NCBI GenBank assembly: GCA_945833885.1
Contig: CAMAFY010000001.1
Span: forward strand, 1-64,000
Reading direction: 5' to 3'
Source of the DNA: an uncultured Bacteroidales bacterium
GTDB lineage: Bacteria > Bacteroidota > Bacteroidia > Bacteroidales > Bacteroidaceae
DNA length: 64,000 nucleotides
The translations under genes were made by a program, and so were the position numbers. The stretch's first letter is position 1, and each line of letters begins with the position of its first letter. Below are positions 1 through 64,000 of the stretch, piece by piece. The notes below the pieces were generated by a model. The model worked only from the letters and a program-made list of their open reading frames with translations, was not told the DNA's origin and searched no databases.

Positions 1-143
1 GTAAGTGCGTTACACTTACTTCCGTTTTGCTCATTTGGCTTAACGAAAACGTTGGATTGCATCCTTCGTTTTCTCGCCATGGCAAACCGTAAGTGCGTTA
101 CACTTACTTCCGTTTTGCTCATTTGGCTTAACGAAAACGTTGG
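1..143. repeat. 55-bp direct repeat, two copies, period 88 bp
   Basis: Positions 1-55 and 89-143 are identical over 55 bp, separated by a 33-bp unrelated stretch. Each copy holds two small inverted repeats: GTAAGTG-CGTTA-CACTTAC at its start and AACG-AAAA-CGTT near its end. The first copy begins at the window edge, so the array may continue upstream. It lies just downstream of the iron-sulfur gene that ends at 157. A looser match to its distal part (TTTGGCT..ACGAAA.CGTTG) occurs near 23434-23454. The period of 88 equals four times the 22-bp unit seen in other gaps, which may or may not be chance. Confidence 0.9.
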
Positions 144-156
144 TAAAAGTGTGTGG

Positions 157-1671
157 TCAGATGGTGCGTTGCTGCTGAATGCCGTCGACAATGATGGCGC
201 TGATGGGGCGCACGGGGCATAGATTCTCGCAGGCTCCGCAGCCGATGCAACGTTCGGCATCGACGACGGGTCCGTACTTCGGGGTCTCATCGTCGGGGTT
301 GAGGGGCACGATGCTGATGGCTCCGGCGGGGCAATGATGGGCGCAATTACCGCAAAGTTTCCTTTCGTTCATCAGACAGTTCTCGCGGATGACCCTTGCC
401 GTACCGATTTTCGTGCTGCATTTCTCGGCAAGATCTACCAGACGGATGGCATTGTTCGGGCAAACTTCTCCGCATCGGTTGCATTCCGGACGGCAGTATC
501 CATGCTCATATCCCATCTCCGGCTGCATGAAATGGCTGAAATCGGTAGAAGGTCGCAGCACTCCGTTCGGACATTGCGAGATGCAGAGTTGGCAAGCCGT
601 GCAATGTTGGTGCAAATGTCCTTCGCTTTCGGCTCCCGGAGGCAGTATTCGCTGCCGGCGTTCGGGGACGGTCTTGTCCTCGATGACGGCAAGTCCGCCG
701 TCAACCTTCTTTTCCGCCTGTGCCATTGCCGCGCCCGCTGCCATCGTAGCCGTGGTGATGAGGAATGCCCGGCGCGAGGTTTCTGACGCATTGTCGGGCG
801 TGGTGGATGAGGCCGTTCCGGTCTTCGCGGCAACGGCTTTGGGGAGCGGACGGCTGAATTGCAACGCTCCCTGGCGGCAGTGTCCGAGACAGTTGCCGCA
901 GACCACACAACGTGAGGCATCGACAACGCTGTTCGGGGAGTCGATGCAGTGGGATTTACAGAAGCGGGAGCAGGCTCCGCAATGGTTACAACGGCTTTCG
1001 TCGACGCGAATCTTGAACCATGACCAGCGTGAGATAAAGCCTAAGAGTGTGCCGACGGGGCAGAAACTGTTGCAATATGTGCGTCCGTCGAGGGCGAAAA
1101 TGCCGACTATGGCGAAGGTGACGACGGAGACGAGCAGGGCGGTGTTGCCACGATACCAACACTCTACGCCGCTGAATGCGTAACTGTCGGCGGAGGCAGC
1201 CGCCGCGGCCAGCAGATTGTTCCCCCACGAATATAGGGGCGCGAGGAGGTTGGTTGCCATACGTCCGTAGGCGCTGTACGGCTCCAGAAGGGCGGGAATG
1301 ACCATGATGCCCGCTACAAGTGCGGCAAGGAAGAGGGCGAAAAAACTCCAACGCAGCCATGGAAGTGCGCGGTGGAAGGTGTAGAAATGCCTTTTCCCGA
1401 AACGCCGGCTTACGGCATTGCGGATGTGGCTGACAATGTCCTGGAAGATGCCCAGCGGACAAACAACGGAGCAATAGAGGCGTCCGAAGAGCAGGGTGGC
1501 GACGATGACCACGGCAACCGCCGCAACATTCAGGGCAAGCAACGCGGGAATAAACTGTAAGGATGCGGCCCAACTGAACCAACGGGCGGCAAAACCAGTC
1601 ACATCTACAAAGAGGAATGTGACGAGTACGAACATGATGACTGCCAATATGCGGCGTAAGGTTTTGAGCAT
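157..1671 (-). CDS. NapH/NapG-like polyferredoxin membrane protein
   Basis: A predicted 504-residue membrane-bound electron-transfer protein. The first ~200 residues carry several hydrophobic segments and two CxxxCP motifs (C67/C71 and C200/C204), the hallmark of NapH/MauN/CcoG-type quinol-side iron-sulfur proteins. Two ferredoxin motifs follow (C228-C238 and C255-C265). Then comes an internal twin-arginine-like stretch, SRRAFLITTATMAAGAAMA (299-317), followed by a NapG-like part with four more 4Fe-4S motifs (C357-367, C393-404, C432-447, C475-485). The protein therefore looks like NapH fused to NapG. I chose the start MLKTLRRIL because it opens directly into the first membrane segment; an upstream in-frame ATG at 1890 would add 73 residues of unlikely composition. 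No nap reductase genes are nearby, so the electron acceptor is unknown. Confidence 0.85.
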   Translation of the reverse strand: MLKTLRRILAVIMFVLVTFLFVDVTGFAARWFSWAASLQFIPALLALNVAAVAVVIVATLLFGRLYCSVVCPLGIFQDIVSHIRNAVSRRFGKRHFYTFHRALPWLRWSFFALFLAALVAGIMVIPALLEPYSAYGRMATNLLAPLYSWGNNLLAAAAASADSYAFSGVECWYRGNTALLVSVVTFAIVGIFALDGRTYCNSFCPVGTLLGFISRWSWFKIRVDESRCNHCGACSRFCKSHCIDSPNSVVDASRCVVCGNCLGHCRQGALQFSRPLPKAVAAKTGTASSTTPDNASETSRRAFLITTATMAAGAAMAQAEKKVDGGLAVIEDKTVPERRQRILPPGAESEGHLHQHCTACQLCISQCPNGVLRPSTDFSHFMQPEMGYEHGYCRPECNRCGEVCPNNAIRLVDLAEKCSTKIGTARVIRENCLMNERKLCGNCAHHCPAGAISIVPLNPDDETPKYGPVVDAERCIGCGACENLCPVRPISAIIVDGIQQQRTI

Positions 1672-1887
1672 AATGGAAAAAATATTCGTTGTTAACAGAG
1701 GTCTGGTGTGTATACCCTTCTTCGCGCCTCCGTCCTTTATCGCTGAAAAGGAGGAATGTTTTTGTTTTTGCTGATGATTCCTGCCCTCGGAAACATTGCA
1801 GAAAGCGATGCGACGAGGAGTGGATGTCGGTGGAAAAGCGGAAGGAATGCGGGTGTTCAGTAGGTGAAAACGTGGTTTATCTGTTTG

Positions 1888-1895
1888 CAAATATA
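1888..1895 (-). promoter_or_regulatory. candidate -7 box (TATATTTG) for the iron-sulfur gene
   Basis: On the minus strand the sequence TATATTTG fits the Bacteroidota -7 consensus TAnnTTTG and lies about 215 bp upstream of the chosen start at 1671. No TTG is seen at the expected -33 distance, so this is a weak call. Confidence 0.35.
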
Positions 1896-2327
1896 GCGGT
1901 TTTTGTTAGAAAACACTGTGTTTTTATCCAAAAAAAGCCAAACATTCCTCGGTGTTTGTGTGTTTTTCCCGTCAGAAGGTCAGTAAAAATGTTCTTTCCT
2001 TCCCAAAACATTTCATGTTTCTATTGTATTATAGGAGGGTTCCGATAATGATTTTATAAAAGAAATATGGTTGTTCTTTTGTAGAAGTTCTTATGTTTGA
2101 CTCATTGTTGAAACCTCCTTTTCTTCTGATTGCTACATGTTTCAGGCTTGTTTTCATTGCATTTTGCCGGAAGGGATGCGGTGCCTTTCGTGCATAAATC
2201 TGTATCTTTACCCTCATTCCCAGCCTTAACCCAGTTAAATTTCCCGGGTCATTTTCCTTGTCTTCCCCCTTTGTCTTTAATCAACGTGCTGCATTTTATC
2301 TCCCATCACCACCGTTTGTCGGGGAAA

Positions 2328-2620
2328 TGTACGGAGATTTCCGTTGCAAACTGCGGCACTTTCTTATGTAAAGTGCGGCACTTTCCTTTATAAACATCGG
2401 TACTTTCCGCCTTAATCTGCGGCAGTTTTTCGGTGTGAAATCCGGCTGTTTTTAGCGTTTTATCCGAAAACCTTTTGCGGGATGTTCGGCTGTTTTCTTC
2501 CTAAAATCCTTCAATCTCTTACGTGAAATTCTGTTACTTCTTTTGTAGAATCCGACCTTTTTTTATGTGAATCTCTGCTACTTCTTTTGTAGAATCCGAC
2601 CTCTTTTGTATGAAATCCGG
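2328..2620. repeat. degenerate 22-bp tandem array (about 13 units)
   Basis: The gap 1672-2916 has no gene I can support; this array fills its middle. Units of 21-25 bp can be laid out without interruption, for example 2351-2372, 2373-2394 and 2395-2416, which share GCGGCACTTTC or CATCGGTACTTTCC and end in AAA or AAT. Further along the units diverge into another type, with TTACTTCTTTTGTAGAAT and CCGACCT...TGAAT alternating twice (2530-2616), but the 22-bp register is kept. The early units match the CATC-S-G-N-ACTTTCC-N5-AAA family found in seven other gaps. Confidence 0.8.
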
Positions 2621-2713
2621 CAGTTGTTATCGTGTCGTTAGAATCTCTTCAATAGCCGAACCAAACCTTATCCTTTCTGGATGCGGATTTTTTTGGGATG
2701 GTCTTCAAAAGGG

Positions 2714-2779
2714 TAAAAAAAAAGATTCTGCCCTGCGTGCAGCAACCCTTTGGGGATGGAGCGCGAAAGACAGAATCTT
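2714..2779 (-). terminator. rho-independent terminator of the efflux-lpxA-like operon
   Basis: Read on the minus strand, AAGATTCTG (2779-2771) pairs with CAGAATCTT (2730-2722) across a partly structured 40-nt loop, and the second arm runs into an uninterrupted T run (plus-strand A at 2715-2723). It lies about 140 bp past the stop of the LpxA-like gene, the last gene of the efflux operon. Confidence 0.75.
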
Positions 2780-2916
2780 CGGTGATGTTCATAGGGATGT
2801 CGGCGTGGCGACAATCGGGAGAGTAGGGCGTGAAACGTTGTATTTCTTCCTGCTTCGTTAGCCGTTATCATGGCCTTTATGCCGCAGCGCCATGCCTATG
2901 GTGTGTGGAATTGCAA

Positions 2917-3711
2917 TCAGAATTCCTTGGCGACGTGGCGGATAATGCCGTGTTTCGTGGTGGAAATAAAGTCGCAGATTTCAATGATTTCAGGATCTTT
3001 GGCAATCTGTTCGTGGATTTTGATGACGGCATCTTCCAAGGAAAAGTTTCCAGCCGTTATCAATCTGAAGGCATTGTTCACGTGACGTAGGCGGCGTTCA
3101 TCGATTTCGGGTCTGAAATGCTTCATGACAATCTTGTTGACACCGTGGAAAGCCGCGGGATTTCCTCCGAAGATGGCGTAGGGAAGCACGTCCTTCTGTA
3201 CGCGGCATCCGCTCTGAAGGAGTGAGCATTTTCCGATGCGTACGCTGTGTTGTACCACACAAGCGGAGGAAAGTATGGCAGCGTCACCGATAATGCACTC
3301 GGGTGCGATGCTGACAGAGATGCCCAATACGCTGTGATTGCCGATGTTGACGTCGTGACAAACGTGGACCTTGTTCATAAGATGGTTGTTGTCGCCGATA
3401 ACCGTGGCGGTTTCGGGCGTCAAAGACCGTGCAATGACCACATTTTCGCGGATATCGTTGCCGTCACCAATGACAACGCGGCCGGGAGTGCCGGGAACGT
3501 AGTGCAAATCTTGGGGAATGCTGCCGATAACTGCGTTATGATACACCTTGTTTCCCTGTCCCATGGTGGTGCCTTCAAGGATGCAGGCGTTGGACATGAT
3601 GACACAATCGTCACCGATTTCCACGTTTCCCTCGATATAGGCAAAGGGACGGATTTCGACATTCTTGCCGATTTTGGCAGAAGGGTCGACGTATGCTAAT
3701 GGACTTATCAT
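2917..3711 (-). CDS. divergent LpxA-like acyltransferase (left-handed beta-helix)
   Basis: Predicted 264 residues, the length of LpxA (UDP-N-acetylglucosamine O-acyltransferase, first step of lipid A synthesis). The N-terminal two thirds show the hexapeptide repeat pattern ([LIV]G-x4 steps) of the left-handed beta-helix, and the C-terminal helical part (RHVNNAFRLITAGNFSLEDA) matches LpxA. The HVCHD segment keeps the position of the catalytic His (H125 in E. coli). Several other usually fixed sites differ: QDLKY is QDLHY, the TIHRGT segment is VIARSL, the AGH site reads IAP, and AVHQF reads VVQHSV. It therefore belongs to the family but may not be the housekeeping LpxA. It starts 22 bp after the outer-membrane factor stops and is followed by the operon terminator, so it is probably co-transcribed with the efflux pump. 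Start MISPLAYVDP is where the helix begins; the in-frame ATG at 3810 lies inside the preceding gene. Confidence 0.8.
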   Translation of the reverse strand: MISPLAYVDPSAKIGKNVEIRPFAYIEGNVEIGDDCVIMSNACILEGTTMGQGNKVYHNAVIGSIPQDLHYVPGTPGRVVIGDGNDIRENVVIARSLTPETATVIGDNNHLMNKVHVCHDVNIGNHSVLGISVSIAPECIIGDAAILSSACVVQHSVRIGKCSLLQSGCRVQKDVLPYAIFGGNPAAFHGVNKIVMKHFRPEIDERRLRHVNNAFRLITAGNFSLEDAVIKIHEQIAKDPEIIEICDFISTTKHGIIRHVAKEF

Positions 3712-3733
3712 AATATTGACCTTAGAAGTTTTA

Positions 3734-5152
3734 TTAATCACGACCGCCGCCGAGGGCCTGGTAAAGTGTAATGACGGCAATGACCTTCTGATAACGCTCG
3801 TTGGCGACATTGAGTTGTCCGTTGAGGAGGTTCATCTGTGCGGAGAGAATCTCGAGATAGGTCGTGGTATTGCCGTTATGGAAGAGGAACTCTGTGTCGT
3901 CGTATGCCTTTTGCAGTTGCACGAGTGTCTGCTCTGCCAGTTGCGTAGTGGTGACAGACGTGTTGTAAGCCGCAAGTGCATTGCTGACTTCTGTTCCGGC
4001 ATCGATGAGGGTTTGTTCGAACTTCAACTGCGCCGCCTCGGCGTTAATCTTGGCGATTTGCAGGTTTGCGCGGAGTTTTCCCTGTGCGAAGAGCGGCTGT
4101 GTCAGGCTTGCCACACCGGCAGCGAGCCATTTTCCGGAGTTCAGCACGGCAGTTCCGAGGGAATTGGTGAAGGCTCCGCTGGCAGCAATGTTGAGGTTGG
4201 GGCAGAAAGCGCCGCGTGCAGCCTGGATTCCATAGAAGTTCTGGGCCAGTTGTGCCTCGGCAATGGCCACGTCAGGCCGGTTGGCGAGCATCTGAAGGGG
4301 GATGCCGACAGAGAAAACCTCGGGGAATCCGGTTGCTGTGAACGCCGGACGCTCAATGGCGTGTGGTGCTTCGTGGAGGAGACTGCAGATGGCGTTCTCC
4401 GTTTGACGGATGTTGTCTTCGATGACAGGCAGTGAAGCCTCGATTTGGAGCAACTGTGCCTTGGCGCTTGCTATGGCAGAGGAGTTCATCATGCCGGAGA
4501 AGTCTTTGAGGGCTTCCATGGCTTCGATGTCTTTTTGCCAGAGTTCGAGGTTTGCTTTTGTGATGCGCTGCTGTTCGTCAAGCATCTGCAAGCCGTAATA
4601 CATGTTGGCAACGGCAGCAATGATGGCCGTGCGTGTGGCCTGTTGCGATGCCTTGGCAATGAGGACAGTCTGTTCGCCCTGTTTCTTGGAATTGTAGAGC
4701 GTACCGAAGGCATCAATCTGCCAGCTTGCCTGTAGGGGCACTTCGTAGGTCTTGCTGTTCGAAGCACCGTCAATGAAGGCCTTGGAGACTGTTCCGGATG
4801 GCGACAGTGCAATCTGCGGCAGATAGGCAAGCTTGTTGACGCGGAGGCCGATTTCTGCCTGCTTCACGGTAAGTTGTGCCTTGCGGATGTCGGTATTCTG
4901 TTCAAGGGCACGGCTGATGAGGGCCTGAAGTTGTGGCTCCGTGAAGACTTCCTGCCATGGAGTGTTTCCGAAAGAGGTGGTGTCGACGGCCGTCATAGGC
5001 GCATTTGCAGCCTGAGGGTCGCGATAGAGGTCTTTGGCTAAGGTCTCTACGCCCTGGGTGTCGCGCTCGTAGTGTCCGAACAGTCCGCAACTGCTCAGCA
5101 ACGCACTGCCGGCAATGAGGATATATAGGGATGAATACTTCATTGGATTCAT
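3734..5152 (-). CDS. RND efflux outer-membrane factor (OprM/NodT-type lipoprotein)
   Basis: A predicted 472-residue TolC-like outer-membrane channel that carries drug or metabolite efflux across the outer membrane. It has a lipoprotein signal with a lipobox ending LLSSC, so it should be lipid-anchored like OprM. The body contains the two halves typical of the family, each with long alanine- and glutamine-rich coiled helices (for example AQLLQIEASLPVIEDNIRQTENA) and the LANRPDVAIAEAQLAQNFYGIQAARGAFCPNLNIAAS segment, here cited only as the conserved RPD...A region. It is the third gene of the operon, after adaptor and pump. A second ATG three codons downstream (5143) gives an equally good lipoprotein signal. 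A large palindrome lies just upstream of it. Confidence 0.92.
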   Translation of the reverse strand: MNPMKYSSLYILIAGSALLSSCGLFGHYERDTQGVETLAKDLYRDPQAANAPMTAVDTTSFGNTPWQEVFTEPQLQALISRALEQNTDIRKAQLTVKQAEIGLRVNKLAYLPQIALSPSGTVSKAFIDGASNSKTYEVPLQASWQIDAFGTLYNSKKQGEQTVLIAKASQQATRTAIIAAVANMYYGLQMLDEQQRITKANLELWQKDIEAMEALKDFSGMMNSSAIASAKAQLLQIEASLPVIEDNIRQTENAICSLLHEAPHAIERPAFTATGFPEVFSVGIPLQMLANRPDVAIAEAQLAQNFYGIQAARGAFCPNLNIAASGAFTNSLGTAVLNSGKWLAAGVASLTQPLFAQGKLRANLQIAKINAEAAQLKFEQTLIDAGTEVSNALAAYNTSVTTTQLAEQTLVQLQKAYDDTEFLFHNGNTTTYLEILSAQMNLLNGQLNVANERYQKVIAVITLYQALGGGRD

Positions 5153-5162
5153 TGTGGATATA

Positions 5163-5349
5163 GGGATGTGCTATAAATTAGTTTTTAATTCATTTAGGAA
5201 GTGTTCTTATGCTTGGGCGTTTTTTGCCTCTTGCTTGCATCTTTCAGTTCTACAAATACTTACATAGCCCGCTATGCGCGTATTTGAAGAACTGAAACCT
5301 ACTGCGCAATAGTCTAAAACTCGCCTCAAGCTAATTTATAGAACATCCC
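5163..5349. repeat. 187-bp nested imperfect palindrome inside the efflux operon
   Basis: Three nested inverted repeats share one centre. The outer arms are 5163-5181 and 5331-5349 (19 bp, one mismatch, CTAATTTATAG-type). The inner arms are 5242-5259 and 5280-5297 (18 bp, one mismatch, TTTCAGTTCT...AAATAC). The core CATAGC-CC-GCTATG is at 5263-5276. It fills the 271-bp space between the pump stop-side and the outer-membrane factor start. It could be a MITE-like element with terminal inverted repeats, or an mRNA stem that partly separates expression of pump and channel. Confidence 0.85.
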
Positions 5350-5423
5350 TGATTTAAGCGAAGGGAATGGCGGCATGCCTGCCAGAGATGGCGTATGCCA
5401 TGCCGTCTTCCCGTTCTATGGTT

Positions 5424-8400
5424 TTATTTGGTGTATTGCACGATGTCGGCTTCTGCATCCTTGCTCTCGCTTCCGCTGAAGTCCATGGGAGTGAATTTCT
5501 CCTGAAGGGCCTGGAAGATGCGGAAGAGTGCAGGAACGACGTAAATCTGGCAAATCATACCGATAAGCATACCGCCGATAGCTGCTGTTCCGAGTGCACG
5601 GTTACCGTTGGCACCGACTCCGAAGGCAAACATCAAGGGGAGCAGACCCACAATCATGGCAAGCGATGTCATGAGAATCGGGCGCAGACGTGCGGCGGCA
5701 CCGTGCATGGCAGCAGCGGTTATGCTCATGCCCATCTTGCGGCGGTCGAGGGCAAACTCTACGATGAGGATGGCGTTCTTGGCAAGCAGACCGATAAGCA
5801 TAATCAAAGCAATCTGTGTGTAGATGTTGTTTGACGGCGAACCGAAAATCATGTTTGCAATCTGACCTACTGTACCGGGAATCATGCTCAGACCACCCAT
5901 GAGCCATACAAAGATGAAGGAGCCGGCAAGTCCGAACGGTACGCTCAGCAGCACAGCGAAAGGCAGCAGGTAACTTTCGTACTGTGCGGAGAGGAGGAGG
6001 TAGATGAATATGAAGCAGAGAATGAAGACGATGCCTGTACCTCCGCCGCTGTTGCCAGCCTCTTCACGCGTCAGGCCGGAGAATTCGTAGGAATAACCCA
6101 CAGGAAGGTTTTCCTTGGCACAGCGGGCAATGGCTTCGATGGCCTGTCCCGAGGTGTAGCCGTCGGCAGGGTTACCGTTGATGGAGATGGATGTGAAAAG
6201 GTTGAAGCGGTTGATGACGTCAGGACCCTTTGTCGGGGTGAGCGTCATGAACTCCGTGATGGGGCACATTTCGCCCTTGTTGTTGCGGACCTTCACCTTG
6301 TAGAGCGATTCCACATCGGCACGTTGGCTCTGTTCGCCTTGAATCATCACACGGTAAATCTTACCGAAACGGTTGAAGTTCGAGGTGTAGAGTCCGCCGT
6401 AATAGCCCTGGAGCACACTAAGCACATCGCTGGGGCTGACTCCGGCACGTTTGCACTGGGCGGCATCAATGTCGATGGTAAGTTGCGGGAAGTTCGTGGA
6501 GAATGAGGTCTGTGCACTCTGGATTTCAGGGCATTTCTCGAGCTGCTTGATGAAGTCGTTGGCCACTTTCTCGAAATCGTTGATGGAACCTCCGGTACGG
6601 TCCTGAAGGTTAAGGGCAAATCCGTTTGAGACACCATAACCCATAATCATAGGCGGTGCGAAGAAGAGCACCTGTGCGTCCTTAAAGGACTTTTGCGATT
6701 CGAGGTAGAGGTTGATGAAGGTGAGGTTTGCGCTCTCGGTGATGGGGTTGCGTTCGCTCCAGTCCTTGAGTTTGACGATGCACGAACCGTATGAGGGTCC
6801 CTCTCCGCCCATGAAGGAATATCCAGAAATCATGGTGGAGCTTTCGACGAGCGGTGAAGCCTGCACCATGGAGTCGACCTGTGCGAGCAGCCGTTCCGTG
6901 CGGTCCTGCGAGGTTCCGGGAGGCATGGTGATGACGCCCATCAGCGTGCCGGTATCTTCGTTGGGCACGAGGGTGGTGGGGGTGACGGTCATGAGGCCCA
7001 TCAGGGCAGCAATGCTGGACGCTACAAGGACGAGGGTGAGATAGGGGCGCACCACAAAACGGTTTACGCCCTTCTTGTACTTCTCGAGCAGACGGTCGTA
7101 GAAGGCGTTGAAACTGTCGATGAAACGCTGACCGAACAGTCCGAGTATGCCGGCAATAGCCACGGCGTAGGCAATGATGCTGACGAAGACGTTCTCAAAC
7201 TGGTAGCAGTCGGCCACCATGAACACGATGGTGAGGACAAGGAGAAGGAGTGTGACGATGGGAGGGAAGTTCAGTCCCAGTTTCTTGGGGGCATACTTCT
7301 TCTTCATGGCGTCCTTGGCGGCATCCTGAGCCTCGGCAAAACGTTCCTTGAAACCCTTGCTGTGGTCGGCGGGGCTATGTGCTTTGAGGAAGATGGCACA
7401 GAGCGCCGGTGAAAGGGTGAGGGCGTTGAGGGCCGAGAAACCGATGGCGATGGCCATGGTGATACCGAATTGCCGGTAGAAGGCTCCGCTGGTACCGCCC
7501 ATAAAGCTAACGGGGACGAACACCGCCATCATGACGAGGGTGATGGAAACGATGGCACCGCCAAGTTCGCTCATGGCGTCGAGCGATGCCTTGCGGGCCG
7601 AGGAATAGCCCATGTCGAGCTTCGCGTGTACACCCTCGACCACCACGATGGCATCGTCGACCACAATGGCAATGGCCAGTACAAGTGCCGAAAGCGTAAG
7701 GAGGTTGATGGAGAAGCCTATGATGTAGAGGGCGAAGAAGGTTCCGATGAGTGCCACCGGGATTGCGATGGCAGGGATGATGGTGGAACGGAGGTCCTGA
7801 AGGAAGATGAAGACGACGAGGAAGACAAGGAGGAATGCCTCGATGAGCGTCTTAACCACTTCGTGAATGGAGGCGAAGAGGAAGTCGTTGACGTTCTGGG
7901 CAATCTGGTATTCCAGTCCGGAAGGCAGGTCGTCCTTGGTTTCTTCAAGGAGTTTCTCGACGTCCTGTACAATCTTCGTGGCGTTCGACCCGGCAATCTG
8001 GGCAACCATCATGTTGCAGGCATTATGCCCGTTGACGGTTCCGCCCCATGCATAGGATTCACGTCCGAGCTCGATGCGTGCCACATCGCCAACGCGGATG
8101 AGGGTTCCGTCAGGATTGGCCTTGATGACCATATTTTCGAATTCCGAAACTTCCTGCAGACGTCCCTTGTAGCGCAGGGTATACTGGAAGGTGTTGTTTT
8201 CCCGTTCGCCGATGGTTCCGGGAGCGGCCTCGATGTTCTGCTCGGCAAGAATACCGCTGATGTCAGAAGGTACAAGGCCGTATTCTGCCATCTTCTCCGG
8301 GTCAAGCCATATACGCATGGAGTAACTTCCGCCCATGACGGAGACATCGCCCACACCGTTCACGCGCTGTACGGCAGGGAGTACGTTGATTTTGACGTAG

Positions 8401-8870
8401 TTCTCAAGGAATTCCTTGGAATAGCGGTCTTCTGTATCTACAACAGAGAAAATCATCAGCATGGAACTCTGACGCTTCTCCGTGATGACTCCTACACGTG
8501 TCACCTCGGACGGCAGATAACCTGCAGCCTTGCTCACACGGTTCTGCACGTTCACTGCCGCCATGTCGGGGTCGGTACCCATCTTAAAGGTGACGGTGAT
8601 GGTGGCAGCACCGGTGTTGGTGGCGCTGGACGAAATGTAGTCCATGTTTTCCACACCGTTGATTTGCTCTTCGATAGGAGCGATGACGGCGTTGAGGACC
8701 GTCTGGGCGTTTGCACCTGTGTAGTTGGTGGAAACCTCTACGGTGGGAGGTGCAATATCGGGATACTGCGTAATAGGCAGCGAAACAAGGCCAAGGAAGC
8801 CCAGCAGGACAATCAAGATGGAGATGACTGTCGAGAGCACTGGCCTGTTAATAAAGGTATCGAGTTTCAT
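5424..8870 (-). CDS. RND multidrug efflux pump, inner-membrane subunit (AcrB/HAE1 type)
   Basis: A predicted 1148-residue proton-driven transporter of the AcrB family, working as a trimer with the adaptor and channel encoded beside it. The N-terminus (MKLDTFINRPVLSTVISI) and the SLPITQYPDIAPPTV motif are classic for the class, and the TM4 proton-relay pair is present as VVDDAIVVVEG at about residue 405. It is roughly 100 residues longer than typical AcrB (about 1040-1050). The extra length sits between TM6 and TM7, at about residues 500-620, and includes two additional strongly hydrophobic stretches (about 532-555 and 562-582) that look like extra membrane segments. Substrates cannot be read from sequence. 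Confidence 0.95.
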   Translation of the reverse strand: MKLDTFINRPVLSTVISILIVLLGFLGLVSLPITQYPDIAPPTVEVSTNYTGANAQTVLNAVIAPIEEQINGVENMDYISSSATNTGAATITVTFKMGTDPDMAAVNVQNRVSKAAGYLPSEVTRVGVITEKRQSSMLMIFSVVDTEDRYSKEFLENYVKINVLPAVQRVNGVGDVSVMGGSYSMRIWLDPEKMAEYGLVPSDISGILAEQNIEAAPGTIGERENNTFQYTLRYKGRLQEVSEFENMVIKANPDGTLIRVGDVARIELGRESYAWGGTVNGHNACNMMVAQIAGSNATKIVQDVEKLLEETKDDLPSGLEYQIAQNVNDFLFASIHEVVKTLIEAFLLVFLVVFIFLQDLRSTIIPAIAIPVALIGTFFALYIIGFSINLLTLSALVLAIAIVVDDAIVVVEGVHAKLDMGYSSARKASLDAMSELGGAIVSITLVMMAVFVPVSFMGGTSGAFYRQFGITMAIAIGFSALNALTLSPALCAIFLKAHSPADHSKGFKERFAEAQDAAKDAMKKKYAPKKLGLNFPPIVTLLLLVLTIVFMVADCYQFENVFVSIIAYAVAIAGILGLFGQRFIDSFNAFYDRLLEKYKKGVNRFVVRPYLTLVLVASSIAALMGLMTVTPTTLVPNEDTGTLMGVITMPPGTSQDRTERLLAQVDSMVQASPLVESSTMISGYSFMGGEGPSYGSCIVKLKDWSERNPITESANLTFINLYLESQKSFKDAQVLFFAPPMIMGYGVSNGFALNLQDRTGGSINDFEKVANDFIKQLEKCPEIQSAQTSFSTNFPQLTIDIDAAQCKRAGVSPSDVLSVLQGYYGGLYTSNFNRFGKIYRVMIQGEQSQRADVESLYKVKVRNNKGEMCPITEFMTLTPTKGPDVINRFNLFTSISINGNPADGYTSGQAIEAIARCAKENLPVGYSYEFSGLTREEAGNSGGGTGIVFILCFIFIYLLLSAQYESYLLPFAVLLSVPFGLAGSFIFVWLMGGLSMIPGTVGQIANMIFGSPSNNIYTQIALIMLIGLLAKNAILIVEFALDRRKMGMSITAAAMHGAAARLRPILMTSLAMIVGLLPLMFAFGVGANGNRALGTAAIGGMLIGMICQIYVVPALFRIFQALQEKFTPMDFSGSESKDAEADIVQYTK

Positions 8871-9268
8871 TGTATTTTGCGACTACAATTATGGTAGGTT
8901 CTGTTCGTTTTTCTTGCCGTTTTGCCGTTCTTCCGGGTTTGATGTGCGGGGCTTTGGGGATGGGACGTTCGGACGTCATCTGGGGCGTCCGGACGTCATC
9001 GTCTACCGGCCCTGCTGTTAAAGGCGGAGAGAAATGCGTATTGTGTCAGGATTTCAGGCTGTACGGTTTGTCAAGTCCTGTATGGCGATGGTTTCAGAAC
9101 CCACATTTATATATAATGTGTCCCGTGTTTCGGCGTCGTGTGCCGTCAGGCTTTACGACGGGCCGTGGCTTCCTTGTCGGGGATGCCGGGCTTTGTGGAC
9201 GCCGATCTCCGGAAAGCGCAGAAATGTTTTGGAATGCTTTGCGACAATTTGTGCCGTGGTTCGGAAGA
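8871..9268. other. 398-bp spacer between pump and adaptor genes
   Basis: No gene is supported here. Near 8966-9000 the hexamer-like GGACGTCATC occurs twice, 20 bp apart, each copy a partial palindrome around GACGTC. No terminator with a T run is seen on the minus strand, so read-through from adaptor to pump is plausible despite the long spacer. Confidence 0.6.
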
Positions 9269-10441
9269 TTACTGTCCGGGCATGGCCTTGGTGGCCATGT
9301 GTTCCTTCGACTTCTGGCGCTGTGCTTCGCTCTCCGCAACCGTGATGGGCTTGATTTCCATGCCGTCCTTCAGTTTGTTGACTCCCTCAACAACGAGGCG
9401 GTCACCGGCCTGAAGTCCGCTTGTAACTACAAAGTTTTCACCATCGTGTTGCTCAAGAACGGTAATCTCGGTGTTCTTGACTTTGTTGTCTTTTCCAACA
9501 ATATAGACGAAACGCTTGTCCTGAATGGCATACGAAGCCTTTTGAGGAATGACGATAGCCTCGGCACGGCGTACGGGGAACTGCAGCACACCGGTAGCGC
9601 CGGAACGGAGGAGTTTGTTGGGGTTTGCAAAGGTTGCACGCATTTGAAGGCTACCTGTGGTGGGGTCAATCACACCACTGAAACTCGTAACTTTGCCAAG
9701 TTCGCTGTAAACAGAGCCATCGGCGAGGATAAGGGTCACGTCGGGGAGGCTCATTCGTGCGGCTTCGCTGCTGCCATTCTCGCGGGTCAACTGGAGGAAC
9801 TGCTTTTCCGTCATGGAGAAATAGGCGTACATTTTCTCGAGATTGCTGACGGTGGTGAGGGGTTGTGCAATGGCAGAACTAACAAGTGAGCCCACACGGT
9901 AGGGGATTTCTCCGATGACTCCGGAACTGGTGGCGCGTACGGTGCAGTAACTGAGTTGGTCCTTTGCCGAACGGAGGGCGGCTTGAGCCTGGCCTAATTG
10001 CGCCTCAAAGGTGAGGAGCGTGTTGTAAGCCACGTCGTAATCATACTGGCTGATGATCTGCTTGTCCAGAAGTTGCTTCTTATTGTTGACGGTGAGTTGC
10101 TGCGTCTTTACGCTGGCTTTTGCCACGTTCACTGCGGCTTCGGCCTGGTCAACTGCGGCCTGATACTGTGTAGGGTCAATGATAAAGAGGGCTTGTCCCG
10201 CCTGTACGAAGTCGCCTTCGTCAACGAGTTGGCGTGTGATGTTTCCGCTTACTTTCGGACGGATTTCGATATCTTGCATACCTTTTATGGTGGCAGGATA
10301 CTTGGTGCTCAGTTCAGCGGATGAAAGAGCAATGGTTTCCACTGCAAATTCATTGCTGCCACCCATTGCCTGCTGGCCGCTCTTGTCGCCGGAGCACGCT
10401 ACAAGGAGCGCTCCGATGGCGAGAAAAAATAATTTTTTCAT
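9269..10441 (-). CDS. RND efflux periplasmic adaptor (membrane fusion protein, AcrA type)
   Basis: Predicted 390 residues. It bridges the inner-membrane pump and the outer-membrane channel. An N-terminal lipoprotein signal ends in LLVAC, so it should be anchored in the inner membrane by lipid. The order then is: lipoyl half (IRPKVSGNITRQLVDEGDFV, near residues 60-80), an alanine/glutamine-rich alpha-hairpin (about 90-165), the second lipoyl half (CTVRATSSGVIGEIPYRVGS), and a beta-barrel and membrane-proximal domain. Length and order match AcrA/MexA. It is the first gene of the adaptor-pump-channel operon. No regulator of TetR or MarR type is adjacent. Confidence 0.95.
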   Translation of the reverse strand: MKKLFFLAIGALLVACSGDKSGQQAMGGSNEFAVETIALSSAELSTKYPATIKGMQDIEIRPKVSGNITRQLVDEGDFVQAGQALFIIDPTQYQAAVDQAEAAVNVAKASVKTQQLTVNNKKQLLDKQIISQYDYDVAYNTLLTFEAQLGQAQAALRSAKDQLSYCTVRATSSGVIGEIPYRVGSLVSSAIAQPLTTVSNLEKMYAYFSMTEKQFLQLTRENGSSEAARMSLPDVTLILADGSVYSELGKVTSFSGVIDPTTGSLQMRATFANPNKLLRSGATGVLQFPVRRAEAIVIPQKASYAIQDKRFVYIVGKDNKVKNTEITVLEQHDGENFVVTSGLQAGDRLVVEGVNKLKDGMEIKPITVAESEAQRQKSKEHMATKAMPGQ

Positions 10442-10699
10442 GTTGTCTTACTATTTGTTTATTTATTGTCTTTCGTGTAAATCACAACATCCGGAAACGC
10501 TGTCTACTATGTTTTTTTCGCCCATACCCGTTCTTCGGGCTGCGTTGTTGCGGTGTTTCCGTGCGTAATGCCGACATTCTCCTCCGTGTGGATGGCGGTA
10601 AATCCGCATCCTTTGTTTGATGAAAGCGGGGAGTGTCTGTCGTCCGTATTTGCTTGTTAATTGCTGTTTTACAGCATAAAGGTAAGATAAATTTCAATG

Positions 10700-10707
10700 C
10701 AAATTTA
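10700..10707 (-). promoter_or_regulatory. candidate -7 box (TAAATTTG) for the efflux operon
   Basis: TAAATTTG on the minus strand matches TAnnTTTG and is about 260 bp upstream of the adaptor start. No TTG is present at the usual -33 spacing. The rest of the gap 10442-11354 holds no supported gene. Confidence 0.35.
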
Positions 10708-11009
10708 CAAGAAAACCATAAGAACGCTCGTAGTTTTTTCTGCAAAAAGCAGTATTTTTACACAATTTTACACGGAGTTTATAGTGGAATAGGCAAAAGT
10801 GCTTATTTTTCTATACCATTTTTCGTTTTCAATATTCGCACAGTTTACTATGAAAAGCCTTGTTGAAACCCTCGATGCATACTGTTGAAATCCTTGATAT
10901 GTATAAGTATAGCAGTCTCCTTTCCCGTCGTTTCCCGCCCCTTTTCATCATGCCCTTTTCCGTCGGTCGTGCAAGTTCGGTAAACGTCCTGCGGATATGG
11001 CTGGAGAAA

Positions 11010-11092
11010 GTGCTGCACTTTCCGATATGAAATGCGGCATTTTCCGTTGCAAACATCGGCACTTTCCGTTGCAAACATCGGCAGTTTTTGGC
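11010..11092 (+). repeat. 22-bp tandem array, CATCGG type (about 4 units)
   Basis: Units at 11010-11031, 11032-11053, 11054-11075 and 11076-11092 (partial). The middle two end in the same TTTCCGTTGCAAA; 11054-11075 fits CATC-S-G-N-ACTTTCC-N5-AAA exactly. The array lies in the gap between the efflux adaptor and alkaline phosphatase genes, both on the minus strand. Confidence 0.85.
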
Positions 11093-11354
11093 GGCGTCCT
11101 CCGAGGGGTCCCACCTTTTCTTTTGCGGCCATGCTTTTCGGCATACGCATGGTCTAGCATTGTGCTTTGCAAGCGTGCTGATCATGGACGGCATTCCGGT
11201 GCGAAATGTTCTGGCTTATCTCCTCACACTCTTCACAACCGCGAGGTTGGAGGCTGGCCGACCTTCCGGGCGATAACGCGTTGCTGGGGGTGGTTGTGGC
11301 GAATATGTCCTGCCGCTACATTGCTTTTCCTTTCTGCGAATTCGGAGCGAGGAT

Positions 11355-11394
11355 AATAAAAAAGGAGACGAAACCGTCGTCGGGTGTCGTCTCC
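11355..11394 (-). terminator. rho-independent terminator of the alkaline phosphatase gene
   Basis: On the minus strand GGAGACGA pairs with TCGTCTCC and is followed directly by TTTTTTATT. It lies 33 bp beyond the phosphatase stop at 11427. Confidence 0.85.
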
Positions 11395-11426
11395 TATTAG
11401 GGAATCGGGGCATTCAGCGTCCCGGA

Positions 11427-12863
11427 TTATTTGGCATTGTTGGGGTTTCCATTGCAATATCCTGCGATAGTGCCGATGAGTGGCGCGATTTCTGTGTTGT
11501 CAATGCGGCCGTGGAACGCTTCTGCGCCTGCTCCGATGGCGAACACGGGCACATAACCGTTGGTGTGTTGGCCCGAAGTCCATCCCAAATGAGCATTGTC
11601 GTTGAGGATTTTCTTGGCAAGATTTCCAAGTGCGCTTTCTTTGGCATACATGCTTTCCGCCCCTTTGTCGCTGCCTTCCATCAGCGCTTCAAAGGTAAGT
11701 TGCAACTGGTCCTCCTGCTCTTCGGCAATAGGAACCTCGCGCCAGAATCCGAAATTCTCGGCAAGGTCGTTGCGGACAGCCTCGAAAGTGAAGTCGTTGC
11801 CCAGTTCCTTGCGGAGTTTTCCCAGGTGTGCGGAGTATTCGGCAGCGCTGAGTTTCTGGTATTTCAGCAGGTCGGTGTGGAGGGTATAGTCGGTGTTTCC
11901 GAGTCCGAGTCCGCCGGTTTCGTGGTCAGCGGTCACCACAATGAGTGTCTCTTCGGGGTGAAGTCGGAGGAAATCATAGGCGATGCGCACGGCATTGTCC
12001 ATGTCTATGACCTCGGTGAACACCGTCCGAGCATCGTTGGCATGGGCTGCCCAGTCGATTTTTCCGCCCTCTACCATGAGGAAGAAGCCTTTCGGACTCT
12101 TGTCGTACAGGAAATCGATGGCTGCGCGTGTGATGTCTTGGAGCGTCATGTCGCCGGTTTTCCTGTCAATGGCATAGGGAATGGCGCTGCGGTCGGCCTT
12201 CGATGCGGCCTCGCTTTGGAGCATTATCATGCGTTTTGCCTTGGATTTCTGCTGCTGGTATTGCTGAAATCCTCTGACAATGGTGTATCCTGCGTCCTGG
12301 CAACGGGTGTAGAGGTCGGTTTCGCCCTCATTCTTGCTGTTGGGCTTCAGGAAATCGGAGCCTGCAAAGAAGTCAAATCCGCTTGCAGCAAGGTCACATC
12401 CCACCTCATAGTATTTGCCTCGGTAGGTCTGATGTGCGTAGAATGATGCCGGTGTGGCGTGGTCGACGCTCACGCTGGTCGTGATTCCTACTGCCATTCC
12501 TGCGTTCTTTGCCCAATTTGCCACCGAGGTGATGGTGGTCACGCTGTCGGGGCGCAGACCGAGACATCCGTTGTAGGTCTTGCAACCTGTTGCAAGCGCC
12601 GTACCGCCTGCCGCAGAGTCGGTGATGCCGTTGCTGAAACTGTAGGTGGTGGCATAGGCGGTATAGGGGAAATTCGCAAAGCAAAGTTCGCTGATACCTA
12701 TGCGGTTTTCAAGGGCGGCAAGGTAGGTTTCCGTACCGTTCACCTGGTTCATTCCCATGCCGTCGCCAATGAAATAGAATACATACTTCGGTGTCGTTGC
12801 TGCTCCTGCACTGATGGTGGCGGCCAGCAGCAAGGCAATCGTCAGGATCTTTTTGCGTATCAT
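11427..12863 (-). CDS. secreted alkaline phosphatase (PhoA family)
   Basis: Predicted 478 residues with a signal peptide (MIRKKILTIALLLAATISAGA) that exports it to the periplasm, where it would release phosphate from monoesters. The metal site FIGDGMG lies at residues 31-37. The nucleophile region is present as TDSAAGGTALATGCKTYNG, with the active-site Ser in DSAAG. The second zinc motif is DHETGG, and a late histidine is in HTNGY. Length fits family members of this phylum. I chose the ATG at 12863 because the signal peptide begins there; an in-frame ATG at 12920 would place 19 polar residues in front of it. It is a single-gene unit with its own terminator and no pho regulator nearby. Confidence 0.93.
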   Translation of the reverse strand: MIRKKILTIALLLAATISAGAATTPKYVFYFIGDGMGMNQVNGTETYLAALENRIGISELCFANFPYTAYATTYSFSNGITDSAAGGTALATGCKTYNGCLGLRPDSVTTITSVANWAKNAGMAVGITTSVSVDHATPASFYAHQTYRGKYYEVGCDLAASGFDFFAGSDFLKPNSKNEGETDLYTRCQDAGYTIVRGFQQYQQQKSKAKRMIMLQSEAASKADRSAIPYAIDRKTGDMTLQDITRAAIDFLYDKSPKGFFLMVEGGKIDWAAHANDARTVFTEVIDMDNAVRIAYDFLRLHPEETLIVVTADHETGGLGLGNTDYTLHTDLLKYQKLSAAEYSAHLGKLRKELGNDFTFEAVRNDLAENFGFWREVPIAEEQEDQLQLTFEALMEGSDKGAESMYAKESALGNLAKKILNDNAHLGWTSGQHTNGYVPVFAIGAGAEAFHGRIDNTEIAPLIGTIAGYCNGNPNNAK

Positions 12864-12916
12864 ATCTGTTGGAATTTTGAAAGCGGTTGTATAATACTGC
12901 GTGTTTCTATAGAGCG

Positions 12917-12943
12917 GCACCCCACTTTTTGATGGTGGGGTGC
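12917..12943. terminator. perfect 9-bp hairpin between fumarase and phosphatase genes
   Basis: GCACCCCAC (12917-12925) pairs perfectly with GTGGGGTGC (12935-12943) around a 9-nt loop. It is about 115 bp past the fumarase stop on the minus strand. No strong T run follows on that strand, so it may be a weak terminator or an mRNA-end stabiliser. Confidence 0.5.
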
Positions 12944-12952
12944 TGCTGTATT

Positions 12953-13038
12953 CGTTACGTAATATCGGTTTGTCGTATCAGTTTATCCTTGAAACCGTTA
13001 CGCAATGTCGGTTTGTCGTATCAGTTTGTCGTTGAAAC
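12953..13038. repeat. 43-bp direct repeat, two tandem copies
   Basis: Copies at 12953-12995 and 12996-13038 differ at only a few positions; both contain CGGTTTGTCGTATCAGTTT and end in TTGAAAC. They occupy most of the space between the fumarase stop and the phosphatase start. Confidence 0.85.
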
Positions 13039-13058
13039 GGGCCGGAAACCCCGGCATT

Positions 13059-14708
13059 TCAAAGGATGGTGCATCCGGTGTTGGGTTTGAGTTGCTTGAA
13101 GAAGTCGTTGCCCTTGTCGTCAACGAGGATGAAGGCGGGGAAGTCTTCAACCTCAATCTTCCAGATAGCCTCCATGCCAAGTTCGGGATATTCCACGCAT
13201 TCGATGCTCTTAATGTTGTTCTGAGCAAGGATGGCTGCGGGTCCGCCTATGGAACCCAGATAGAAGCCTTTGTGGTCTTTGCATGCGTTAGTGACGTCAA
13301 CGCTGCGGTTACCCTTTGCAAGCATGATGCGGCTTCCGCCGTGATCCTGGAACTCATATACGTAGGGGTCCATACGTCCTGCCGTGGTGGGACCCATGGA
13401 TCCGCAAGGCATTCCTGCCGGAGTCTTGGCAGGTCCGGCATAATAAATGGGATGGTTCTTCAGGTATTCCGGCATTTCTTCACCGGCATCGAGGCGTGCC
13501 TTGATTTTTGCATGGGCAATGTCGCGTCCGACGATGATGGTTCCGTTGAGAGAAAGGCGCGTGCTGACGGGATATTGCGACAGTTGACGGCAGATATCGT
13601 CCATAGGCTGGTTGAGATCTACCTTAACTGCCTCGCCTTCTCCCGCTTGACGGAGTTCTTCTGGGATAAGTTCGTAGGGCTTTTCGTCCATCTTTTCAAT
13701 CCAAATGCCGTCCTTGTTGATCTTAGCCTTGATGTTTCGGTCGGCGGAACAACTAACTCCGAGGCCGATAGGACAACTTGCTCCATGGCGGGGAAGGCGT
13801 ACTACGCGCACATCGTGTGCGAGATATTTGCCTCCGAACTGGGCACCGAGACCGATTTTGTAGGCTTCCTGGAGCAGTTGTTGCTCAAGTTCTACGTCGC
13901 GGAAGGCGCGTCCGGTCTCATCACCTGTTGTGGGAAGTTCGTCATAGTAGTGCGTTGAGGCAAGTTTTACCGTGAGGAGATTCTTCTCAGCGCTGGTTCC
14001 TCCGATGACAATTGCAATGTGATAGGGCGGACAAGCGGCAGTTCCGAGGCTCTTCATCTTCTCTACGAGGAAGGGTACCAGCGTTCCGGGGTTCTGAATG
14101 CGGGCCTTTGTCTCCTGATAAAGGTAGGTCTTGTTGGCGGAACCTCCACCTTTTGTGACGCAGAGGAAGCGATATTCCATGCCTTCGCAGGCTTCGATGT
14201 CGATTTGTGCGGGAAGATTGCAGCGGGTGTTCACCTCATTGTACATATCGAGCGGAGCATTCTGGCTGTAACGCAGGTTGTCCTGGGTGTAAGTGTCGTA
14301 AACGCCGCGTGCAATGTACTCTTCATCCTCAAATCCGGTCCATACTTGCTGTCCCTTTTCGGCGTGGATGATGGCGGTACCTGTGTCTTGGCAGAGGGGA
14401 AGTTGCCCCTTGCAGGCCACCTCAGCATTGCGAAGGAAGGTCAAAGCCACGTACTTATCGTTCTCGCTTGCCTCGGGGTCGCGCAGGATTTTTGCCACTT
14501 GTTCGTTATGGCTGCGGCGCAGTTTGAAACTGACATCGTGGAAAGCCTGGTTCATAAGCAGGCGGATTGCTTCGGGTTCTACCTTCAAAATGGGGTGTCC
14601 TTCGAAGTCGCCGACGCTGACATATTCGGTAGTCAGGAGGCGGTATTCGGTCTTGTCCTCGCCGAGTTGGAACATCGGCGCATAGCGGAATTCAGGGATT
14701 TGTGCCAT
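13059..14708 (-). CDS. class I (iron-sulfur) fumarate hydratase
   Basis: Predicted 549 residues, the length of the single-chain class I fumarases FumA/FumB of E. coli. It catalyses the reversible hydration of fumarate to malate; in anaerobic Bacteroidales it usually serves the reductive branch toward succinate. The cluster-binding cysteines are recognisable in [36 protein letters not shown] and [17 protein letters not shown]. The C-terminal [19 protein letters not shown] portion matches the beta-like domain, here fused as in FumA. It stands alone, between direct repeats on both sides. No other TCA gene lies in the window. Confidence 0.95.
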
Positions 14709-14744
14709 AAAAATATAATATTGTGTATAAGGTTACGGGAAAAG

Positions 14745-14786
14745 GTAATGTCTTTCTTTGGAAACGTAATGTCTTTCTTTGGAAAC
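14745..14786 (+). repeat. 21-bp direct repeat, two tandem copies
   Basis: 14745-14765 and 14766-14786 are identical (GTAATGTCTTT followed by CTTTGGAAAC). The array is in the 168-bp gap between the fumarase start and the pseudouridine synthase stop. Confidence 0.95.
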
Positions 14787-14876
14787 ACGGTGCAAGCCGG
14801 CAGTCTTTTTGATGGGAACTTCCGCATTTCCGGTGATTTTTGCGGAAAAACCGTCTGTAGGCTACACTATTTTTCG

Positions 14877-15812
14877 TCATCGTTTGGGGGAATGTTCTGC
14901 GTTTTTCTTTGTCTCGCCTTTTTCGGAATCCTTCATTGCGATGAGGAATGTTTTGGGCATTGGGGTCTCAAAGTGGAGATGTTCACCGGTAATGGGGTGA
15001 TAAAAGTCGAGACGGAAGGCGTGAAGGCAGAGACGTCCGCAGGGATCGTCGCCGTTTCCATACTTGATATCGCCGCAAACCGGGTGACCTAAATCCTGCA
15101 AATGTACGCGAATCTGGTTCTTTCTGCCGGTCTCGAGTTTCAGTTCCACAAGACTGTAAAGGTTGTTGCTGCGTAGTGTCCTGAAATGAGTGACGGCATA
15201 TTTACCTCCATTGTCAACGGGTGAACTGAAAGTGAAGTAGGCTTTGTTGTCCTTAAGCCAGGACTCTACGGTTCCTTCCTCGCGTTCCATGCGTCCGGAT
15301 GCCAATGCCACGTATCGGCGGTCGGTGACAATCTGTCGCCAGTTGTGCTCAAGTATCTGTTCTGCCTCAATGGTTTTTGCGTAGACCAGCAGTCCGCTTG
15401 TGTCGCGGTCCAGACGATGCACCACGTGAGCCGTGCACTTCTGGCGGCTTTTGCGGAAGTAGTCGTCGAGAATTGTCTTCACACAGAACTGATGATGGTC
15501 GGTTGCCATGGAGAGAATGCCGATGTTTTTCTCAATGACACAGATGTGACGGTCCTCATAGACCAGTTTTATGAAACGGCTTACAAGGGGCGATGCGTTT
15601 TTACGCTTTGAGATTTCCACCGTCATTCCCGGTTGTAGGAGATAATCGTGCTGGGTGACGATCTTGCGTTCTACGCGGACTCCATTGCCGGAGAGGATGG
15701 CTTTTGCCTTGGAACGGCTGATGCCATCGAGGCTCTGGATGATGAACGGCAGGAGTTCCGACGCTTCTTTTACCTTGAAAGTGGTGTATTGCGGGGCGTG
15801 AGGATTATACAT
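14877..15812 (-). CDS. RluA-family RNA pseudouridine synthase
   Basis: Predicted 311 residues. It converts specific uridines of rRNA or tRNA to pseudouridine. An N-terminal S4-type RNA-binding segment covers about residues 15-80 (RSKAKAILSGNGVRVE). It is followed by the catalytic domain with HRLDRDTSGLLVYAKT, which holds the catalytic Asp, then the LETGRKNQIRVHLQDLGHPV motif typical of RluA/RluC/RluD. Which RNA site it modifies cannot be told from sequence. It is read on the minus strand as a separate unit. The tail beyond the catalytic fold (KDSEKGETKKNAEHSPKR) is short, charged and probably disordered. Confidence 0.92.
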   Translation of the reverse strand: MYNPHAPQYTTFKVKEASELLPFIIQSLDGISRSKAKAILSGNGVRVERKIVTQHDYLLQPGMTVEISKRKNASPLVSRFIKLVYEDRHICVIEKNIGILSMATDHHQFCVKTILDDYFRKSRQKCTAHVVHRLDRDTSGLLVYAKTIEAEQILEHNWRQIVTDRRYVALASGRMEREEGTVESWLKDNKAYFTFSSPVDNGGKYAVTHFRTLRSNNLYSLVELKLETGRKNQIRVHLQDLGHPVCGDIKYGNGDDPCGRLCLHAFRLDFYHPITGEHLHFETPMPKTFLIAMKDSEKGETKKNAEHSPKR

Positions 15813-15996
15813 TCAATGTGCTTTTGTGGGGCGACGCTGGTCGCGGATTCTGATAATTCCAATTCTTTTTGCTCTGCAAATTTAACTTTTGCCTGTCAAT
15901 TTTACAAACTGTTTTGTAAAATTCCTTGTGGAAAGCCGTCCTCTATCTGTCATTTTAGGTTTGTGGGACTACAATCATCGGAATATTTGCTCCCGG

Positions 15997-16743
15997 CTAT
16001 TCGAGAAACAGCAGTGAGATGAAGCCCAAAAGCAAGGCATACGTGGCTTGTTTCTGGTAGCCGTGGGCGTGTGTTTCGGGAATCATCTCGTCCGATGTGA
16101 CGTAAAGCATGGCACCTCCGGCGAAGGCCAGCAACATGGGTAGCATTGCTTGCGAGATATTGGCGAGGAAATATCCTGCCGCCACACCTGCGACTTCCAA
16201 AAGTCCGATGGCAACAGCGATGCAGAACGTGCGCAGACGGCTGACACCTGCGAGGAGGAGCGGGGCGATGACGACCATGCCTTCCGGAATATTCTGTATT
16301 GAAATTCCCAGGGTGACGGTCCAATCGGTTGCACCGTCGAAGCCGCTGTTCAGACTTACGCCCGCCGCCATGCCCTCGGGGAGTTTGTGGAGCGCAATGG
16401 CCATGACGAAAAGCAGCACATGATTGATACGTCCGTTTCCGTGGTGTTGCTCGGGGTCGAGGCCGGTTATGTGGTGCAGGTGCGGCGTTACGAAGTCGAG
16501 TAGATTGAGGAACCAGGCGCCAATCAGGACACTTATGGCGACAATGCCCCACGGGAGGCTGCCTCGTTCGTCGAAAGCGGGAAGGATAAGTCCGACCGTC
16601 GAGGCGGCAAGCATCAGTCCTGCGCAGTATCCCAGAATGGTGTCGTTCCATTTGTGGGGCAGTTCCTTGATGCCGAAGCCGATGATGCTGCCGAAGATGG
16701 TGGCACAGCAGAGGCTGGTGGCGCTGAGAAGTAATGGGTGCAT
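15997..16743 (-). CDS. ZIP-family metal transporter
   Basis: A predicted 248-residue inner-membrane transporter, probably importing zinc or another divalent cation. Seven or eight hydrophobic segments are visible. The two family signatures are present: HKLPEGMAAGVSL in TM4 and IQNIPEGMVVIAPLL in TM5, which supply the metal ligands. The loop after TM3 has a short histidine-bearing stretch (PHLHHITGLDPEQHHGNGRINH), here cited for HLHH and QHHGN, as in many ZIP proteins. Start MHPLLLS opens directly into TM1; an in-frame ATG 27 codons upstream would add an unlikely polar leader. No adjacent metal regulator is seen. Confidence 0.92.
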   Translation of the reverse strand: MHPLLLSATSLCCATIFGSIIGFGIKELPHKWNDTILGYCAGLMLAASTVGLILPAFDERGSLPWGIVAISVLIGAWFLNLLDFVTPHLHHITGLDPEQHHGNGRINHVLLFVMAIALHKLPEGMAAGVSLNSGFDGATDWTVTLGISIQNIPEGMVVIAPLLLAGVSRLRTFCIAVAIGLLEVAGVAAGYFLANISQAMLPMLLAFAGGAMLYVTSDEMIPETHAHGYQKQATYALLLGFISLLFLE

Positions 16744-16938
16744 AGGGTATGTTTGATGGTCCGGACGCGGTGCCGGCGGTGAAAAAAACAGAGGAAATTT
16801 ACGGATGATGCCGCCGTTCGGCAAGTGTTCAACGGTTGTTGTCGCTTATGGTTTCCGTGACTTTTGCCGTTTTATGCCTGCGATGTTCAGAAGATGCTGG
16901 CATAGATTGGGCCGACATACATCTTTTTATAATTTAAA

Positions 16939-17092
16939 GTGAAGGACATTCACGTTGAAACATCAGTACATTCATTTCAAAACATCGGAACATTCGTTTC
17001 AAATCATCGGAACATTCGTTTCAAAACATCGGAACTTCCGTTTCAAAACATCGGAACTTTTGTTGCGAAAGTGCGGCACTTTTTTTCAAAGG
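16939..17092 (+). repeat. 22-bp tandem array, exactly 7 units
   Basis: Seven units of 22 bp fit 16939-17092 with no slippage. Five begin with CATC(A/G)G and end in TTTCAAA or similar; the last begins GTGCGGCACTTT. Units 16983-17004 and 17005-17026 differ by one base. The array fills the gap upstream of the ZIP gene and abuts the terminator of the fucosidase gene. The rest of 16744-16938 shows nothing recognisable. Confidence 0.95.
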
Positions 17093-17096
17093 GATA

Positions 17097-17140
17097 AAGA
17101 AAAAGAGAGCGCATCGACAAGTATCATCGATGCACTCTCT
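17097..17140 (-). terminator. rho-independent terminator of the GH95 gene
   Basis: On the minus strand GAGAGTGCATCGA pairs with TCGATGCGCTCTC (one mismatch) around a 9-nt loop and is followed by TTTTTCTTT. It lies about 115 bp after the GH95 stop at 17255. Confidence 0.85.
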
Positions 17141-17254
17141 GAATGTGTCCGGCAGGCTGATGCGTCTATCGGGGGCTTGCGTCCGGTTTTTCAACCGGGA
17201 TGTATGCCCTGATGGATGCGGAGTCTGCTGCGGTTATCGGTGATTTGTGTGGAA

Positions 17255-20200
17255 TTATCGGATGACTTGCTTCTTGCCATTTACGACGAAGATTCCTTTT
17301 TTGTTCATGTCTGCACGGCGTCCGGTAAGGTCGTATACGGCAGAATGGGCGTTGGACTCCGTCTCTACGGCTGTCATTCCCACGGTGCCATCCATGTAGA
17401 TGTTGATGACGTCGCCGGCCTTGTCCGTAGGAATCACTACGCTTCCATCGTCTTGGAGTTCCACATCTACGCTCGCACCGTTGACGGTGAACAGGGCTTC
17501 GTCAAGCGAAGCGTTGGGGAACGTCATGCGCAAGGGCTGTCCCTGGTTGTTAACTACGGAGATTGTGGTGGCTTTCTCCTGTTTCCACTGGATATTTACC
17601 GTGAAATCGCCCACAGCCTTCAGACCTTCTACGCAGCCTTGCGGCCATGCTGAGGGAAGAGCGGGGAGGATGCTGATGGTGCCTGTTGCACTTTGCATGA
17701 GCATCTCGGCAATTCCGGCGCAGGCACCGAAGTTTCCGTCAATCTGGAACGGAGCATGGGAGTCGAAAAGGTTGTAATAGATACCGCCTTGGCTCTGGTC
17801 TACGCCATAGGATGTGGAGTGTTTGAGTGCGTTGTGCAGCAATGTTCGGGCATGGTCGCCGTCCTGAGCGCGTGCCCAAAGGTTGATTCGCCATCCCATC
17901 GACCATCCTGTGGAGTTGTCGCCACGGAGTTTGAGGCTGTTGACTGCGGCATCGAAATACTCGCTACCGGGATAAACCTGGTTGAAAGGATAGAGGCACA
18001 TGAGATGACTCTGGTGGCGATGGCCGTTTTCACCGCTGGTATAACTTGAATACTTCCATTCGCGGAGGATGGGGGTGTTGGTCGAGATGAGGCCTGTTCC
18101 CCAGTTTCCGGTATAGGTTTCCGTGGCAAGTCCGAGGTCAAGTTTTGAATAACGGTCCTTGATCTTCTCCAGCCATGTGGCGTCGAGTTCGTCCTCGTTT
18201 CCGAGAACCTCGATGGCCTCAAGGGTGTTTTCGAAGAGTTCACGGCAAAGTTGCTGGCTGTGTGCGGTGGCATTCTGGCTTCCGGGGCCATGCTCGGGCG
18301 AGTATTCGCTGGGGCATTCATAGGTGCCGTCGGTGGCAAGTTTCAAGCGTTCTGCCCAATATTGCGAACAACTCCACATGGCGGGGAAGGCCTTTGCAAG
18401 GTATTCCTTGTCAAGCGTATAGCGATAGTGTTGCCAGAGGTGGCTTACATACCATGCGTTGGCGATGGTATAGTTCGACATCCATGAACTCATTCCTCCG
18501 AAGATGTTGGATTCGGTATGGACAGTCCATCCTACACTTTGCCCAGCATTCTTTGCGGCAAGTTTCCATCCCGGCGATTGAATCATGTTGACAATGTAGT
18601 TCAAGAACGGCAGATGGCACTCGCTAAGGTTGGTCGGCTCGGCGGGCCAGTAGTTCATTTGGATGTTAATGTTCGTGTGAACATCGGAGTTCCACGGAGC
18701 AGAGGAGGAATTGTTCCAGATTCCTTGAAGGTTGCTGGGGACATCCAGGCTGCCACGGCTCGAGGATATTTCGAGGTAACGTCCGTAGTAGAAGTAGAGT
18801 TGCTCAAGGAAAAGACCCTGTGCCGACTTGCTGTTGGCAACCGAATTGTTGTAGTATTTGATCAGGTCTTCGGTGGTCTTTGTGGTCGATGCCAACTGTG
18901 TGGCGGTTCCGAGATTGAGTTTTACGCGTCCCATGTAGCCACGGAAGTTGCTGACGTGCGCGTCTTTCAGTGCCGCATAGTCCTTTTTTGCGGCGGCATC
19001 CAGGGTTGCTGCGATGGCGGAGGCCAGACCTTCGTCGCCCACACCGGTGGAGAACGTCTCGGGATTTGTGCCGTCGTAGTCGGTCATTGCGGCAAGAAGC
19101 ACAACAACTTCCTGTGCTCCCGTAACGTGTACGCCGACAGCGTCGGAGGTTACTTGGGCATTCTCGCCCACAGGTACAACGCGGAAGGTGGTGTTGTACT
19201 TAAGAAGGTCGGTATAACCCGTGAAGAATCCTTCGCTACCATTGTATTTTGCCATCTTGGCATTGATGCCTGTACCGGGATAATAACTTACAAGGAGCGA
19301 GAGAGTCTTGCCTTCGGGGGCAAGATATCGGGCAACAATCACGTTGTCGGTCTCGGAAGCGAAGTAGCGACGTTCGTAGGCGTTGTTGTCAGCATCGGTG
19401 AAATCCACGCCGCCGACGCCATCCTCAAGGTCAAGCCAGCGCTTATAGTTGGAGAAAGTCTCGTAGTCGCCGCTCTCATCAATGACGTATAGCGAACCGA
19501 GGTTCATGAATTTACCGTGATTGGGGTTGGGCTGGATGGTTGAAGTTCCCGTCCAAAGGCTTTTCTCGTTCAACTGAATCTCATCGGTATGCACGCCACC
19601 CATAAGGCAGGCTCCCAAACGTCCGTTACCAATGGGCAGACTGTATTCCATCCATTTGTTGCTGACGGTGGTGAGGGTTGTGGGAACGTTGTACCAGAGG
19701 GTCATAGGATTGGTAGGCTCCCAACTGGTGATCTTCGTGCCGCTTTGAGTATATTTTATGGAAATCAACTTCTCCAGTTCGGTATAATCGGGGACATCTT
19801 CGGCGCTGATGAAGCGGATTTGGTCGTTGACGTCCTTAGTATCCCAGAAGCCGATGTTGTGTGCCGCACCGGCACCTCCCCATGTATTGAATCCGACAGT
19901 CGTATTATCGGTGCTGGTTATTACGAAGGAACCGGACTGTGACGGGGAATCGAGAATCTGGAAGTTCTTACCTTCCGTTCCGCTCTTCAGCAGTGTGGTG
20001 GACTGACCGTTGTTCGCAGCGGTGCCATATCCCGTGGTTACATAGTTTCCGAGTTTGGAAAGGAGTTGGAAACTCTGCTGTGTTCCGATGAAAGCGAAGA
20101 GTTGTCCGCCGGAATTTGCTGCATTCTCGTTTGTAAGGAAGGTACCTGCACCATTGTCCTGCAGGTAAGTTGAGCCCTGAGTGAAGTTTATTTTGTAATA

Positions 20201-20296
20201 AACAGGGGCATCTGCCGTACTGAATTCCGGCAACTGGGCCCAAGAGGTCAGTGTGCCGATGATAATCAGCAGGAAAAGGGAGAAGAATTTTTTCAT
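17255..20296 (-). CDS. secreted GH95 alpha-L-fucosidase with C-terminal sorting tail
   Basis: Predicted 1013 residues. A signal peptide (MKKFFSLFLLIIIGTLTSWA) precedes a ~165-residue N-terminal beta-rich region that I do not recognise with certainty (possibly a trefoil-like carbohydrate-binding part). The GH95 (alpha/alpha)6 enzyme starts near residue 200 with GNGRLGACLMGG and IQLNEKSLWTG, and continues with SNLQGIWNNSSSAPWNSD, INIQMNYWPAEPTNLSEC and QIDGNFGACAGIAEML, all typical of the family, which cleaves alpha-1,2-linked fucose or related L-galactose from glycans. The last ~40 residues (AVYDLTGRRAD...GIFVVNGKKQVIR) resemble the type IX secretion-type tail common in Prevotella. No SusC/SusD pair is nearby, so it is not in an obvious polysaccharide utilisation locus. 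The start is set at the signal peptide. Confidence 0.93.
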   Translation of the reverse strand: MKKFFSLFLLIIIGTLTSWAQLPEFSTADAPVYYKINFTQGSTYLQDNGAGTFLTNENAANSGGQLFAFIGTQQSFQLLSKLGNYVTTGYGTAANNGQSTTLLKSGTEGKNFQILDSPSQSGSFVITSTDNTTVGFNTWGGAGAAHNIGFWDTKDVNDQIRFISAEDVPDYTELEKLISIKYTQSGTKITSWEPTNPMTLWYNVPTTLTTVSNKWMEYSLPIGNGRLGACLMGGVHTDEIQLNEKSLWTGTSTIQPNPNHGKFMNLGSLYVIDESGDYETFSNYKRWLDLEDGVGGVDFTDADNNAYERRYFASETDNVIVARYLAPEGKTLSLLVSYYPGTGINAKMAKYNGSEGFFTGYTDLLKYNTTFRVVPVGENAQVTSDAVGVHVTGAQEVVVLLAAMTDYDGTNPETFSTGVGDEGLASAIAATLDAAAKKDYAALKDAHVSNFRGYMGRVKLNLGTATQLASTTKTTEDLIKYYNNSVANSKSAQGLFLEQLYFYYGRYLEISSSRGSLDVPSNLQGIWNNSSSAPWNSDVHTNINIQMNYWPAEPTNLSECHLPFLNYIVNMIQSPGWKLAAKNAGQSVGWTVHTESNIFGGMSSWMSNYTIANAWYVSHLWQHYRYTLDKEYLAKAFPAMWSCSQYWAERLKLATDGTYECPSEYSPEHGPGSQNATAHSQQLCRELFENTLEAIEVLGNEDELDATWLEKIKDRYSKLDLGLATETYTGNWGTGLISTNTPILREWKYSSYTSGENGHRHQSHLMCLYPFNQVYPGSEYFDAAVNSLKLRGDNSTGWSMGWRINLWARAQDGDHARTLLHNALKHSTSYGVDQSQGGIYYNLFDSHAPFQIDGNFGACAGIAEMLMQSATGTISILPALPSAWPQGCVEGLKAVGDFTVNIQWKQEKATTISVVNNQGQPLRMTFPNASLDEALFTVNGASVDVELQDDGSVVIPTDKAGDVINIYMDGTVGMTAVETESNAHSAVYDLTGRRADMNKKGIFVVNGKKQVIR

Positions 20297-20376
20297 AGTA
20301 TGGGTATAGATTGATTGTCTTCGGGTTTGCTTTTTTCCGTGGTTTCCGTAAAACATTCCGTGAGAATGTTTGCCGA

Positions 20377-20384
20377 CAAAGTTA
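20377..20384 (-). promoter_or_regulatory. candidate -7 box (TAACTTTG) for the GH95 gene
   Basis: TAACTTTG on the minus strand matches TAnnTTTG about 80 bp upstream of the GH95 start. The -33 region lacks an obvious TTG. Confidence 0.4.
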
Positions 20385-20508
20385 CAATTTATTTTGTTCT
20401 TCGGCACTTTCCGTGACGGAAAATAAGAGATAATGTGGGTTTTTTCCGTACTTTTTATCTTTTATCCCTGTTTTCTGCCGCTACTTCTTCTTGTCTTTTG
20501 ATGGTAAA

Positions 20509-20590
20509 GTGCGTGAACTTTTAAGGCGGAGTGCGTGAACTCTTGATTGTAAAGTGTGTGAACTTTTAGGGCGAAGTGCGGAAAAAACAG
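20509..20590 (-). repeat. 22-bp tandem array, divergent units
   Basis: Units at 20509-20530, 20531-20553 and 20554-20575 plus a partial one. On the plus strand they start GTG(C/T)GTGAACT; read on the minus strand they give GTTCACGCACTTTA, closer to the family consensus. The array lies upstream of the GH95 gene in a 620-bp gap that holds no supported gene. Confidence 0.7.
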
Positions 20591-20710
20591 AGGGAAAATC
20601 CGTAGCATTTGATAGCGGAGTGGGGCGCTTTCCTGAAAAAATGACAGGGAATGCGGCTTCCATGAACGGGAAAACCCTTGATGGGGAACGGAAGTCTTTT
20701 GACGTAAGGG

Positions 20711-20810
20711 CGTCATTCCCCAGGACATATTGTTAAGGATCCGGCCGTCAACATCCTCGCCATTCTGTTTCCGTGGCGTCATTCCCCAGGACATATTGTT
20801 AAGGATCCGG
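20711..20810 (+). repeat. 34-bp direct repeat, two copies, period 66 bp
   Basis: 20711-20744 and 20777-20810 are identical over 34 bp (start CGTCATTCCCCAGGACATA, end GGATCCGG), separated by 32 bp of unrelated sequence. The period of 66 bp is three times 22. Confidence 0.95.
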
Positions 20811-20919
20811 TGTGGAATGCGGATGTCTTTCGGGTGTCATGTGGGGGAGTTCACGGTATTCAGCCGACAGGAAATCGTAGAAATTCGTTGTCTGACACCA
20901 TAAAGTGCGTCATTCCCGC

Positions 20920-21564
20920 TTAATGTTGGCGCATTTTTTGCAGTATCTCCTCCAAACGGCATTCATGAAGACCGGCAACAATGATGTCCGCCCATTGGTC
21001 GACGACATCGTGAGGATTGGTCGTGGTGAGGCCAATCACGAAGGCTCCGCTGTCGCGTCCCGCCTTCAATCCGTTGATGCTATCCTCAAACACGACGCAT
21101 TCTTCGGGCTTTGCCTTCATGGCTTCGGCGGCTCGCAGGTAACAATCGGGGAAAGGTTTGCCTCTTCCTGCGTCCTCGGCGGTGAAAACACGGTCGAAAA
21201 GCGATGTCAACGTCGGTTGTTGTTTGGCCAAAGATGCCATCTTTTTCTGGTTGCTGCTCGTCACAATAGCGCACGGAATGCCGGCATCGTGAAGTTGTTT
21301 CAGGAAGTTTTCTACGCCGGGAAACAAATCATAGGTCATCTCATCTTCGAATTCCACCAGTTGACGTTCCACTTCATCAGCAAGAGACTCTTGTCCGCTG
21401 AAGTATCGGGAACGGATGGCTACAAGGGTGTTTCCCTTGACACTGTTCGCAAAATCCTCTATTTCAGGGAAATGTTTCTTACCAATGCTGTCCCAAAAAC
21501 GGAAATATTGCCCCTCAGTGTCAATGATTACACCGTCAAGGTCAAACAATGCTACTTTTAACAT
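20920..21564 (-). CDS. HAD-superfamily phosphatase, beta-phosphoglucomutase-like
   Basis: A predicted 214-residue cytoplasmic hydrolase acting on a small phosphorylated metabolite, probably a sugar phosphate. Motif I is FDLDGVIIDTEG (residues 7-18, nucleophile Asp and acid/base Asp). Motif II is AIVTSSNQKKM, motif III is around GKPFPDCYLRAAEAM, and motif IV is VVFEDSINGLKAG, which together place it in the subfamily with beta-phosphoglucomutase and related phosphatases. It is divergent from the PfkB kinase gene with only 22 bp between the start codons, so the two may be controlled together. The start cannot lie much further downstream because motif I begins at residue 7. Confidence 0.9.
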   Translation of the reverse strand: MLKVALFDLDGVIIDTEGQYFRFWDSIGKKHFPEIEDFANSVKGNTLVAIRSRYFSGQESLADEVERQLVEFEDEMTYDLFPGVENFLKQLHDAGIPCAIVTSSNQKKMASLAKQQPTLTSLFDRVFTAEDAGRGKPFPDCYLRAAEAMKAKPEECVVFEDSINGLKAGRDSGAFVIGLTTTNPHDVVDQWADIIVAGLHECRLEEILQKMRQH

Positions 21565-21586
21565 ACGTATTTATAATTTTATTCTA

Positions 21587-22555
21587 ATGTCAAAACATAT
21601 TTATGGTGTCGGAGAAACTGTCTACGACATCCTTTTCCGCAATGAAAAACCTCTGAAGGCCGTGCCGGGAGGTTCTGCTTTCAATGCCATAATCTCCCTT
21701 GGACGCTGCGGATTGCGCCCTATTATGTCTACGTTTGTCGGAGATGACACCATCGGAACACTGACACTCGGGTTCATGAATCGCAATGGTGTCGACACGA
21801 ATTGCGTAGAACGCCTGCAAGGATGTCGGAGCCATTTGTCGCTTGCCTTCCTGAATGACCGCAACGATGCGGAATATCAGTTCTACAAGGACCATGCCTC
21901 GCTGTCGATGACATTGCCGGTTCCGGCTTTCGGTGCGGAGGATTATGTCCTCTTCGGCAGTTTCTTTGCCGTCAATCCCGCCATCCGGGAGCAGGTATTC
22001 CGGTATCTCTCCGCAGCGAGAACCGCGGGAACGTTGTTGTATTACGACATCAATTTCCGTCCGACACACGTGAAAGACCTGCCTTTTGTGCGCGAAAACC
22101 TGTTGGAAAACCTGCGTTTGGCGTCTGTTGTTCGGGGCAGTATGGAGGATTTCCACTATCTTTTTGGCATTGATGACGTTTCATCCGACCGTTTTTCCTT
22201 GGCTGAAGAGGTGTATCATCAGCACATCAAGGCGCATTGCCCCTATCTTCTGGTGACCGATGGCGGCAAGGCAGTGCATGTGATGACGCCAACTTTGCAC
22301 GAGGTGTTTGAGGTTCCACCCATAAAGACCGTAAGCACCGTTGGCGCGGGCGACAATTTCAATGCCGGATTCCTGTATTCCCTTTATAAAAATGGGGTGC
22401 GCCATACCGCTTTGGCGGATATTTCAAAGGAAATGTGGGCGCAACATATCGGGATTGCCCGGCGTTTTGCCGCCAATGTGTGCGGATCGCTCGATAATTA
22501 TGTCGGTGATGATTTTGCCGGGCTCCTGCGTGATGAGGCGAAAAACGCTGGATAG
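21587..22555 (+). CDS. PfkB-family carbohydrate kinase (fructokinase-like)
   Basis: A predicted 322-residue sugar kinase of the ribokinase fold. The N-terminal GVGETVYDILF and AVPGGSAFNAIISLGRCG form the sugar-binding lid region, and the C-terminal signature VSTVGAGDNFNAGFLYSL carries the catalytic Asp and anion hole. Overall length and the first motif resemble Bacteroidales fructokinases, but the substrate is not certain. The start MSKHIYG is fixed by the fold; an ORF extension to 21416 would run into the coding region of the opposite HAD gene. It ends before a strong bidirectional hairpin. Confidence 0.9.
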   Translation: MSKHIYGVGETVYDILFRNEKPLKAVPGGSAFNAIISLGRCGLRPIMSTFVGDDTIGTLTLGFMNRNGVDTNCVERLQGCRSHLSLAFLNDRNDAEYQFYKDHASLSMTLPVPAFGAEDYVLFGSFFAVNPAIREQVFRYLSAARTAGTLLYYDINFRPTHVKDLPFVRENLLENLRLASVVRGSMEDFHYLFGIDDVSSDRFSLAEEVYHQHIKAHCPYLLVTDGGKAVHVMTPTLHEVFEVPPIKTVSTVGAGDNFNAGFLYSLYKNGVRHTALADISKEMWAQHIGIARRFAANVCGSLDNYVGDDFAGLLRDEAKNAG

Positions 22556-22773
22556 CACAAAGGAATGTCCGGCGTCCTGTATATGCTTTGCTGTATAAAT
22601 CGTTGTGAATCAGTGCGATGTAACGCAGCACCTCTTGCGGTTTCTCAGCAGGGATTCCGTTGGTTTCCGGCTAAATATCCACTCTTTTATTTGTGGTCCT
22701 CCGTATTTGTTCCGCTGAATCTTCCGCAGGATATTCGAAAAACTTAGAGGAATCTCCGGTGTTTCTGTGAAAC

Positions 22774-22832
22774 AATAAAGGTGAACTCCAACATAATGCC
22801 ATTCGTTGCATGTGTTGGGGTTCGCCTTTATT
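22774..22832. terminator. bidirectional terminator between pfkB-like and maoC-like genes
   Basis: AATAAAGGTGAACTCCAACA pairs with TGTTGGGGTTCGCCTTTATT (2 wobble positions) around a 19-nt loop. The A/T-rich arm ends give short U tails on both strands. It lies between two convergent genes ending at 22555 and 22864. The remaining part of this 308-bp gap shows nothing else. Confidence 0.8.
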
Positions 22833-22863
22833 ATGTGCTCTTTTGCGGCAATGCCTGTGATTC

Positions 22864-23319
22864 TTAGTTGAAATGATAGAGGAATGTGGCCATACCTGTG
22901 AGTGCAGGCTTCTTTTGGTCCTCAATATCTATTCTGAAAGATATGACAGCCTTGCAGATTCCGTGGATGTTTGCGATGTCGGCCAGCGTGGAAACCAGTC
23001 GGATGCGTTGTCCGCTGAGTACGGGTTGTCCGAACTTCATCTTGTCCATTCCGTAGTTTACCATCATCTTAAGGTTGTTCACTTGGATGGTTTGTTCCCA
23101 AAGATAGGGCAGAAGGCTGAGGGTAAGGTAGCCGTGAACTATGGTCTGTCCGAAGGGACCTTCCTTAGCACGCTCGGGGTCAACGTGGATCCATTGGTGG
23201 TCAAGTGTGGCATCAGCGAACATGTTGATACGTTCTTGAGGCACTTCAAGCCAGTCTGATACTCCCAGAACTTCGCCAACATGTGAGGCGAACTCTTCGT
23301 AATTGTTGATGATTAACAT
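22864..23319 (-). CDS. MaoC-type (R)-specific enoyl hydratase
   Basis: A predicted 151-residue hot-dog-fold hydratase. The hydratase-2 signature is visible as FADATLDHQWIHVD...GPFGQTIVHGYLTLSLLP, containing the catalytic Asp and His. The family hydrates (R)-specific enoyl-CoA or enoyl-ACP thioesters. Length is normal for stand-alone MaoC/PhaJ proteins. It is a single gene on the minus strand; the substrate cannot be inferred from the neighbours. Confidence 0.88.
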   Translation of the reverse strand: MLIINNYEEFASHVGEVLGVSDWLEVPQERINMFADATLDHQWIHVDPERAKEGPFGQTIVHGYLTLSLLPYLWEQTIQVNNLKMMVNYGMDKMKFGQPVLSGQRIRLVSTLADIANIHGICKAVISFRIDIEDQKKPALTGMATFLYHFN

Positions 23320-23521
23320 GGTGTAGAGTTGTATGTGATTTAACTGTTCGTGTTGTTTTTTCCGTTGGATTTCATCCTATGTCTGGTCTCCATCGCATGG
23401 CGTAGGCGCATTTCATTTGTTTTTTCTCAGCCTGTTTGGCTCGACGAAAGCGTTGTTTGCCCTTTCGATTTCCAGGTTAGGATGGTGTCGTCGGCGTTTT
23501 TCCTGCCGTGAAAAAACGTTG

Positions 23522-24448
23522 TCAGCGCCGGCAGGCTTCGGTCATCGTGAGCGAGGATATCTTGAATTGTTCGGTCAATATCGCCTCCGCCGTATAACTT
23601 CCGAAGGTCTTTCCTTCGTTATCACGCTCAATATACTGGTCGGTGGAGAAGGAAACGTTATAGACAATTTCGCCGTTTTCGTTGCGCGACTTCTTGATTA
23701 CGTAGTCATCGTTCAAAGCAAATCTGCAACTTTTGATGTGTTCGTTGTAAGTACGTGCAACAATTCCCGTCACATCCACCTTGGTTGCATTCGTCTTTGA
23801 CAGGAATTTTGTCATGACAGGCGTGATGCACATGTTGATGGTTTCCTCATCATTGCTGCCGAATGCGCGGAAAAAGGTGGTAAGGGCCATATCAATGGCA
23901 GTCTTTTCTTCGTCACTCGCCTGCGCGTCAACGGCTCTTTCCTGTTCGATGCTCGCCTCTGAGAGGTAGCGACCTTCGGGATGCCGCTCGACGTATTCGG
24001 CAATGGCTTCGGGTGTTCCTTCGTTCTTTGCGGCAATCCAATCGAGGGAATCGATCTTCATTTCGCACTGATGCACGAGTACGCTGTTGGGATAATTCTT
24101 CATGAAACGCTCATAATCGTAGCGTGTTCCTCCGATGTTCAGCCCCCGCCATTCGTTGTACATCTTCACCAGATTGTCGTAGCGTCCCTGCACTTCTGCG
24201 GCATGAATGCTGTTGGGGAATCGGTTCAGGTAGTCTTCATAGTCGTCCAACGACTCGTTATCCTCAAGGATTTCGTAGGCTGTTGCCTCGTCGTTCTCCT
24301 TCTGTTGCTCAGTATAGAAATAGTAGAATCCGCCTGCTGCGGCAAGGAGAAGTACGAGGATAGTGATGACGAGTGCGGTGGTCTTCTTCTTTTTTAGCGG
24401 CGGCTGTACATCGGCAGCCTCGTTGTTCAGGATATTGTTTTCTTCCAT
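23522..24448 (-). CDS. membrane-anchored protein with YxxFxxxxP repeats, unknown function
   Basis: Predicted 308 residues. A short acidic, then lysine-rich cytoplasmic start (PPLKKKKTT) is followed by one membrane helix (about residues 24-46), so most of the protein should lie in the periplasm. Three similar helical units follow: YEDYLNRFPNSIHAAEV, YERFMKNYPNSVLVHQC and IAEYVERHPEGRYLSEA, reminiscent of TPR-like units. The C-terminal ~130 residues look like an NTF2-like fold (AIDMALTTFFRAFGSNDEETI at its start). I do not recognise a named family. I chose the second ATG (24448) because the acidic segment starts there; the earlier in-frame ATG is six codons upstream. Confidence 0.75.
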   Translation of the reverse strand: MEENNILNNEAADVQPPLKKKKTTALVITILVLLLAAAGGFYYFYTEQQKENDEATAYEILEDNESLDDYEDYLNRFPNSIHAAEVQGRYDNLVKMYNEWRGLNIGGTRYDYERFMKNYPNSVLVHQCEMKIDSLDWIAAKNEGTPEAIAEYVERHPEGRYLSEASIEQERAVDAQASDEEKTAIDMALTTFFRAFGSNDEETINMCITPVMTKFLSKTNATKVDVTGIVARTYNEHIKSCRFALNDDYVIKKSRNENGEIVYNVSFSTDQYIERDNEGKTFGSYTAEAILTEQFKISSLTMTEACRR

Positions 24449-24716
24449 GTGAAATGCGGTGTGCAAGTGTTTGGGTGGGATTTGTAAAATACCACCATGA
24501 AGTTTCTTTGATGTTCTGCAGGGGGCGTATTGCCGTCCTCTTGTCTTTTTCCGCCTGAAACTATCCGTTTGTTCAGTCGTTTATTTCATAATATTCCGCA
24601 ATTTTTCGGAATATCCATATTGTAAAAAGACTCGAAATGCGACAATCCTAATTTGTAGAACCCGCCTTTTTTGTATGGAAAATGCTTATTTGATATGTTT
24701 TTTTAGGCATTTTCTA

Positions 24717-24750
24717 TTGCAAAATTACGAATTTTCCTTGTATATCTTTG
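24717..24750 (+). promoter_or_regulatory. Bacteroidota-type promoter upstream of the OmpA-like gene
   Basis: TTG at 24717-24719, a 23-bp spacer, then TATCTTTG at 24743-24750 fit the -33/-7 consensus. The leader to the start at 25006 would be about 250 nt. Apart from this, the gap 24449-25005 shows no supported gene. Confidence 0.55.
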
Positions 24751-25005
24751 TGCTTTGATGCCAAAAGAGGTATTTTTGCAATGAAAATGTCTGGAAAATG
24801 TATATGCGGCATTCAAAAACCTTTGTATAAAGTTTTCTCAGTCAGTAAAATAATTCCTGACTGTCACGACGCTTATATAGGGAAAAGGAATGGCTTAATC
24901 CAGGTGTTTTTCTAACGGACATCCGTCCTTTCAGGTTTTTCCGTCGGCGCTCTCTGCCGCAAAGCCTTGTAGAACACTCATCTATTTATAAATATAATTT
25001 GCTTT

Positions 25006-25731
25006 ATGAAACTGAAAACTTTCATCTTTGGTCTGATTGCTTGCTTTCTGACCACAAGTTGTACGTTGACCAATGCCGCTAAAGGTGGTATGATTGGTGG
25101 AGCCAGCGGTACTGCTGCCGGCGCTGCTGTAGGTCTTCTTATCAGCAAACTCGCAGGAACTAACACAGCAAAAACTACCAGTATTGCCGCTGCTGCCGGT
25201 ATGGCAGTCGGTGCAACTGCAGGTTCTCTTATCGGTCATAAGATGGATAAGGCCGCAAAGGCAGCCGCTGCTCTCAATGGTGCCGATGCCGAACTCCTCA
25301 CCGATGCTGACGGAACCAGTTATGTTAAGGTCACTTTCGACAGTGGAATCCTCTTCGCTACCGGTAAGAGTGTCCTCAATGCTGCCGCTCAGAGCAGCCT
25401 CAACAGTTTTGCTCAGAACGTGCTTACTTCCGACATGGACGTAAACATCATTGGTTATACCGACAACGACGCTTGGCGTGGCTGCACCGCAGAGCAGAGT
25501 GCCCAGAAGAATCTTGACCTCTCTCTCGCCCGTGCCACCGCAGTTAGCACCTATCTTAAGGCTCATGGCGCTACCGCAACTCAGATCAGCAGCGTTCAGG
25601 GGCTTGGTGAAGCCAACCCTGTTGCCAGCAACGCCACCGCTGAAGGCAAGGCTCAGAACCGTCGCGTAGAGGTTTACATCCTTCCTTCCGCCGCTATGAT
25701 TGAGGCTGCCAACAACGGTACGCTCCAGTAA
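25006..25731 (+). CDS. OmpA-family outer-membrane lipoprotein with glycine zipper
   Basis: Predicted 241 residues. The lipoprotein signal ends in LTTSC (Cys 19). It is followed by a glycine/alanine-rich zipper (GGMIGGASGTAAGAAVG and AAGMAVGATAGSLIG) that can insert in or lie along the membrane. The C-terminal ~120 residues form an OmpA-like peptidoglycan-binding domain (VTFDSGILFATGKSVLNAAA, IIGYTDND, LSLARATAVSTYLKAHG, NRRVEVYI). It resembles YiaD/Pal-type proteins that tie the outer membrane to the wall. Its own promoter and terminator suggest a monocistronic, well-expressed gene. Confidence 0.93.
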   Translation: MKLKTFIFGLIACFLTTSCTLTNAAKGGMIGGASGTAAGAAVGLLISKLAGTNTAKTTSIAAAAGMAVGATAGSLIGHKMDKAAKAAAALNGADAELLTDADGTSYVKVTFDSGILFATGKSVLNAAAQSSLNSFAQNVLTSDMDVNIIGYTDNDAWRGCTAEQSAQKNLDLSLARATAVSTYLKAHGATATQISSVQGLGEANPVASNATAEGKAQNRRVEVYILPSAAMIEAANNGTLQ

Positions 25732-25764
25732 TTTCAACGACTCCGTTTCAAGTCATTGATATCC

Positions 25765-25798
25765 GCCCCTTCCGGTTCTGCCGGTAGGGGCTTTTTTT
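25765..25798 (+). terminator. rho-independent terminator of the OmpA-like gene
   Basis: GCCCCT-TCCGG pairs with CCGGT-AGGGGC around TTCTG and is followed by seven T (25792-25798), 34 bp after the stop. Confidence 0.92.
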
Positions 25799-25902
25799 CG
25801 TGTGTTTTCACAATGCTATGACGGGAAAACGCGGAACGATGTCCAATGTTTCCCGATATGCGATGTCGCAGGGTAAAACTCTTTTACCCGTTGTATAGAC
25901 GT

Positions 25903-25938
25903 AAAAAACGCCGGTAATCCGTAGTGGAATACCGGCGT
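25903..25938 (-). terminator. rho-independent terminator 410 bp beyond pheS
   Basis: On the minus strand ACGCCGGTA pairs perfectly with TACCGGCGT around a 13-nt loop and is followed by TTTTTT. It faces the pheS transcript but is far from the pheS stop, with no coding gene between. Confidence 0.8.
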
Positions 25939-26171
25939 GTATGTTTTTGTTTTCCAGAGATTTATGCGGGTTTGTCGGAGCGTTTGTACCATATCCGTTT
26001 ATGTAGGATCGTAAATCCTTGGCATAAAGGTCCTGCATGTTTTGCCAAAGGAGAGTCTGCCCGTCGCTGACGTTTGTCAGATTCTCGGGAGGGGAATATG
26101 GCAACCTTCGGAAAGGGATGGTATGTCCTCAGGACACGACAATCCCATCCCTTTGTACAAGGCTGTGAAAA

Positions 26172-26259
26172 GTACGGAACTTTCGGGCGGAAAGTGCGGA
26201 TGTTTCAGACAGAAAGTGCGGAACTTTGAAACGGAAAGTGCGGAAGTTTTTTACTTTGT
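26172..26259 (-). repeat. 22-bp tandem array, exactly 4 units
   Basis: Units 26172-26193, 26194-26215, 26216-26237 and 26238-26259. Read on the minus strand one unit is CATCCGCACTTT + CCGCCCGAAA, a perfect match to the family consensus. The array lies about 90 bp downstream of the pheS stop. Confidence 0.9.
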
Positions 26260-26350
26260 TCCCCGGAAGTTTCTTGTTGATGTTTCCGGCCCTTTTGTCT
26301 CTTCTTCCGACCTCTTATGCGGCCTTCTCTGGAAGATGGGTTTTAAGGCA

Positions 26351-27370
26351 TCAGTTTGCAGCCATGAACTCATCGAGGAATCGTACGTCGTTCTCGGAGA
26401 ACAGACGGAGGTCTTTCACCTGATATTTCAGGTTTGTGATGCGTTCGATACCCATACCGAAGGCATATCCCTTGTAAATGTTCGGGTCGATGCCGTTCGA
26501 TTCGAGGACGTTGGGGTCAACCATTCCGCATCCGAGGATCTCCACCCATCCGGTATGCTTGCAGAAAGCACAGCCTTCGCCGCCGCAGATGTTGCAGGAA
26601 ATGTCCATTTCTGCCGAAGGTTCGGTGAAGGGGAAGTAGGAAGGACGGAGGCGGATTTGGGTGTCTGCGCCAAACATCTCGCGGGCGAAGGTGAGAAGTA
26701 CCTGCTTCAGGTCGGTGAAACTCACATCGCGGTCGATGTAAAGTCCTTCTACCTGATGGAAAAAGCAGTGTGCGCGGGCGCTGATTGCCTCATTTCGGTA
26801 CACGCGGCCCGGACAAATGACGCGGATTGGCGGCTGATTCTTTTCCATTACGCGGCTCTGTACCGAACTTGTGTGGGTACGGAGGAGGACATCTGGGTGA
26901 CTTTCGATGAAGAAAGTGTCCTGCATGTCGCGTGCAGGATGGTCATCGGCGAAGTTCATAGAGCCGAATACATGCCAATCATCCTCAACTTCCGGTCCGT
27001 CTGCCAAAGTAAATCCCATACGGGAGAAGATGTCTACAATCTCTTGTTTGACGATTGAGAGCGGATGTCTTGTTCCCAGACGTACGGGATACGGTGTTCG
27101 GGTGAGGTCAAGACCGGAATGGTCGTCTTCAGTTGTGGACAATTCCGCCTTCAACGCGTTGAAACGTTCGGTAAGAGCGTCCTTCGCTTTGTTGATAAGC
27201 ATGCCCACTTCGCGCTTTTGTTCGGCAGGAACGTTGCGGAAGTCCGCCATGAGTTGACTGACAAGACCCTTCTTGGAGAGATATTTCAGGCGAAGACTTT
27301 CAAGTTCTTCCGCTGAATGTGCCTGAAGACTTTCGGCTTCAGCCATCAGATTTTTGATTTTTTCTATCAT
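26351..27370 (-). CDS. pheS: phenylalanine-tRNA ligase alpha subunit
   Basis: Predicted 339 residues, the normal length of bacterial PheS. It forms the catalytic half of the (alpha-beta)2 enzyme that charges tRNA-Phe. The N-terminal coiled arm (MIEKIKNLMAEAESLQAHS) is followed by the class II core: motif 1 around HPLSIVKQEIVDIFSRMGF, motif 2 around GRVYRNEAISARAHCFFHQVEG, and motif 3 near GYAFGMGIERITNLKYQVKDLR. The beta-subunit gene pheT is not in the window. It lies downstream of lepA, with a 21-bp tandem repeat in between. Confidence 0.97.
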   Translation of the reverse strand: MIEKIKNLMAEAESLQAHSAEELESLRLKYLSKKGLVSQLMADFRNVPAEQKREVGMLINKAKDALTERFNALKAELSTTEDDHSGLDLTRTPYPVRLGTRHPLSIVKQEIVDIFSRMGFTLADGPEVEDDWHVFGSMNFADDHPARDMQDTFFIESHPDVLLRTHTSSVQSRVMEKNQPPIRVICPGRVYRNEAISARAHCFFHQVEGLYIDRDVSFTDLKQVLLTFAREMFGADTQIRLRPSYFPFTEPSAEMDISCNICGGEGCAFCKHTGWVEILGCGMVDPNVLESNGIDPNIYKGYAFGMGIERITNLKYQVKDLRLFSENDVRFLDEFMAAN

Positions 27371-27490
27371 ATTTCAGAGGATATCCTTATGATGGAGTAC
27401 GCTATGTTTGTTTTGTTGTTTTGGGGATGTTTTCCCTGCTTGCCGCACAAAATATGTTTTTATTGGGAATAATATATATGTGTGTTATGA

Positions 27491-27574
27491 GGAAGTGACA
27501 TCGTATTATAAGGAAACGACGTCGCATTGTTAGGAAGTGGCGTCGCATTATTACGAAGCGATGTCGCATTGTCA
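27491..27574 (+). repeat. 21-bp tandem array, exactly 4 units
   Basis: Units at 27491-27511, 27512-27532, 27533-27553 and 27554-27574 share GAA..GA.(A/G)TCG(C/T)ATT.T.A. The sequence is unrelated to the CATC-S-G family although the period is almost the same. It occupies the centre of the 301-bp gap between pheS and lepA, which holds nothing else recognisable. Confidence 0.95.
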
Positions 27575-27671
27575 CGGCAACCTGAGGGCATTGTGGTGCG
27601 GTCCTTTTTCCGGAATGTTGGGGGAAAGTGGTTGGAGTGCGGCGTTTGTTGCCGGGTTGCGCTGTGAAAGA

Positions 27672-29477
27672 TCAGTCTAACTTCAGCACAGCGAGGAAGG
27701 CTTTCTGAGGAACCTGTACGTTTCCTATCTCCTTCATTCTCTTTTTTCCGCGTTTTTGTTTTTCGAGCAACTTACGTTTACGTGAGATATCGCCGCCGTA
27801 GCATTTCGCCGTAACGTCCTTTCTGACCTGTTTTACGGTCTCGCGGGCGATAATCTTTGCACCGATGGCCGCCTGGATGGCGATGTCGAACTGCTGACGC
27901 GGCAGAAGTTCCTTGAGTTTCTCGCACATTCTGCGTCCGAAAGTCACAGAATTGTCGACATGCGTCAAGGTTGACAGGGCGTCTACTGGCTCTCCGTTGA
28001 GGAGAATGTCGAGTTTTACGAGTTTTGAGGCGCGAAATCCGATGGAATGATAGTCGAATGAGGCGTAACCTTTGGAGATACTTTTCAGTTTGTCGTAGAA
28101 ATCGATGACAATCTCCGCCAAAGGCATGTCGTAATGCAGTTCCACCCGGTTGCCGCTTACGTATTCTTGCTTCACCAATTCTCCGCGTTTTCCCAGACAG
28201 AGGGTCATGATATTACCGATGAAGTCGGTACGTGTGATGATGCTTGCACGGATGTACGGCTCTTCGATATGGTCAATCTCCATGGCATCAGGCATACCTG
28301 CCGGGTTATGAACCTCGATGAGTTGCTGGTGTTTGTCGTAGATGTTGTAACTAACGTTCGGCACCGTGGTGATGACATTCATGTTGAATTCGCGGTCAAG
28401 ACGCTCCTGTACAATCTCCATGTGCAGGAGTCCGAGGAAACCACAGCGGAATCCGAAGCCGAGGGCAACGGAGGATTCGGGGCTAAAGGTCAGCGACGCG
28501 TCATTAAGTTGCAGTTTTTCGAGTGACGTTCTCAGCATCTCGAAGTCCTCAGCCTCAATGGGATAGACACCGGCGAACACCATTGGTTTCACCTCTTCAA
28601 AGCCATCTATGGCCTCGGAACACGGATTTTCGACGGTCGTAATGGTGTCTCCCACCTTCACTTCCGTGGCGGTTTTGATGCCGCTGACAATGTATCCTAC
28701 GTCGCCGCATCCCAATGTTTTCTTCGGACAGAGTTCCATTTTGAGTACGCCAATCTCGTCGGCGTTGTATTGTTTCTCCGTATTGACGAAGAAGACATTC
28801 TGACCGCTGCGTATGCTTCCGTTGACAATCTTGAAGTAAGCGATGATGCCTCGGTAACTGTTGAACACGGAATCGAAGATCAAAGCCTGGAGCGGAGCGT
28901 CGGGATCTCCCGTAGGAGCGGGTATACGTTCCACAACCGCGCGTAGGATATCGTCGATTCCCTGACCCGTTTTTCCGGATGCCCGGATGATTTCAGAGCG
29001 GTCGCAGCCAAGAAGTTCCACGATTTCGTCCTCAACCTCCTCAGGCATGGAGTTCGGCATGTCGCACTTGTTGATGACAGGAATGATTTCCAGGTCGTGC
29101 TCTATCGCCATATAGAGGTTGGAAATGGTCTGTGCCTGTACGCCTTGTGTGGAATCCACCACCAGCAGACACCCTTCGCAGGCAGCGATAGAGCGCGAGA
29201 CTTCGTAGGCAAAGTCCACGTGTCCCGGTGTATCTATGAGGTTCAGCACGTAAGGTGTCTTACTTTTCAGTTCCTCATTGCCGCCATCGTAGTGGTAATC
29301 CATCTGTATGGCGTGGCTTTTTATGGTGATGCCACGTTCCTTTTCCAGGTCCATGTCATCCAACATCTGGCCCTCTGTTATCTGGATTGTGTTGGTTCGT
29401 TCGAGCAAACGGTCAGCAATGGTGCTCTTACCATGGTCAATATGGGCGATGATGCAGAAATTGCGGATATGTTTCAT
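27672..29477 (-). CDS. lepA: elongation factor 4 (LepA), translation GTPase
   Basis: Predicted 601 residues. This ribosome-associated GTPase acts on stalled or mistranslocated ribosomes. The G domain shows AHIDHGKST (G1, residues ~10-18), DTPGHVDF (G3) and NKCDMP (G4). The C-terminal LepA-specific domain ends in the characteristic [20 protein letters not shown] and [15 protein letters not shown]-like tail. I place the start at MKHIRNFC, the usual N-terminus; an ATG two codons earlier (29483) is equally possible. It follows queE by about 60 bp and may be co-transcribed with it. Confidence 0.97.
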
Positions 29478-29541
29478 GGGCATTCGTGTGTTATGGGTGG
29501 GTTCTCAATGGGGCCGTTATCCGGTGTTCTTCATTCCCACC

Positions 29542-30120
29542 TTATGGAATGTCGAGGAATTTATGGGTTTGCAGTGACAGTCTCCACTGCGGATTTTGTT
29601 TGATATATTCGATGGTTTCGCGTATGATTTCCCTGTTTTTGGCCTCGTCCCCCACATCGCAGGGTTGGAGAAAGCGGTGTTTGATGTCGAACTGCCGGTA
29701 TTCGTCGGGCATTTTTCGGCCATCGTAGACGACTTTCAGTTCGTCGTAGCGTTGCATTACTGGGATGGCGTGTTCCGTAAAGGCGTCTTTTGGGGAGAGT
29801 GTTACCCAGTCAACGTTGTCGGGAAGCCGGTGCGTGCCGTTTGTTTCCACGTTCACTTTCCGTCCCTTCCTGTGCAGGGCGTCTACCAAAGTTTCGGTGA
29901 GGAAGAGCGAAGGTTCGCCGCCTGTGATTACGATGGTCCGTGTGGGGAATGCGCAAATGCGGTCTACAATCTCGCTTTCCGTCATCTCTTCACCGCTTTC
30001 ATGGCGTGTGTCGCAGAAAGGACACCGAAGATTGCATCCGCTAAGGCGGAGAAATACGGCAGGAGTGCCGGTGTGGAAGCCCTCACCTTGGAGCGAGTAG
30101 AAAATTTCGTTGACCTTCAT
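29542..30120 (-). CDS. queE: 7-carboxy-7-deazaguanine synthase
   Basis: A predicted 192-residue radical SAM enzyme converting 6-carboxytetrahydropterin to 7-carboxy-7-deazaguanine in queuosine precursor synthesis. The N-terminus MKVNEIFYSLQGEGFHTG is the usual QueE substrate segment. The cluster motif CNLRCPFC (C29, C33, C36) is CX3CX2C, and the SAM-binding TGGEPSLF follows. It is a short form, as is common in this phylum. queD lies 315 bp upstream on the same strand, making two consecutive pathway steps adjacent; queC is not in the window. Confidence 0.95.
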   Translation of the reverse strand: MKVNEIFYSLQGEGFHTGTPAVFLRLSGCNLRCPFCDTRHESGEEMTESEIVDRICAFPTRTIVITGGEPSLFLTETLVDALHRKGRKVNVETNGTHRLPDNVDWVTLSPKDAFTEHAIPVMQRYDELKVVYDGRKMPDEYRQFDIKHRFLQPCDVGDEAKNREIIRETIEYIKQNPQWRLSLQTHKFLDIP

Positions 30121-30258
30121 AGGGGCGTTTTTTTGAACTTCGGTATGTTACTCAGGGTGTTTCCTGTGACGGATTTCCGTGGTTTTGGTAGGAGATGCTG
30201 CAAGATTACCCGTCGGCCATGGTATTATGATTTTCCTTATACGGCGTTTCTATAATGC

Positions 30259-30410
30259 GCTTTCAGAACATTCATAAACGTTTCCAGGAGAAATTATAAA
30301 ATGCCTTCAGGACAAATATAAAGCATTACCAGGACATTTATAAAATGCCTTCAGGACAATCGTAAACGCTTTCAGGACAATTTATATGCGCTTTTGGGGC
30401 GTATATGCAG
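30259..30410 (+). repeat. 21-23-bp tandem array, about 7 units, TTCAGGACA type
   Basis: Units start at 30259, 30280, 30303, 30325, 30347, 30368 and 30390. Most carry (C/T)TTCAGGACAA followed by an A/T-rich TATAAA-like end. The sequence differs from the CATC-S-G family while the register is the same. The array fills most of the 315-bp gap between queD and queE. Confidence 0.9.
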
Positions 30411-30435
30411 TCATTCTTGCGTGGTTCGGGATGCG

Positions 30436-30789
30436 TTAGAACGAGAGATGTTCGAAGCCGGGCCGTACATAAGCAGCGATGTTGCCCTCCGATTCCTGGA
30501 AAACCACCTTGTAAGCCTGTGGAATTTGCTCGCAAATCCATCGCGCCATGTTCTCTGCTGTGGTGTTGAAGTCAAAGAGTTCGTTGAGATTTCTATGGTC
30601 AAGTCGCTCCGTGACAAGTTCTTTCAGATGCGTAAAGTCGACTACCATACCGTTTCTGTCCAGTGTTTCGGTGCAACAGTATATGGTGATGATGCCGTTA
30701 TGCCCGTGCAAACGTTGGCACTTGCTCTCATAATCGAGGTTCAATTGATGGGCATAAGATATTTCGATGCGTTTCGATACGAAGTACAT
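30436..30789 (-). CDS. queD: 6-carboxytetrahydropterin synthase
   Basis: A predicted 117-residue enzyme of the PTPS fold that makes 6-carboxy-5,6,7,8-tetrahydropterin from dihydroneopterin triphosphate, the step before QueE. The zinc ligands are recognisable: H14 in SYAHQL and H28/H30 in CQRLHGHNG, with C24 as the catalytic cysteine (CxxxHGH). VVDFTHLKELV and DHRNLNELFDF are the conserved middle motifs. Length is typical. It is followed by queE on the same strand. Confidence 0.95.
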   Translation of the reverse strand: MYFVSKRIEISYAHQLNLDYESKCQRLHGHNGIITIYCCTETLDRNGMVVDFTHLKELVTERLDHRNLNELFDFNTTAENMARWICEQIPQAYKVVFQESEGNIAAYVRPGFEHLSF

Positions 30790-30923
30790 AGTCAGAAAAT
30801 CTGTGGTGGAAGATTTGGATATTTCACGGCGTTGCCGGTTTGTTTGTTGCCGGCTCCGTGTCTCTTTTGTACGTGATGTCCGACAGAAATTGGGAACGAA
30901 TGCCGTGAAAGTGGGGATGTTGG

Positions 30924-31961
30924 TCAGACAAATCGAACCTCAGGATGGAGTTCTATGCCGAATTTGCGGTAGACATCTGCCTGAATGGTCGTTGCCAGCG
31001 TGACAATCTCCTGACCTGTTGCCCCTCCAAGATTGGTGAGTACGAGTGGTTGCCGGGGATTTACGCCTGCTTTCCCCAAGTTCTTCCCTTTCCAGCCACA
31101 CTGTTCTATGAGCCATGCTGCGGGAATTTTCACCCCTTCGGTCCCGTCGTTTGCCGGCGTCTGATAGTGTGGCATGTCAGGATAAGTTTCGAGAATCTTT
31201 GTGGCAAGTTCGGGCGTCACTACGGGATTCATGAAGAAAGAGCCTGCGTTTCCCGTCAGTTTTGGGTCGGGAAGTTTCTGTTGCCGGATGGCGATGACGG
31301 CTTTTCTGATGTCCTTTGCCGTTGCACGTGCCGGTTCTATCCCATCCTTGATGAGGTGACGTTCGATAGCGGCGTGCGAAAGTGTGGGTTTGAAGCGTCG
31401 TCTGAGGCGGAACCAAACATAGGTGACGAGGAAAATGTCCTTAAGTTCATCCTTGAAAATGCTCGAACGGTAGCCATATCGGCATTCATCGTGCAACAGA
31501 CTTCCCTCGTAAGGTGCGTCGTCGCTATCGGGATTCACGTAAATTCCCTCCACTTTGACGATGCAATCGGCGGCTTCAGCACCGTAGGCTCCGATGTTTT
31601 GTACGGCCGATGCCGCTACGGTGCCGGGTATAAGCGACAGATTTTCCAGTCCATACCATCCGCGTCCTGTGCAGTAGTCGACAAGATCGTCCCAAATTTC
31701 GCCGCCGCCAACGCGTATAAGTATGCTGTATTCCTGTTCTTCCGGATGGATTCCCGTGATGCTGTTGTGGACAACTATGCCGGGAAAGTGCTGATTCACA
31801 AAGAGAATGTTGCTGCCCTCGCCGATGGGAATCCATGGCAGTCCGGATGTTTTCAGGTGTTGGGCGGCTTCCAGGCATTCTTCTGTGCTGTGGTAGCAGA
31901 TGAGTTCTTGGCAATCCGCATCGATGCCGAACGTGTTATAGGGTCTAAGTGATTGGGACAT
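30924..31961 (-). CDS. murB: UDP-N-acetylenolpyruvoylglucosamine reductase
   Basis: Predicted 345 residues, a type I (E. coli-like) MurB. This FAD enzyme reduces the enolpyruvyl group to give UDP-N-acetylmuramic acid in peptidoglycan synthesis. FAD-binding segments include IPIGEGSNILF and the region TVAASAVQNIGAYGAEAAD, which carries the conserved N-I-G-A-Y-G. The type I insert YGYRSSIFK supplies the catalytic-side Tyr, and GNAGSFFMNPVV holds the active-site Ser. The closing PEVRFV is conserved. It heads queD on the minus strand. Confidence 0.96.
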   Translation of the reverse strand: MSQSLRPYNTFGIDADCQELICYHSTEECLEAAQHLKTSGLPWIPIGEGSNILFVNQHFPGIVVHNSITGIHPEEQEYSILIRVGGGEIWDDLVDYCTGRGWYGLENLSLIPGTVAASAVQNIGAYGAEAADCIVKVEGIYVNPDSDDAPYEGSLLHDECRYGYRSSIFKDELKDIFLVTYVWFRLRRRFKPTLSHAAIERHLIKDGIEPARATAKDIRKAVIAIRQQKLPDPKLTGNAGSFFMNPVVTPELATKILETYPDMPHYQTPANDGTEGVKIPAAWLIEQCGWKGKNLGKAGVNPRQPLVLTNLGGATGQEIVTLATTIQADVYRKFGIELHPEVRFV

Positions 31962-32138
31962 TTTCGCTTTGTTTGTGAATTCTTGGGTCAGTCGGGGCGG
32001 ATTCGGGGATGGCGATGGTCCGCGGTTTTTCTGTCGGTCTCCGCCGTGTTCCTTTGGAAATCCAGGTTCCTTTCATCGGAAATTCCGTAGAGTTTCACCG
32101 GCGTTGCCGTATGTTGTCCGTCAAATGCCGGTTGCAGG

Positions 32139-32987
32139 TCAGTTTTCCAGTCGTGTCAGCATCCATTCGCCTTCCTTGTTCTTGCGGAATTGCATGTTGC
32201 TTTCCATGCCGCTGCTGAGGGCCCGGATGGAGAGGATGCGGAATTTTGAGTTGCGGAATGCCTGTCCGTAAAGGATGTTTGTGATTCTTTGTTTGGGAAG
32301 TTTCGGGGCGAAATCCAGGAATTGGTCGGCGGAAATCACGCCATCGACCACTTCAAAGATGTCGTCGTCGTAGGTGCTGAAAGGCAGAGGGTCCGTGATA
32401 TGTGTCCGCTGGTACAGGCTGTCGGTGGCGAAACGTTGGTAGAAACTGTAGAATTCGCTGTTTTCGCTCTCTCCAAGGTCTTTCTCCTCAAGTGTCGTCA
32501 GCCGCCATTCTCCGTCGATGCGTTTGAACCGGTATGCCTTTGTACGGCGGGTTTCGATGTCGATTTCCTCCACTGTGACGGATTTCAGCGTGGTGTCTTT
32601 GGCCATTTCCTCCTCCTTGATGTTGTCGAAGATGAGGGTATAGACCTCGTCGGAACTGTACATCTTGTCGAAGGTCCATGCCTTTCGCTCGATGTGTTGC
32701 CGCTCATTGTCCACGATATGTGGGAGCGGGAAGTTGATGCGTTCCTTTTGAAAGTTGGGATTCTTCATGAAAGCGAAGGCGAAATCATCGAAGAGTTCAT
32801 CGGCTTTCTTTGGGGGGATAATCAGTTCCTCCTGTGGAATGCTGTCGGAAACGAGGGTGTCTTCAACGAGAATGGTGTCGGTCAAGACAGCCTCTTCGGG
32901 ACTTTCCGTCTTGCCCTTGCAAGAAATAATCATTGCACAGAGGGCAAGACAAAGGGCAAAAAAGGGAAAAATGCGGTTGTGGTTCAT
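32139..32987 (-). CDS. DUF4348-type lipoprotein, unknown function
   Basis: Predicted 282 residues. The lipoprotein signal ends in MIISC, followed by an acidic linker rich in Glu, Asp and Thr. The rest is a mixed alpha/beta domain of about 220 residues with paired motifs AYRFKRIDGEWRLTTLEE and MQFRKNKEGEWMLTRLEN, which look like two copies of the same strand-turn pattern. I believe it belongs to the Bacteroidales DUF4348 family; no function is known to me. It lies upstream of murB on the same strand with a 177-bp gap. Confidence 0.75.
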   Translation of the reverse strand: MNHNRIFPFFALCLALCAMIISCKGKTESPEEAVLTDTILVEDTLVSDSIPQEELIIPPKKADELFDDFAFAFMKNPNFQKERINFPLPHIVDNERQHIERKAWTFDKMYSSDEVYTLIFDNIKEEEMAKDTTLKSVTVEEIDIETRRTKAYRFKRIDGEWRLTTLEEKDLGESENSEFYSFYQRFATDSLYQRTHITDPLPFSTYDDDIFEVVDGVISADQFLDFAPKLPKQRITNILYGQAFRNSKFRILSIRALSSGMESNMQFRKNKEGEWMLTRLEN

Positions 32988-33033
32988 TTTTTTAAGCGGT
33001 AGGGAAGGGCAAATGTCCCCCGATTATTTCGTG

Positions 33034-33041
33034 CAAATATA
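33034..33041 (-). promoter_or_regulatory. candidate -7 box (TATATTTG) for the DUF4348 gene
   Basis: TATATTTG on the minus strand lies 47 bp upstream of the lipoprotein start, a natural promoter distance. The -33 TTG is not evident. Confidence 0.45.
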
Positions 33042-33484
33042 CGACAAAAGCGTAAGATTATGTATAAAAAGACGTTAAATTTTGTCTTTTTCCTCTACCT
33101 TTTTCTCCGCTTTTTATATTTTGGTTGTCGTTTTGCCCCGTGTATGTGCCTTATAAATGGCGTGATGGGCGCTGGGAATTCCAGTGTTGTCGTATGCAAA
33201 GTTCGTTCTGTTCGGGATGAAAGGTGGGCAAAACCGCCTCGCAGCCGCAGCCTTTTATTTTCGGTTTCTTCAGGTTCTCGGAATCCGTGTCTGGAAATCG
33301 TTTGAAAACAGGTAGTTGTCTTTATCGGGAGAATGTTGTTGCCGAGTGCTAAAACGGGGCTGTTTCTGGTTGTCCGCTTCCGTTTTTCATACTTAAATCA
33401 TCAGTTTATAGTACATATTATATCGTGTTGATTTTCAAATGTTTCAATATTGTAGTTACGTGCTTCAACAGTGTCCTTTGCAAA

Positions 33485-33572
33485 CCTCGGAACTTTCCTC
33501 CAAAAACATCCGTACTTTCCAGTGTGAAGTGCGGCATTTCCCGTCATAAAGTACGGCACTTTTCCATGAGGT
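33485..33572 (+). repeat. 22-bp tandem array, exactly 4 units
   Basis: Units 33485-33506, 33507-33528, 33529-33550 and 33551-33572, total 88 bp. They begin CCTCGG, CATCCG, GTGCGG and GTACGG, and all continue with a form of NACTTTCC. The array sits in a 770-bp gap between the DUF4348 gene and the DUF3078 terminator; I see nothing else there. Confidence 0.95.
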
Positions 33573-33761
33573 GTGTTGACCATTCTTCCGTGATGTCCGA
33601 CGTGGCTTTGTGAGTCTTTTGTCCTTTACTTCCGAATTGCCGGTATCCGTTACAATGATGGTCCGTGAATGCGCTGTAAAGTCCAATGTCTTGCCATAGG
33701 ATTCCGTGTCGGGAATCTGCTTTTGTGCCGTAAAGGACCGGCGTAAGGGTGGTGCGGGGAC

Positions 33762-33792
33762 AAAAAAATCCCCCTGCGGTGGAGCAGAGGGA
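33762..33792 (-). terminator. rho-independent terminator of the DUF3078 gene
   Basis: On the minus strand TCCCTCTGC pairs with GCAGGGGGA around TCCACC and is followed by TTTTTTT. It lies 10 bp past the stop codon at 33802. Confidence 0.9.
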
Positions 33793-33801
33793 ATGGATGA
33801 A

Positions 33802-35193
33802 TCAGAAACTGCAATCGAAGCCTATCGACAGATATTCGTTGAATTGGAAGTAAGTGTCATTGTCTTCGGTCTTCTTGACGCTGTTGTCGAAGCGGGGATA
33901 GAGGAAGATTTTTGTGCTCAAATACTTGTTCACTCTAAGGTTTATTGTGTTCTCCCACTCCATTTTCAGGTTCTTGTAGTCGTAGAAAATGTAGTATCTT
34001 GACCCCCAACTTATTGAATTCGTGAACTTCACTGTTGAGGTTACCGTGGCGGTAGAACCGAAAGTAGACTTGGAATGTTTGCCGTTTTCGATGCCGAACC
34101 GCCCCACAATGGCCGACCGGTCGCAGTATTTCACGCCGATGGCTATAGGAGAAATCGTAGCGTCGAAACTGGAAAGTTTCTTCTTACTTACGTGATAAGT
34201 CATACCAAGAGATATGACAGATTCGAAGGGAGACATGAAGTCTGAGGTGACAACATCCGAGTTTGCGTTAAACGTTTTGTAGAACTGTGTCCACGATTGT
34301 ACCATCAAAGTGTAGTTCCAGTTCCGGATGGCTTTAAGGCTAAACTTGTTGGTCAGACGCAAAAGGTCGTTGTTTGTCTTGAATTTATGGTAGGTATCAG
34401 ACTTGGTGGTCTGAAATCCCAGACGCGTTTCCAGGCAGTTGTAGACGGAAAACTTCTGCTTGTTGTCGTAATTTGCCTCGATTTTGAACTCTCCGAGCAT
34501 AGAAAGGTAGTCGTCACCTCCCTTGTACCAGTTGTCGGAGAAGTAGTATTGCATGAATTTTAGGGAGAAATTCCCTTTGACAGTCCAGAAGTTCGGTCGC
34601 CTGACGGTGATTTTGAAGTCTCCAGGCATGAATGTTTCCTGCACGTTGTTCCCCTTTTTCGCCACATCGTCGGGCGTTTCCTTGCCGTCGGTGCTGTGCA
34701 GTTTCTTTTCGTCTTTGTCCTTCGGGTCGGGTTCCGCGGGTGTTTGCCGCATGATGGGCGTCGTCAGGTCAAACCTTACGCTGGTGGGATGCTTGGCATA
34801 ACTGTAAAGCATCGCTTTTTGTATGGCATTTGTAGCACGCGGGGCAAGGGAAAAGGCATGCGGGTCGGGGGAGAATGGCTCGGAAGGCAGGGATGCCAGA
34901 CCGGCATAGAGGGGCGTGCTGTAAAGCGTGGCGCTGGAAAAGAGGGGGAAATAGTAGGGGTTGGTAAGCGTTTTCTCCACTCCCGTAAGGCGATGTTGGC
35001 GCTTGAGCATGATGATGCTGTCGAGCGATGTGGCATATCGCGCGGCAGTCATGGTGATGGTGTCGGCAAGCGTGCCCGCTTGTTTCTGATGAGGAGTCCA
35101 TGGTCCACCGGTTGTGCGTTGCCCTGCTGCCGGCAATGCCACCGGCAAGGTCAACGCTATCGTGATGAGAAAGAGGAGAATTCGTGGAAACAT
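33802..35193 (-). CDS. DUF3078 outer-membrane beta-barrel-like protein
   Basis: Predicted 463 residues with a signal peptide (MFPRILLFLITIALTLPVALPA). The second half alternates short amphipathic strands ending in aromatic residues (NFWTVKGNFSLKFMQYYF, FNEYLSIGFDCSF at the C-terminus), the pattern of an outer-membrane barrel with a terminal Phe. The family is annotated DUF3078 in Bacteroidota; function is unknown. A stretch of charged residues (EPDPKDKDEKKLHS) separates the halves. The start is set at the signal peptide; an in-frame ATG 32 codons upstream is less likely. mltG lies upstream on the same strand, 132 bp away. Confidence 0.8.
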   Translation of the reverse strand: MFPRILLFLITIALTLPVALPAAGQRTTGGPWTPHQKQAGTLADTITMTAARYATSLDSIIMLKRQHRLTGVEKTLTNPYYFPLFSSATLYSTPLYAGLASLPSEPFSPDPHAFSLAPRATNAIQKAMLYSYAKHPTSVRFDLTTPIMRQTPAEPDPKDKDEKKLHSTDGKETPDDVAKKGNNVQETFMPGDFKITVRRPNFWTVKGNFSLKFMQYYFSDNWYKGGDDYLSMLGEFKIEANYDNKQKFSVYNCLETRLGFQTTKSDTYHKFKTNNDLLRLTNKFSLKAIRNWNYTLMVQSWTQFYKTFNANSDVVTSDFMSPFESVISLGMTYHVSKKKLSSFDATISPIAIGVKYCDRSAIVGRFGIENGKHSKSTFGSTATVTSTVKFTNSISWGSRYYIFYDYKNLKMEWENTINLRVNKYLSTKIFLYPRFDNSVKKTEDNDTYFQFNEYLSIGFDCSF

Positions 35194-35325
35194 ACAGGAA
35201 AGATTGGAGAAAAAGATAGGTTCCGGAAAAGGCCTTCCTTTGGTGTTCGGAATGATCTTTTCGGATAATGTAGGGTGAAGGGTCGGCAATATGGGTTGCC
35301 GTGTGTCGGGTTATGTATGGAAGAA

Positions 35326-36345
35326 TCAGTGGATTCCCCTGTTGTCGAGCGCCGTTGCGTACTTCCGGGCATTGGCAAGATGGGTGCTATAGTCCGCAGC
35401 AAAGTTGTGGGCACCGGAGAAATCCTCCTTCGCACACATATATATATAATTATGATGTGCGAAGTTCAGCACGGCATCAATGCTGGAAATTGATGGAATG
35501 CAGATAGGTCCGGGTGGAAGTCCCGTGTTTTTGTAGGTGTTGTACGGACTTTCGTATTGCAGATGTTCGTGGAGGATTCGACGGAGCGTGAAATCTTGAA
35601 GGGCGAACTTCACGGTCGGGTCGGCCTGCAGCGGCATGTTCCGGCGCAAACGGTTGATGTACATTCCCGCCACCATGGCACGTTCGGGCTGGTATTGCGT
35701 CTCCTGCTCCACGATGCTCGCCAGTGTGATGGCATCAGTCTTGGTGAATCCGGGAATAATGTTGAGGAGTTTTGCACAACGTTCGGAAGTCCAGAAGGCA
35801 TTGCTCTCACGTTTCATCCGATTCATCAGATGCTTGGGGGTGATAGTCCAGTACACTTCGTAAGTGTTGGGGATGAACAGGCATACGGAAGTCGCCTTTT
35901 CCAGTCCGTATTCCGCCAGAATCGTACTGTCGGTCAGCACTTTGTAGAAACTGTCGGCGGGCATTTCAAGTTGTTCGCCGAGGAAGTCCGCCAGATTTTC
36001 TGCAGTCCGCAGGCAAGGTATTGTCAGTTTCCGCGGCGTCTGCCGTCCTGTTGCCAGCCTACGCAACACCATGATGGTAGAAGTGCCGCTGCCGATGTCA
36101 TAACATCCCGGCTGAATGTTTGAGGCGTAGCCCGAAAGGCGGGCCATCATGTGGAATGTTGAGCGCTGGGGAGCCTTGCTTGCTTTGTCAATCTGCTCGT
36201 AAACGTCGTCAAGGGTGCTGTTGCGGTGAATGAAAATGAGGCATTCCTTCTTGCCGGACAGGCTGCCAAAGGCGCCGAAAGCCAAAAAAACGAACAAAAG
36301 AAGTAGGACTGCCAATATGGAAATTACAACGTTTTTTTTCATCAT
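35326..36345 (-). CDS. mltG: endolytic murein transglycosylase MltG
   Basis: Predicted 339 residues. One N-terminal membrane helix (VVISILAVLLLLFVFLAFGA) anchors a periplasmic YceG/MltG domain that cuts nascent glycan strands and sets their length. The conserved region ASIVEQETQYQPERAMVAGMYINRLRRNMPLQADPTV, cited here for its E-Q-E-T and the N-R-L/QADPTV motifs, contains the catalytic Glu. YNTYKNTGLPPGPICIPS and the closing NFAAD...H segment are also typical. Two adjacent ATGs (36345, 36342) are possible. Divergent from the acyl-CoA synthetase gene. Confidence 0.95.
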   Translation of the reverse strand: MMKKNVVISILAVLLLLFVFLAFGAFGSLSGKKECLIFIHRNSTLDDVYEQIDKASKAPQRSTFHMMARLSGYASNIQPGCYDIGSGTSTIMVLRRLATGRQTPRKLTIPCLRTAENLADFLGEQLEMPADSFYKVLTDSTILAEYGLEKATSVCLFIPNTYEVYWTITPKHLMNRMKRESNAFWTSERCAKLLNIIPGFTKTDAITLASIVEQETQYQPERAMVAGMYINRLRRNMPLQADPTVKFALQDFTLRRILHEHLQYESPYNTYKNTGLPPGPICIPSISSIDAVLNFAHHNYIYMCAKEDFSGAHNFAADYSTHLANARKYATALDNRGIH

Positions 36346-36374
36346 TTTTGTCTGTTTGATATCGTTTTATGCGG

Positions 36375-36382
36375 CAAAATTA
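36375..36382 (-). promoter_or_regulatory. candidate -7 box (TAATTTTG) for mltG
   Basis: TAATTTTG on the minus strand lies 30 bp upstream of the mltG start. It is back to back with the plus-strand promoter at 36425-36454. Confidence 0.5.
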
Positions 36383-36424
36383 CAGAAAAAAGCCTTTTCA
36401 CGTAAAAAATCATCCATAAATCTC

Positions 36425-36454
36425 TTGTCAAATGACGAGATAATACTAAATTTG
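36425..36454 (+). promoter_or_regulatory. Bacteroidota-type promoter for the acyl-CoA synthetase gene
   Basis: TTG at 36425-36427, a 19-bp spacer and TAAATTTG at 36447-36454 fit the -33/-7 consensus. The leader to the start at 36619 would be about 155 nt. Confidence 0.65.
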
Positions 36455-36618
36455 CACAAAACAAACGGATTTGAGCATCCGTGTGTTTTTCTCTCTTTTC
36501 CGTAAAAAACGCTGAAAAACACGTAGAAATCCATTGAAATGATACCGTGCGGCAAGTGTTTCCGTCTGCTTCCCGACCGACATTTTGCCGTTCTCCCCAT
36601 CAAAAACATAAGATAAGT

Positions 36619-38301
36619 ATGATTACATACCAGTATGTTGACTACGTAGGCTTGATAGAAAAGTCTATCAAGACACGGTGGAACAATGCTTCCTTGACCG
36701 ATTTTCAAGGTCAGACATGCAATTATAAGGATGTTGCACGTAAGATAGAAAAGTTGCATATCCTCTTTGAAAATGCTGGAATAGAGCGCGGTGACCGCAT
36801 CGCAATATGCGGACGCAACAGCGCGCATTGGGCCATTTCCTTCCTCGCAACCCTGACTTATGGTTGCATAGTTGTGCCCATTCTCCATGAATTCAAGGCG
36901 GAACAGGTTCATAACATCGTCAATCACAGTGAGGCACGTCTGCTCTTTGCCGGAGATTATGTGTGGCCTACGCTGACACCTGACGAGATGCCTGCCATCG
37001 AAGGCGTCATTCATTTGCCGGATTTCGCGCTGAAAGTCAGCCGAAGTGAGCGTCTTACGGAAGCGCGTGCCCATCTTAACGAGTTCTTCGGACGGAAATA
37101 TCCCGAGCGTTTTACCGCAGACGATGTGCATTATGTCCCGCAACCGGATGGCGAAGCATTGAGCATGATCAACTATACCAGCGGTTCTACGGGCAACCCC
37201 AAGGGAGTAATGATTCCCTATCGTGCGCTTTGGAGCAACTATGAGTTTGCCATTGAGGTGCTCGGTGTCAAATGTAAGTCCGGCGATCGCGTGGTAAGCA
37301 TGTTGCCGATGGCGCACATGTATGGTATGGCATTTGAATTCCTCTTCGAATTCCTCCATGGAATCCACATCCATTTCCTCAATCGTCTGCCAAGTCCTAA
37401 GATCATTGTGCAGGCTTTCGCGGAAGTTAAGCCGTGTATCGTCATTGCTGTGCCTCTAATCATTGAGAAAATCATCAGAAAGAACGTACTTCCGAAGGTG
37501 CAGACCCATACAATGCAGATGTTGCTCCGCACTCCTTTGGTAAGAGGTAAGATACTTGAGAAGATACGTTTTGAGATTCAGAAGGTATTTGGCGGCCGTT
37601 TCTATGAGGTTATCATGGGTGGTGCCGGTCTGAATCCCGATGTTGAGAAGTTCCTTCGCAAGATTGGTTTCAATTACACCGTAGGTTATGGTTCGACAGA
37701 GTGCGCTCCCATCATGAGTTATGAGGATTGGCAGAGGTTCGCACAGGGAAGTTGTGGTAAGGTTGCTCCGCGAATGGAGGTGAAAATCAACTCGAAAGAC
37801 CCGCAACGAATTCCGGGAGAAATCCTCATGAGAGGCGCAAACGTCATGCTCGGGTACTACAAAAATCCTGAAGCCACCGCGGTAACCATCGATAAAGAGG
37901 GATGGTATCATAGCGGGGATATGGGTGTTATCGATGCAGAAGGCAACATCTACATCCGCGGACGCTGCAAAAACATGCTCCTCGGCAGCAATGGTCAGAA
38001 CATTTATCCCGAGGAAATTGAGGACAAACTCAATTCTCTGCTTTATGTCAGCGAGAGCATTATCATCCAAAAGGGCGACAAACTCTATGCGCTCATCTAT
38101 CCTGACTGGGAACATCTTGAGAAGGACGGGCTGACACACAAGGAAATCCGCGAGCAGATGGACAACAATATCCGTGAGTTGAATTTGCAGATCAACAAGT
38201 ACGAGCAGATAGTTGGATACCGTCTTTACAAGGAAGAGTTTGAAAAGACTCCGAAGAAGTCTATCAAACGTTACCTCTATGAAGATGCGGAAGTAAATTG
38301 A
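36619..38301 (+). CDS. AMP-binding acyl-CoA synthetase (long-chain type)
   Basis: A predicted 560-residue adenylate-forming enzyme that activates an acid, probably a fatty acid, to its CoA or ACP thioester. The ATP-binding P-loop is INYTSGSTGNPKGVMIPY (about residues 190-207). VGYGSTECAPIMSY and the A8-like WYHSGDMGVIDAEGNIYIRGRCKN are conserved. The C-terminal lid carries PKKSIKRYLY with the catalytic Lys. Length agrees with the family. The start MITYQYVD is chosen because the fold begins there; a longer frame opens at 36547 without support. It has its own promoter and terminator. Confidence 0.92.
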   Translation: MITYQYVDYVGLIEKSIKTRWNNASLTDFQGQTCNYKDVARKIEKLHILFENAGIERGDRIAICGRNSAHWAISFLATLTYGCIVVPILHEFKAEQVHNIVNHSEARLLFAGDYVWPTLTPDEMPAIEGVIHLPDFALKVSRSERLTEARAHLNEFFGRKYPERFTADDVHYVPQPDGEALSMINYTSGSTGNPKGVMIPYRALWSNYEFAIEVLGVKCKSGDRVVSMLPMAHMYGMAFEFLFEFLHGIHIHFLNRLPSPKIIVQAFAEVKPCIVIAVPLIIEKIIRKNVLPKVQTHTMQMLLRTPLVRGKILEKIRFEIQKVFGGRFYEVIMGGAGLNPDVEKFLRKIGFNYTVGYGSTECAPIMSYEDWQRFAQGSCGKVAPRMEVKINSKDPQRIPGEILMRGANVMLGYYKNPEATAVTIDKEGWYHSGDMGVIDAEGNIYIRGRCKNMLLGSNGQNIYPEEIEDKLNSLLYVSESIIIQKGDKLYALIYPDWEHLEKDGLTHKEIREQMDNNIRELNLQINKYEQIVGYRLYKEEFEKTPKKSIKRYLYEDAEVN

Positions 38302-38351
38302 TATCGCATCGTAGTGCAGTGCTTTCCCACATGCACCGTTGTTATAGAAAT

Positions 38352-38405
38352 GGCATCGCTTTGTCAAGGGGATAGGATTCCTTTGTCAAAGCGATGCCTT
38401 TTTCT
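38352..38405 (+). terminator. rho-independent terminator of the acyl-CoA synthetase gene
   Basis: GGCATCGCTTTG pairs perfectly with CAAAGCGATGCC, enclosing a smaller GG/CC-rich loop, and is followed by TTTTTCTTT. It lies 50 bp after the stop at 38301. Confidence 0.92.
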
Positions 38406-38540
38406 TTGTCTTACGACGGATAGTAACCGTTGTTTTGATGTTGTTTTCCACGCCTGTTGCGTGAGATGAATCGCCTTTTTGCTTTCATTTTGCCCAATTT
38501 CATACCTCTGAACATTGTCTTTTTCTTCCCGATTGTTCTC

Positions 38541-38584
38541 CCTTTCCCAGCAGACATCCTGTCCTTTCCCAGCAGGCATTCCCT
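38541..38584 (+). repeat. 22-bp direct repeat, two tandem units
   Basis: 38541-38562 and 38563-38584 share CCTTTCCCAGCAG(A/G)CATTC-like sequence. It is one more gap with a 22-bp period but an unrelated unit. Confidence 0.8.
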
Positions 38585-38762
38585 CCTTTTCTGTCTGACA
38601 GCCATGTTTCCTGTTTCGCACCGTGGCGTCCATGTCCTTTTTCTCCCGTTGTTTTCATGCTTTTCCGCAGTCCATATATGTCCGACAAGGGCGAAATACC
38701 ACGCAAAGTACCGCAAAAACGGACGTTTTTTCCGCATTTGAGCAAAAAAACGTAAAAAATGT

Positions 38763-38793
38763 TTGGTGAAAGATGCTGATTAACGTATATTTG
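38763..38793 (+). promoter_or_regulatory. candidate promoter for the aromatic amino acid operon
   Basis: TTG at 38763-38765, a 20-bp spacer and TATATTTG at 38786-38793 fit the consensus. It lies about 370 bp upstream of the leader peptide start at 39161, so a closer promoter that I cannot see may also be used. Confidence 0.5.
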
Positions 38794-39160
38794 CAACCGA
38801 AAACAGTGTCGGAATCGATTGAACGCTTCGGTGATTTCCTCCGATTATCTTTCACTTTTTCATAGCATTCGCGTCTATACCACCGGCGTTTCCACACAGT
38901 TCCCGATAGTGTTCCGCCATAAAACCAATGTACTCCTATATATAATATATGAGGCTTTGGCATGACATTGAAGGTTGTCGCACACAGCAATATGCGTGAC
39001 CTTGTGAGGTGGAAACGGAGCCAGCCGTCGGGAACTTTTGCAAGGCCGGTTCCGGAAAACGGACGAAAGTTCGGCAGCAGACAACCTCCGGATGTCCCTT
39101 CCGCTGTGGAAGGTTGCCGGAAAGCCGGAATGTTTCAATACAAAACTAAAGAAAAAGACC

Positions 39161-39226
39161 ATGACGTCGTTTTATTTTGCATACTCCTTTACTTACTTTG
39201 TCTTTCAGACAGAGCGGGGAATGTGA
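39161..39226 (+). CDS. Phe/Tyr-rich leader peptide of the aromatic operon
   Basis: A 21-codon reading frame, ATG at 39161 and TGA at 39224-39226. Residues 4-15 read FYFAYSFTYFVF: five Phe and three Tyr in twelve positions, a density expected only of an attenuator leader. The last codons (GAG CGG GGA) contain the half-site AGCGGGGA that can pair with the downstream terminator arm. It lies 188 bp before pheA, whose product starts phenylalanine synthesis, in the middle of an otherwise gene-free stretch. It could be read as the end of a longer frame opening at 39038, but the upstream part has no coding character. No experimental support is available to me. Confidence 0.8.
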   Translation: MTSFYFAYSFTYFVFQTERGM

Positions 39227-39310
39227 GTGCCAATGCGCGACAACAAAGAATAGACCTTTGGGTCAGATTTCCCGCTTTCGAATGTTTTCGATAGCGGGAT
39301 TTTAATTTTT
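39213..39310 (+). promoter_or_regulatory. transcription attenuator (antiterminator/terminator) before pheA
   Basis: Terminator: CCCGCT-T-TCGAA (39271-39282) pairs with TTCGA-T-AGCGGG (39287-39298) around a 4-nt loop, extended by one A-T pair, then a T-rich tail at 39300-39310. Antiterminator: AGCGGGGA (39213-39220, in the leader peptide codons 18-20) can pair with TTCCCGCT (39269-39276), all eight positions including one G-U. The two structures exclude each other. If a ribosome waits at the Phe/Tyr codons the first half-site stays free and the terminator cannot form; if it runs to the stop codon it covers that half-site and transcription should end. Confidence 0.8.
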
Positions 39311-39413
39311 CAGGAAAATGATTCGCTCTTTCCGGAATCTTCCCCAGGTCTTACCCCCTAAAAAACCAACATTTCAGACCAAAAATCCAAAAAGACTATA
39401 ACTGAACACGCCC

Positions 39414-40253
39414 ATGATAAAGGTTGCCATACAGGGTAATGCAGGATGTTTCCACGAGATTGCTGCCCACCGCTTTTATGAAAACGAGAAAATAGAAACG
39501 GTCTATTGTGATACTTTTGAGGATGTCTTCTCCGCCATGCAGGCGAATCCCGAAGAGTGTCTGGGGATGATTGCCATCGAAAACACCATTGCCGGTTCCC
39601 TGTTACACAATTATGAGTTGCTCAGAGACAACGGAAGTCACATCGTTGGCGAGTATAAATTGCATATAGAACACGCACTTCTCTGCCTTCCGGACGACGA
39701 TTGGGACACGCTGACTGAGGTGAATTCCCATCCGGTTGCCCTTATGCAGTGCCGCAACTATCTGTGGAAGCACCGTCAACTGCGGGTGGTGGAGGCCAAC
39801 GATACGGCAGGCTCCGCCGAAAACATCGCACGTGAGGGGCTGCGAGGCCATGCTTCCATCTGCCATGCCAGCGTAGCCAATCTCTACGGACTCAAAGTTT
39901 TGGAGAACAGCATCGAGGACAACAAGCACAACTATACCCGCTTCCTCCTCCTTGCCGACCTGTGCCGCAAGTCGGAAAACGACGTCCTTTGGGGCACTCC
40001 CGACAAAGCAAGTGTCGTTTTTGCCCTGCCTCATGAAGAAGGAAGCCTGGCAAAAGTGCTGGCGATTCTGAGTTTTTACAGGATAAACCTTACAAAAATC
40101 CAGTCGTTACCCATCATCGGCCGCGAATGGGAGTACCTTTTCTACATCGATTTGCAGTACGACAACTACGAAAGATACCTGCAAAGCATCGAGGCCGTCC
40201 GACCTTTGACGCGCGATTTGCGGATACTCGGAGAATACCGTGCGGCACAATAA
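39414..40253 (+). CDS. pheA: prephenate dehydratase with ACT domain
   Basis: A predicted 279-residue enzyme converting prephenate to phenylpyruvate, the committed step to phenylalanine. The N-terminal catalytic part has GNAGCFHEIAAHRFY, IENTIAGSLLHNYELL, a VNSHPVALMQC segment and the catalytic NYTRFLLL near residue 180. The C-terminal ACT domain (about 200-279) should bind phenylalanine for feedback control, but its usual ESRP motif reads QSLP (KIQSLPIIGREWEYLFYID) and the GAL motif reads GSL, so feedback strength may differ. First gene after the attenuator; the following three genes are in the same orientation. Confidence 0.95.
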   Translation: MIKVAIQGNAGCFHEIAAHRFYENEKIETVYCDTFEDVFSAMQANPEECLGMIAIENTIAGSLLHNYELLRDNGSHIVGEYKLHIEHALLCLPDDDWDTLTEVNSHPVALMQCRNYLWKHRQLRVVEANDTAGSAENIAREGLRGHASICHASVANLYGLKVLENSIEDNKHNYTRFLLLADLCRKSENDVLWGTPDKASVVFALPHEEGSLAKVLAILSFYRINLTKIQSLPIIGREWEYLFYIDLQYDNYERYLQSIEAVRPLTRDLRILGEYRAAQ

Positions 40254-40539
40254 GTCAAAAACCGTAGAACAGGCGGATTCCATGAATTGCCACCGCCAAT
40301 ATGCATTGTTGAGACATCGGTTGCGCCTTCCTGTATATACGGAAAATTTCATCTTGAAAACAGTTCCGGAAATCCCGTAAATCTGATAAGAAAAAGCCTA
40401 TAATTGGGATTCTTCCATCGTTTCTTTCGAATACAACCTGCGGCAAATGGTGCTGGCAATGTCGCCTCCATTCCTGACCGTGTCAAGGAAAACAGAACGG
40501 AATTCTGGATACAAAGACTAACTATATCCCTACTTAACT

Positions 40540-41763
40540 ATGACAAATGTCAAGCCTGCTGACCGCCTTTCGTGCGTAAAGGAGTACTATTTCTCACGAA
40601 AACTTTCCGAGATTGCCCGTCTCCGCGAGGAGGGACACGATATTGTAAGCCTTGCCATCGGCAGTCCGGACCTGCCGCCACCGCCACAGGCCATTGAAAC
40701 CCTTTGCAAAGTGGCGCACGATGCCCATGCGCATGGTTACCAACCTACGAAAGGCACACCGGAACTCCGCCATGCCATGGCCCGTTTCTACAAGCGTCAT
40801 TTCGGCGTGGAACTGGATGCCGAGCGCGAAATCCTTCCGCTTATCGGCAGTAAGGAGGGCATCCTCCATACCACATTGGCGTTTGTCAATACCGGCGACA
40901 CGGTGCTTGTGCCCGACCCGGGCTATCCTACCTACACATCGCTTCCGACCCTTTTGGGAGCAAACGTGGTGCATTATCCGCTGAAAGCCGATGATGACTA
41001 CCAGCCGGACTTCGATTTCCTTGAAAAATTCGACACGTCGCGGGTAAGAATGCTGTGGATGAACTATCCGAACATGCCTACCGGTGCCAAGCCGCAGCGT
41101 GAAACCTACGAACGGATTGTGAGGTTCGCGCGTGAAAGGGGCATCGTCGTCGTCAACGACAACCCTTACAGTTTCATCCTTTCCGAGGGAGAGAAACTCA
41201 GCATCATGCAGGTTGAAGGGGCAAAGGATTGTTGTATTGAACTCAATTCCATGTCGAAAAGCCACAATATGCCGGGCTGGCGTGTGGGAATGCTTGTAGG
41301 AAATGCCGAATTTGTCGGATGGGCGCTGAAAGTGAAGAGCAATATCGACTCCGGAACATTCAGAGGTTTGCAGTTGGCTGCGGCATCCGCGATAGACGTT
41401 GCCGATGATTGGCATCGCGAATATAATGTGGAAGTGTATGCCCGTCGCCGTGTTTTGGGCGAGGCTGTCCTGAAAACGCTTGGCGTTGAGGCGGACTTCA
41501 GCAAGCAGACAGGTATGTTCCTGTGGGCGCATATCCCCGAAAACCATCCCCTTTTGCCGGCTTTGGGGGCAGCAACTGCCGAAAGCACCCTTTCAGAACG
41601 TTTTGCCGACTACGTATTGAAGCAGGTGGAGGTTTTCATTACACCGGGTTTCATCTTCGGCAAGGGCGGCGACCATTGCGTCAGACTTTCGCTCTGCGCG
41701 TCGGAAGAACGCCTTACGGAAGCCCTGAAGCGCGTAAAGGCGATGATGACGACGCTGGTCTGA
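40540..41763 (+). CDS. class I/II aminotransferase, probably aromatic
   Basis: A predicted 407-residue PLP enzyme, fold type I. Substrate loop and cofactor motifs are visible: SLAIGSPDLPPPPQAIETL near the start, DPGYPTYTSLP, MNYPNMPTGA, VNDNPYSFILSEG and the PLP lysine in LNSMSKSHNMPGWRVGMLVG. A final RLSLCASEERL supplies the carboxylate-binding Arg. By sequence it resembles LL-diaminopimelate/aspartate-type enzymes, but its place between pheA and the DAHP synthase suggests it makes phenylalanine and tyrosine from the keto acids. Gaps of 286 bp before and 435 bp after are large for an operon. Confidence 0.9.
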   Translation: MTNVKPADRLSCVKEYYFSRKLSEIARLREEGHDIVSLAIGSPDLPPPPQAIETLCKVAHDAHAHGYQPTKGTPELRHAMARFYKRHFGVELDAEREILPLIGSKEGILHTTLAFVNTGDTVLVPDPGYPTYTSLPTLLGANVVHYPLKADDDYQPDFDFLEKFDTSRVRMLWMNYPNMPTGAKPQRETYERIVRFARERGIVVVNDNPYSFILSEGEKLSIMQVEGAKDCCIELNSMSKSHNMPGWRVGMLVGNAEFVGWALKVKSNIDSGTFRGLQLAAASAIDVADDWHREYNVEVYARRRVLGEAVLKTLGVEADFSKQTGMFLWAHIPENHPLLPALGAATAESTLSERFADYVLKQVEVFITPGFIFGKGGDHCVRLSLCASEERLTEALKRVKAMMTTLV

Positions 41764-41859
41764 CGGTGTGGAAAACGGCAATGTGCATTCCGGAAAACGG
41801 CACTTCAAACTGACGCTCTTGGCAGGTGTCTGCCACTGTGCAGGACACCGTCTTGAAAA

Positions 41860-41991
41860 GTGCCGCACTTTCCGCATGAAACATCCGAACTTTCCGCATG
41901 AAACATCCGAACTTTCCGCATGAAACATCCGAACTTTCCCTTCAAAAGTGCCGCACTTTTTAATCAAAATCTCCGCAAATTTTCCACCGCT
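41860..41991 (+). repeat. 22-bp tandem array, exactly 6 units
   Basis: Units 41860-41881, 41882-41903, 41904-41925, 41926-41947, 41948-41969 and 41970-41991, total 132 bp. Units two and three are identical, CATCCGAACTTT plus CCGCATGAAA. The first and fifth begin GTGCCGCACTTT, which with the preceding AAA forms the palindrome AAAGTGC-C-GCACTTT. The array lies inside the aromatic cluster, between aminotransferase and DAHP synthase. The rest of the gap 41764-42198 has a G run (GGGGGGGG near 42017) but nothing else I recognise. Confidence 0.97.
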
Positions 41992-42198
41992 GTCCAAAGC
42001 CCTCAAAAACAATGCGGGGGGGGCAGTCGAAGACAGAGCGGAGAAACGGAAGCGGATACTCTGTAAATGAGCAGGTATTTTAAGCCGAAAAGCAACCGAA
42101 AGGCAGCAAAATGCGACCTGCTATACAACAAAATAAGATTTTCGGTGGTGATTTTAGAACCCACCTGTTAAGTAAATTGAAATACAAAAACATACTAT

Positions 42199-43269
42199 AT
42201 GGAACTCGAACTTCAACCCCTCAACCTTCCGGGTATTGACGCCCAGCGTCGCCCCCTCGTCATTGCTGGTCCATGTTCTGCGGAAACCGAAGAGCAAGTT
42301 ATGACCACAGCCTTGCAGTTAGCCTCAAACGGCATTCGTATCATGCGTGCCGGAATCTGGAAACCCCGCACAAAACCTGGCGGTTTCGAAGGTGTCGGCG
42401 AGAAAGGTCTCCCGTGGTTGCAGCGCGTACACGACGAGTGTGGCCTCCTTACTGCCACGGAAGTGGCGAACGCCCACCATGTTCAAGCGGCCCTCGAACA
42501 CGGCATTGACATCCTTTGGATCGGTGCCCGCACCTCGGCAAACCCCTTTGCCATGCAGGAAATTGCCGATGCCCTTGAGGGACACGACGTGCCCGTGCTG
42601 GTGAAGAATCCCGTAAATCCCGACCTGGAACTTTGGATTGGCGCCCTCCAACGTCTGAACAATGCCGGCATAAAACGCCTGGCAGCCGTTCATCGTGGCT
42701 TCTCTTCCTACGACAAACGCATCTATCGCAATCCTCCCATGTGGCACATTCCCATTGAACTGCGCCGCCGCATCCCCGATCTTCCCATGATTGGCGACCC
42801 CAGTCACATTGGTGGCAGCAGGGAACTCGTGGCCCCTCTCTGCCAGCAGGCCATGGATTTGGGTTTCGACGGCCTGCTTATTGAAAGCCATTGCCAGCCC
42901 GACAATGCCTGGAGCGATGCCAAACAGCAGATTACACCCGATGTCCTCGAATTCATCCTCGAAAAACTGACCATTCGAAACCAGATGACGACGACAGAAG
43001 GATTGGAGACCTTGCGCCGCCAGATTGATGAGGTGGACAACCAATTGCTCGAACTTTTGGCAACGCGAATGCGCATCAGCCGTGAGATAGGTACGTATAA
43101 GAAGCAGAACAACATGACCGTCGTGCAGACCATGCGTTATAGCGAAATCCTCGAAAAGCGTGGGGCGCAGGGTACGTTGAACGGTATGAGCAACAGTTTC
43201 ATCCGTGACATTTTTGAGCATATCCATGAGGAGTCTGTAGCACAGCAGATAGAAATCATGAACAAATGA
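42199..43269 (+). CDS. bifunctional DAHP synthase / chorismate mutase
   Basis: Predicted 356 residues. The N-terminal ~260 residues are a DAHP synthase of the short I-beta (KDO8P-synthase-like) type with AGPCSAETEEQV, RAGIWKPRTKPGGFEGVGE, LVKNPVNPDLELWIGAL and PMIGDPSHIGGSR, which condenses PEP and erythrose-4-phosphate in the first shikimate step. The C-terminal ~90 residues are an AroQ chorismate mutase (TLRRQIDEVDNQLLELLATR, MRISREIGTYKK). The fusion is common in Bacteroidota and lets the mutase part serve as an allosteric site for prephenate control. Third gene of the aromatic cluster. Confidence 0.95.
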   Translation: MELELQPLNLPGIDAQRRPLVIAGPCSAETEEQVMTTALQLASNGIRIMRAGIWKPRTKPGGFEGVGEKGLPWLQRVHDECGLLTATEVANAHHVQAALEHGIDILWIGARTSANPFAMQEIADALEGHDVPVLVKNPVNPDLELWIGALQRLNNAGIKRLAAVHRGFSSYDKRIYRNPPMWHIPIELRRRIPDLPMIGDPSHIGGSRELVAPLCQQAMDLGFDGLLIESHCQPDNAWSDAKQQITPDVLEFILEKLTIRNQMTTTEGLETLRRQIDEVDNQLLELLATRMRISREIGTYKKQNNMTVVQTMRYSEILEKRGAQGTLNGMSNSFIRDIFEHIHEESVAQQIEIMNK

Positions 43270-43574
43270 CACTGACTTTCCGGCAAAGGAGCGAGGGCTT
43301 GATGTTTTTTTAGGGCCTTCCTCGCAGGAAAGTCTGTCATCGCATATACCGCAAGGCGGAACCCCTTCCCGGCATCACCGCACATCCTTTCTTGACAGAG
43401 GGAATTTTGTGGGTGAAAAGGCGATGCTTTGACGTAAGGCACCGCAGGGATTTGTAGCAAGGCATTCTGGATATTATGGTAAAGTGTTAAGGATTATATG
43501 GCAATACTTTTCATGTGTATATCGGAAAATGCCGTTTCCGCCAGCAAAACCACAACAATAACAACCTCGAAGTT
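43270..43574. other. 305-bp gap within the aromatic cluster
   Basis: No gene is supported. An imperfect hairpin can be drawn at 43291-43325 (GCGAGG...CCTCGC) with T residues only in its loop. No promoter matching the -33/-7 consensus is obvious. Confidence 0.5.
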
Positions 43575-44351
43575 ATGAAGATACTTATCCTTGGCGCCGG
43601 CAAGATGGGAGCCTTCTTTGTCGATCTGCTGAGTTTCGACCACGAAACGGCCGTGATAGACATCGATCCGCGCCGTTTGCGCTTCATGTATAATACGCAA
43701 CGTTTCACATCTTACGATGAAATTGACGCTTTCGCACCCGAACTTGTCATCAATGCTGTGACGTTGAAGGCGACCAAGCAGATATTTTTGGAGGTCATCC
43801 CCCATCTTCCGAAGGACTGTATTCTTGCAGACATCGCGTCCGTGAAGACCGGATTGCAGGAGTTCTACGCCACAACAGGTATGCGTTACGTGTCGACACA
43901 CCCGATGTTCGGCCCCACATTCGCGAATCTTGGGAAACTTGCCGACGAGAATGCCATCATCATCACCGAGGGCGATTATATGGGACGCCTGTTCTTCCGT
44001 GACCTTTATTCCCGTCTTGGTCTCCACATTCACGAATGTTCCTTTGACGAGCACGATGAAACGATGGCGTATTCATTGAGCATCCCCTTCGTCAGCACGT
44101 TTGTCTTTTCGGCCGTCATGAGACGTCCCGACGCTCCGGGTACGACCTTCAAGCGTCATCTTGCAATAGCCAAAGGAGTGTTGGGTGAGGATGAGGGCTT
44201 GTTGAGGGAGATACTTTTCAATCCCCGGACGGCAGGACAGGTGGCAAACGTCGGAGAGCGTTTGCGAGAACTTGCTGACATCATCGAGCGGCGTGACGAG
44301 AAAGCGCTTGCGGATTTCCTGCAGGACATACGTCAAAGGGTGTTGGGATAA
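43575..44351 (+). CDS. tyrA: prephenate dehydrogenase
   Basis: A predicted 258-residue NAD(P)-dependent enzyme giving 4-hydroxyphenylpyruvate, the tyrosine branch. The Rossmann start is ILGAGKMGAFF. The active-site region is VSTHPMFGPTFANLGKLADENAI with the conserved H-P-M-F-G-P, and MAYSLSIPFVSTFVF lies in the dimer helix. There is no ACT domain, so feedback control is likely elsewhere, for instance at the DAHP synthase or the operon attenuator. The start MKILILGAG is set by the nucleotide-binding motif; an in-frame ATG 20 codons earlier adds an unlikely leader. Confidence 0.93.
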   Translation: MKILILGAGKMGAFFVDLLSFDHETAVIDIDPRRLRFMYNTQRFTSYDEIDAFAPELVINAVTLKATKQIFLEVIPHLPKDCILADIASVKTGLQEFYATTGMRYVSTHPMFGPTFANLGKLADENAIIITEGDYMGRLFFRDLYSRLGLHIHECSFDEHDETMAYSLSIPFVSTFVFSAVMRRPDAPGTTFKRHLAIAKGVLGEDEGLLREILFNPRTAGQVANVGERLRELADIIERRDEKALADFLQDIRQRVLG

Positions 44352-44515
44352 AGTGCGGAACTCGGTCGGAATATGCAGGCGGAACGGCATACGGCAGTCC
44401 AATGACACGCGGTGCGGACCATTTGTTGCCGTGCTTCGACCCTAAGAATTACTAAAGCGCTCATTACAAAACATTTGTAAAAAGGGATTTATAGCCGTAA
44501 TTATTTTATAAACAT

Positions 44516-44546
44516 TTGCCTGTATGGTTTGTTTGACGTAATTTTG
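44516..44546 (+). promoter_or_regulatory. Bacteroidota-type promoter for transketolase
   Basis: TTG at 44516-44518, a 20-bp spacer and TAATTTTG at 44539-44546 fit the consensus. The leader to the start at 44649 would be about 95 nt. Confidence 0.7.
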
Positions 44547-44648
44547 TGCGCAAATTGTCGGTGATTATCAGTAAGATAATTATCCTACCTGTTTCGTTTA
44601 TTCGCATTGACACTCACCGAAAGCCATAATAAAGCAATCATTTAAATA

Positions 44649-46664
44649 ATGAAATCCTCAATCCAGACCCTAAACTCTGCCGCAGATAACATCAGAATTC
44701 TTGCCTGCAGCATGGTAGAAAAGGCAAAGTCCGGACACCCCGGAGGTGCCATGGGCGGCGCTGACTTCATCAACGTCCTCTTCAGTGAATACCTGACATT
44801 CGACCCTGATGCACCGACATGGGAATGTCGTGACAGATTTTTCCTCGATCCCGGACACATGAGTCCGATGCTCTATTCGCAGTTGGCGCTCATCGGCCGT
44901 TATACCCTTGAGGATCTTCAGACTTTCCGTCAGTGGGGAACGGTATGTCCAGGACATCCTGAGAAGGATTTCACGCGAGGCATAGAAAACACTTCCGGAC
45001 CTCTTGGCCAGGGTCATACGTTTGCCGTAGGTGCGGCCATCGCTGCCAAGGCGATGTATGCGCGTACTGGCAACCCCGGATTCAAGAAAGAAAAGATTTA
45101 CGCCTATATTTCCGATGGCGGTGTTCAGGAGGAAATCAGTCAGGGTGCCGGTCGTATGGCTGGAACTTTGGGACTTGACAACCTTATCATGTTCTATGAC
45201 GCCAATGAAGTGCAACTCTCTACGATGACAAGTGAGGTAAGTTGCGAGGATACCGTCATGAAATACCGTTCGTGGAATTGGAATGTCCTCGAAATCAACG
45301 GTAATGATGCCGAGCAGATCCGTGCAGCACTTGACGCCGCATTGGAGGAACACAACCGTCCGACCCTCATTGTGGGTCACTGTGTTATGGGACTCGGTGC
45401 CCGTCAGGCCGATGGCTCATCGTACGAAGCGAACTGCAAGACCCATGGTGCGCCCCTTGGTGGTGACGCTTACCGCAACACCGTGCTGAATCTTGGCGGA
45501 AATCCTGACGACCCCTTTGTGGTCCGTCCGGAAGTAGCCGAGATGTATGCCGAACGTCTCAATGAACTTCGTGGAATTGTTGCCGAACGTCATGCTGAAG
45601 AAAAGGCGTGGGCTGAGGCAAATCCCGAGAAGGCCGAGAAGCAGAACTTCTGGTTCAGCGGAAAAGCACCCGAACTGCCCTGGAATGAAATCCAGCAGAA
45701 GAGTGGTGGTCCCACCCGTGCGGCAAGTTCCAATGTTCTGGCTATGCTTTCCGAACATTGTGAAAACATGATTGTAAGTTCCGCTGACCTTTCGAATTCC
45801 GACAAGACCGACGGCTTCCTGAAGCACTCCTATAATATTACACGCGACGACTTTGGCGGTGGATTCCTCCAGGCAGGTGTCAGCGAATTGACCATGGCTT
45901 GTGTGTGCATCGGTATAGCATTGCACGGAGGATTCTTCACGGCTATGGGTACATTCTTCGTGTTCTCCGACTATATGAAGCCTGCTATCCGTATGGCAGC
46001 ACTGATGCAGTTGCCCGTAAAGTTCGTCTGGAGTCACGACGCGTTCCGCGTTGGCGAGGACGGTCCTACGCACCAGCCTGTTGAACAGGAGGCACAACTG
46101 CGTCTGATGGAGAAACTCCACAATCACGCAGGCAGGTCTTCGATGCTCGTTCTGCGCCCTGCCGACGTTCATGACACCACCGTTTGCTGGCGTATGGCTA
46201 TGGAAAATGTGGACACTCCCACCGGATTGATCCTCAGTCGTCAGAACGTTAAGGACCTTCCTGCCGGAACTGTTTATGAAAGTTGGCGTGGAGGTTACAC
46301 CGCTCTGTCCTGTGAGAATCCGGATGTGGTGCTTGTCGCCAACGGTTCTGAGGTAAGCACGCTGGTGGACGCCGCAGCATTGCTGGCCGGTGACGGCATA
46401 AAGGCCCGTGTTGTCAGTGTTCCTTCAGAGCAGCGTTTCCGTGAACAGCCGCGTGAATATCAGGAAAGCCTGATTCCCCAGGGCGTCAAGGTGTTCGGTT
46501 TGACAGCCGGTCTTCCCGTAAATCTTGAAGGACTTTGCGGTAGCAATGGCAAGGTTTTCGGTCTCGATCACTTCGGTGCTTCTGCTCCATTCAACGTACT
46601 TGACGAGAAGTTTGGTTTCAATCCTACCAATATTTACAACGAAGTAAAGGCATTTCTGGCATAA
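44649..46664 (+). CDS. tkt: transketolase
   Basis: Predicted 671 residues, full length. This thiamine-diphosphate enzyme of the non-oxidative pentose phosphate pathway also yields erythrose-4-phosphate, a precursor for the DAHP synthase encoded upstream. Motifs: AKSGHPGGAMGGADF, GPLGQGHTFAVGAAIAAK, the ThDP/Mg motif SDGGVQEEISQGAG, DLSNSDKTDGF, the pyrimidine domain GTFFVFSDYMKPAIR and the phosphate-binding FRVGEDGPTHQPVEQ. Followed after 19 bp by rpiB, which acts in the same pathway, so the two form an operon. Confidence 0.97.
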   Translation: MKSSIQTLNSAADNIRILACSMVEKAKSGHPGGAMGGADFINVLFSEYLTFDPDAPTWECRDRFFLDPGHMSPMLYSQLALIGRYTLEDLQTFRQWGTVCPGHPEKDFTRGIENTSGPLGQGHTFAVGAAIAAKAMYARTGNPGFKKEKIYAYISDGGVQEEISQGAGRMAGTLGLDNLIMFYDANEVQLSTMTSEVSCEDTVMKYRSWNWNVLEINGNDAEQIRAALDAALEEHNRPTLIVGHCVMGLGARQADGSSYEANCKTHGAPLGGDAYRNTVLNLGGNPDDPFVVRPEVAEMYAERLNELRGIVAERHAEEKAWAEANPEKAEKQNFWFSGKAPELPWNEIQQKSGGPTRAASSNVLAMLSEHCENMIVSSADLSNSDKTDGFLKHSYNITRDDFGGGFLQAGVSELTMACVCIGIALHGGFFTAMGTFFVFSDYMKPAIRMAALMQLPVKFVWSHDAFRVGEDGPTHQPVEQEAQLRLMEKLHNHAGRSSMLVLRPADVHDTTVCWRMAMENVDTPTGLILSRQNVKDLPAGTVYESWRGGYTALSCENPDVVLVANGSEVSTLVDAAALLAGDGIKARVVSVPSEQRFREQPREYQESLIPQGVKVFGLTAGLPVNLEGLCGSNGKVFGLDHFGASAPFNVLDEKFGFNPTNIYNEVKAFLA

Positions 46665-46683
46665 CTTCAACAGTAACAGACCT

Positions 46684-47130
46684 ATGAAAATCGGATTAGC
46701 AAGTGACCATGCAGGTTATACGCTCAAGGAATATGTGAAGCAATATCTTACCGAAAACAATATTGAGTTCATTGATTACGGAACGCACTCCGAGGAATCG
46801 TGTGATTATCCCGACTTTGCGCATGCTCTTGCCGAAGGAATGGAGTGTGGTGAGTGCGAACAAGGCATTGCAGTCTGCGGTTCTGGAGAGGGTATATCGA
46901 TGACCCTTAACAAGCATGCCCACGTTCGTGCAGCCTTAGTATGGATGCCGGAAATCGGACGCCTTGCACGTCAGCATAACAACGCAAACGTGCTTGTAAT
47001 GCCCGGCAGGTTCATTGATAACAATATGGCGAAGCAAATAATGGACGAGTTCCTCAACACTTCTTTTGAAGGAGGACGTCACGAGCGCCGTGTTGCCAAG
47101 ATTCCCTGCATGAACCAACGAAAAGCCTGA
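46684..47130 (+). CDS. rpiB: ribose-5-phosphate isomerase B
   Basis: A predicted 148-residue enzyme interconverting ribose-5-phosphate and ribulose-5-phosphate. The RpiB/LacAB fold shows IGLASDHAGYTLKE at the start, DYGTHSEESCDYPDFA, and the active-site CGSGEGISMTLNK, where Cys is the catalytic base. ARQHNNANVLVMPGRFI is the conserved end. Lies 19 bp after tkt in the same orientation, matching a shared pentose phosphate role. Confidence 0.96.
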   Translation: MKIGLASDHAGYTLKEYVKQYLTENNIEFIDYGTHSEESCDYPDFAHALAEGMECGECEQGIAVCGSGEGISMTLNKHAHVRAALVWMPEIGRLARQHNNANVLVMPGRFIDNNMAKQIMDEFLNTSFEGGRHERRVAKIPCMNQRKA

Positions 47131-47262
47131 AAGAAACGGCCTTGAATGCTGTAGCAAAAAGCATTGGACTGTCAGAAACATTTGGGCGAAAACTTCGTCA
47201 CCCCCATAAGTCAATTCAAAAGGTAATGGCATTGTTTTTGTGAAAAATATGATGTCATTACT

Positions 47263-47292
47263 TTGCTAATCAAGCGAAAATCAGTAAATTTG
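47263..47292 (+). promoter_or_regulatory. Bacteroidota-type promoter for the HU gene
   Basis: TTG at 47263-47265, a 19-bp spacer and TAAATTTG at 47285-47292. A leader of about 260 nt would precede the HU start at 47556. The remainder of the gap 47131-47555 shows nothing else recognisable. Confidence 0.65.
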
Positions 47293-47555
47293 CCGCAAAT
47301 TTCGTAAAAGGACAGATGCCCTTTTTAGAATTCCCATGAACTTTTATAAGTTATCTTTTGGGAAATGGAATGCTGAACTGCTACCAAATTCGATTCACCC
47401 TTAAGGAGAATCGTGGTTCAAGGTTCTTTTCCTCATTCTTTTACCGCAAATGCTTTTCCTCTGATACCCATGAACTTCATGTTCCGAATGTTGTAAAAGA
47501 GGTTTCCAACAATGGAATCGTTTGAAAGCATCTGACTTCCTATTAAACAAAAACA

Positions 47556-47861
47556 ATGACAAAAGCAGATATCGTTAAGGAAATTGCCGAAAAGACTGGC
47601 ATTGACAGCAAAGTCGTTTTGCTGACCGTTGAAGCATTCATGTCAACAGTTAAGGACAGAATGGCTAATGAAGAAAACATTTATCTTCGTGGATTCGGCA
47701 GTTTTATCGTCAAGCAAAGAGCAGCAAAGACTGCACGCAACATTTCGCGTAATACAACTTTGATTATTCCTGCCCACAATATTCCTGCATTCAAACCTGC
47801 GAAAAGTTTCCTTGCAAAAGTCGCCGGTCAGGAGATTGAAGGCGAAGATGAGGAAGACTAA
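47556..47861 (+). CDS. HU-family nucleoid DNA-binding protein
   Basis: A predicted 101-residue protein that binds and bends DNA non-specifically. MTKADIVKEIAEKTGI, the GFGSFIVKQRAAKTARNIS turn and the beta-arm with IPAHNIPAFKPAKSFLAKV follow the HU/IHF pattern; Pro in the arm tip region is present. An acidic tail (EIEGEDEED) is added, as in many Bacteroidota HU proteins. A 29-residue basic ribosomal-type protein follows 41 bp downstream, so they are probably co-transcribed. Confidence 0.95.
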   Translation: MTKADIVKEIAEKTGIDSKVVLLTVEAFMSTVKDRMANEENIYLRGFGSFIVKQRAAKTARNISRNTTLIIPAHNIPAFKPAKSFLAKVAGQEIEGEDEED

Positions 47862-47902
47862 ACCCTACGAAACATATTAAGTCACTCAAATAATAAATCA
47901 CT

Positions 47903-47992
47903 ATGCCTAACGGAAAGAAAAAGAAAAGACATAAAATGTCTACGCACAAGCGTAAAAAGCGTCTGCGCAAGAATCGTCACAAAAGCAAATAA
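47903..47992 (+). CDS. 29-residue basic ribosomal-type protein (bS22/mS38-like)
   Basis: A 29-codon gene, too short for most gene finders. The product begins MPNGKKKKRHKM and ends RLRKNRHKSK; about 18 of 29 residues are Lys, Arg or His. The pattern K-K-x-R-H-K-M-S-x-H-K-x-K-K-R-L-R-K matches the AURKAIP1/COX24 domain, which is also the core of mitochondrial mS38 and mycobacterial bS22, small proteins bound deep in the small ribosomal subunit. Placement between HU and RNase G, with a terminator following at 48014-48075, supports a real gene. That assignment is by motif only. Confidence 0.85.
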   Translation: MPNGKKKKRHKMSTHKRKKRLRKNRHKSK

Positions 47993-48013
47993 CTAAGGTT
48001 TTGTGACACACAG

Positions 48014-48075
48014 AAAAAGTCAATAGCCAGCAAGTGTTCTCTGAAAGTTCGGAATCTTGCGGCTCTTGGCTTTTT
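48014..48075 (+). terminator. rho-independent terminator after HU and the small basic gene
   Basis: AAAAAGTCAATAGCCAGCAAG can pair with CTTGCGGCTCTTGGCTTTTT with a few mismatches around a 20-nt loop; the second arm ends in five T. It lies 22 bp after the small gene and 90 bp before the RNase G start. Confidence 0.65.
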
Positions 48076-48164
48076 GTGTATGGTGAAAATACCTTTTTTC
48101 ATCGTAAAAACTAATTGGCTTTTCACAACATTCGTTTGAAGAGCCGCAAACACACACACACGAC

Positions 48165-49745
48165 ATGACAAGCGAAGTTATTGTTGATGTTCAGAAAAGT
48201 GAAATCTCCATAGCGCTTCTCGAGGATAAAAAACTCGTGGAATTCCAAAAGGAGGGTCGGACGGAACAGTTTTCCGTCGGGAACATCTATCTGGCTCGGG
48301 TCAAGAAAACCATGCCGGGCCTAAACGCTTGCTTCGTCAATGTGGGTCATGAAAAGGATGCTTTTCTGCATTATCTTGACCTCGGAATCAAGTACAAGCA
48401 GTTTGAGCATTTCCTTTCAATCTATGCGGGCAGCGATAAAAAAGTCCTGCCTTTGCACCAACTGCCCAAGCAACCTGCGACAGAGAAGGACGGAAAAATA
48501 CAGAATACCGTCAAGAACGGAGACGAGGTTCTTGTACAAATTGTCAAAGAACCGATTTCCACAAAAGGGCCACGTCTCACATGTGAGATTACTTTTGCTG
48601 GTCGATTTCTCGTGCTGATACCCTTCTCGGATAAAGTAAATGTCAGCACAAAAATCAAATCTGACACCGAACGAGCACGATTAAAGCAAATTGTCACCAA
48701 ACTGAAACCCAAGGGATTTGGGGTTATTATCCGAACTGTTGCTGAAGGTAAACGTGAACCGGAGTTGAAACAGGAGATTGATATCCTTGTTCAACGATGG
48801 AACGACGTCGTAGACCGAGTAAAAAAGCGCAAGACACAGGATAAGGTTACGCTCGTTTATGAAGAAACCAGCCGCACAGTAGGACTGCTGCGCGACCTTT
48901 TCAACCCATCCTTCGAGGCGATTCATGTCAATGATCCAAAGGTTTATGAGGAGGTTCGCGAATATGTCAACCTTATTGCTCCGGAATGCCTTAATGTAGT
49001 TAAACTTTACCAGGGGAAAGTTCCTATCTTTGATAACTTCAATGTCACCAAGCAGATAAAAACTTCTCTCGGACGAATTGTTACCTACAACCATGGTGCC
49101 TATATGTATATTGAGCATACGGAGGCAATGCATGTGGTGGATATCAACTCGGGAAACCGTTCACGCTCAACCGATGGACAGGAAGTTAACGCTCTGGAAG
49201 TGAACCTTGCCTCTGCGGATGAACTGGCTCGCCAGTTGCGACTGCGGGATATGGGAGGCATCATTGTCGTGGACTTTATCGACATGCAGTTGCCTGAAAG
49301 CCGGCAAGCACTTTACGAAAGGGTGGTGGAAAACATGAAAAAGGATCGTGCAAAGCATAATATCCTTCCACTTTCCAAGTTCGGATTGATGCAGATTACC
49401 CGTCAACGTGTAAGACCCGTCATGGATATCAAGGTCGAGGAGACCTGTCCATCGTGCGGAGGTACGGGAACCATCAAGGCCAGCATCCTGTTTGTCGACA
49501 TACTCGAGGGCAAAATCAGAATGATGACCCGCGATATGGGAATGAAACGTTTCAGACTTCATGTGCATCCTTTTGTGGATGCTTATGTAAAACGTGGTTT
49601 CTTCAGTATCGCACGTCGTTGGAAGATGCATTATGGAATGCGGATTTCCATTATTCCTGACCAATCTCTGCCATTTCTTGGTTATAAGTTTATCAATGAA
49701 AGTGGCGAGGAAATTGATATGCGGGAAGAATGTGACAACCTATAA
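48165..49745 (+). CDS. rng: ribonuclease G/E family endoribonuclease
   Basis: A predicted 526-residue endonuclease cutting single-stranded A/U-rich RNA in rRNA maturation and mRNA decay. The N-terminal S1 domain (VGNIYLARVKKTMPGLNACFVNVG) is followed by the catalytic DNase I-like domain with HVVDINSGNRSR and IIVVDFIDM, whose Asp residues hold magnesium. The zinc-link motif is ETCPSCGGTGTIK. It ends soon after, without the long E. coli RNase E scaffold, so it is RNase G-like in length. It has its own strong terminator at 49867-49910. Confidence 0.95.
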   Translation: MTSEVIVDVQKSEISIALLEDKKLVEFQKEGRTEQFSVGNIYLARVKKTMPGLNACFVNVGHEKDAFLHYLDLGIKYKQFEHFLSIYAGSDKKVLPLHQLPKQPATEKDGKIQNTVKNGDEVLVQIVKEPISTKGPRLTCEITFAGRFLVLIPFSDKVNVSTKIKSDTERARLKQIVTKLKPKGFGVIIRTVAEGKREPELKQEIDILVQRWNDVVDRVKKRKTQDKVTLVYEETSRTVGLLRDLFNPSFEAIHVNDPKVYEEVREYVNLIAPECLNVVKLYQGKVPIFDNFNVTKQIKTSLGRIVTYNHGAYMYIEHTEAMHVVDINSGNRSRSTDGQEVNALEVNLASADELARQLRLRDMGGIIVVDFIDMQLPESRQALYERVVENMKKDRAKHNILPLSKFGLMQITRQRVRPVMDIKVEETCPSCGGTGTIKASILFVDILEGKIRMMTRDMGMKRFRLHVHPFVDAYVKRGFFSIARRWKMHYGMRISIIPDQSLPFLGYKFINESGEEIDMREECDNL

Positions 49746-49866
49746 TGGGTACGTTTCCGTATAGCATTCCGAAAAGGTTACGTATAGACCATTGACAATT
49801 ATCCTTTAAAAACGTCTTTCTCTGTTTTGAAACTGCAGTACTGACCTGCAAAGACTAAGCAAAAAG

Positions 49867-49910
49867 AAGCCTCAAAACACTCGATAAATTTAATCGGTGT
49901 TTTGAGGCTT
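49867..49910. terminator. strong hairpin terminator between rng and the GGGtGRT gene
   Basis: AAGCCTCAAAACAC pairs perfectly with GTGTTTTGAGGCTT, and part of the loop can also pair. It sits between two convergent genes, with T-rich ends on both strands, so it can stop transcription from both sides. The rest of the gap 49746-50100 is A/T rich with no gene. Confidence 0.85.
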
Positions 49911-50100
49911 TGTCGTTTAATGAAGGGGTAGGTTCTATCTAAATTTCGTTATTTTCCTTTTAATAATCTAATAGTCCATGATGTTATAAACGTTTTTATA
50001 ACAGGGATAAATAAAAAAATTGGAAAGAAACGATTCTTTTATAGAGCGAGAATGTCGATAGAACCTACCAAATGTATGCAATTTGTTTGCAGAATGCTGA

Positions 50101-51120
50101 TTACTTCTTGTTCAGTGCAAGGTCAACATTTACGGCACATGCTACAGAGCATCCTACCATAGGGTTGTTACCGATGCCAAGGAATCCCATCATCTCAACG
50201 TGTGCAGGAACAGAAGAGGAGCCTGCGAACTGAGCATCGCTATGCATACGTCCGAGAGTGTCGGTCATACCATAGGAGGCGGGACCTGCTGCCATGTTGT
50301 CGGGATGGAGGGTACGACCCGTACCGCCACCGGAGGCAACCGAGAAGTAGGGCTTTCCTGCATGGATGCGTTCCTTCTTGTATGTTCCTGCAACAGGGTG
50401 CTGGAAGCGGGTGGGGTTGGTGGAGTTTCCGGTGATGGAAACGTCAACGTCCTCTTTCCAAAGGATAGCAACGCCTTCGCGAACATCGTCAGCGCCATAG
50501 CAGTTTACAGCGGCGCGGGGGCCATTGCTGTATGCAGTGCGCTTAACTTCCTTCAACTCGCCGGTGAAGTAGTCGAACTGGGTCTGAACATAGGTGAAAC
50601 CATTGATGCGGCTGATGATCATTGCCGCATCCTTGCCGAGACCATTGAGGATACAACGGAGGGGCTTGTCAGCAGGCCTTGACTTGTTTGCCATCTGTGC
50701 AATCTTGATAGCGCCTTCTGCAGCAGCGAAAGACTCGTGTCCTGCAAGGAAAGCGAAGCACTTGGTTTCGGGAGAGAGCAGACGTGCTGCGAGTTCACCA
50801 TGGCCAATGCCTACCTTACGGTCGTCAGCAACAGAGCCGGGGATGCAGAATGCCTGAAGTCCTTCGCCAATATACTTTGCTGCTTCCACAGCATCCTTAG
50901 CCTGCTCCTTGAGTGCGATGGCGGTACCTACAACGTAGGCCCACTTTGCATTCTCAAAGCAAATCATCTGGGTTTCCTCACAAGTCATGTAAGGATCGAG
51001 ACCAGCCTTGTCACAAATTTCATTGGCTTCTTCAATCGAAGCGATACCGTGTGCGTTGAGACAAACAAGAATCTGCTTGATACGACGGTCCTGGGATTCA
51101 AATTTTACTTCACGAATCAT
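50101..51120 (-). CDS. GGGtGRT-family protein, unknown function
   Basis: A predicted 339-residue cytoplasmic protein named for its conserved motif SVASGGGTGRTLHPDNMA, here at about residues 275-292. Other conserved blocks are IPGSVADDRKVGIGHGELAARLLSPETKCFAFLAGHES in part (GIGHGELA and AGHES), ILNGLGKDAAMIISRING, and MGFLGIGNNPMVGCSVACAV at the C-terminus. Several Cys and Gly-rich loops suggest a nucleotide or metal site, but nothing is known to me. It follows the NifU-like scaffold gene by only 12 bp, and this pairing recurs across anaerobic bacteria as far as I recall, so the two probably act together. Confidence 0.85.
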   Translation of the reverse strand: MIREVKFESQDRRIKQILVCLNAHGIASIEEANEICDKAGLDPYMTCEETQMICFENAKWAYVVGTAIALKEQAKDAVEAAKYIGEGLQAFCIPGSVADDRKVGIGHGELAARLLSPETKCFAFLAGHESFAAAEGAIKIAQMANKSRPADKPLRCILNGLGKDAAMIISRINGFTYVQTQFDYFTGELKEVKRTAYSNGPRAAVNCYGADDVREGVAILWKEDVDVSITGNSTNPTRFQHPVAGTYKKERIHAGKPYFSVASGGGTGRTLHPDNMAAGPASYGMTDTLGRMHSDAQFAGSSSVPAHVEMMGFLGIGNNPMVGCSVACAVNVDLALNKK

Positions 51121-51132
51121 AGCTGTGTCTCC

Positions 51133-51834
51133 TTATTCTTTACGGGGGTCAATAAACTTAACTGCGCCGTCTTCTTCCTTTGTGCGGCCGTAGGTGCCGG
51201 TTACGCTCTTCAGAGCCTCATCGGCGGGAACGCCCTTCTTGACAGCGTCCATGAATTTACCCATGTGTACGAATTCGTATCCGCATACTTGGTCGTCAGC
51301 ATCAAGGTACATCTTTGTGATGTAGCCTTCTGTGAGTTGCAGATAACGCGAACCTTTCAGTTTGGTACCATAGAGAGTTCCGGTTTGGGAAATAAGACCC
51401 TTACCGAGGTCTTCAAGACCTGCACCGATGGTAAGACCGCCTTCTGAGAACGCACTCTGGGTACGGCCATAGACAATCTGAAGGAAGAGTTCGCGCATAG
51501 CGGTGTTGATTGCATCACAAACGAGGTCTGTGTTAAGTGCCTCGAGAATGGTTTTTCCAGGAAGAATCTCGCTGGCCATGGCTGCAGAATGGGTCATTCC
51601 GGAGCAACCAATGGTTTCAACGAGGCATTCTTCAATGACACCTTCCTTTACGTTCAGGGTGAGTTTGCAGGCACCCTGCTGGGGAGCACACCATCCAATG
51701 CCATGGGTAAGACCGGAGATGTCCTTGATTTCTTTTGCCTGAACCCACTTTCCTTCTTCAGGAATGGGAGCAGGACCATGGTTGGGGCCTTTGGCCACGC
51801 AACACATGTTTTGAACTTCGTGTGTGTACTGCAT
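51133..51834 (-). CDS. NifU-like iron-sulfur cluster scaffold protein
   Basis: Predicted 233 residues. The family's N-terminal part resembles NifU/IscU scaffolds, which build Fe-S clusters for delivery to enzymes. Cysteines occur in NMCCVAKG, GWCAPQQGAC and EECLVETIGCSGMTHSAAM, the last resembling the G-C-x-A/S region of IscU. The C-terminal half (about residues 130-233, LYGTKLKGSRYLQLTEGYIT) has no counterpart in IscU. First gene of a two-gene operon with the GGGtGRT gene; sulfur donor IscS/NifS is not in the window. Confidence 0.82.
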   Translation of the reverse strand: MQYTHEVQNMCCVAKGPNHGPAPIPEEGKWVQAKEIKDISGLTHGIGWCAPQQGACKLTLNVKEGVIEECLVETIGCSGMTHSAAMASEILPGKTILEALNTDLVCDAINTAMRELFLQIVYGRTQSAFSEGGLTIGAGLEDLGKGLISQTGTLYGTKLKGSRYLQLTEGYITKMYLDADDQVCGYEFVHMGKFMDAVKKGVPADEALKSVTGTYGRTKEEDGAVKFIDPRKE

Positions 51835-51891
51835 ATTTTACTTTTGATGTTTATAAAAAACTTTTGTCATTACAAAGGTATTTATCATGCG

Positions 51892-51922
51892 CAAAATTAC
51901 GCTTCGCCCACGAAACTGCCAA
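51892..51922 (-). promoter_or_regulatory. Bacteroidota-type promoter for the NifU-like/GGGtGRT operon
   Basis: On the minus strand TTG (51922-51920), a 20-bp spacer and TAATTTTG (51899-51892) match the consensus, about 58 bp before the start. A second -7-like box, TACCTTTG, lies closer at 51880-51873. Confidence 0.65.
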
Positions 51923-52303
51923 ATTATTTGTTGAAATTTTTGTACTTTTCGCAAAACTTTCGAAGTTTCTTTGATGTTTTTGTGAAAAACGAAAGGAAAA
52001 GTTTGTGGGTTTTGCAACTTTGATGTAACTTTGTCGTGCAAAAAATACGGGAAAAGTGGCATTTTTTGTCTAATTATCCCATGTTTTGAAGCAACCGGTT
52101 CCTTGGCATCACACGCGTATGTGTCGTCTCTTTGTTTGTCCTTTATGTTTTTACAGGCGGACTTATGAGGTCGGGTGAATGGCGTATTTGCATGATAATA
52201 AAGACGCATTTGAATTCAAACATTGGTTCTTATGTACATCATTATCGGCATTTCCAATGTTCAGACAGTCACTATACATATATATATTATTATATAGAAT
52301 GGC

Positions 52304-52337
52304 TTGAACAATAGAATGGCTTTAATAATTATATTTG
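52304..52337 (+). promoter_or_regulatory. candidate promoter for the exbB-tonB operon
   Basis: TTG at 52304-52306, a 23-bp spacer and TATATTTG at 52330-52337 in a very A/T-rich stretch. The leader would be about 350 nt. Nothing else in the 851-bp gap 51835-52685 is recognisable, apart from a repeated AGAATGGCTT at 52296 and 52314. Confidence 0.5.
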
Positions 52338-52685
52338 TTTATCTTGAACAAACATAAGCCTTATTTGACCTGATTTGTTAAATCTCCGTTCGTGAAAATC
52401 CAATGAAAATGATAAAAGGTTCAAAACAATCTGATGCGATATGCGAGGGTCAGTATAAGATTTTTATGAGTATCGATTACTTGATTCTGAATCGCGACGA
52501 TGTAATCCCGAGCGAAAGATGCAGATAAAACCGAGAATTGAATGGTGATGGTGTCTTGATGCGTTTCTATAATGCTTGCATTCGGAATGACAAATGTGAG
52601 TGTTTAGAAATGCGATTACTGTTCAACCTTTGAAAAACATTAGTAACTCAAATCCTTAATTACAAACCAATCAAAACTTTCACAC

Positions 52686-53558
52686 ATGGCAAACAATGCT
52701 ACCGCACCTAAGAGTGCACCCAAGAAGTCTGACAAAGGCTTCACCGGTATTAAGTCCGGTTTCCTCGTAATCGTCTTCTGCTGGATTCTTGCAGAGAGTG
52801 TTTACGTATTCGTGTTCGGCTACAAGAGCCACTTCGCTGATGGTGATACTTGGACAAACATCCCCTTCTCCTTCTTCAATGAGGGTGAACACGAACCTGT
52901 TGGTGGCGACATCATCGGTACTGTGTACAAGGGCGGTCTCATCGTGCCTATCATCTGGACTCTTCTCTTCACCGTTGTTGCTCTCGCTATCGAGCGTACT
53001 TTCGCTATCCGCACCGCCAATGGTAAGGGTAATCTCGCCAAGTTTGCTGCAGAGGTAAAGAAGGCTCTCCGCGCTAACGACATTGATAAGGCTGAGCAAA
53101 TCTGCGACAAGCAGAAGGGTTCTGTTGCCAATGTAGTTCTTGCTGCCCTCACTGAGTACAAGAAGCAACTTACCACTGATCTCGAGACCGAGAAGAAGGT
53201 TCTCGCTATTCAGAAGACAGTTGAAGAGGCTACCGCTCTTGAAATGCCTATGATGCAGGAAAATCTCCCCATCGTTGGTTCTATCGTTACCCTTGGTACC
53301 CTTACCGGTCTTCTTGGTACTGTGGTCGGTATGATCAAGTCCTTCTCCGCTATGGGTAGCGGCGAAGGTGGCGCTGACTCTTCTGCACTCTCTGTCGGTA
53401 TCTCCGAGGCTCTTGTAAATACCGCTTCCGGTATCGCAACTGGTGCTCTCGCCGTTATCGCTTACAACTTCTTCACCAACAAGATTGACAAACTGACGTT
53501 CGCTATCGATGAACTCGGTTTCACTATCGTAGAGACTTTCAAGACCACTCAGAAGTAA
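52686..53558 (+). CDS. exbB: MotA/TolQ/ExbB proton channel subunit
   Basis: A predicted 290-residue inner-membrane protein. Three membrane segments are visible (about 25-48, 80-105 and 185-260, the last containing two helices, TLGTLTGLLGTVVGMIKSFSAMG and IATGALAVIAYNFF). With ExbD it forms a channel that couples the proton gradient to TonB. IPIIWTLLFTVVALAIERTFAI and the T-G-L-L-G-T-V motif are typical. The N-terminus has an alanine/lysine-rich cytoplasmic extension. First gene of a four-gene operon (spacings 24, 17 and 31 bp). Confidence 0.95.
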   Translation: MANNATAPKSAPKKSDKGFTGIKSGFLVIVFCWILAESVYVFVFGYKSHFADGDTWTNIPFSFFNEGEHEPVGGDIIGTVYKGGLIVPIIWTLLFTVVALAIERTFAIRTANGKGNLAKFAAEVKKALRANDIDKAEQICDKQKGSVANVVLAALTEYKKQLTTDLETEKKVLAIQKTVEEATALEMPMMQENLPIVGSIVTLGTLTGLLGTVVGMIKSFSAMGSGEGGADSSALSVGISEALVNTASGIATGALAVIAYNFFTNKIDKLTFAIDELGFTIVETFKTTQK

Positions 53559-53582
53559 TCATAAATAAGGTAACAATAGAAA

Positions 53583-54194
53583 ATGGGACGTTTTCAAGTC
53601 AAAAAACAAGACACATTCATAGACATGACGCCTATGAGTGACGTGATGGTCCTGCTGCTTACCTTCTTTATGCTTACTGCTACGTTCACTAAGGAAGAAC
53701 CCGTCGCCGTTAATGTGCCAGGTTCAGTGTCTGAAATCAAGATTCCCGAGTCAAATATCATGACAATTTTTGTCAGCCCTGCCGGAAAGGTGTTCATGGT
53801 AATGGATAATCCTATCCGTCAGAAGGATATGGCAATGGAACTCATTGATGCTGACATGCTTGACCTCAATGCAAAGGAACTTGAAACCTTCGCCAATGTC
53901 CCCACCTTTGGTACTCCTATGAATACCATTAAAAGTTGGGTGAATATGGAAGGCGCCAAGCGTAACGAGATTCTCACAAAGAGTCCCGATGCTGGTATTC
54001 CTTGCGACAGCGTGAACGACGAACTCAAAGAATGGGTGAAGGCAGCCCGCAAAGCTTGTGGCGAAAACATGCGTATCGCTATCAAGGCGGACAAGACCAC
54101 TCCTTACAAGACAATTAAGAATGTAATGAACTCGCTGCGTAGCATCGATGAGAGCCGTTATAATCTCATCACCACGCTCAAGTCCGGCGAATAA
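53583..54194 (+). CDS. exbD: ExbD/TolR biopolymer transport protein 1
   Basis: A predicted 203-residue single-pass protein. The N-terminal membrane helix with its functional Asp is DMTPMSDVMVLLLTFFMLT (Asp at about residue 20). A periplasmic domain of about 150 residues follows. It is longer than E. coli ExbD (141), with an insert around residues 75-130 containing FANVPTFGTPMNT. With ExbB it harvests the proton gradient to energise TonB-dependent outer-membrane receptors. Confidence 0.94.
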   Translation: MGRFQVKKQDTFIDMTPMSDVMVLLLTFFMLTATFTKEEPVAVNVPGSVSEIKIPESNIMTIFVSPAGKVFMVMDNPIRQKDMAMELIDADMLDLNAKELETFANVPTFGTPMNTIKSWVNMEGAKRNEILTKSPDAGIPCDSVNDELKEWVKAARKACGENMRIAIKADKTTPYKTIKNVMNSLRSIDESRYNLITTLKSGE

Positions 54195-54211
54195 TCAGAT
54201 AGAATAAAGTT

Positions 54212-54835
54212 ATGGCAAGAAAAGGTGGCTCAAAGCAAAAGAAAATGAACGCCCGCGTCGACTTTACCCCTATGGTCGACATGATCATGTTGCTCGTGAC
54301 TTTCTTCATGCTCTGTACTACACTGCTTAAGCCCCAGACCATGGAAATTACCATGCCATCTGATAAGGACGATATCAAGCAGGAGAACAAGTCTCAGGTA
54401 CAGACCGACGAAGCTATCACGATTATCATCGATAAGGACAACCAGATTTATTACTTCGAAGGTAAGCAGCAAGAAGCAAAACTTCAAGAGACTGCATACG
54501 GAAAGGAAGGCATCCGCAAGGTCCTTCTCAAAAAGAACATCAAGGCAGCCGAGCAGGTGGCTAAACTGAAGACTGAAATGCAGGCTAAGTTTACCTCCAA
54601 TCCGCTTCAGGCAGAAAAGAACAAGCAGTATTATAAGGAGTCACTTTCTAAGATTAAGAACGCAGACGGTACTCCTACTGCCATCATTAAGCCTTCTGAT
54701 GCCTCTACTTACAACAATCTTATCGACGTTCTCGATGAAATGCAGAACTGCTATATCGGTAAGTACGTTATTGATAAGGTGAATGACGTTGACCGTGCTA
54801 TGGTAAAAGAACAACTCGGTCGCGATTTGGAATAA
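54212..54835 (+). CDS. exbD: ExbD/TolR biopolymer transport protein 2
   Basis: Predicted 207 residues, a second ExbD. The membrane helix VDFTPMVDMIMLLVTFFML carries the Asp, preceded by a basic N-terminus (ARKGGSKQKKMNAR). The periplasmic part differs strongly from the first ExbD, with ITIIIDKDNQIYYFEGKQ matching the usual ExbD strand region. Two unlike ExbD genes in a row are typical of Bacteroidota energy-transducing operons and suggest a heterodimer. Confidence 0.94.
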   Translation: MARKGGSKQKKMNARVDFTPMVDMIMLLVTFFMLCTTLLKPQTMEITMPSDKDDIKQENKSQVQTDEAITIIIDKDNQIYYFEGKQQEAKLQETAYGKEGIRKVLLKKNIKAAEQVAKLKTEMQAKFTSNPLQAEKNKQYYKESLSKIKNADGTPTAIIKPSDASTYNNLIDVLDEMQNCYIGKYVIDKVNDVDRAMVKEQLGRDLE

Positions 54836-54866
54836 TCAAGAAATCATAAGTTAACTGTAAAACATT

Positions 54867-55712
54867 ATGTCTAAAGTCGATCTCAAATCGAAAGAATGGT
54901 GCGAACTCGTCTTCGAAGGTCGCAACAAGGCTTACGGCGCTTATGATTTGCGTGCCAAGTCAGGACGCCGTCACCTCTATGCGATTATTGACATCATCAT
55001 TGGTATCATCGTTATCGGCATTGCTATTGGTCTCTTCCTTGCTGCTCAAGAAGCCATTAAAAATAGTTTTGCCGTTGAGGAAGACCTTGTTACTGAACTC
55101 TCTGAACTGAAGAAAGAAGAAGTGAAGAAGGAAGAAAAGAAGGTTGAAATTCCTCAAGAACAGAAGCAGGAAATCCAGAAAGTTGCCGTCAAAGCATCTA
55201 TCGCCTTCACTGTTCCTGAAATCGTTGACCAGGTTGATGAGACCAAGAAACTTAAGAACCAGGATGAGTTGAACCGTTCTAACATCTCCATTGCCTCTCA
55301 GGATTATGAAGGTGACTCCAAGGATGGTATCAACATCGACGACCTCCGCGACAACCAGACTCAAGGAGGTACCTCTGCCCCTGTTGAGGAAGAGGCCAAG
55401 GTTTACAACGTAGTTGAGCAGATGCCTTCGTTCCCCGGTGGCGAAACCGCCCTGCTTAAATACGTAACCACTCACATCAAGTATCCTGCAATTGCTCAGG
55501 AACAGGAAATCTCCGGTGTCGTTGTACTTCGCTTCGTGGTGAAGGAAGACGGTTCTGTTGGAGAAGTAATCGTTCAGAAGAGTCTTGAAAAGCACTGCGA
55601 CGAAGAAGCCGTACGTGTTGTTAAGTCTCTCCCCCGATTCATTCCCGGTAAGCAGCAGGGTAAGGCTGTGCGTGTATGGTACACCCTCCCCGTTCGTTAC
55701 TCCATCCAGTAA
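54867..55712 (+). CDS. tonB: TonB energy transducer
   Basis: Predicted 281 residues. A cytoplasmic N-terminus with a conserved EWCELVFEGRNKAYGAYDLR is followed by a membrane helix (about 32-54) and a Lys/Glu-rich spacer (KKEEVKKEEKKVEIPQEQKQ) in place of the Pro-rich spacer of enteric TonB. The C-terminal TonB domain (about 205-281) shows FPGGETALLKYVTTHIKYP, VVLRFVVKEDGSVGEV and RVWYTLPVRYSIQ. It delivers energy to outer-membrane TonB-dependent transporters such as SusC. Ends 25 bp before a strong terminator. Confidence 0.95.
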   Translation: MSKVDLKSKEWCELVFEGRNKAYGAYDLRAKSGRRHLYAIIDIIIGIIVIGIAIGLFLAAQEAIKNSFAVEEDLVTELSELKKEEVKKEEKKVEIPQEQKQEIQKVAVKASIAFTVPEIVDQVDETKKLKNQDELNRSNISIASQDYEGDSKDGINIDDLRDNQTQGGTSAPVEEEAKVYNVVEQMPSFPGGETALLKYVTTHIKYPAIAQEQEISGVVVLRFVVKEDGSVGEVIVQKSLEKHCDEEAVRVVKSLPRFIPGKQQGKAVRVWYTLPVRYSIQ

Positions 55713-55736
55713 TTCTTTAGGATAGAATAATCAATT

Positions 55737-55773
55737 GCGATGTCATGGTTTATCCGTGACATCGCTTTTTTTT
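55737..55773 (+). terminator. rho-independent terminator of the exbB-tonB operon
   Basis: GCGATGTCA pairs perfectly with TGACATCGC around an 11-nt loop and is followed by eight T, 24 bp after the tonB stop. Confidence 0.95.
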
Positions 55774-56500
55774 CTTTATTCTATGTATGAAGAACTTACG
55801 AGGATATTCGTGAAAAAACGTTTACACCTTTATGTGTTCATTTGGTTTTATTGTAAGAATATTGGAGAATGTTTTTGAAATCCCCTTTTGTTCCTTTATC
55901 TTTTCATTTGGTTCGTTGAAAAATTATTAAAGTATGAAGATGAGAACCTTATTTGTTCCATAATGTTTTCATTACGTTATGTTGTCCAGTGTACAATCAT
56001 ACCATCTGTATCCCGTACAAGTTGTTCTTAGTATCCCCCAAAATGAGAGATCTTTTGAAATGAATTTGTTCTAATGGAAATTTGAATTTTTTCCGCTAAG
56101 ATTGGATATGAAATCCGGAATTATTCATAAAAGCATGGAAATCTCGTTGACATACATTTCCTGTTGAGTTGGACTGTGATGGTTCCATTTGAATGGAATT
56201 AAGGTTTATAGATGCAACCCTTTATATTGACATTCTGTATTTTCTATAATTTATTTCGGCACATCTTTCTTCTTGTTTTTAAGGTATCTCTTGCCATCTT
56301 CCGACCTCTATTCGGTTTACCATTCCAGTCCATTCGGTCACATAGCACACAGTGTTTCTTTTATCTGTGGAACTTTCCGTCCCGGATTCAGACATGAAAA
56401 CTGTCAAAGTAAATACATGGAAGCCGCCTTTATTCTGTTGATTTTTCTTAGTTATGGTCGGTAAATGTGAAATGTTCCGATGTTTCTCTCTTTTTTTTTG
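55774..56500. other. 727-bp A/T-rich spacer upstream of the polysaccharide cluster
   Basis: No gene, repeat or terminator is supported. Short open frames at 56212-56397 and 56273-56464 overlap each other and lack coding character. The strongest feature is the -7-like box at its right end. Confidence 0.6.
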
Positions 56501-56508
56501 TATCTTTG
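56501..56508 (+). promoter_or_regulatory. candidate -7 box (TATCTTTG) for the polysaccharide cluster
   Basis: TATCTTTG follows a T-rich run and is a good match to TAnnTTTG, but TTG is not found at the -33 position. The predicted leader to the first gene is about 300 nt and has no gene. Confidence 0.5.
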
Positions 56509-56815
56509 CAACAAAATCTGCGCATTTATAACAGGAACCAGATTCGTACAGATAATCCTTAGGCGCAAATCCATGGTCAGGAAGCCGGTTGAAACGGATT
56601 CGAAATCCTCACCCACAACTATTCGATGTAAGTGGAATTATTTACTGTATTTGGATTCATTCTGTCGGTTTTTCGCCTGCAATTTCCATTCGATATGCGG
56701 ATAAAGTGTCAGAATACAGATTTACTTCTCTGTTTTTGCTCGCTTGTTGTTTCCCCCGTCTTTGTAGGAAACATCCCCCTTTTTCTTAAAAGATAACCAA
56801 GATTATTTTTCAGAT

Positions 56816-57937
56816 ATGAAACAAACGACAATCAATTTGTCAAGAATCATCAGCCGTTGTTGGCAACACCGCAAGACCTTTGTCATCAATTTTGTAGTTG
56901 TTTTCGTATTGGCATCGGCATACATTCTTTGTATCCCCCGCTATTATTCAGCCCAGGTGCGCGTTGCTCCTGAGGAAAAGGCTGGTGGAAGCCTAAGTTC
57001 AATATCCACATTAGCGTCGAATTTCGGTATTGACATTGGTGGAAGCATGTCGTCGGATGCCATTTCGCCAGAGCTCTATCCGGATTTGTTTATGAGCAAC
57101 GATTTTGTGTCCGACCTGATGAGCATCAAGGTCCGTACTGCCGATGGTACTGTACAGACCTGTTATTACGATTATCTCTGCAACCATCTCAAAACAGAGC
57201 CGTGGACCCCTGTGTTCCGTTGGTTAAAGTCGCTGCTACCCAAACGCAAATCCGTCACTGTTGTGCCCTCTGACGATGATGCTTCGTCACTTCCCGTCGC
57301 ACCTGGCGGCCGAAAATACGTCGAAGGGCTGAATCCGTTCCAACTCACCTACGATCAAACCCTGCTTTTGAAGAATGTTAAGGAGATGATTCAGTGTTCC
57401 ATTGACAAGAAAACCAACGTGATTACTATCAGTGTGACCGATCAGGACCCCCTTGTTGCCGCCACGATGGCTGATAGTGTCCGTGTCCGCCTTCAGGAAT
57501 ACATCACCGCATACCGTACCAACAAGGCGCATATCGATGTGGAATACTATGAGCAACTTGTAGCGCAAAGCCTTGAAAACTATAAAAAGGCTCAGAAGAC
57601 CTATGCCGAATACGCCGATTCCCACAAGGAAAGTGTTTTGGCAGCCGTCAGCACAAAGGAGAGCGATTTGGAGAATGAGATGGAAGGTGCCTACAGTACC
57701 TACAATGCCCTCCGTGTCCAACTTCAGAACTCCCGTGCCAAAGTCCAGGAGCGCACACCCGCTTTCAGTGTGCTTGAAGTGCCCACCGTTCCTGTAAAAC
57801 CTGCCGGTCCGAAGCGCATGATCTTTGTCGGATTCATGTGCATGCTATCCATTTTCTTTACAGGAATTTGGCTTTTTAGACGAGAAATCAAAGAACATTT
57901 CAGCGATGAATCCTACGACGAGCCGTCAGCAGCATAA
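56816..57937 (+). CDS. Wzz-type polysaccharide chain-length protein 1
   Basis: A predicted 373-residue inner-membrane polysaccharide co-polymerase. TM1 is VINFVVVFVLASAYILCIP (about 24-42) and TM2 MIFVGFMCMLSIFFTGIWLF (about 337-356). The large periplasmic part between them ends in a coiled region (YYEQLVAQSLENYKKAQKTYAEYADSH) and the P-rich VPTVPVKPAGPKR before TM2, as in Wzz/PCP-1 proteins. It lacks a C-terminal kinase domain. First gene of a five-gene cluster. Confidence 0.9.
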   Translation: MKQTTINLSRIISRCWQHRKTFVINFVVVFVLASAYILCIPRYYSAQVRVAPEEKAGGSLSSISTLASNFGIDIGGSMSSDAISPELYPDLFMSNDFVSDLMSIKVRTADGTVQTCYYDYLCNHLKTEPWTPVFRWLKSLLPKRKSVTVVPSDDDASSLPVAPGGRKYVEGLNPFQLTYDQTLLLKNVKEMIQCSIDKKTNVITISVTDQDPLVAATMADSVRVRLQEYITAYRTNKAHIDVEYYEQLVAQSLENYKKAQKTYAEYADSHKESVLAAVSTKESDLENEMEGAYSTYNALRVQLQNSRAKVQERTPAFSVLEVPTVPVKPAGPKRMIFVGFMCMLSIFFTGIWLFRREIKEHFSDESYDEPSAA

Positions 57938-58907
57938 CGGATCAGGGATAACGCTATCCCTTGTCCTTCGTGTGATGTGTGCGAAATGGCGTCAGATTCT
58001 CCGTAACACCCTGCTTGCATTGCTTTGTGCATTGGTCGTCATGTTCTTTCTTCCCCAGCGTTACCACAGTTCTTCCCGGGTTGTTGTCGAAGAGTTTTCG
58101 TATGTAGCCCCCCGTCTGAAGGCAGCCTCACTCATATTAGGTATAGATATAGGCAATCCGCAGGACGTTTACGATGCTTATCTTCCGGTCAGTTACCCCG
58201 ATTTTCTTCAAGACAACCGCCTGTTGGGCCATCTGCTGTTCTCGAAAGTTACGACGATTGACCACAAGACAATGACGTACGGTGAATATCTCCGCAAGAA
58301 TCATACGCCCCTTTCCGCGCATGACAAGGATATTTTGCGCCCGTCCGAAACGCTCGACAGCCTGTTGGAGATTGCCAAAGAGCAGTTGAAAATCCGTTAC
58401 AACACCAAGAAATGCAGCATTCTTATGGATGTCAGCGCTGACGATCCTTATGTCTGCCAGCAGGTTTGCCGCATCATGGGCGACTATCTCCTTGACTTCA
58501 TCCGCGACTATCGTGTGAAGAAGCAAAGTTCAGAGGTCGAACATTTCGCGAAGGTAGAACGCGATTACAAATGCCAACTCGAGGATGCCCAGTCCGCATT
58601 GTCGGCATTCAGCGATTCGCATTGGGGTTCTTTCCTCCCGTCTGTCGAGAAACAGAAATCCGAGATGTCGGACGAAGTGGTCTCCCTGCGTCATCTTTAC
58701 GAGAATGTCAGGCTGGAACACCGCTTCTCCCGTGCCCGACTTCAGGACGTCACGCCGGCCTTCGTCGTCTACGACCATCCGTCGATACCCTCCAGTCTGT
58801 CGGGGCTCAACCGCGCTTTCTTCTGCTTCTGCTTCATCTTACTTTCCTTCTTATATTCCGTATTTTTCTATATGCGTCATGATATATGGGCGCAGATTTC
58901 GCGATGA
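57906..58907 (+). CDS. Wzz-type polysaccharide chain-length protein 2
   Basis: A predicted 333-residue second co-polymerase-like protein with TM1 TLLALLCALVVMFFLP (about 36-52) and TM2 AFFCFCFILLSFLYSVFFYM near the C-terminus. The periplasmic domain is shorter than in the first copy and only weakly similar (SASR- and ILGIDIGNPQDVYDAYLPVSYPDFL correspond to the first protein's FGIDIGGSM...ISPELYPDLF). The start at 57906 overlaps the end of the first gene by 32 bp in another frame, showing translational linkage. A longer frame opens at 57825 inside the previous gene and is less likely. Confidence 0.85.
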   Translation: MNPTTSRQQHNGSGITLSLVLRVMCAKWRQILRNTLLALLCALVVMFFLPQRYHSSSRVVVEEFSYVAPRLKAASLILGIDIGNPQDVYDAYLPVSYPDFLQDNRLLGHLLFSKVTTIDHKTMTYGEYLRKNHTPLSAHDKDILRPSETLDSLLEIAKEQLKIRYNTKKCSILMDVSADDPYVCQQVCRIMGDYLLDFIRDYRVKKQSSEVEHFAKVERDYKCQLEDAQSALSAFSDSHWGSFLPSVEKQKSEMSDEVVSLRHLYENVRLEHRFSRARLQDVTPAFVVYDHPSIPSSLSGLNRAFFCFCFILLSFLYSVFFYMRHDIWAQISR

Positions 58908-60220
58908 TATTCACAGCAAACCGCAGAAACATCCTTTCAAATCTCGGCTGGAGTGTAGGAGGCAAGTTGATAACCATTGCAGGCAGTTTGCTCGTAGGCC
59001 TGATAATCGCCCGTTATTTAGGGCCCGAGCGTTGGGGACTGCTGAACTACATCATCAGTTTTGTCTTTCTCTACCAGACGTTTGCCGTCTTCGGTCTTGA
59101 TTATATCGAGGTCCGTGAGATGGCACGTTGCCCCGAAGCGTGCGACACCATCATGGGAACCGCCTTCGTCATTCGTCTTGTGTTTGCATTATTGGCGATG
59201 ATGGCGGTGGCGATAACGGCTTGGACCACAGAGTCCGACCCTTATGTTGCCCTTATGCTCTGCATATATGCCTTTACGATAATATGCAGTACATTGAATG
59301 TTGTCCGCAATTATTTCATGGCGAAGGTGCAGAATAAGTATGTCGCCCAGTCAGAAATCCTGCGCACGCTCATAGGAATGGCCTTGAAACTTCTGCTCTT
59401 TTTCCTCGGTGTCGGTCTTACGGGTTTCATTCTTGCCAGCATTTTCGATACCGTTCTTCTGGCCTCGGGCTATCTCGCTGCCTATCATCGTAAGGTCGGA
59501 AGTCTGCGTTCCTGGTGTTTCGATGCCGGATGGTGCCGCCTGCTGCTCCGCGAATCCTTTCCGTTGATGCTCACTTCCGCTGCCGTTATGGTGTACCAGC
59601 GCATCGATCAGGTGATGATTGGCCGCATGATTGACAAGGAGGCGGTAGGCTATTTCAGCACAGCCGGTCGTTTTGTCGAAGCGCTCATCTATATCCCGAT
59701 GATGCTTTCCCAGACCATTTCCCCGGTTCTTACCCGTCTTCGCGGACAGGATGAGACGCTTTATCGCAAGCGTGCCCAGTTTTTCATGAATGCCAGCGTA
59801 TGGCTTAGTCTGGTCTTGGCAGCGGTTCTCTCTGCATTAAGTTACTGGATCATCTATATCCTTCTCGGCAAACAGTATCTTCCTTCTGTTCCGGTGCTAC
59901 AGATTATGGCCTTCAAAGCCGCAAGTGTGGCGCTGTCCAATACTGCGGGAACCATGATTGTTGTCGAAGGACTTCAACGCTATGCTATCGTGCGCGACCT
60001 CTTCGGCTGCATCGTCTGTGTGGTCCTCAACTACCTTTTTCTGCCGCAATATGGCATCATTGCCGCGGCAGTTGTTGCCATTGCCAGCAATATTGCCGCA
60101 GGTTGGTTCGCCGACCTCTTCGTTCCCTCCTACCGTCATCTCTTTGTCATGCAGACAAAAGCCCTGTTTCTTGGCTGGCGCTCGTTCTTCAATCTTAGGG
60201 AACTTCGCGGTGCAGCATAG
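58904..60220 (+). CDS. Wzx-type polysaccharide flippase
   Basis: A predicted 438-residue multi-pass membrane protein of the MOP/PST superfamily that moves lipid-linked repeat units across the inner membrane. About twelve to fourteen hydrophobic stretches are visible; LARYLGPERWGLLNY at the start (as IIARYLGPERWGLLNY), SFPLMLTSAAVMVYQRIDQVMIG and the LGKQYLPSVPVLQIMA segment are typical. The start ATG at 58904 overlaps the previous stop as ATGA, a coupled arrangement; an ATG at 58886 would add six residues. Confidence 0.92.
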   Translation: MIFTANRRNILSNLGWSVGGKLITIAGSLLVGLIIARYLGPERWGLLNYIISFVFLYQTFAVFGLDYIEVREMARCPEACDTIMGTAFVIRLVFALLAMMAVAITAWTTESDPYVALMLCIYAFTIICSTLNVVRNYFMAKVQNKYVAQSEILRTLIGMALKLLLFFLGVGLTGFILASIFDTVLLASGYLAAYHRKVGSLRSWCFDAGWCRLLLRESFPLMLTSAAVMVYQRIDQVMIGRMIDKEAVGYFSTAGRFVEALIYIPMMLSQTISPVLTRLRGQDETLYRKRAQFFMNASVWLSLVLAAVLSALSYWIIYILLGKQYLPSVPVLQIMAFKAASVALSNTAGTMIVVEGLQRYAIVRDLFGCIVCVVLNYLFLPQYGIIAAAVVAIASNIAAGWFADLFVPSYRHLFVMQTKALFLGWRSFFNLRELRGAA

Positions 60221-60374
60221 CGGTTTTCCTCGTCTTCATGCCTTTTCTGTCTGAGTGTTGGGATGTGGATGCCGGTATCAACATCGGTTTTTCCGCCATT
60301 TCCCGCGACAATATGGCAGGTAAAGTGCGAAAACGTTCCCATTCCTGAATCCCTCCATTTCCGAAAGTCCTCTT

Positions 60375-61634
60375 ATGTTCATCATACCTTTCGTCTGGTT
60401 TTCCACATTGTCATTCCTGCTGTGGCGCAAGCACGGTGGGTTCGACATCAGCGTCTACATCTCCCTGCTTTATACGTTCACGTCGTTTCTTGCCATGTTG
60501 TTGGTAGCCTTCGACATGCTGGGCGATGGCGGTATCCTGTATTTCAGCAGCGATAAAGGTCTCGATTTTGTTCCGACGCTTCTCTATTGCATCACGATAA
60601 GTTTGAGCATTTTGCCGTTCCATCTGGTCTATACCCGTGACATCCGCAACATCTCCTGTGTCTCTCCCTTCATGTTCGATGCCATGAGTCTGTTCCTTAT
60701 ATTGGAAAGCATGCTCAATCTCTATCTTGTTGCCGATTCTACGCTCGACATTCTCAGTGGAGACCTTGCTGCAATTCGCGACAGCGTCTATGCCGGTGAT
60801 GCCACTCCTGCCATGTTGAAGGCCGAATCCTTGGGCTTCATCTTCCGTGTGTTCTACTACTTCAATATGGCCACGCTGCTATGTCTCCCCATATTGTTCT
60901 ATAATATCTGTTTCCGTCATAAGCCCTGGTGGTGGAACTTCCTTCTCTTCTTTGCCTCTCTTAGCGCTCCCATAGCCGGCATTCAGAGTGTTGACCGCAC
61001 GGAGATGATTTATTACGCATTGATGATGGTCTTCTGCATCCTGTTTTTCTGGCCCCAGATGTCCCGCCGTCTGCGTCGCAAATTCCTGCTTTTCCTACTT
61101 CCTTTCATCGCCTTGGGTGCAGTCTATGTCACGGTGGTTAGTCAGGCCCGTTTTGAAAAACAGGATGGTGGTGCCGCAGTCCGGAATATGCAATATACCG
61201 GACAGGGTTATCTCAATTTCTGTTATTTCTGGAATTATGCCAATTACGATGAACTCACCGTAGAACGCATTTTCCCGTATTACAGCAATAGTGTGCTGAA
61301 GAAATCCAGTTCTCTCACCCGCCGTGAGGAACGTTCCGGACAGCAAGGATTCTTCATCAGCGTCTTTCCCACGTTTGTCGGCGACATTATGCTCGACATC
61401 AGTCCCATCGGAATGGTGCTTTGGGTCACCTGTTTTGCCTTTATCGGACTTCTCCTGATCCGCCAGTCGCACCGTACCCAATACGATATCTCGGAGGTTC
61501 TCCTTATCTTCACCATGGCATGTATCCCCGTTTTCGGTATATTCTATTACCGTTATTTCTCGCTTGTCTACACCTATTATATCGTATTGGCGCTGTTGTA
61601 CTACGGCATTTCGCGCTATCGCATACGCTTGTAG
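60375..61634 (+). CDS. O-antigen/oligosaccharide polymerase-like membrane protein
   Basis: A predicted 419-residue protein with about ten to twelve membrane segments and two larger periplasmic loops. The sequence is too variable for a firm match, as is usual for Wzy, but the topology, its place between flippase and glycosyltransferase, and the R-E-E-R-S-G-Q-Q-G loop and SPIGMVLWV segments fit an oligosaccharide repeat-unit polymerase. It is separated from the flippase by 154 bp. Confidence 0.75.
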   Translation: MFIIPFVWFSTLSFLLWRKHGGFDISVYISLLYTFTSFLAMLLVAFDMLGDGGILYFSSDKGLDFVPTLLYCITISLSILPFHLVYTRDIRNISCVSPFMFDAMSLFLILESMLNLYLVADSTLDILSGDLAAIRDSVYAGDATPAMLKAESLGFIFRVFYYFNMATLLCLPILFYNICFRHKPWWWNFLLFFASLSAPIAGIQSVDRTEMIYYALMMVFCILFFWPQMSRRLRRKFLLFLLPFIALGAVYVTVVSQARFEKQDGGAAVRNMQYTGQGYLNFCYFWNYANYDELTVERIFPYYSNSVLKKSSSLTRREERSGQQGFFISVFPTFVGDIMLDISPIGMVLWVTCFAFIGLLLIRQSHRTQYDISEVLLIFTMACIPVFGIFYYRYFSLVYTYYIVLALLYYGISRYRIRL

Positions 61635-61781
61635 TCCTGTTTCTCCGTATTGTTTCCCCTGTCTGCCGGCAGGAAAAAATGATGGGAAGGTTCCATATCT
61701 TGGACATCGATGTTCGTACATCCATATTCCTGTTACTAACATTCCCGCATATTTGTTATTGATTTCCCGTATTCCGCATAC

Positions 61782-62717
61782 ATGAAAGTCTACGTTATCA
61801 TCGTCACCTACAATGGTATGCGCTGGATAGAGCGTTGTCTGTCAGCATTACGTTTGAGTACAGTGCCGGTTGTTCCGGTGATTGTCGACAATGCCTCCAC
61901 CGATGCCACTCCCGATTTCATCGCTGAGCATTTCCCCGAGGCGGTGTTGATGCGCCAACACCGGAATCTTGGATTCGGACAGGCCAACAATGTGGGCCTG
62001 CGTTGGGCGATGTCCCAGGGTGGCGATTGGTTCCTCCTTCTCAATCAGGACGCCTATTTGCAGCCCGATGCTTTGGAACTTCTGTTGCCCCATGCCGATG
62101 GTAACAGCCTGCTTTCGCCGCTCCATCTCAACGGCGACGGGACGGGCCTCGATGCCATGTTCCGTCAGGGAACCATGGTCAATACGTGTCGTCGCGATGC
62201 CGATGCCGCCATTGCCGGCCTGCCGGTACGCCCTTTGATAGATGCCTTGCTGCTTGACGACGACCGGCCGTGCTATGATGTGACTGAGGTTTGCGCCGCT
62301 TGTTGGCTTATGCCACGGGCACTCCTTGAACAGGTTGGCGGTTTCAACCCCCTCTTTTTCCATTATTCCGAGGACAACAACTACTATCATCGCCTCGTTT
62401 TCCACCACGTCCGTGTGCTGCTTGTGCCCAAGGCGCATGTGTGGCACGACCGTCTGATACACGGCAACATCAATGTTTATAATGCCCGAAAACTCTATCG
62501 CGACCTGCTGTTGACGGCTTGCGACATCAATCGGGGCGCGCTTTCCATTGCCATGCGCTGGCTCCGGCGTCTGTATCTCTGCTACCGCCGCGACCTGCCG
62601 CAGGGTTCCTACCATCCGGGTGGCTTCCTCTTGTCCTCCGTTAAAGTGTTGTTCCTGTGGCGGAGACTGAAACATTCGCGTAGGGTGGAGCGGCAAGTTG
62701 GCCCCAGTTGGTTGTAG
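61782..62717 (+). CDS. glycosyltransferase family 2 (rhamnosyltransferase-like)
   Basis: A predicted 311-residue GT-A enzyme. VIIVTYNGMRWIERCLSAL binds the nucleotide sugar, VPVIVDNASTDATPDFI and LRLS-type segments follow, and FLLLNQDAYLQPDALE holds the D-x-D-like metal site. ACWLMPRALLEQVGGFNPLFFHYSEDNNYYHRL contains the acceptor ED pair. It resembles rhamnosyltransferases of polysaccharide loci. It is the only transferase in the cluster, so the remaining sugars must be added by enzymes encoded elsewhere. Confidence 0.9.
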   Translation: MKVYVIIVTYNGMRWIERCLSALRLSTVPVVPVIVDNASTDATPDFIAEHFPEAVLMRQHRNLGFGQANNVGLRWAMSQGGDWFLLLNQDAYLQPDALELLLPHADGNSLLSPLHLNGDGTGLDAMFRQGTMVNTCRRDADAAIAGLPVRPLIDALLLDDDRPCYDVTEVCAACWLMPRALLEQVGGFNPLFFHYSEDNNYYHRLVFHHVRVLLVPKAHVWHDRLIHGNINVYNARKLYRDLLLTACDINRGALSIAMRWLRRLYLCYRRDLPQGSYHPGGFLLSSVKVLFLWRRLKHSRRVERQVGPSWL

Positions 62718-62809
62718 AAAAAAGCCGTAATACAGCACTTTTTGATACTGAAAACGGATAAGATACCGCTAAAATAGAGTGTTTAACCGAATTTTATCCG
62801 TAAAAAGTT

Positions 62810-62839
62810 TTGGAAAGTGCGGTAAAAGTCATAATTTTG
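62810..62839 (+). promoter_or_regulatory. ssrA: Bacteroidota-type promoter for tmRNA
   Basis: TTG at 62810-62812, a 19-bp spacer and TAATTTTG at 62832-62839 match the consensus, 15 bp before the mature RNA 5' end. It supports the reading of the other promoters in the window. Confidence 0.8.
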
Positions 62840-62853
62840 CACTCCGTTTCAAA

Positions 62854-63253
62854 GGGCCTGACTGGATTTGACAGCGGGACGAGATGGTATGTAAGCATGC
62901 GGTGAGCCTGCAGGTGGTCACCTTAATCACGGCCTGTGACAATTTATCTGGCGAAAATTCTTACGCTCTCGCTGCCTAATCGAAGTACAGTAGATTGGCT
63001 TTATTCCAGCGCAAGGCGCAGGAACGAGACATCACCCAAGAGCCGTTTTCCCCGAGGCTTCTTGACCAGTGTGGTGCAGCATATCGGAGATAGTCGGCGG
63101 TAGCCTCGTACCGTGGATGAAGTTTTAGAGGATACGGCATCGTTTAAGGCTGTTCCCGCCCCACACCTTGCCCGACAATCCAATTGGGAAATAAGCATGT
63201 AGAAAGCATATGATTTCCCCGTTTGGACGAGGGTTCAATCCCCTCCAGGTCCA
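62854..63253 (+). ncRNA. ssrA: tmRNA (ssrA)
   Basis: About 400 nt. The 5' GGGCCTG pairs with 3' CAGGTCC (7 bp, one G-U) to form the acceptor stem. The T arm is GAGGG-TTCAATC-CCCTC near 63229-63245. The tag reading frame GGC GAA AAT TCT TAC GCT CTC GCT GCC TAA encodes GENSYALAA, close to tags known in this order (GENNYALAA, GETNYALAA). A CCA end is not encoded. tmRNA rescues ribosomes stalled on broken mRNA and tags their products for proteolysis. Confidence 0.97.
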
Positions 63254-63261
63254 CAAACATT

Positions 63262-63316
63262 GCGGAAGGATAAGCCGTTGACTCATTGTCGCAGGCCTAT
63301 CCTTCCGCTTTTTCTT
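63262..63316 (+). terminator. rho-independent terminator of tmRNA
   Basis: GCGGAAGGATA pairs perfectly with TATCCTTCCGC around a 25-nt loop and is followed by TTTTTCTTT. It starts nine bases after the mature tmRNA end. Confidence 0.92.
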
Positions 63317-63586
63317 TCGCAAAAGTCCGTCTTGCTTTGCGCTTAAACCTGAGGGCGCTTTTCGGGCATTCCGCCTTTTCAGTCCGTGGCTGTTGTTTTC
63401 GCAGGTGGGGCTGTCCCTGGTTTGTTACCGGAGCCTATGTTGCCCGTGGTGCAATTCTTGTTCTCTTCTTTTCTTGTTTTCTTGACCTTTGTCCCGAACG
63501 CTTTGATGTCATTGCCGGGAAAAGGTTGCTGATTGTCGGAGGGAGGGCTTTGCCTTGTTTCGGATTCTTTTATAAGTCCGGAAACG

Positions 63587-63697
63587 GCATTCACACTTCG
63601 CTTCGGAAACATCCGCACTTTCCATAGGAAAGTTCCGCATTTCCATGTCAAAACATCCGCACTTTCCTGTTAAAACATCCGTGCTTTTTTGTGGTTT
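63587..63697 (+). repeat. 22-bp tandem array (about 5 units)
   Basis: Units 63587-63609 (23 bp), 63610-63631, 63632-63653, 63654-63675 and 63676-63697. Unit 63654-63675 is CATCCGCACTTT plus CCTGTTAAAA, a perfect consensus match. The array lies in the 579-bp gap between tmRNA and folC; nothing else is seen there. Confidence 0.95.
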
Positions 63698-63832
63698 TCC
63701 CGATGCTTTGATTGAGAAGTGGAAAAAATTGATAATCAATCGGTTATTATGTTTTACCTGAATTTCTGCAAAAGGTTTGTTCCGTTGCGTTTCCTACCCT
63801 GTGTTTTGTCGGAACTTCCAGTTTCTGAATGC

Positions 63833-64000
63833 CTATAAATCCGTGTCGGAAAGCAGGTCGGCAACAACAAAACTGCTGCCGCCGATGTAGACGATGTCGT
63901 TGGCTTGCGCTTCTTTGTGTACGGTGTCGTATGCCTCTTTCACGCTGCCGCAGACCACACCGTGCAGACCATGCTCACGGGCAATGGCGGCAAGTTCCCC
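63833..64000 (-). CDS. folC: folylpolyglutamate/dihydrofolate synthase, C-terminal end (partial)
   Basis: Only the last 55 codons are inside the window; the frame runs out at position 64000. The end of the protein reads as a Rossmann-like strand and helix (CGSVKEAYDTV) and DIVYIGGSSFVVADLL, which matches the C-terminal domain of FolC, where (V/I)(F/Y)(V/I)GGS(T/S)FVVA(D/E) is well conserved. FolC adds glutamate to folates. Stop codon at 63833-63835. The family call rests on this short piece. Confidence 0.8.
   Translation of the reverse strand, partial: GELAAIAREHGLHGVVCGSVKEAYDTVHKEAQANDIVYIGGSSFVVADLLSDTDL

Follow-up and report, generated by a model that had tools for sequence, protein, structure and literature searches.

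Gene cluster and leader region

The window, a stretch of 64,000 nucleotides of contig CAMAFY010000001.1 from an uncultured Bacteroidales bacterium, carries an aromatic amino acid cluster of four genes on the plus strand. The first gene, pheA (39414–40253; Pfam PDT prephenate dehydratase, E = 1.3e-50), is followed by a class I/II aminotransferase (40540–41763; Pfam Aminotran_1_2), a DAHP synthase–chorismate mutase (aroF-CM, 42199–43269; Pfam DAHP_synth_1 and CM_2) and a tyrA-type prephenate dehydrogenase with an uncertain start codon (43515–44351; Pfam PDH_N, E = 1.3e-9). Upstream, approximately 860 bases (38302–39160) separate the gene of an AMP-binding enzyme from the leader described below, and the two minus-strand open reading frames (ORFs) within this interval matched no Pfam family. 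The interval also contains an inverted repeat of 26 nt (38348–38402, 85% complementary, arms 3 nt apart) located 3' of the gene ending at 38301, of which it is possibly the terminator. Elsewhere in the window, a terminator-like hairpin with a U-run was observed on the minus strand (33760–33794) right after the minus-strand ORF at 33802–35289, and a tmRNA gene was located at 62854–63256 (Rfam RF00023, 112.4 bits).

The plus-strand region upstream of pheA, at 39161–39310, consists of a leader ORF and a U-tailed hairpin. The ORF (39161–39226, with the ATG at 39161 and the TGA at 39224–39226) has 21 codons and encodes MTSFYFAYSFTYFVFQTERGM; an aromatic leader was kept in relatives. Its codons 4–15 (39170–39205) comprise five Phe and three Tyr codons (8 of 12 aromatic), with a Y-F-Y-F core that was conserved among 145 distinct leaders. 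The intrinsic terminator at 39270–39310 reads TCCCGCTTTCGAA-TGTT-TTCGATAGCGGGA-TTTTAATTTTT, in which folding and covariation delimited the hairpin formed by regions 3 and 4 (39270–39299) and the last element is the U-tract (39300–39310). Region 2 (GAGCGGGGAAT, 39212–39222) is situated within the last leader codons as the 5' arm of an antiterminator, and pairs with region 3 (ATTTCCCGCTT, 39267–39277), which is common to antiterminator and terminator; both regions were delimited by sequence and covariation. In the minimum free energy fold, region 1 (39177–39187) pairs with 39216–39226, forming a 1:2 stem that is incompatible with the antiterminator.

A sequence-only reading of this DNA had described the 21-codon leader with eight aromatic residues in positions 4–15, the U-tailed terminator at 39270–39310 and a downstream cluster of pheA, aminotransferase, DAHP synthase-mutase and tyrA; the first two descriptions were exact, and the third agreed with the ORFs and Pfam assignments. 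It had also proposed that the end of the leader is complementary to the 5' arm of the terminator and that the two pairings exclude each other. The complementarity was present and exclusive, although longer than claimed, with 11 pairs (39212–39222 with 39267–39277) including two G-U.

In the window copy, region 2 begins 12 nt past the codon of Phe13, the end of a Tyr12-Phe13 pair. Stalled ribosomes were simulated by folding the free RNA, with 10 nt past the A-site codon assumed to be covered. With a ribosome at Phe13 the free RNA folded into the antiterminator, and with a ribosome at the stop codon it folded into the terminator. At the extra Phe15 part of region 2 was covered and the terminator remained, so a stall at this last aromatic codon would favour the terminator, because Phe15 is too near to region 2.

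Ribosome-mediated attenuation is a classical mechanism, and the E. coli pheA attenuator follows a scheme of antiterminator versus terminator. The window element contains the corresponding parts: a short leader ORF rich in codons for the products of the pathway, an intrinsic terminator that is predicted, from sequence and folding, to separate this ORF from the first gene, and an antiterminator that, judging from anatomy and folding, would be freed by a stalled ribosome and has an arm in common with the terminator. Very probably, in our view, the element regulates pheA, the aminotransferase, aroF-CM and tyrA by ribosome-mediated transcription attenuation, with charged tRNA-Phe and tRNA-Tyr as the signals. 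We infer that the leader is translated, that ribosomes stall on it, that transcription terminates and that the cluster responds. Transcription of the leader by RNA polymerase would proceed together with its translation by a ribosome. When Phe or Tyr is scarce, the ribosome would halt on the aromatic codons, no farther than Phe13, and leave region 2 free, so that regions 2 and 3 could pair, no terminator would form and the cluster would be transcribed. With ample Phe and Tyr, the ribosome would reach the stop codon and cover region 2, regions 3 and 4 would pair and transcription would stop near 39303–39310. An untranslated leader can fold both the 1:2 stem and the terminator, which would likewise lead to termination.

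Specificity of the element

The fold of 39140–39320 was more stable than that of shuffled sequences (z = −3.83; 0 of 200 shuffles were equally stable), and an ATG-initiated ORF with eight aromatic residues in 12 was found in none of 3000 mononucleotide shuffles of 39111–39413. A covariance model was built from 46 relatives, with the window and the close relative L002 left out. Its top match was 39161–39310, whether the window was searched (37.7 bits, E = 1.5e-6) or the entire genome (E = 7.5e-5). The score of 37.7 bits alone is not decisive, since chance or terminator-only matches to another model (R1) went up to 38.3 bits. Even with itself included in the model, the window copy scored 57.5 bits, and 70 of the 77 matching loci of a separate collection of named loci scored higher.

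A second genomic copy was considered and rejected: the next matches to model R2 in the genome were partial, or full-length at E-values of 0.45 and 0.75. Five of these six loci, all except L357, were scanned for an aromatic leader and showed none. At the thresholds used, the window contained no further amino-acid-rich leader ORF with a terminator.

Conservation in the family, order and phylum

A gene for pheA was present in 50 of 58 genus genomes and 263 of 301 family genomes. From these, 108 family loci were compiled, comprising the genus and the best-scoring or hand-spread places of the family, with the window included, and hence not a random draw. In 99 of the 108 loci, a parser detected a terminator upstream of pheA, preceded by an aromatic leader that starts with ATG. 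Three of the 99 had low terminator scores (L046, L080 and L090); the model scored two of these at 67.5 bits (L046) and 100.3 bits (L090). Of the nine loci missed by the parser, four were recovered by the covariance model (L008, L016, L049 and L092), giving a total of 103 of 108, and the element was unrecognisable in the remaining five (L003, L013, L017, L045 and L051). Among the named loci, which overlap in species with the other genomes surveyed, 77 of 80 matched the model, one of them (L231) partially.

Across the order and phylum, model R1 at an E-value of 0.001 matched 80 of 247 order genomes, 77 of them at full length, and 54 of 296 phylum genomes, 40 of them at full length, with full-length matches extending to other classes of the phylum; the matches that were not full-length were partial and mostly covered the terminator only. 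When the 58 best order and phylum loci were inspected, the window being one of them, the nearest detected downstream cluster gene was pheA, the aminotransferase or aroF-CM in 57, and the remaining locus ran off its contig. Two of the 57 had a distant gene (367 nt in L158 and 1051 nt in L165). A closer search of two families yielded 36 loci, 11 of which were near no cluster gene; all 11 scored at most 38.3 bits, and ORFs were listed for two of them (L293 and L298).

The order was also sampled with nearly one genome per family, and pheA was found in 48 of these 109 genomes. Leaving out the window and a fragment in genome G368, 46 of the 48 pheA regions were analysed, and the element was present in 41 (38 by the parser and three, L320, L337 and L344, by the model). 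Of the five regions without it, two were truncated where the contig ends (L316 in genome G450 and L339 in G343), and in both genomes the model had a match at the edge of another contig. The other three (L315, L319 and L343) were plain misses.

Pairing and covariation

Covariation was assessed in an alignment (A1) of 51 out of 74 sequences, selected by a region 2 score of at least 19, a terminator score of at least 27, a distinct C-terminus and length. The pairing counts from A1 are biased upward because of this pre-filtering, and the shuffles used for comparison ignore the relatedness of the sequences. In the 2:3 antiterminator, 92.1% of the alignment cells were standard-paired and 24 double-sided changes were found, compared with a mean of 9.7 in shuffled alignments (reached in 0 of 500). 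The 3:4 terminator had 93.7% standard pairs and 28 double-sided changes (shuffled mean 10.6; reached in 0 of 500). When the pairings were shifted by 1–3 columns, at most 56.5% standard pairs were obtained. Two other measures in A1 were less distinctive: the number of further pair types in the 2:3 stem did not exceed that in the shuffles (8 versus 8.1), and the number of double-changed pairs in the 3:4 stem was barely above them (31 of 500 reached it). The commonest covarying change was GAAGCGGGA/TCCCGCTTC versus GAGCGGGA/TCCCGCTC, which exchanges a Lys and a Glu codon where the leader spans region 2; the amino acid therefore yields to the pairing.

In an unfiltered comparison of the 145 distinct leaders, the pairing of region 2 with the region 3 of the same leader surpassed the average of swapped partners in 73 of 94 leaders from the family and 46 of 51 from outside it. 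The start of the aromatic run (region 1) pairs in the relatives with a stretch overlapping the end of region 2, at an average of −13.3 kcal/mol for native and −10.3 kcal/mol for swapped partners. Of 92 leaders, 76 had a native 1:2 duplex more favourable than the mean of the swapped duplexes (median rank 0.15), as did 65 in an ungapped test, in which the window copy was weak (13.0 versus a mean of 18.1 in the relatives). The attenuators of the trp and phe operons follow a scheme of 1:2, 2:3 and 3:4 pairing, and the pairings in the relatives correspond to this scheme, the 1:2 stem being the least certain. The distance from the last aromatic codon to the start of region 2 was 11–12 nt in 64 of the 145 leaders and 9–13 nt in 112.

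The sequence-only reading had named missing conservation of the peptide or of both stems in close relatives as grounds for rejecting its proposal. The proposal withstood this test: the leader, both exclusive pairings and the location before pheA proved to be conserved, and compensatory changes were seen. A chance terminator next to a random ORF was ruled out by this conservation and covariation.

Promoter and translation start

Of the 145 relatives, 128 had the motif TAnnTT(T/C/G)G in the 120 nt preceding the leader ATG, versus 15.8 expected by chance. In 106 of the 145 the box lay 24–48 nt upstream, and its commonest form was TACTTTTG; in most relatives the distance was approximately 28 nt. 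A TTG accompanied the box, most often 22–23 nt farther upstream, and we take the combination to be a Bacteroidota-type promoter. The start context of the 145 leaders was A-rich, and three Shine-Dalgarno words occurred below chance level (1 of 145 versus 8.6 expected).

No TAnnTT(T/C/G)G box precedes the leader of the window copy, a point that the sequence-only reading had missed. Where the box would be expected by distance, the 8-mer AATGTTTC (39129) differs from it by two mismatches. Displacement of the promoter by a repeated insertion was ruled out: the 206 bases at 38940–39145 are single-copy in the genome, the other 27 genome matches to them were of chance length (at most 31 bases), and the repeats near the leader comprised only two-copy repeats of 12–22 nt and three inverted pairs. 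The missing box, together with the low model scores of the window copy and the near relative L003 without a recognisable element, could mean that the family is real but that this copy is decaying or disused, its promoter lost and the cluster transcribed otherwise. The leader, regions 2 and 3 and the terminator are nevertheless all intact and mutually complementary, which counts against decay, since a dead element should have lost one of these parts. We regard a decaying copy as unlikely and prefer a functional attenuator.

Codon content of the leaders

When the 145 leaders were aligned on their last aromatic residue, the final four positions were Y, F, Y and F in 120, 111, 120 and 129 of them, respectively. 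At several positions Phe and Tyr were interchanged, with 57 Tyr and 56 Phe at position −5 and 92 Phe and 35 Tyr at position −4. The residues past the aromatic core were variable.

The proportion of Phe and Tyr followed the genes downstream. We defined a solitary pheA as one whose downstream sequence, over approximately 3 kb, gave no tblastn match to any of the other five window proteins. Four such loci, from four families, had a leader (L328, L329, L347 and L348), and their ORF lists concurred with the definition. Their densest 12 residues held 28 Phe and a single Tyr in total (for example, MITINNSFFFFFFRSDPEKGL), whereas the 40 leaders at 34 loci with a clustered pheA held 204 Phe and 149 Tyr, with Tyr in every one (Fisher p = 3e-4, each tandem unit counted separately). 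Entire leaders gave 28 Phe and 3 Tyr versus 223 and 160, and two of the three Tyr, both in L348, were located past the core. A fifth solitary pheA locus (L319) had no leader. Two of the genomes with a solitary pheA carried a second, Tyr-containing leader elsewhere: MNNTFGYYAFYYYFFYNN before tyrA/aroF-CM in G352 and MIKNISVFAYFYYYFYFSKK before the aminotransferase/aroF-CM in G362. In the genus of G362, in which pheA is located away from the cluster (L302–L309), six of eight loci had no attenuator and two had a Phe-only core.

The codon content thus tracks the downstream gene, as control by tRNA charging predicts and nascent-peptide arrest does not. Such an arrest, in which the aromatic peptide itself would stall the ribosome on a ligand, would be in keeping with the well-conserved YFYF core, but the interchange of Phe and Tyr at several positions and the variable residues past the core point away from it as well, and we consider it quite improbable. 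With tRNA charging as the preferred signal, the Phe-only leaders at solitary pheA genes can be regarded as natural mutants, a natural experiment that supports the codon-sensing rule. The proposal of the sequence-only reading that the mixed leader senses both Phe and Tyr is supported, but not proven, by the YFYF core and by the nearly Phe-only leaders at solitary pheA genes.

Rfam searches and RNA-based alternatives

Searches with the Rfam 15 models gave no family at the gathering threshold in 38900–39500; four weak matches appeared when the limit was raised to an E-value of 10, all to unrelated RNAs. Neither the family RF01859, which we take to be the Rfam Phe leader, nor the T-box riboswitch was among the matches at the gathering threshold or up to an E-value of 10. 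The Bacteroid-trp RNA (RF01692) matched nowhere in the window or the rest of the genome; of 14 control genomes, that of Bacteroides ihuae matched. Known Rfam families were thereby ruled out as the identity of the element.

A working terminator would be expected to yield an RNA of approximately 150–180 nt, and this terminated leader might also, or mainly, act in trans as a small RNA. In the loci inspected, the element is placed in cis before one and the same pathway, which makes the cis role primary, and we assign the trans-acting role a very low probability. Lower still is that of a direct ligand riboswitch or a tRNA-binding T-box with an incidental ORF, for although a structured 5' leader upstream of a biosynthetic operon is reminiscent of both, no Rfam family reached threshold, the conserved feature is the codon composition, and region 2 is situated within or just past the ORF.

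Tandem units of the proposed attenuator

Two units in series were found before pheA in 8 of the 46 order loci (L310, L327, L331, L336, L338, L346, L349 and L350), six of them detected by the parser and two by the model. Six additional tandem loci were found (L168–L171, L182 and L241), among which the tandem of L182 precedes the aminotransferase. Both units could be parsed in 13 of the 14 tandem loci, the exception being L350. In 23 of the 26 parsed units, region 2 preferred its own region 3 over that of the neighbour; the exceptions were the second units of L170, L182 and L336. Both units of a tandem were rich in Phe and Tyr codons, and the window has a single unit. A tandem has the appearance of two distinct switches answering to one signal. 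The tandem units are the least expected part of our results and raise the question of why one signal should pass two gates.

Comparison with known systems

In the open literature searched, supplements aside, we found no experimental proof of the element and no description of its spread in the phylum, of the re-tuning of its codons or of the tandem forms. Candidates in Bacteroidetes/Chlorobi are reportedly mentioned by Vitreschak in 2004. The comparisons below refer to excerpts of the cited papers.

The closest description was found in the same phylum. For Flavobacterium psychrophilum and the Flavobacteriaceae, clues to leader-peptide attenuation before amino acid operons were reported, and a 5' element of pheA was listed as conserved and without an Rfam hit (PMC9723704). 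Its likeness to the window element lies in description, phylum and gene (PMC9723704). The sequence-only reading had cautioned that earlier computational descriptions may exist, and the excerpt of this source bears the caution out. Given these reports for Flavobacterium of a 5' element at pheA and of attenuation by leader peptides, the element belongs to an already known kind (PMC9723704). In B. thetaiotaomicron, leader-like ORFs were noted within long 5' untranslated regions (PMC7366714). The Bacteroid-trp RNA (RF01692) is listed as a cis-regulatory motif of Bacteroidetes (PMC2864571); linked to trp by its name, it is cis-regulatory, as the window element would be, yet, as stated above, matches neither the window nor its genome.

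Outside the phylum, the pheA leader of E. coli (pheL) is described as sensing tRNA-Phe by trp-type attenuation (PMC11802643). The window element resembles it in having a leader peptide with control codons before pheA and in its proposed regulation by charged tRNA, and differs, as far as the excerpt describes pheL, in its mixture of Phe and Tyr codons and in a region 2 that lies in or just past the last codons (PMC11802643). It further differs from pheL, within the same limits, in the missing Shine-Dalgarno words and in the lack of an Rfam match. The aroR leader of C. glutamicum, located before aroF and containing Phe-Tyr-Phe, was reported to respond to Phe and not to Tyr (PMC4046766, PMC11802643). 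Both systems have Phe-Tyr-Phe in a leader peptide upstream of an operon with a DAHP synthase; unlike the one Phe-Tyr-Phe motif described for aroR, the leaders studied here have a long aromatic run and belong to another phylum (PMC4046766). Leader ORFs and attenuators in series are known from the mgtCBR operon of Salmonella, where tandem units sense two different signals (PMC3641672). The eight order loci with two units share this arrangement; in contrast to the two signals of mgtCBR, both of their units are rich in Phe and Tyr (PMC3641672).

Taken as a group, these elements may constitute an RNA family found throughout the Bacteroidota and absent from Rfam, and we lean towards this broader reading with moderate confidence. 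Its members would be bivalent Phe/Tyr attenuators that start translation without a Shine-Dalgarno sequence, with codons re-tuned to Phe alone once pheA leaves the cluster. In several families the element would be doubled, each unit having a private antiterminator/terminator code for the same signal, so that read-through would pass two gates. Tight coupling of transcription and translation would be expected in Bacteroidota, because such leaders need the ribosome and the polymerase to move closely together. For a major gut phylum, this provides a concrete candidate switch of its Phe/Tyr pathway, and the element offers a ready reporter for transcription–translation coupling in organisms in which Shine-Dalgarno initiation is rare.

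A similar arrangement was observed before another biosynthetic gene. At 1640–1776 of locus L329, upstream of ilvD (Pfam), a leader-like ORF (MRHMLTSIIFIILTCHGKK) is followed by a GC-rich, U-tailed hairpin, and the two may form a branched-chain attenuator built in the same way.
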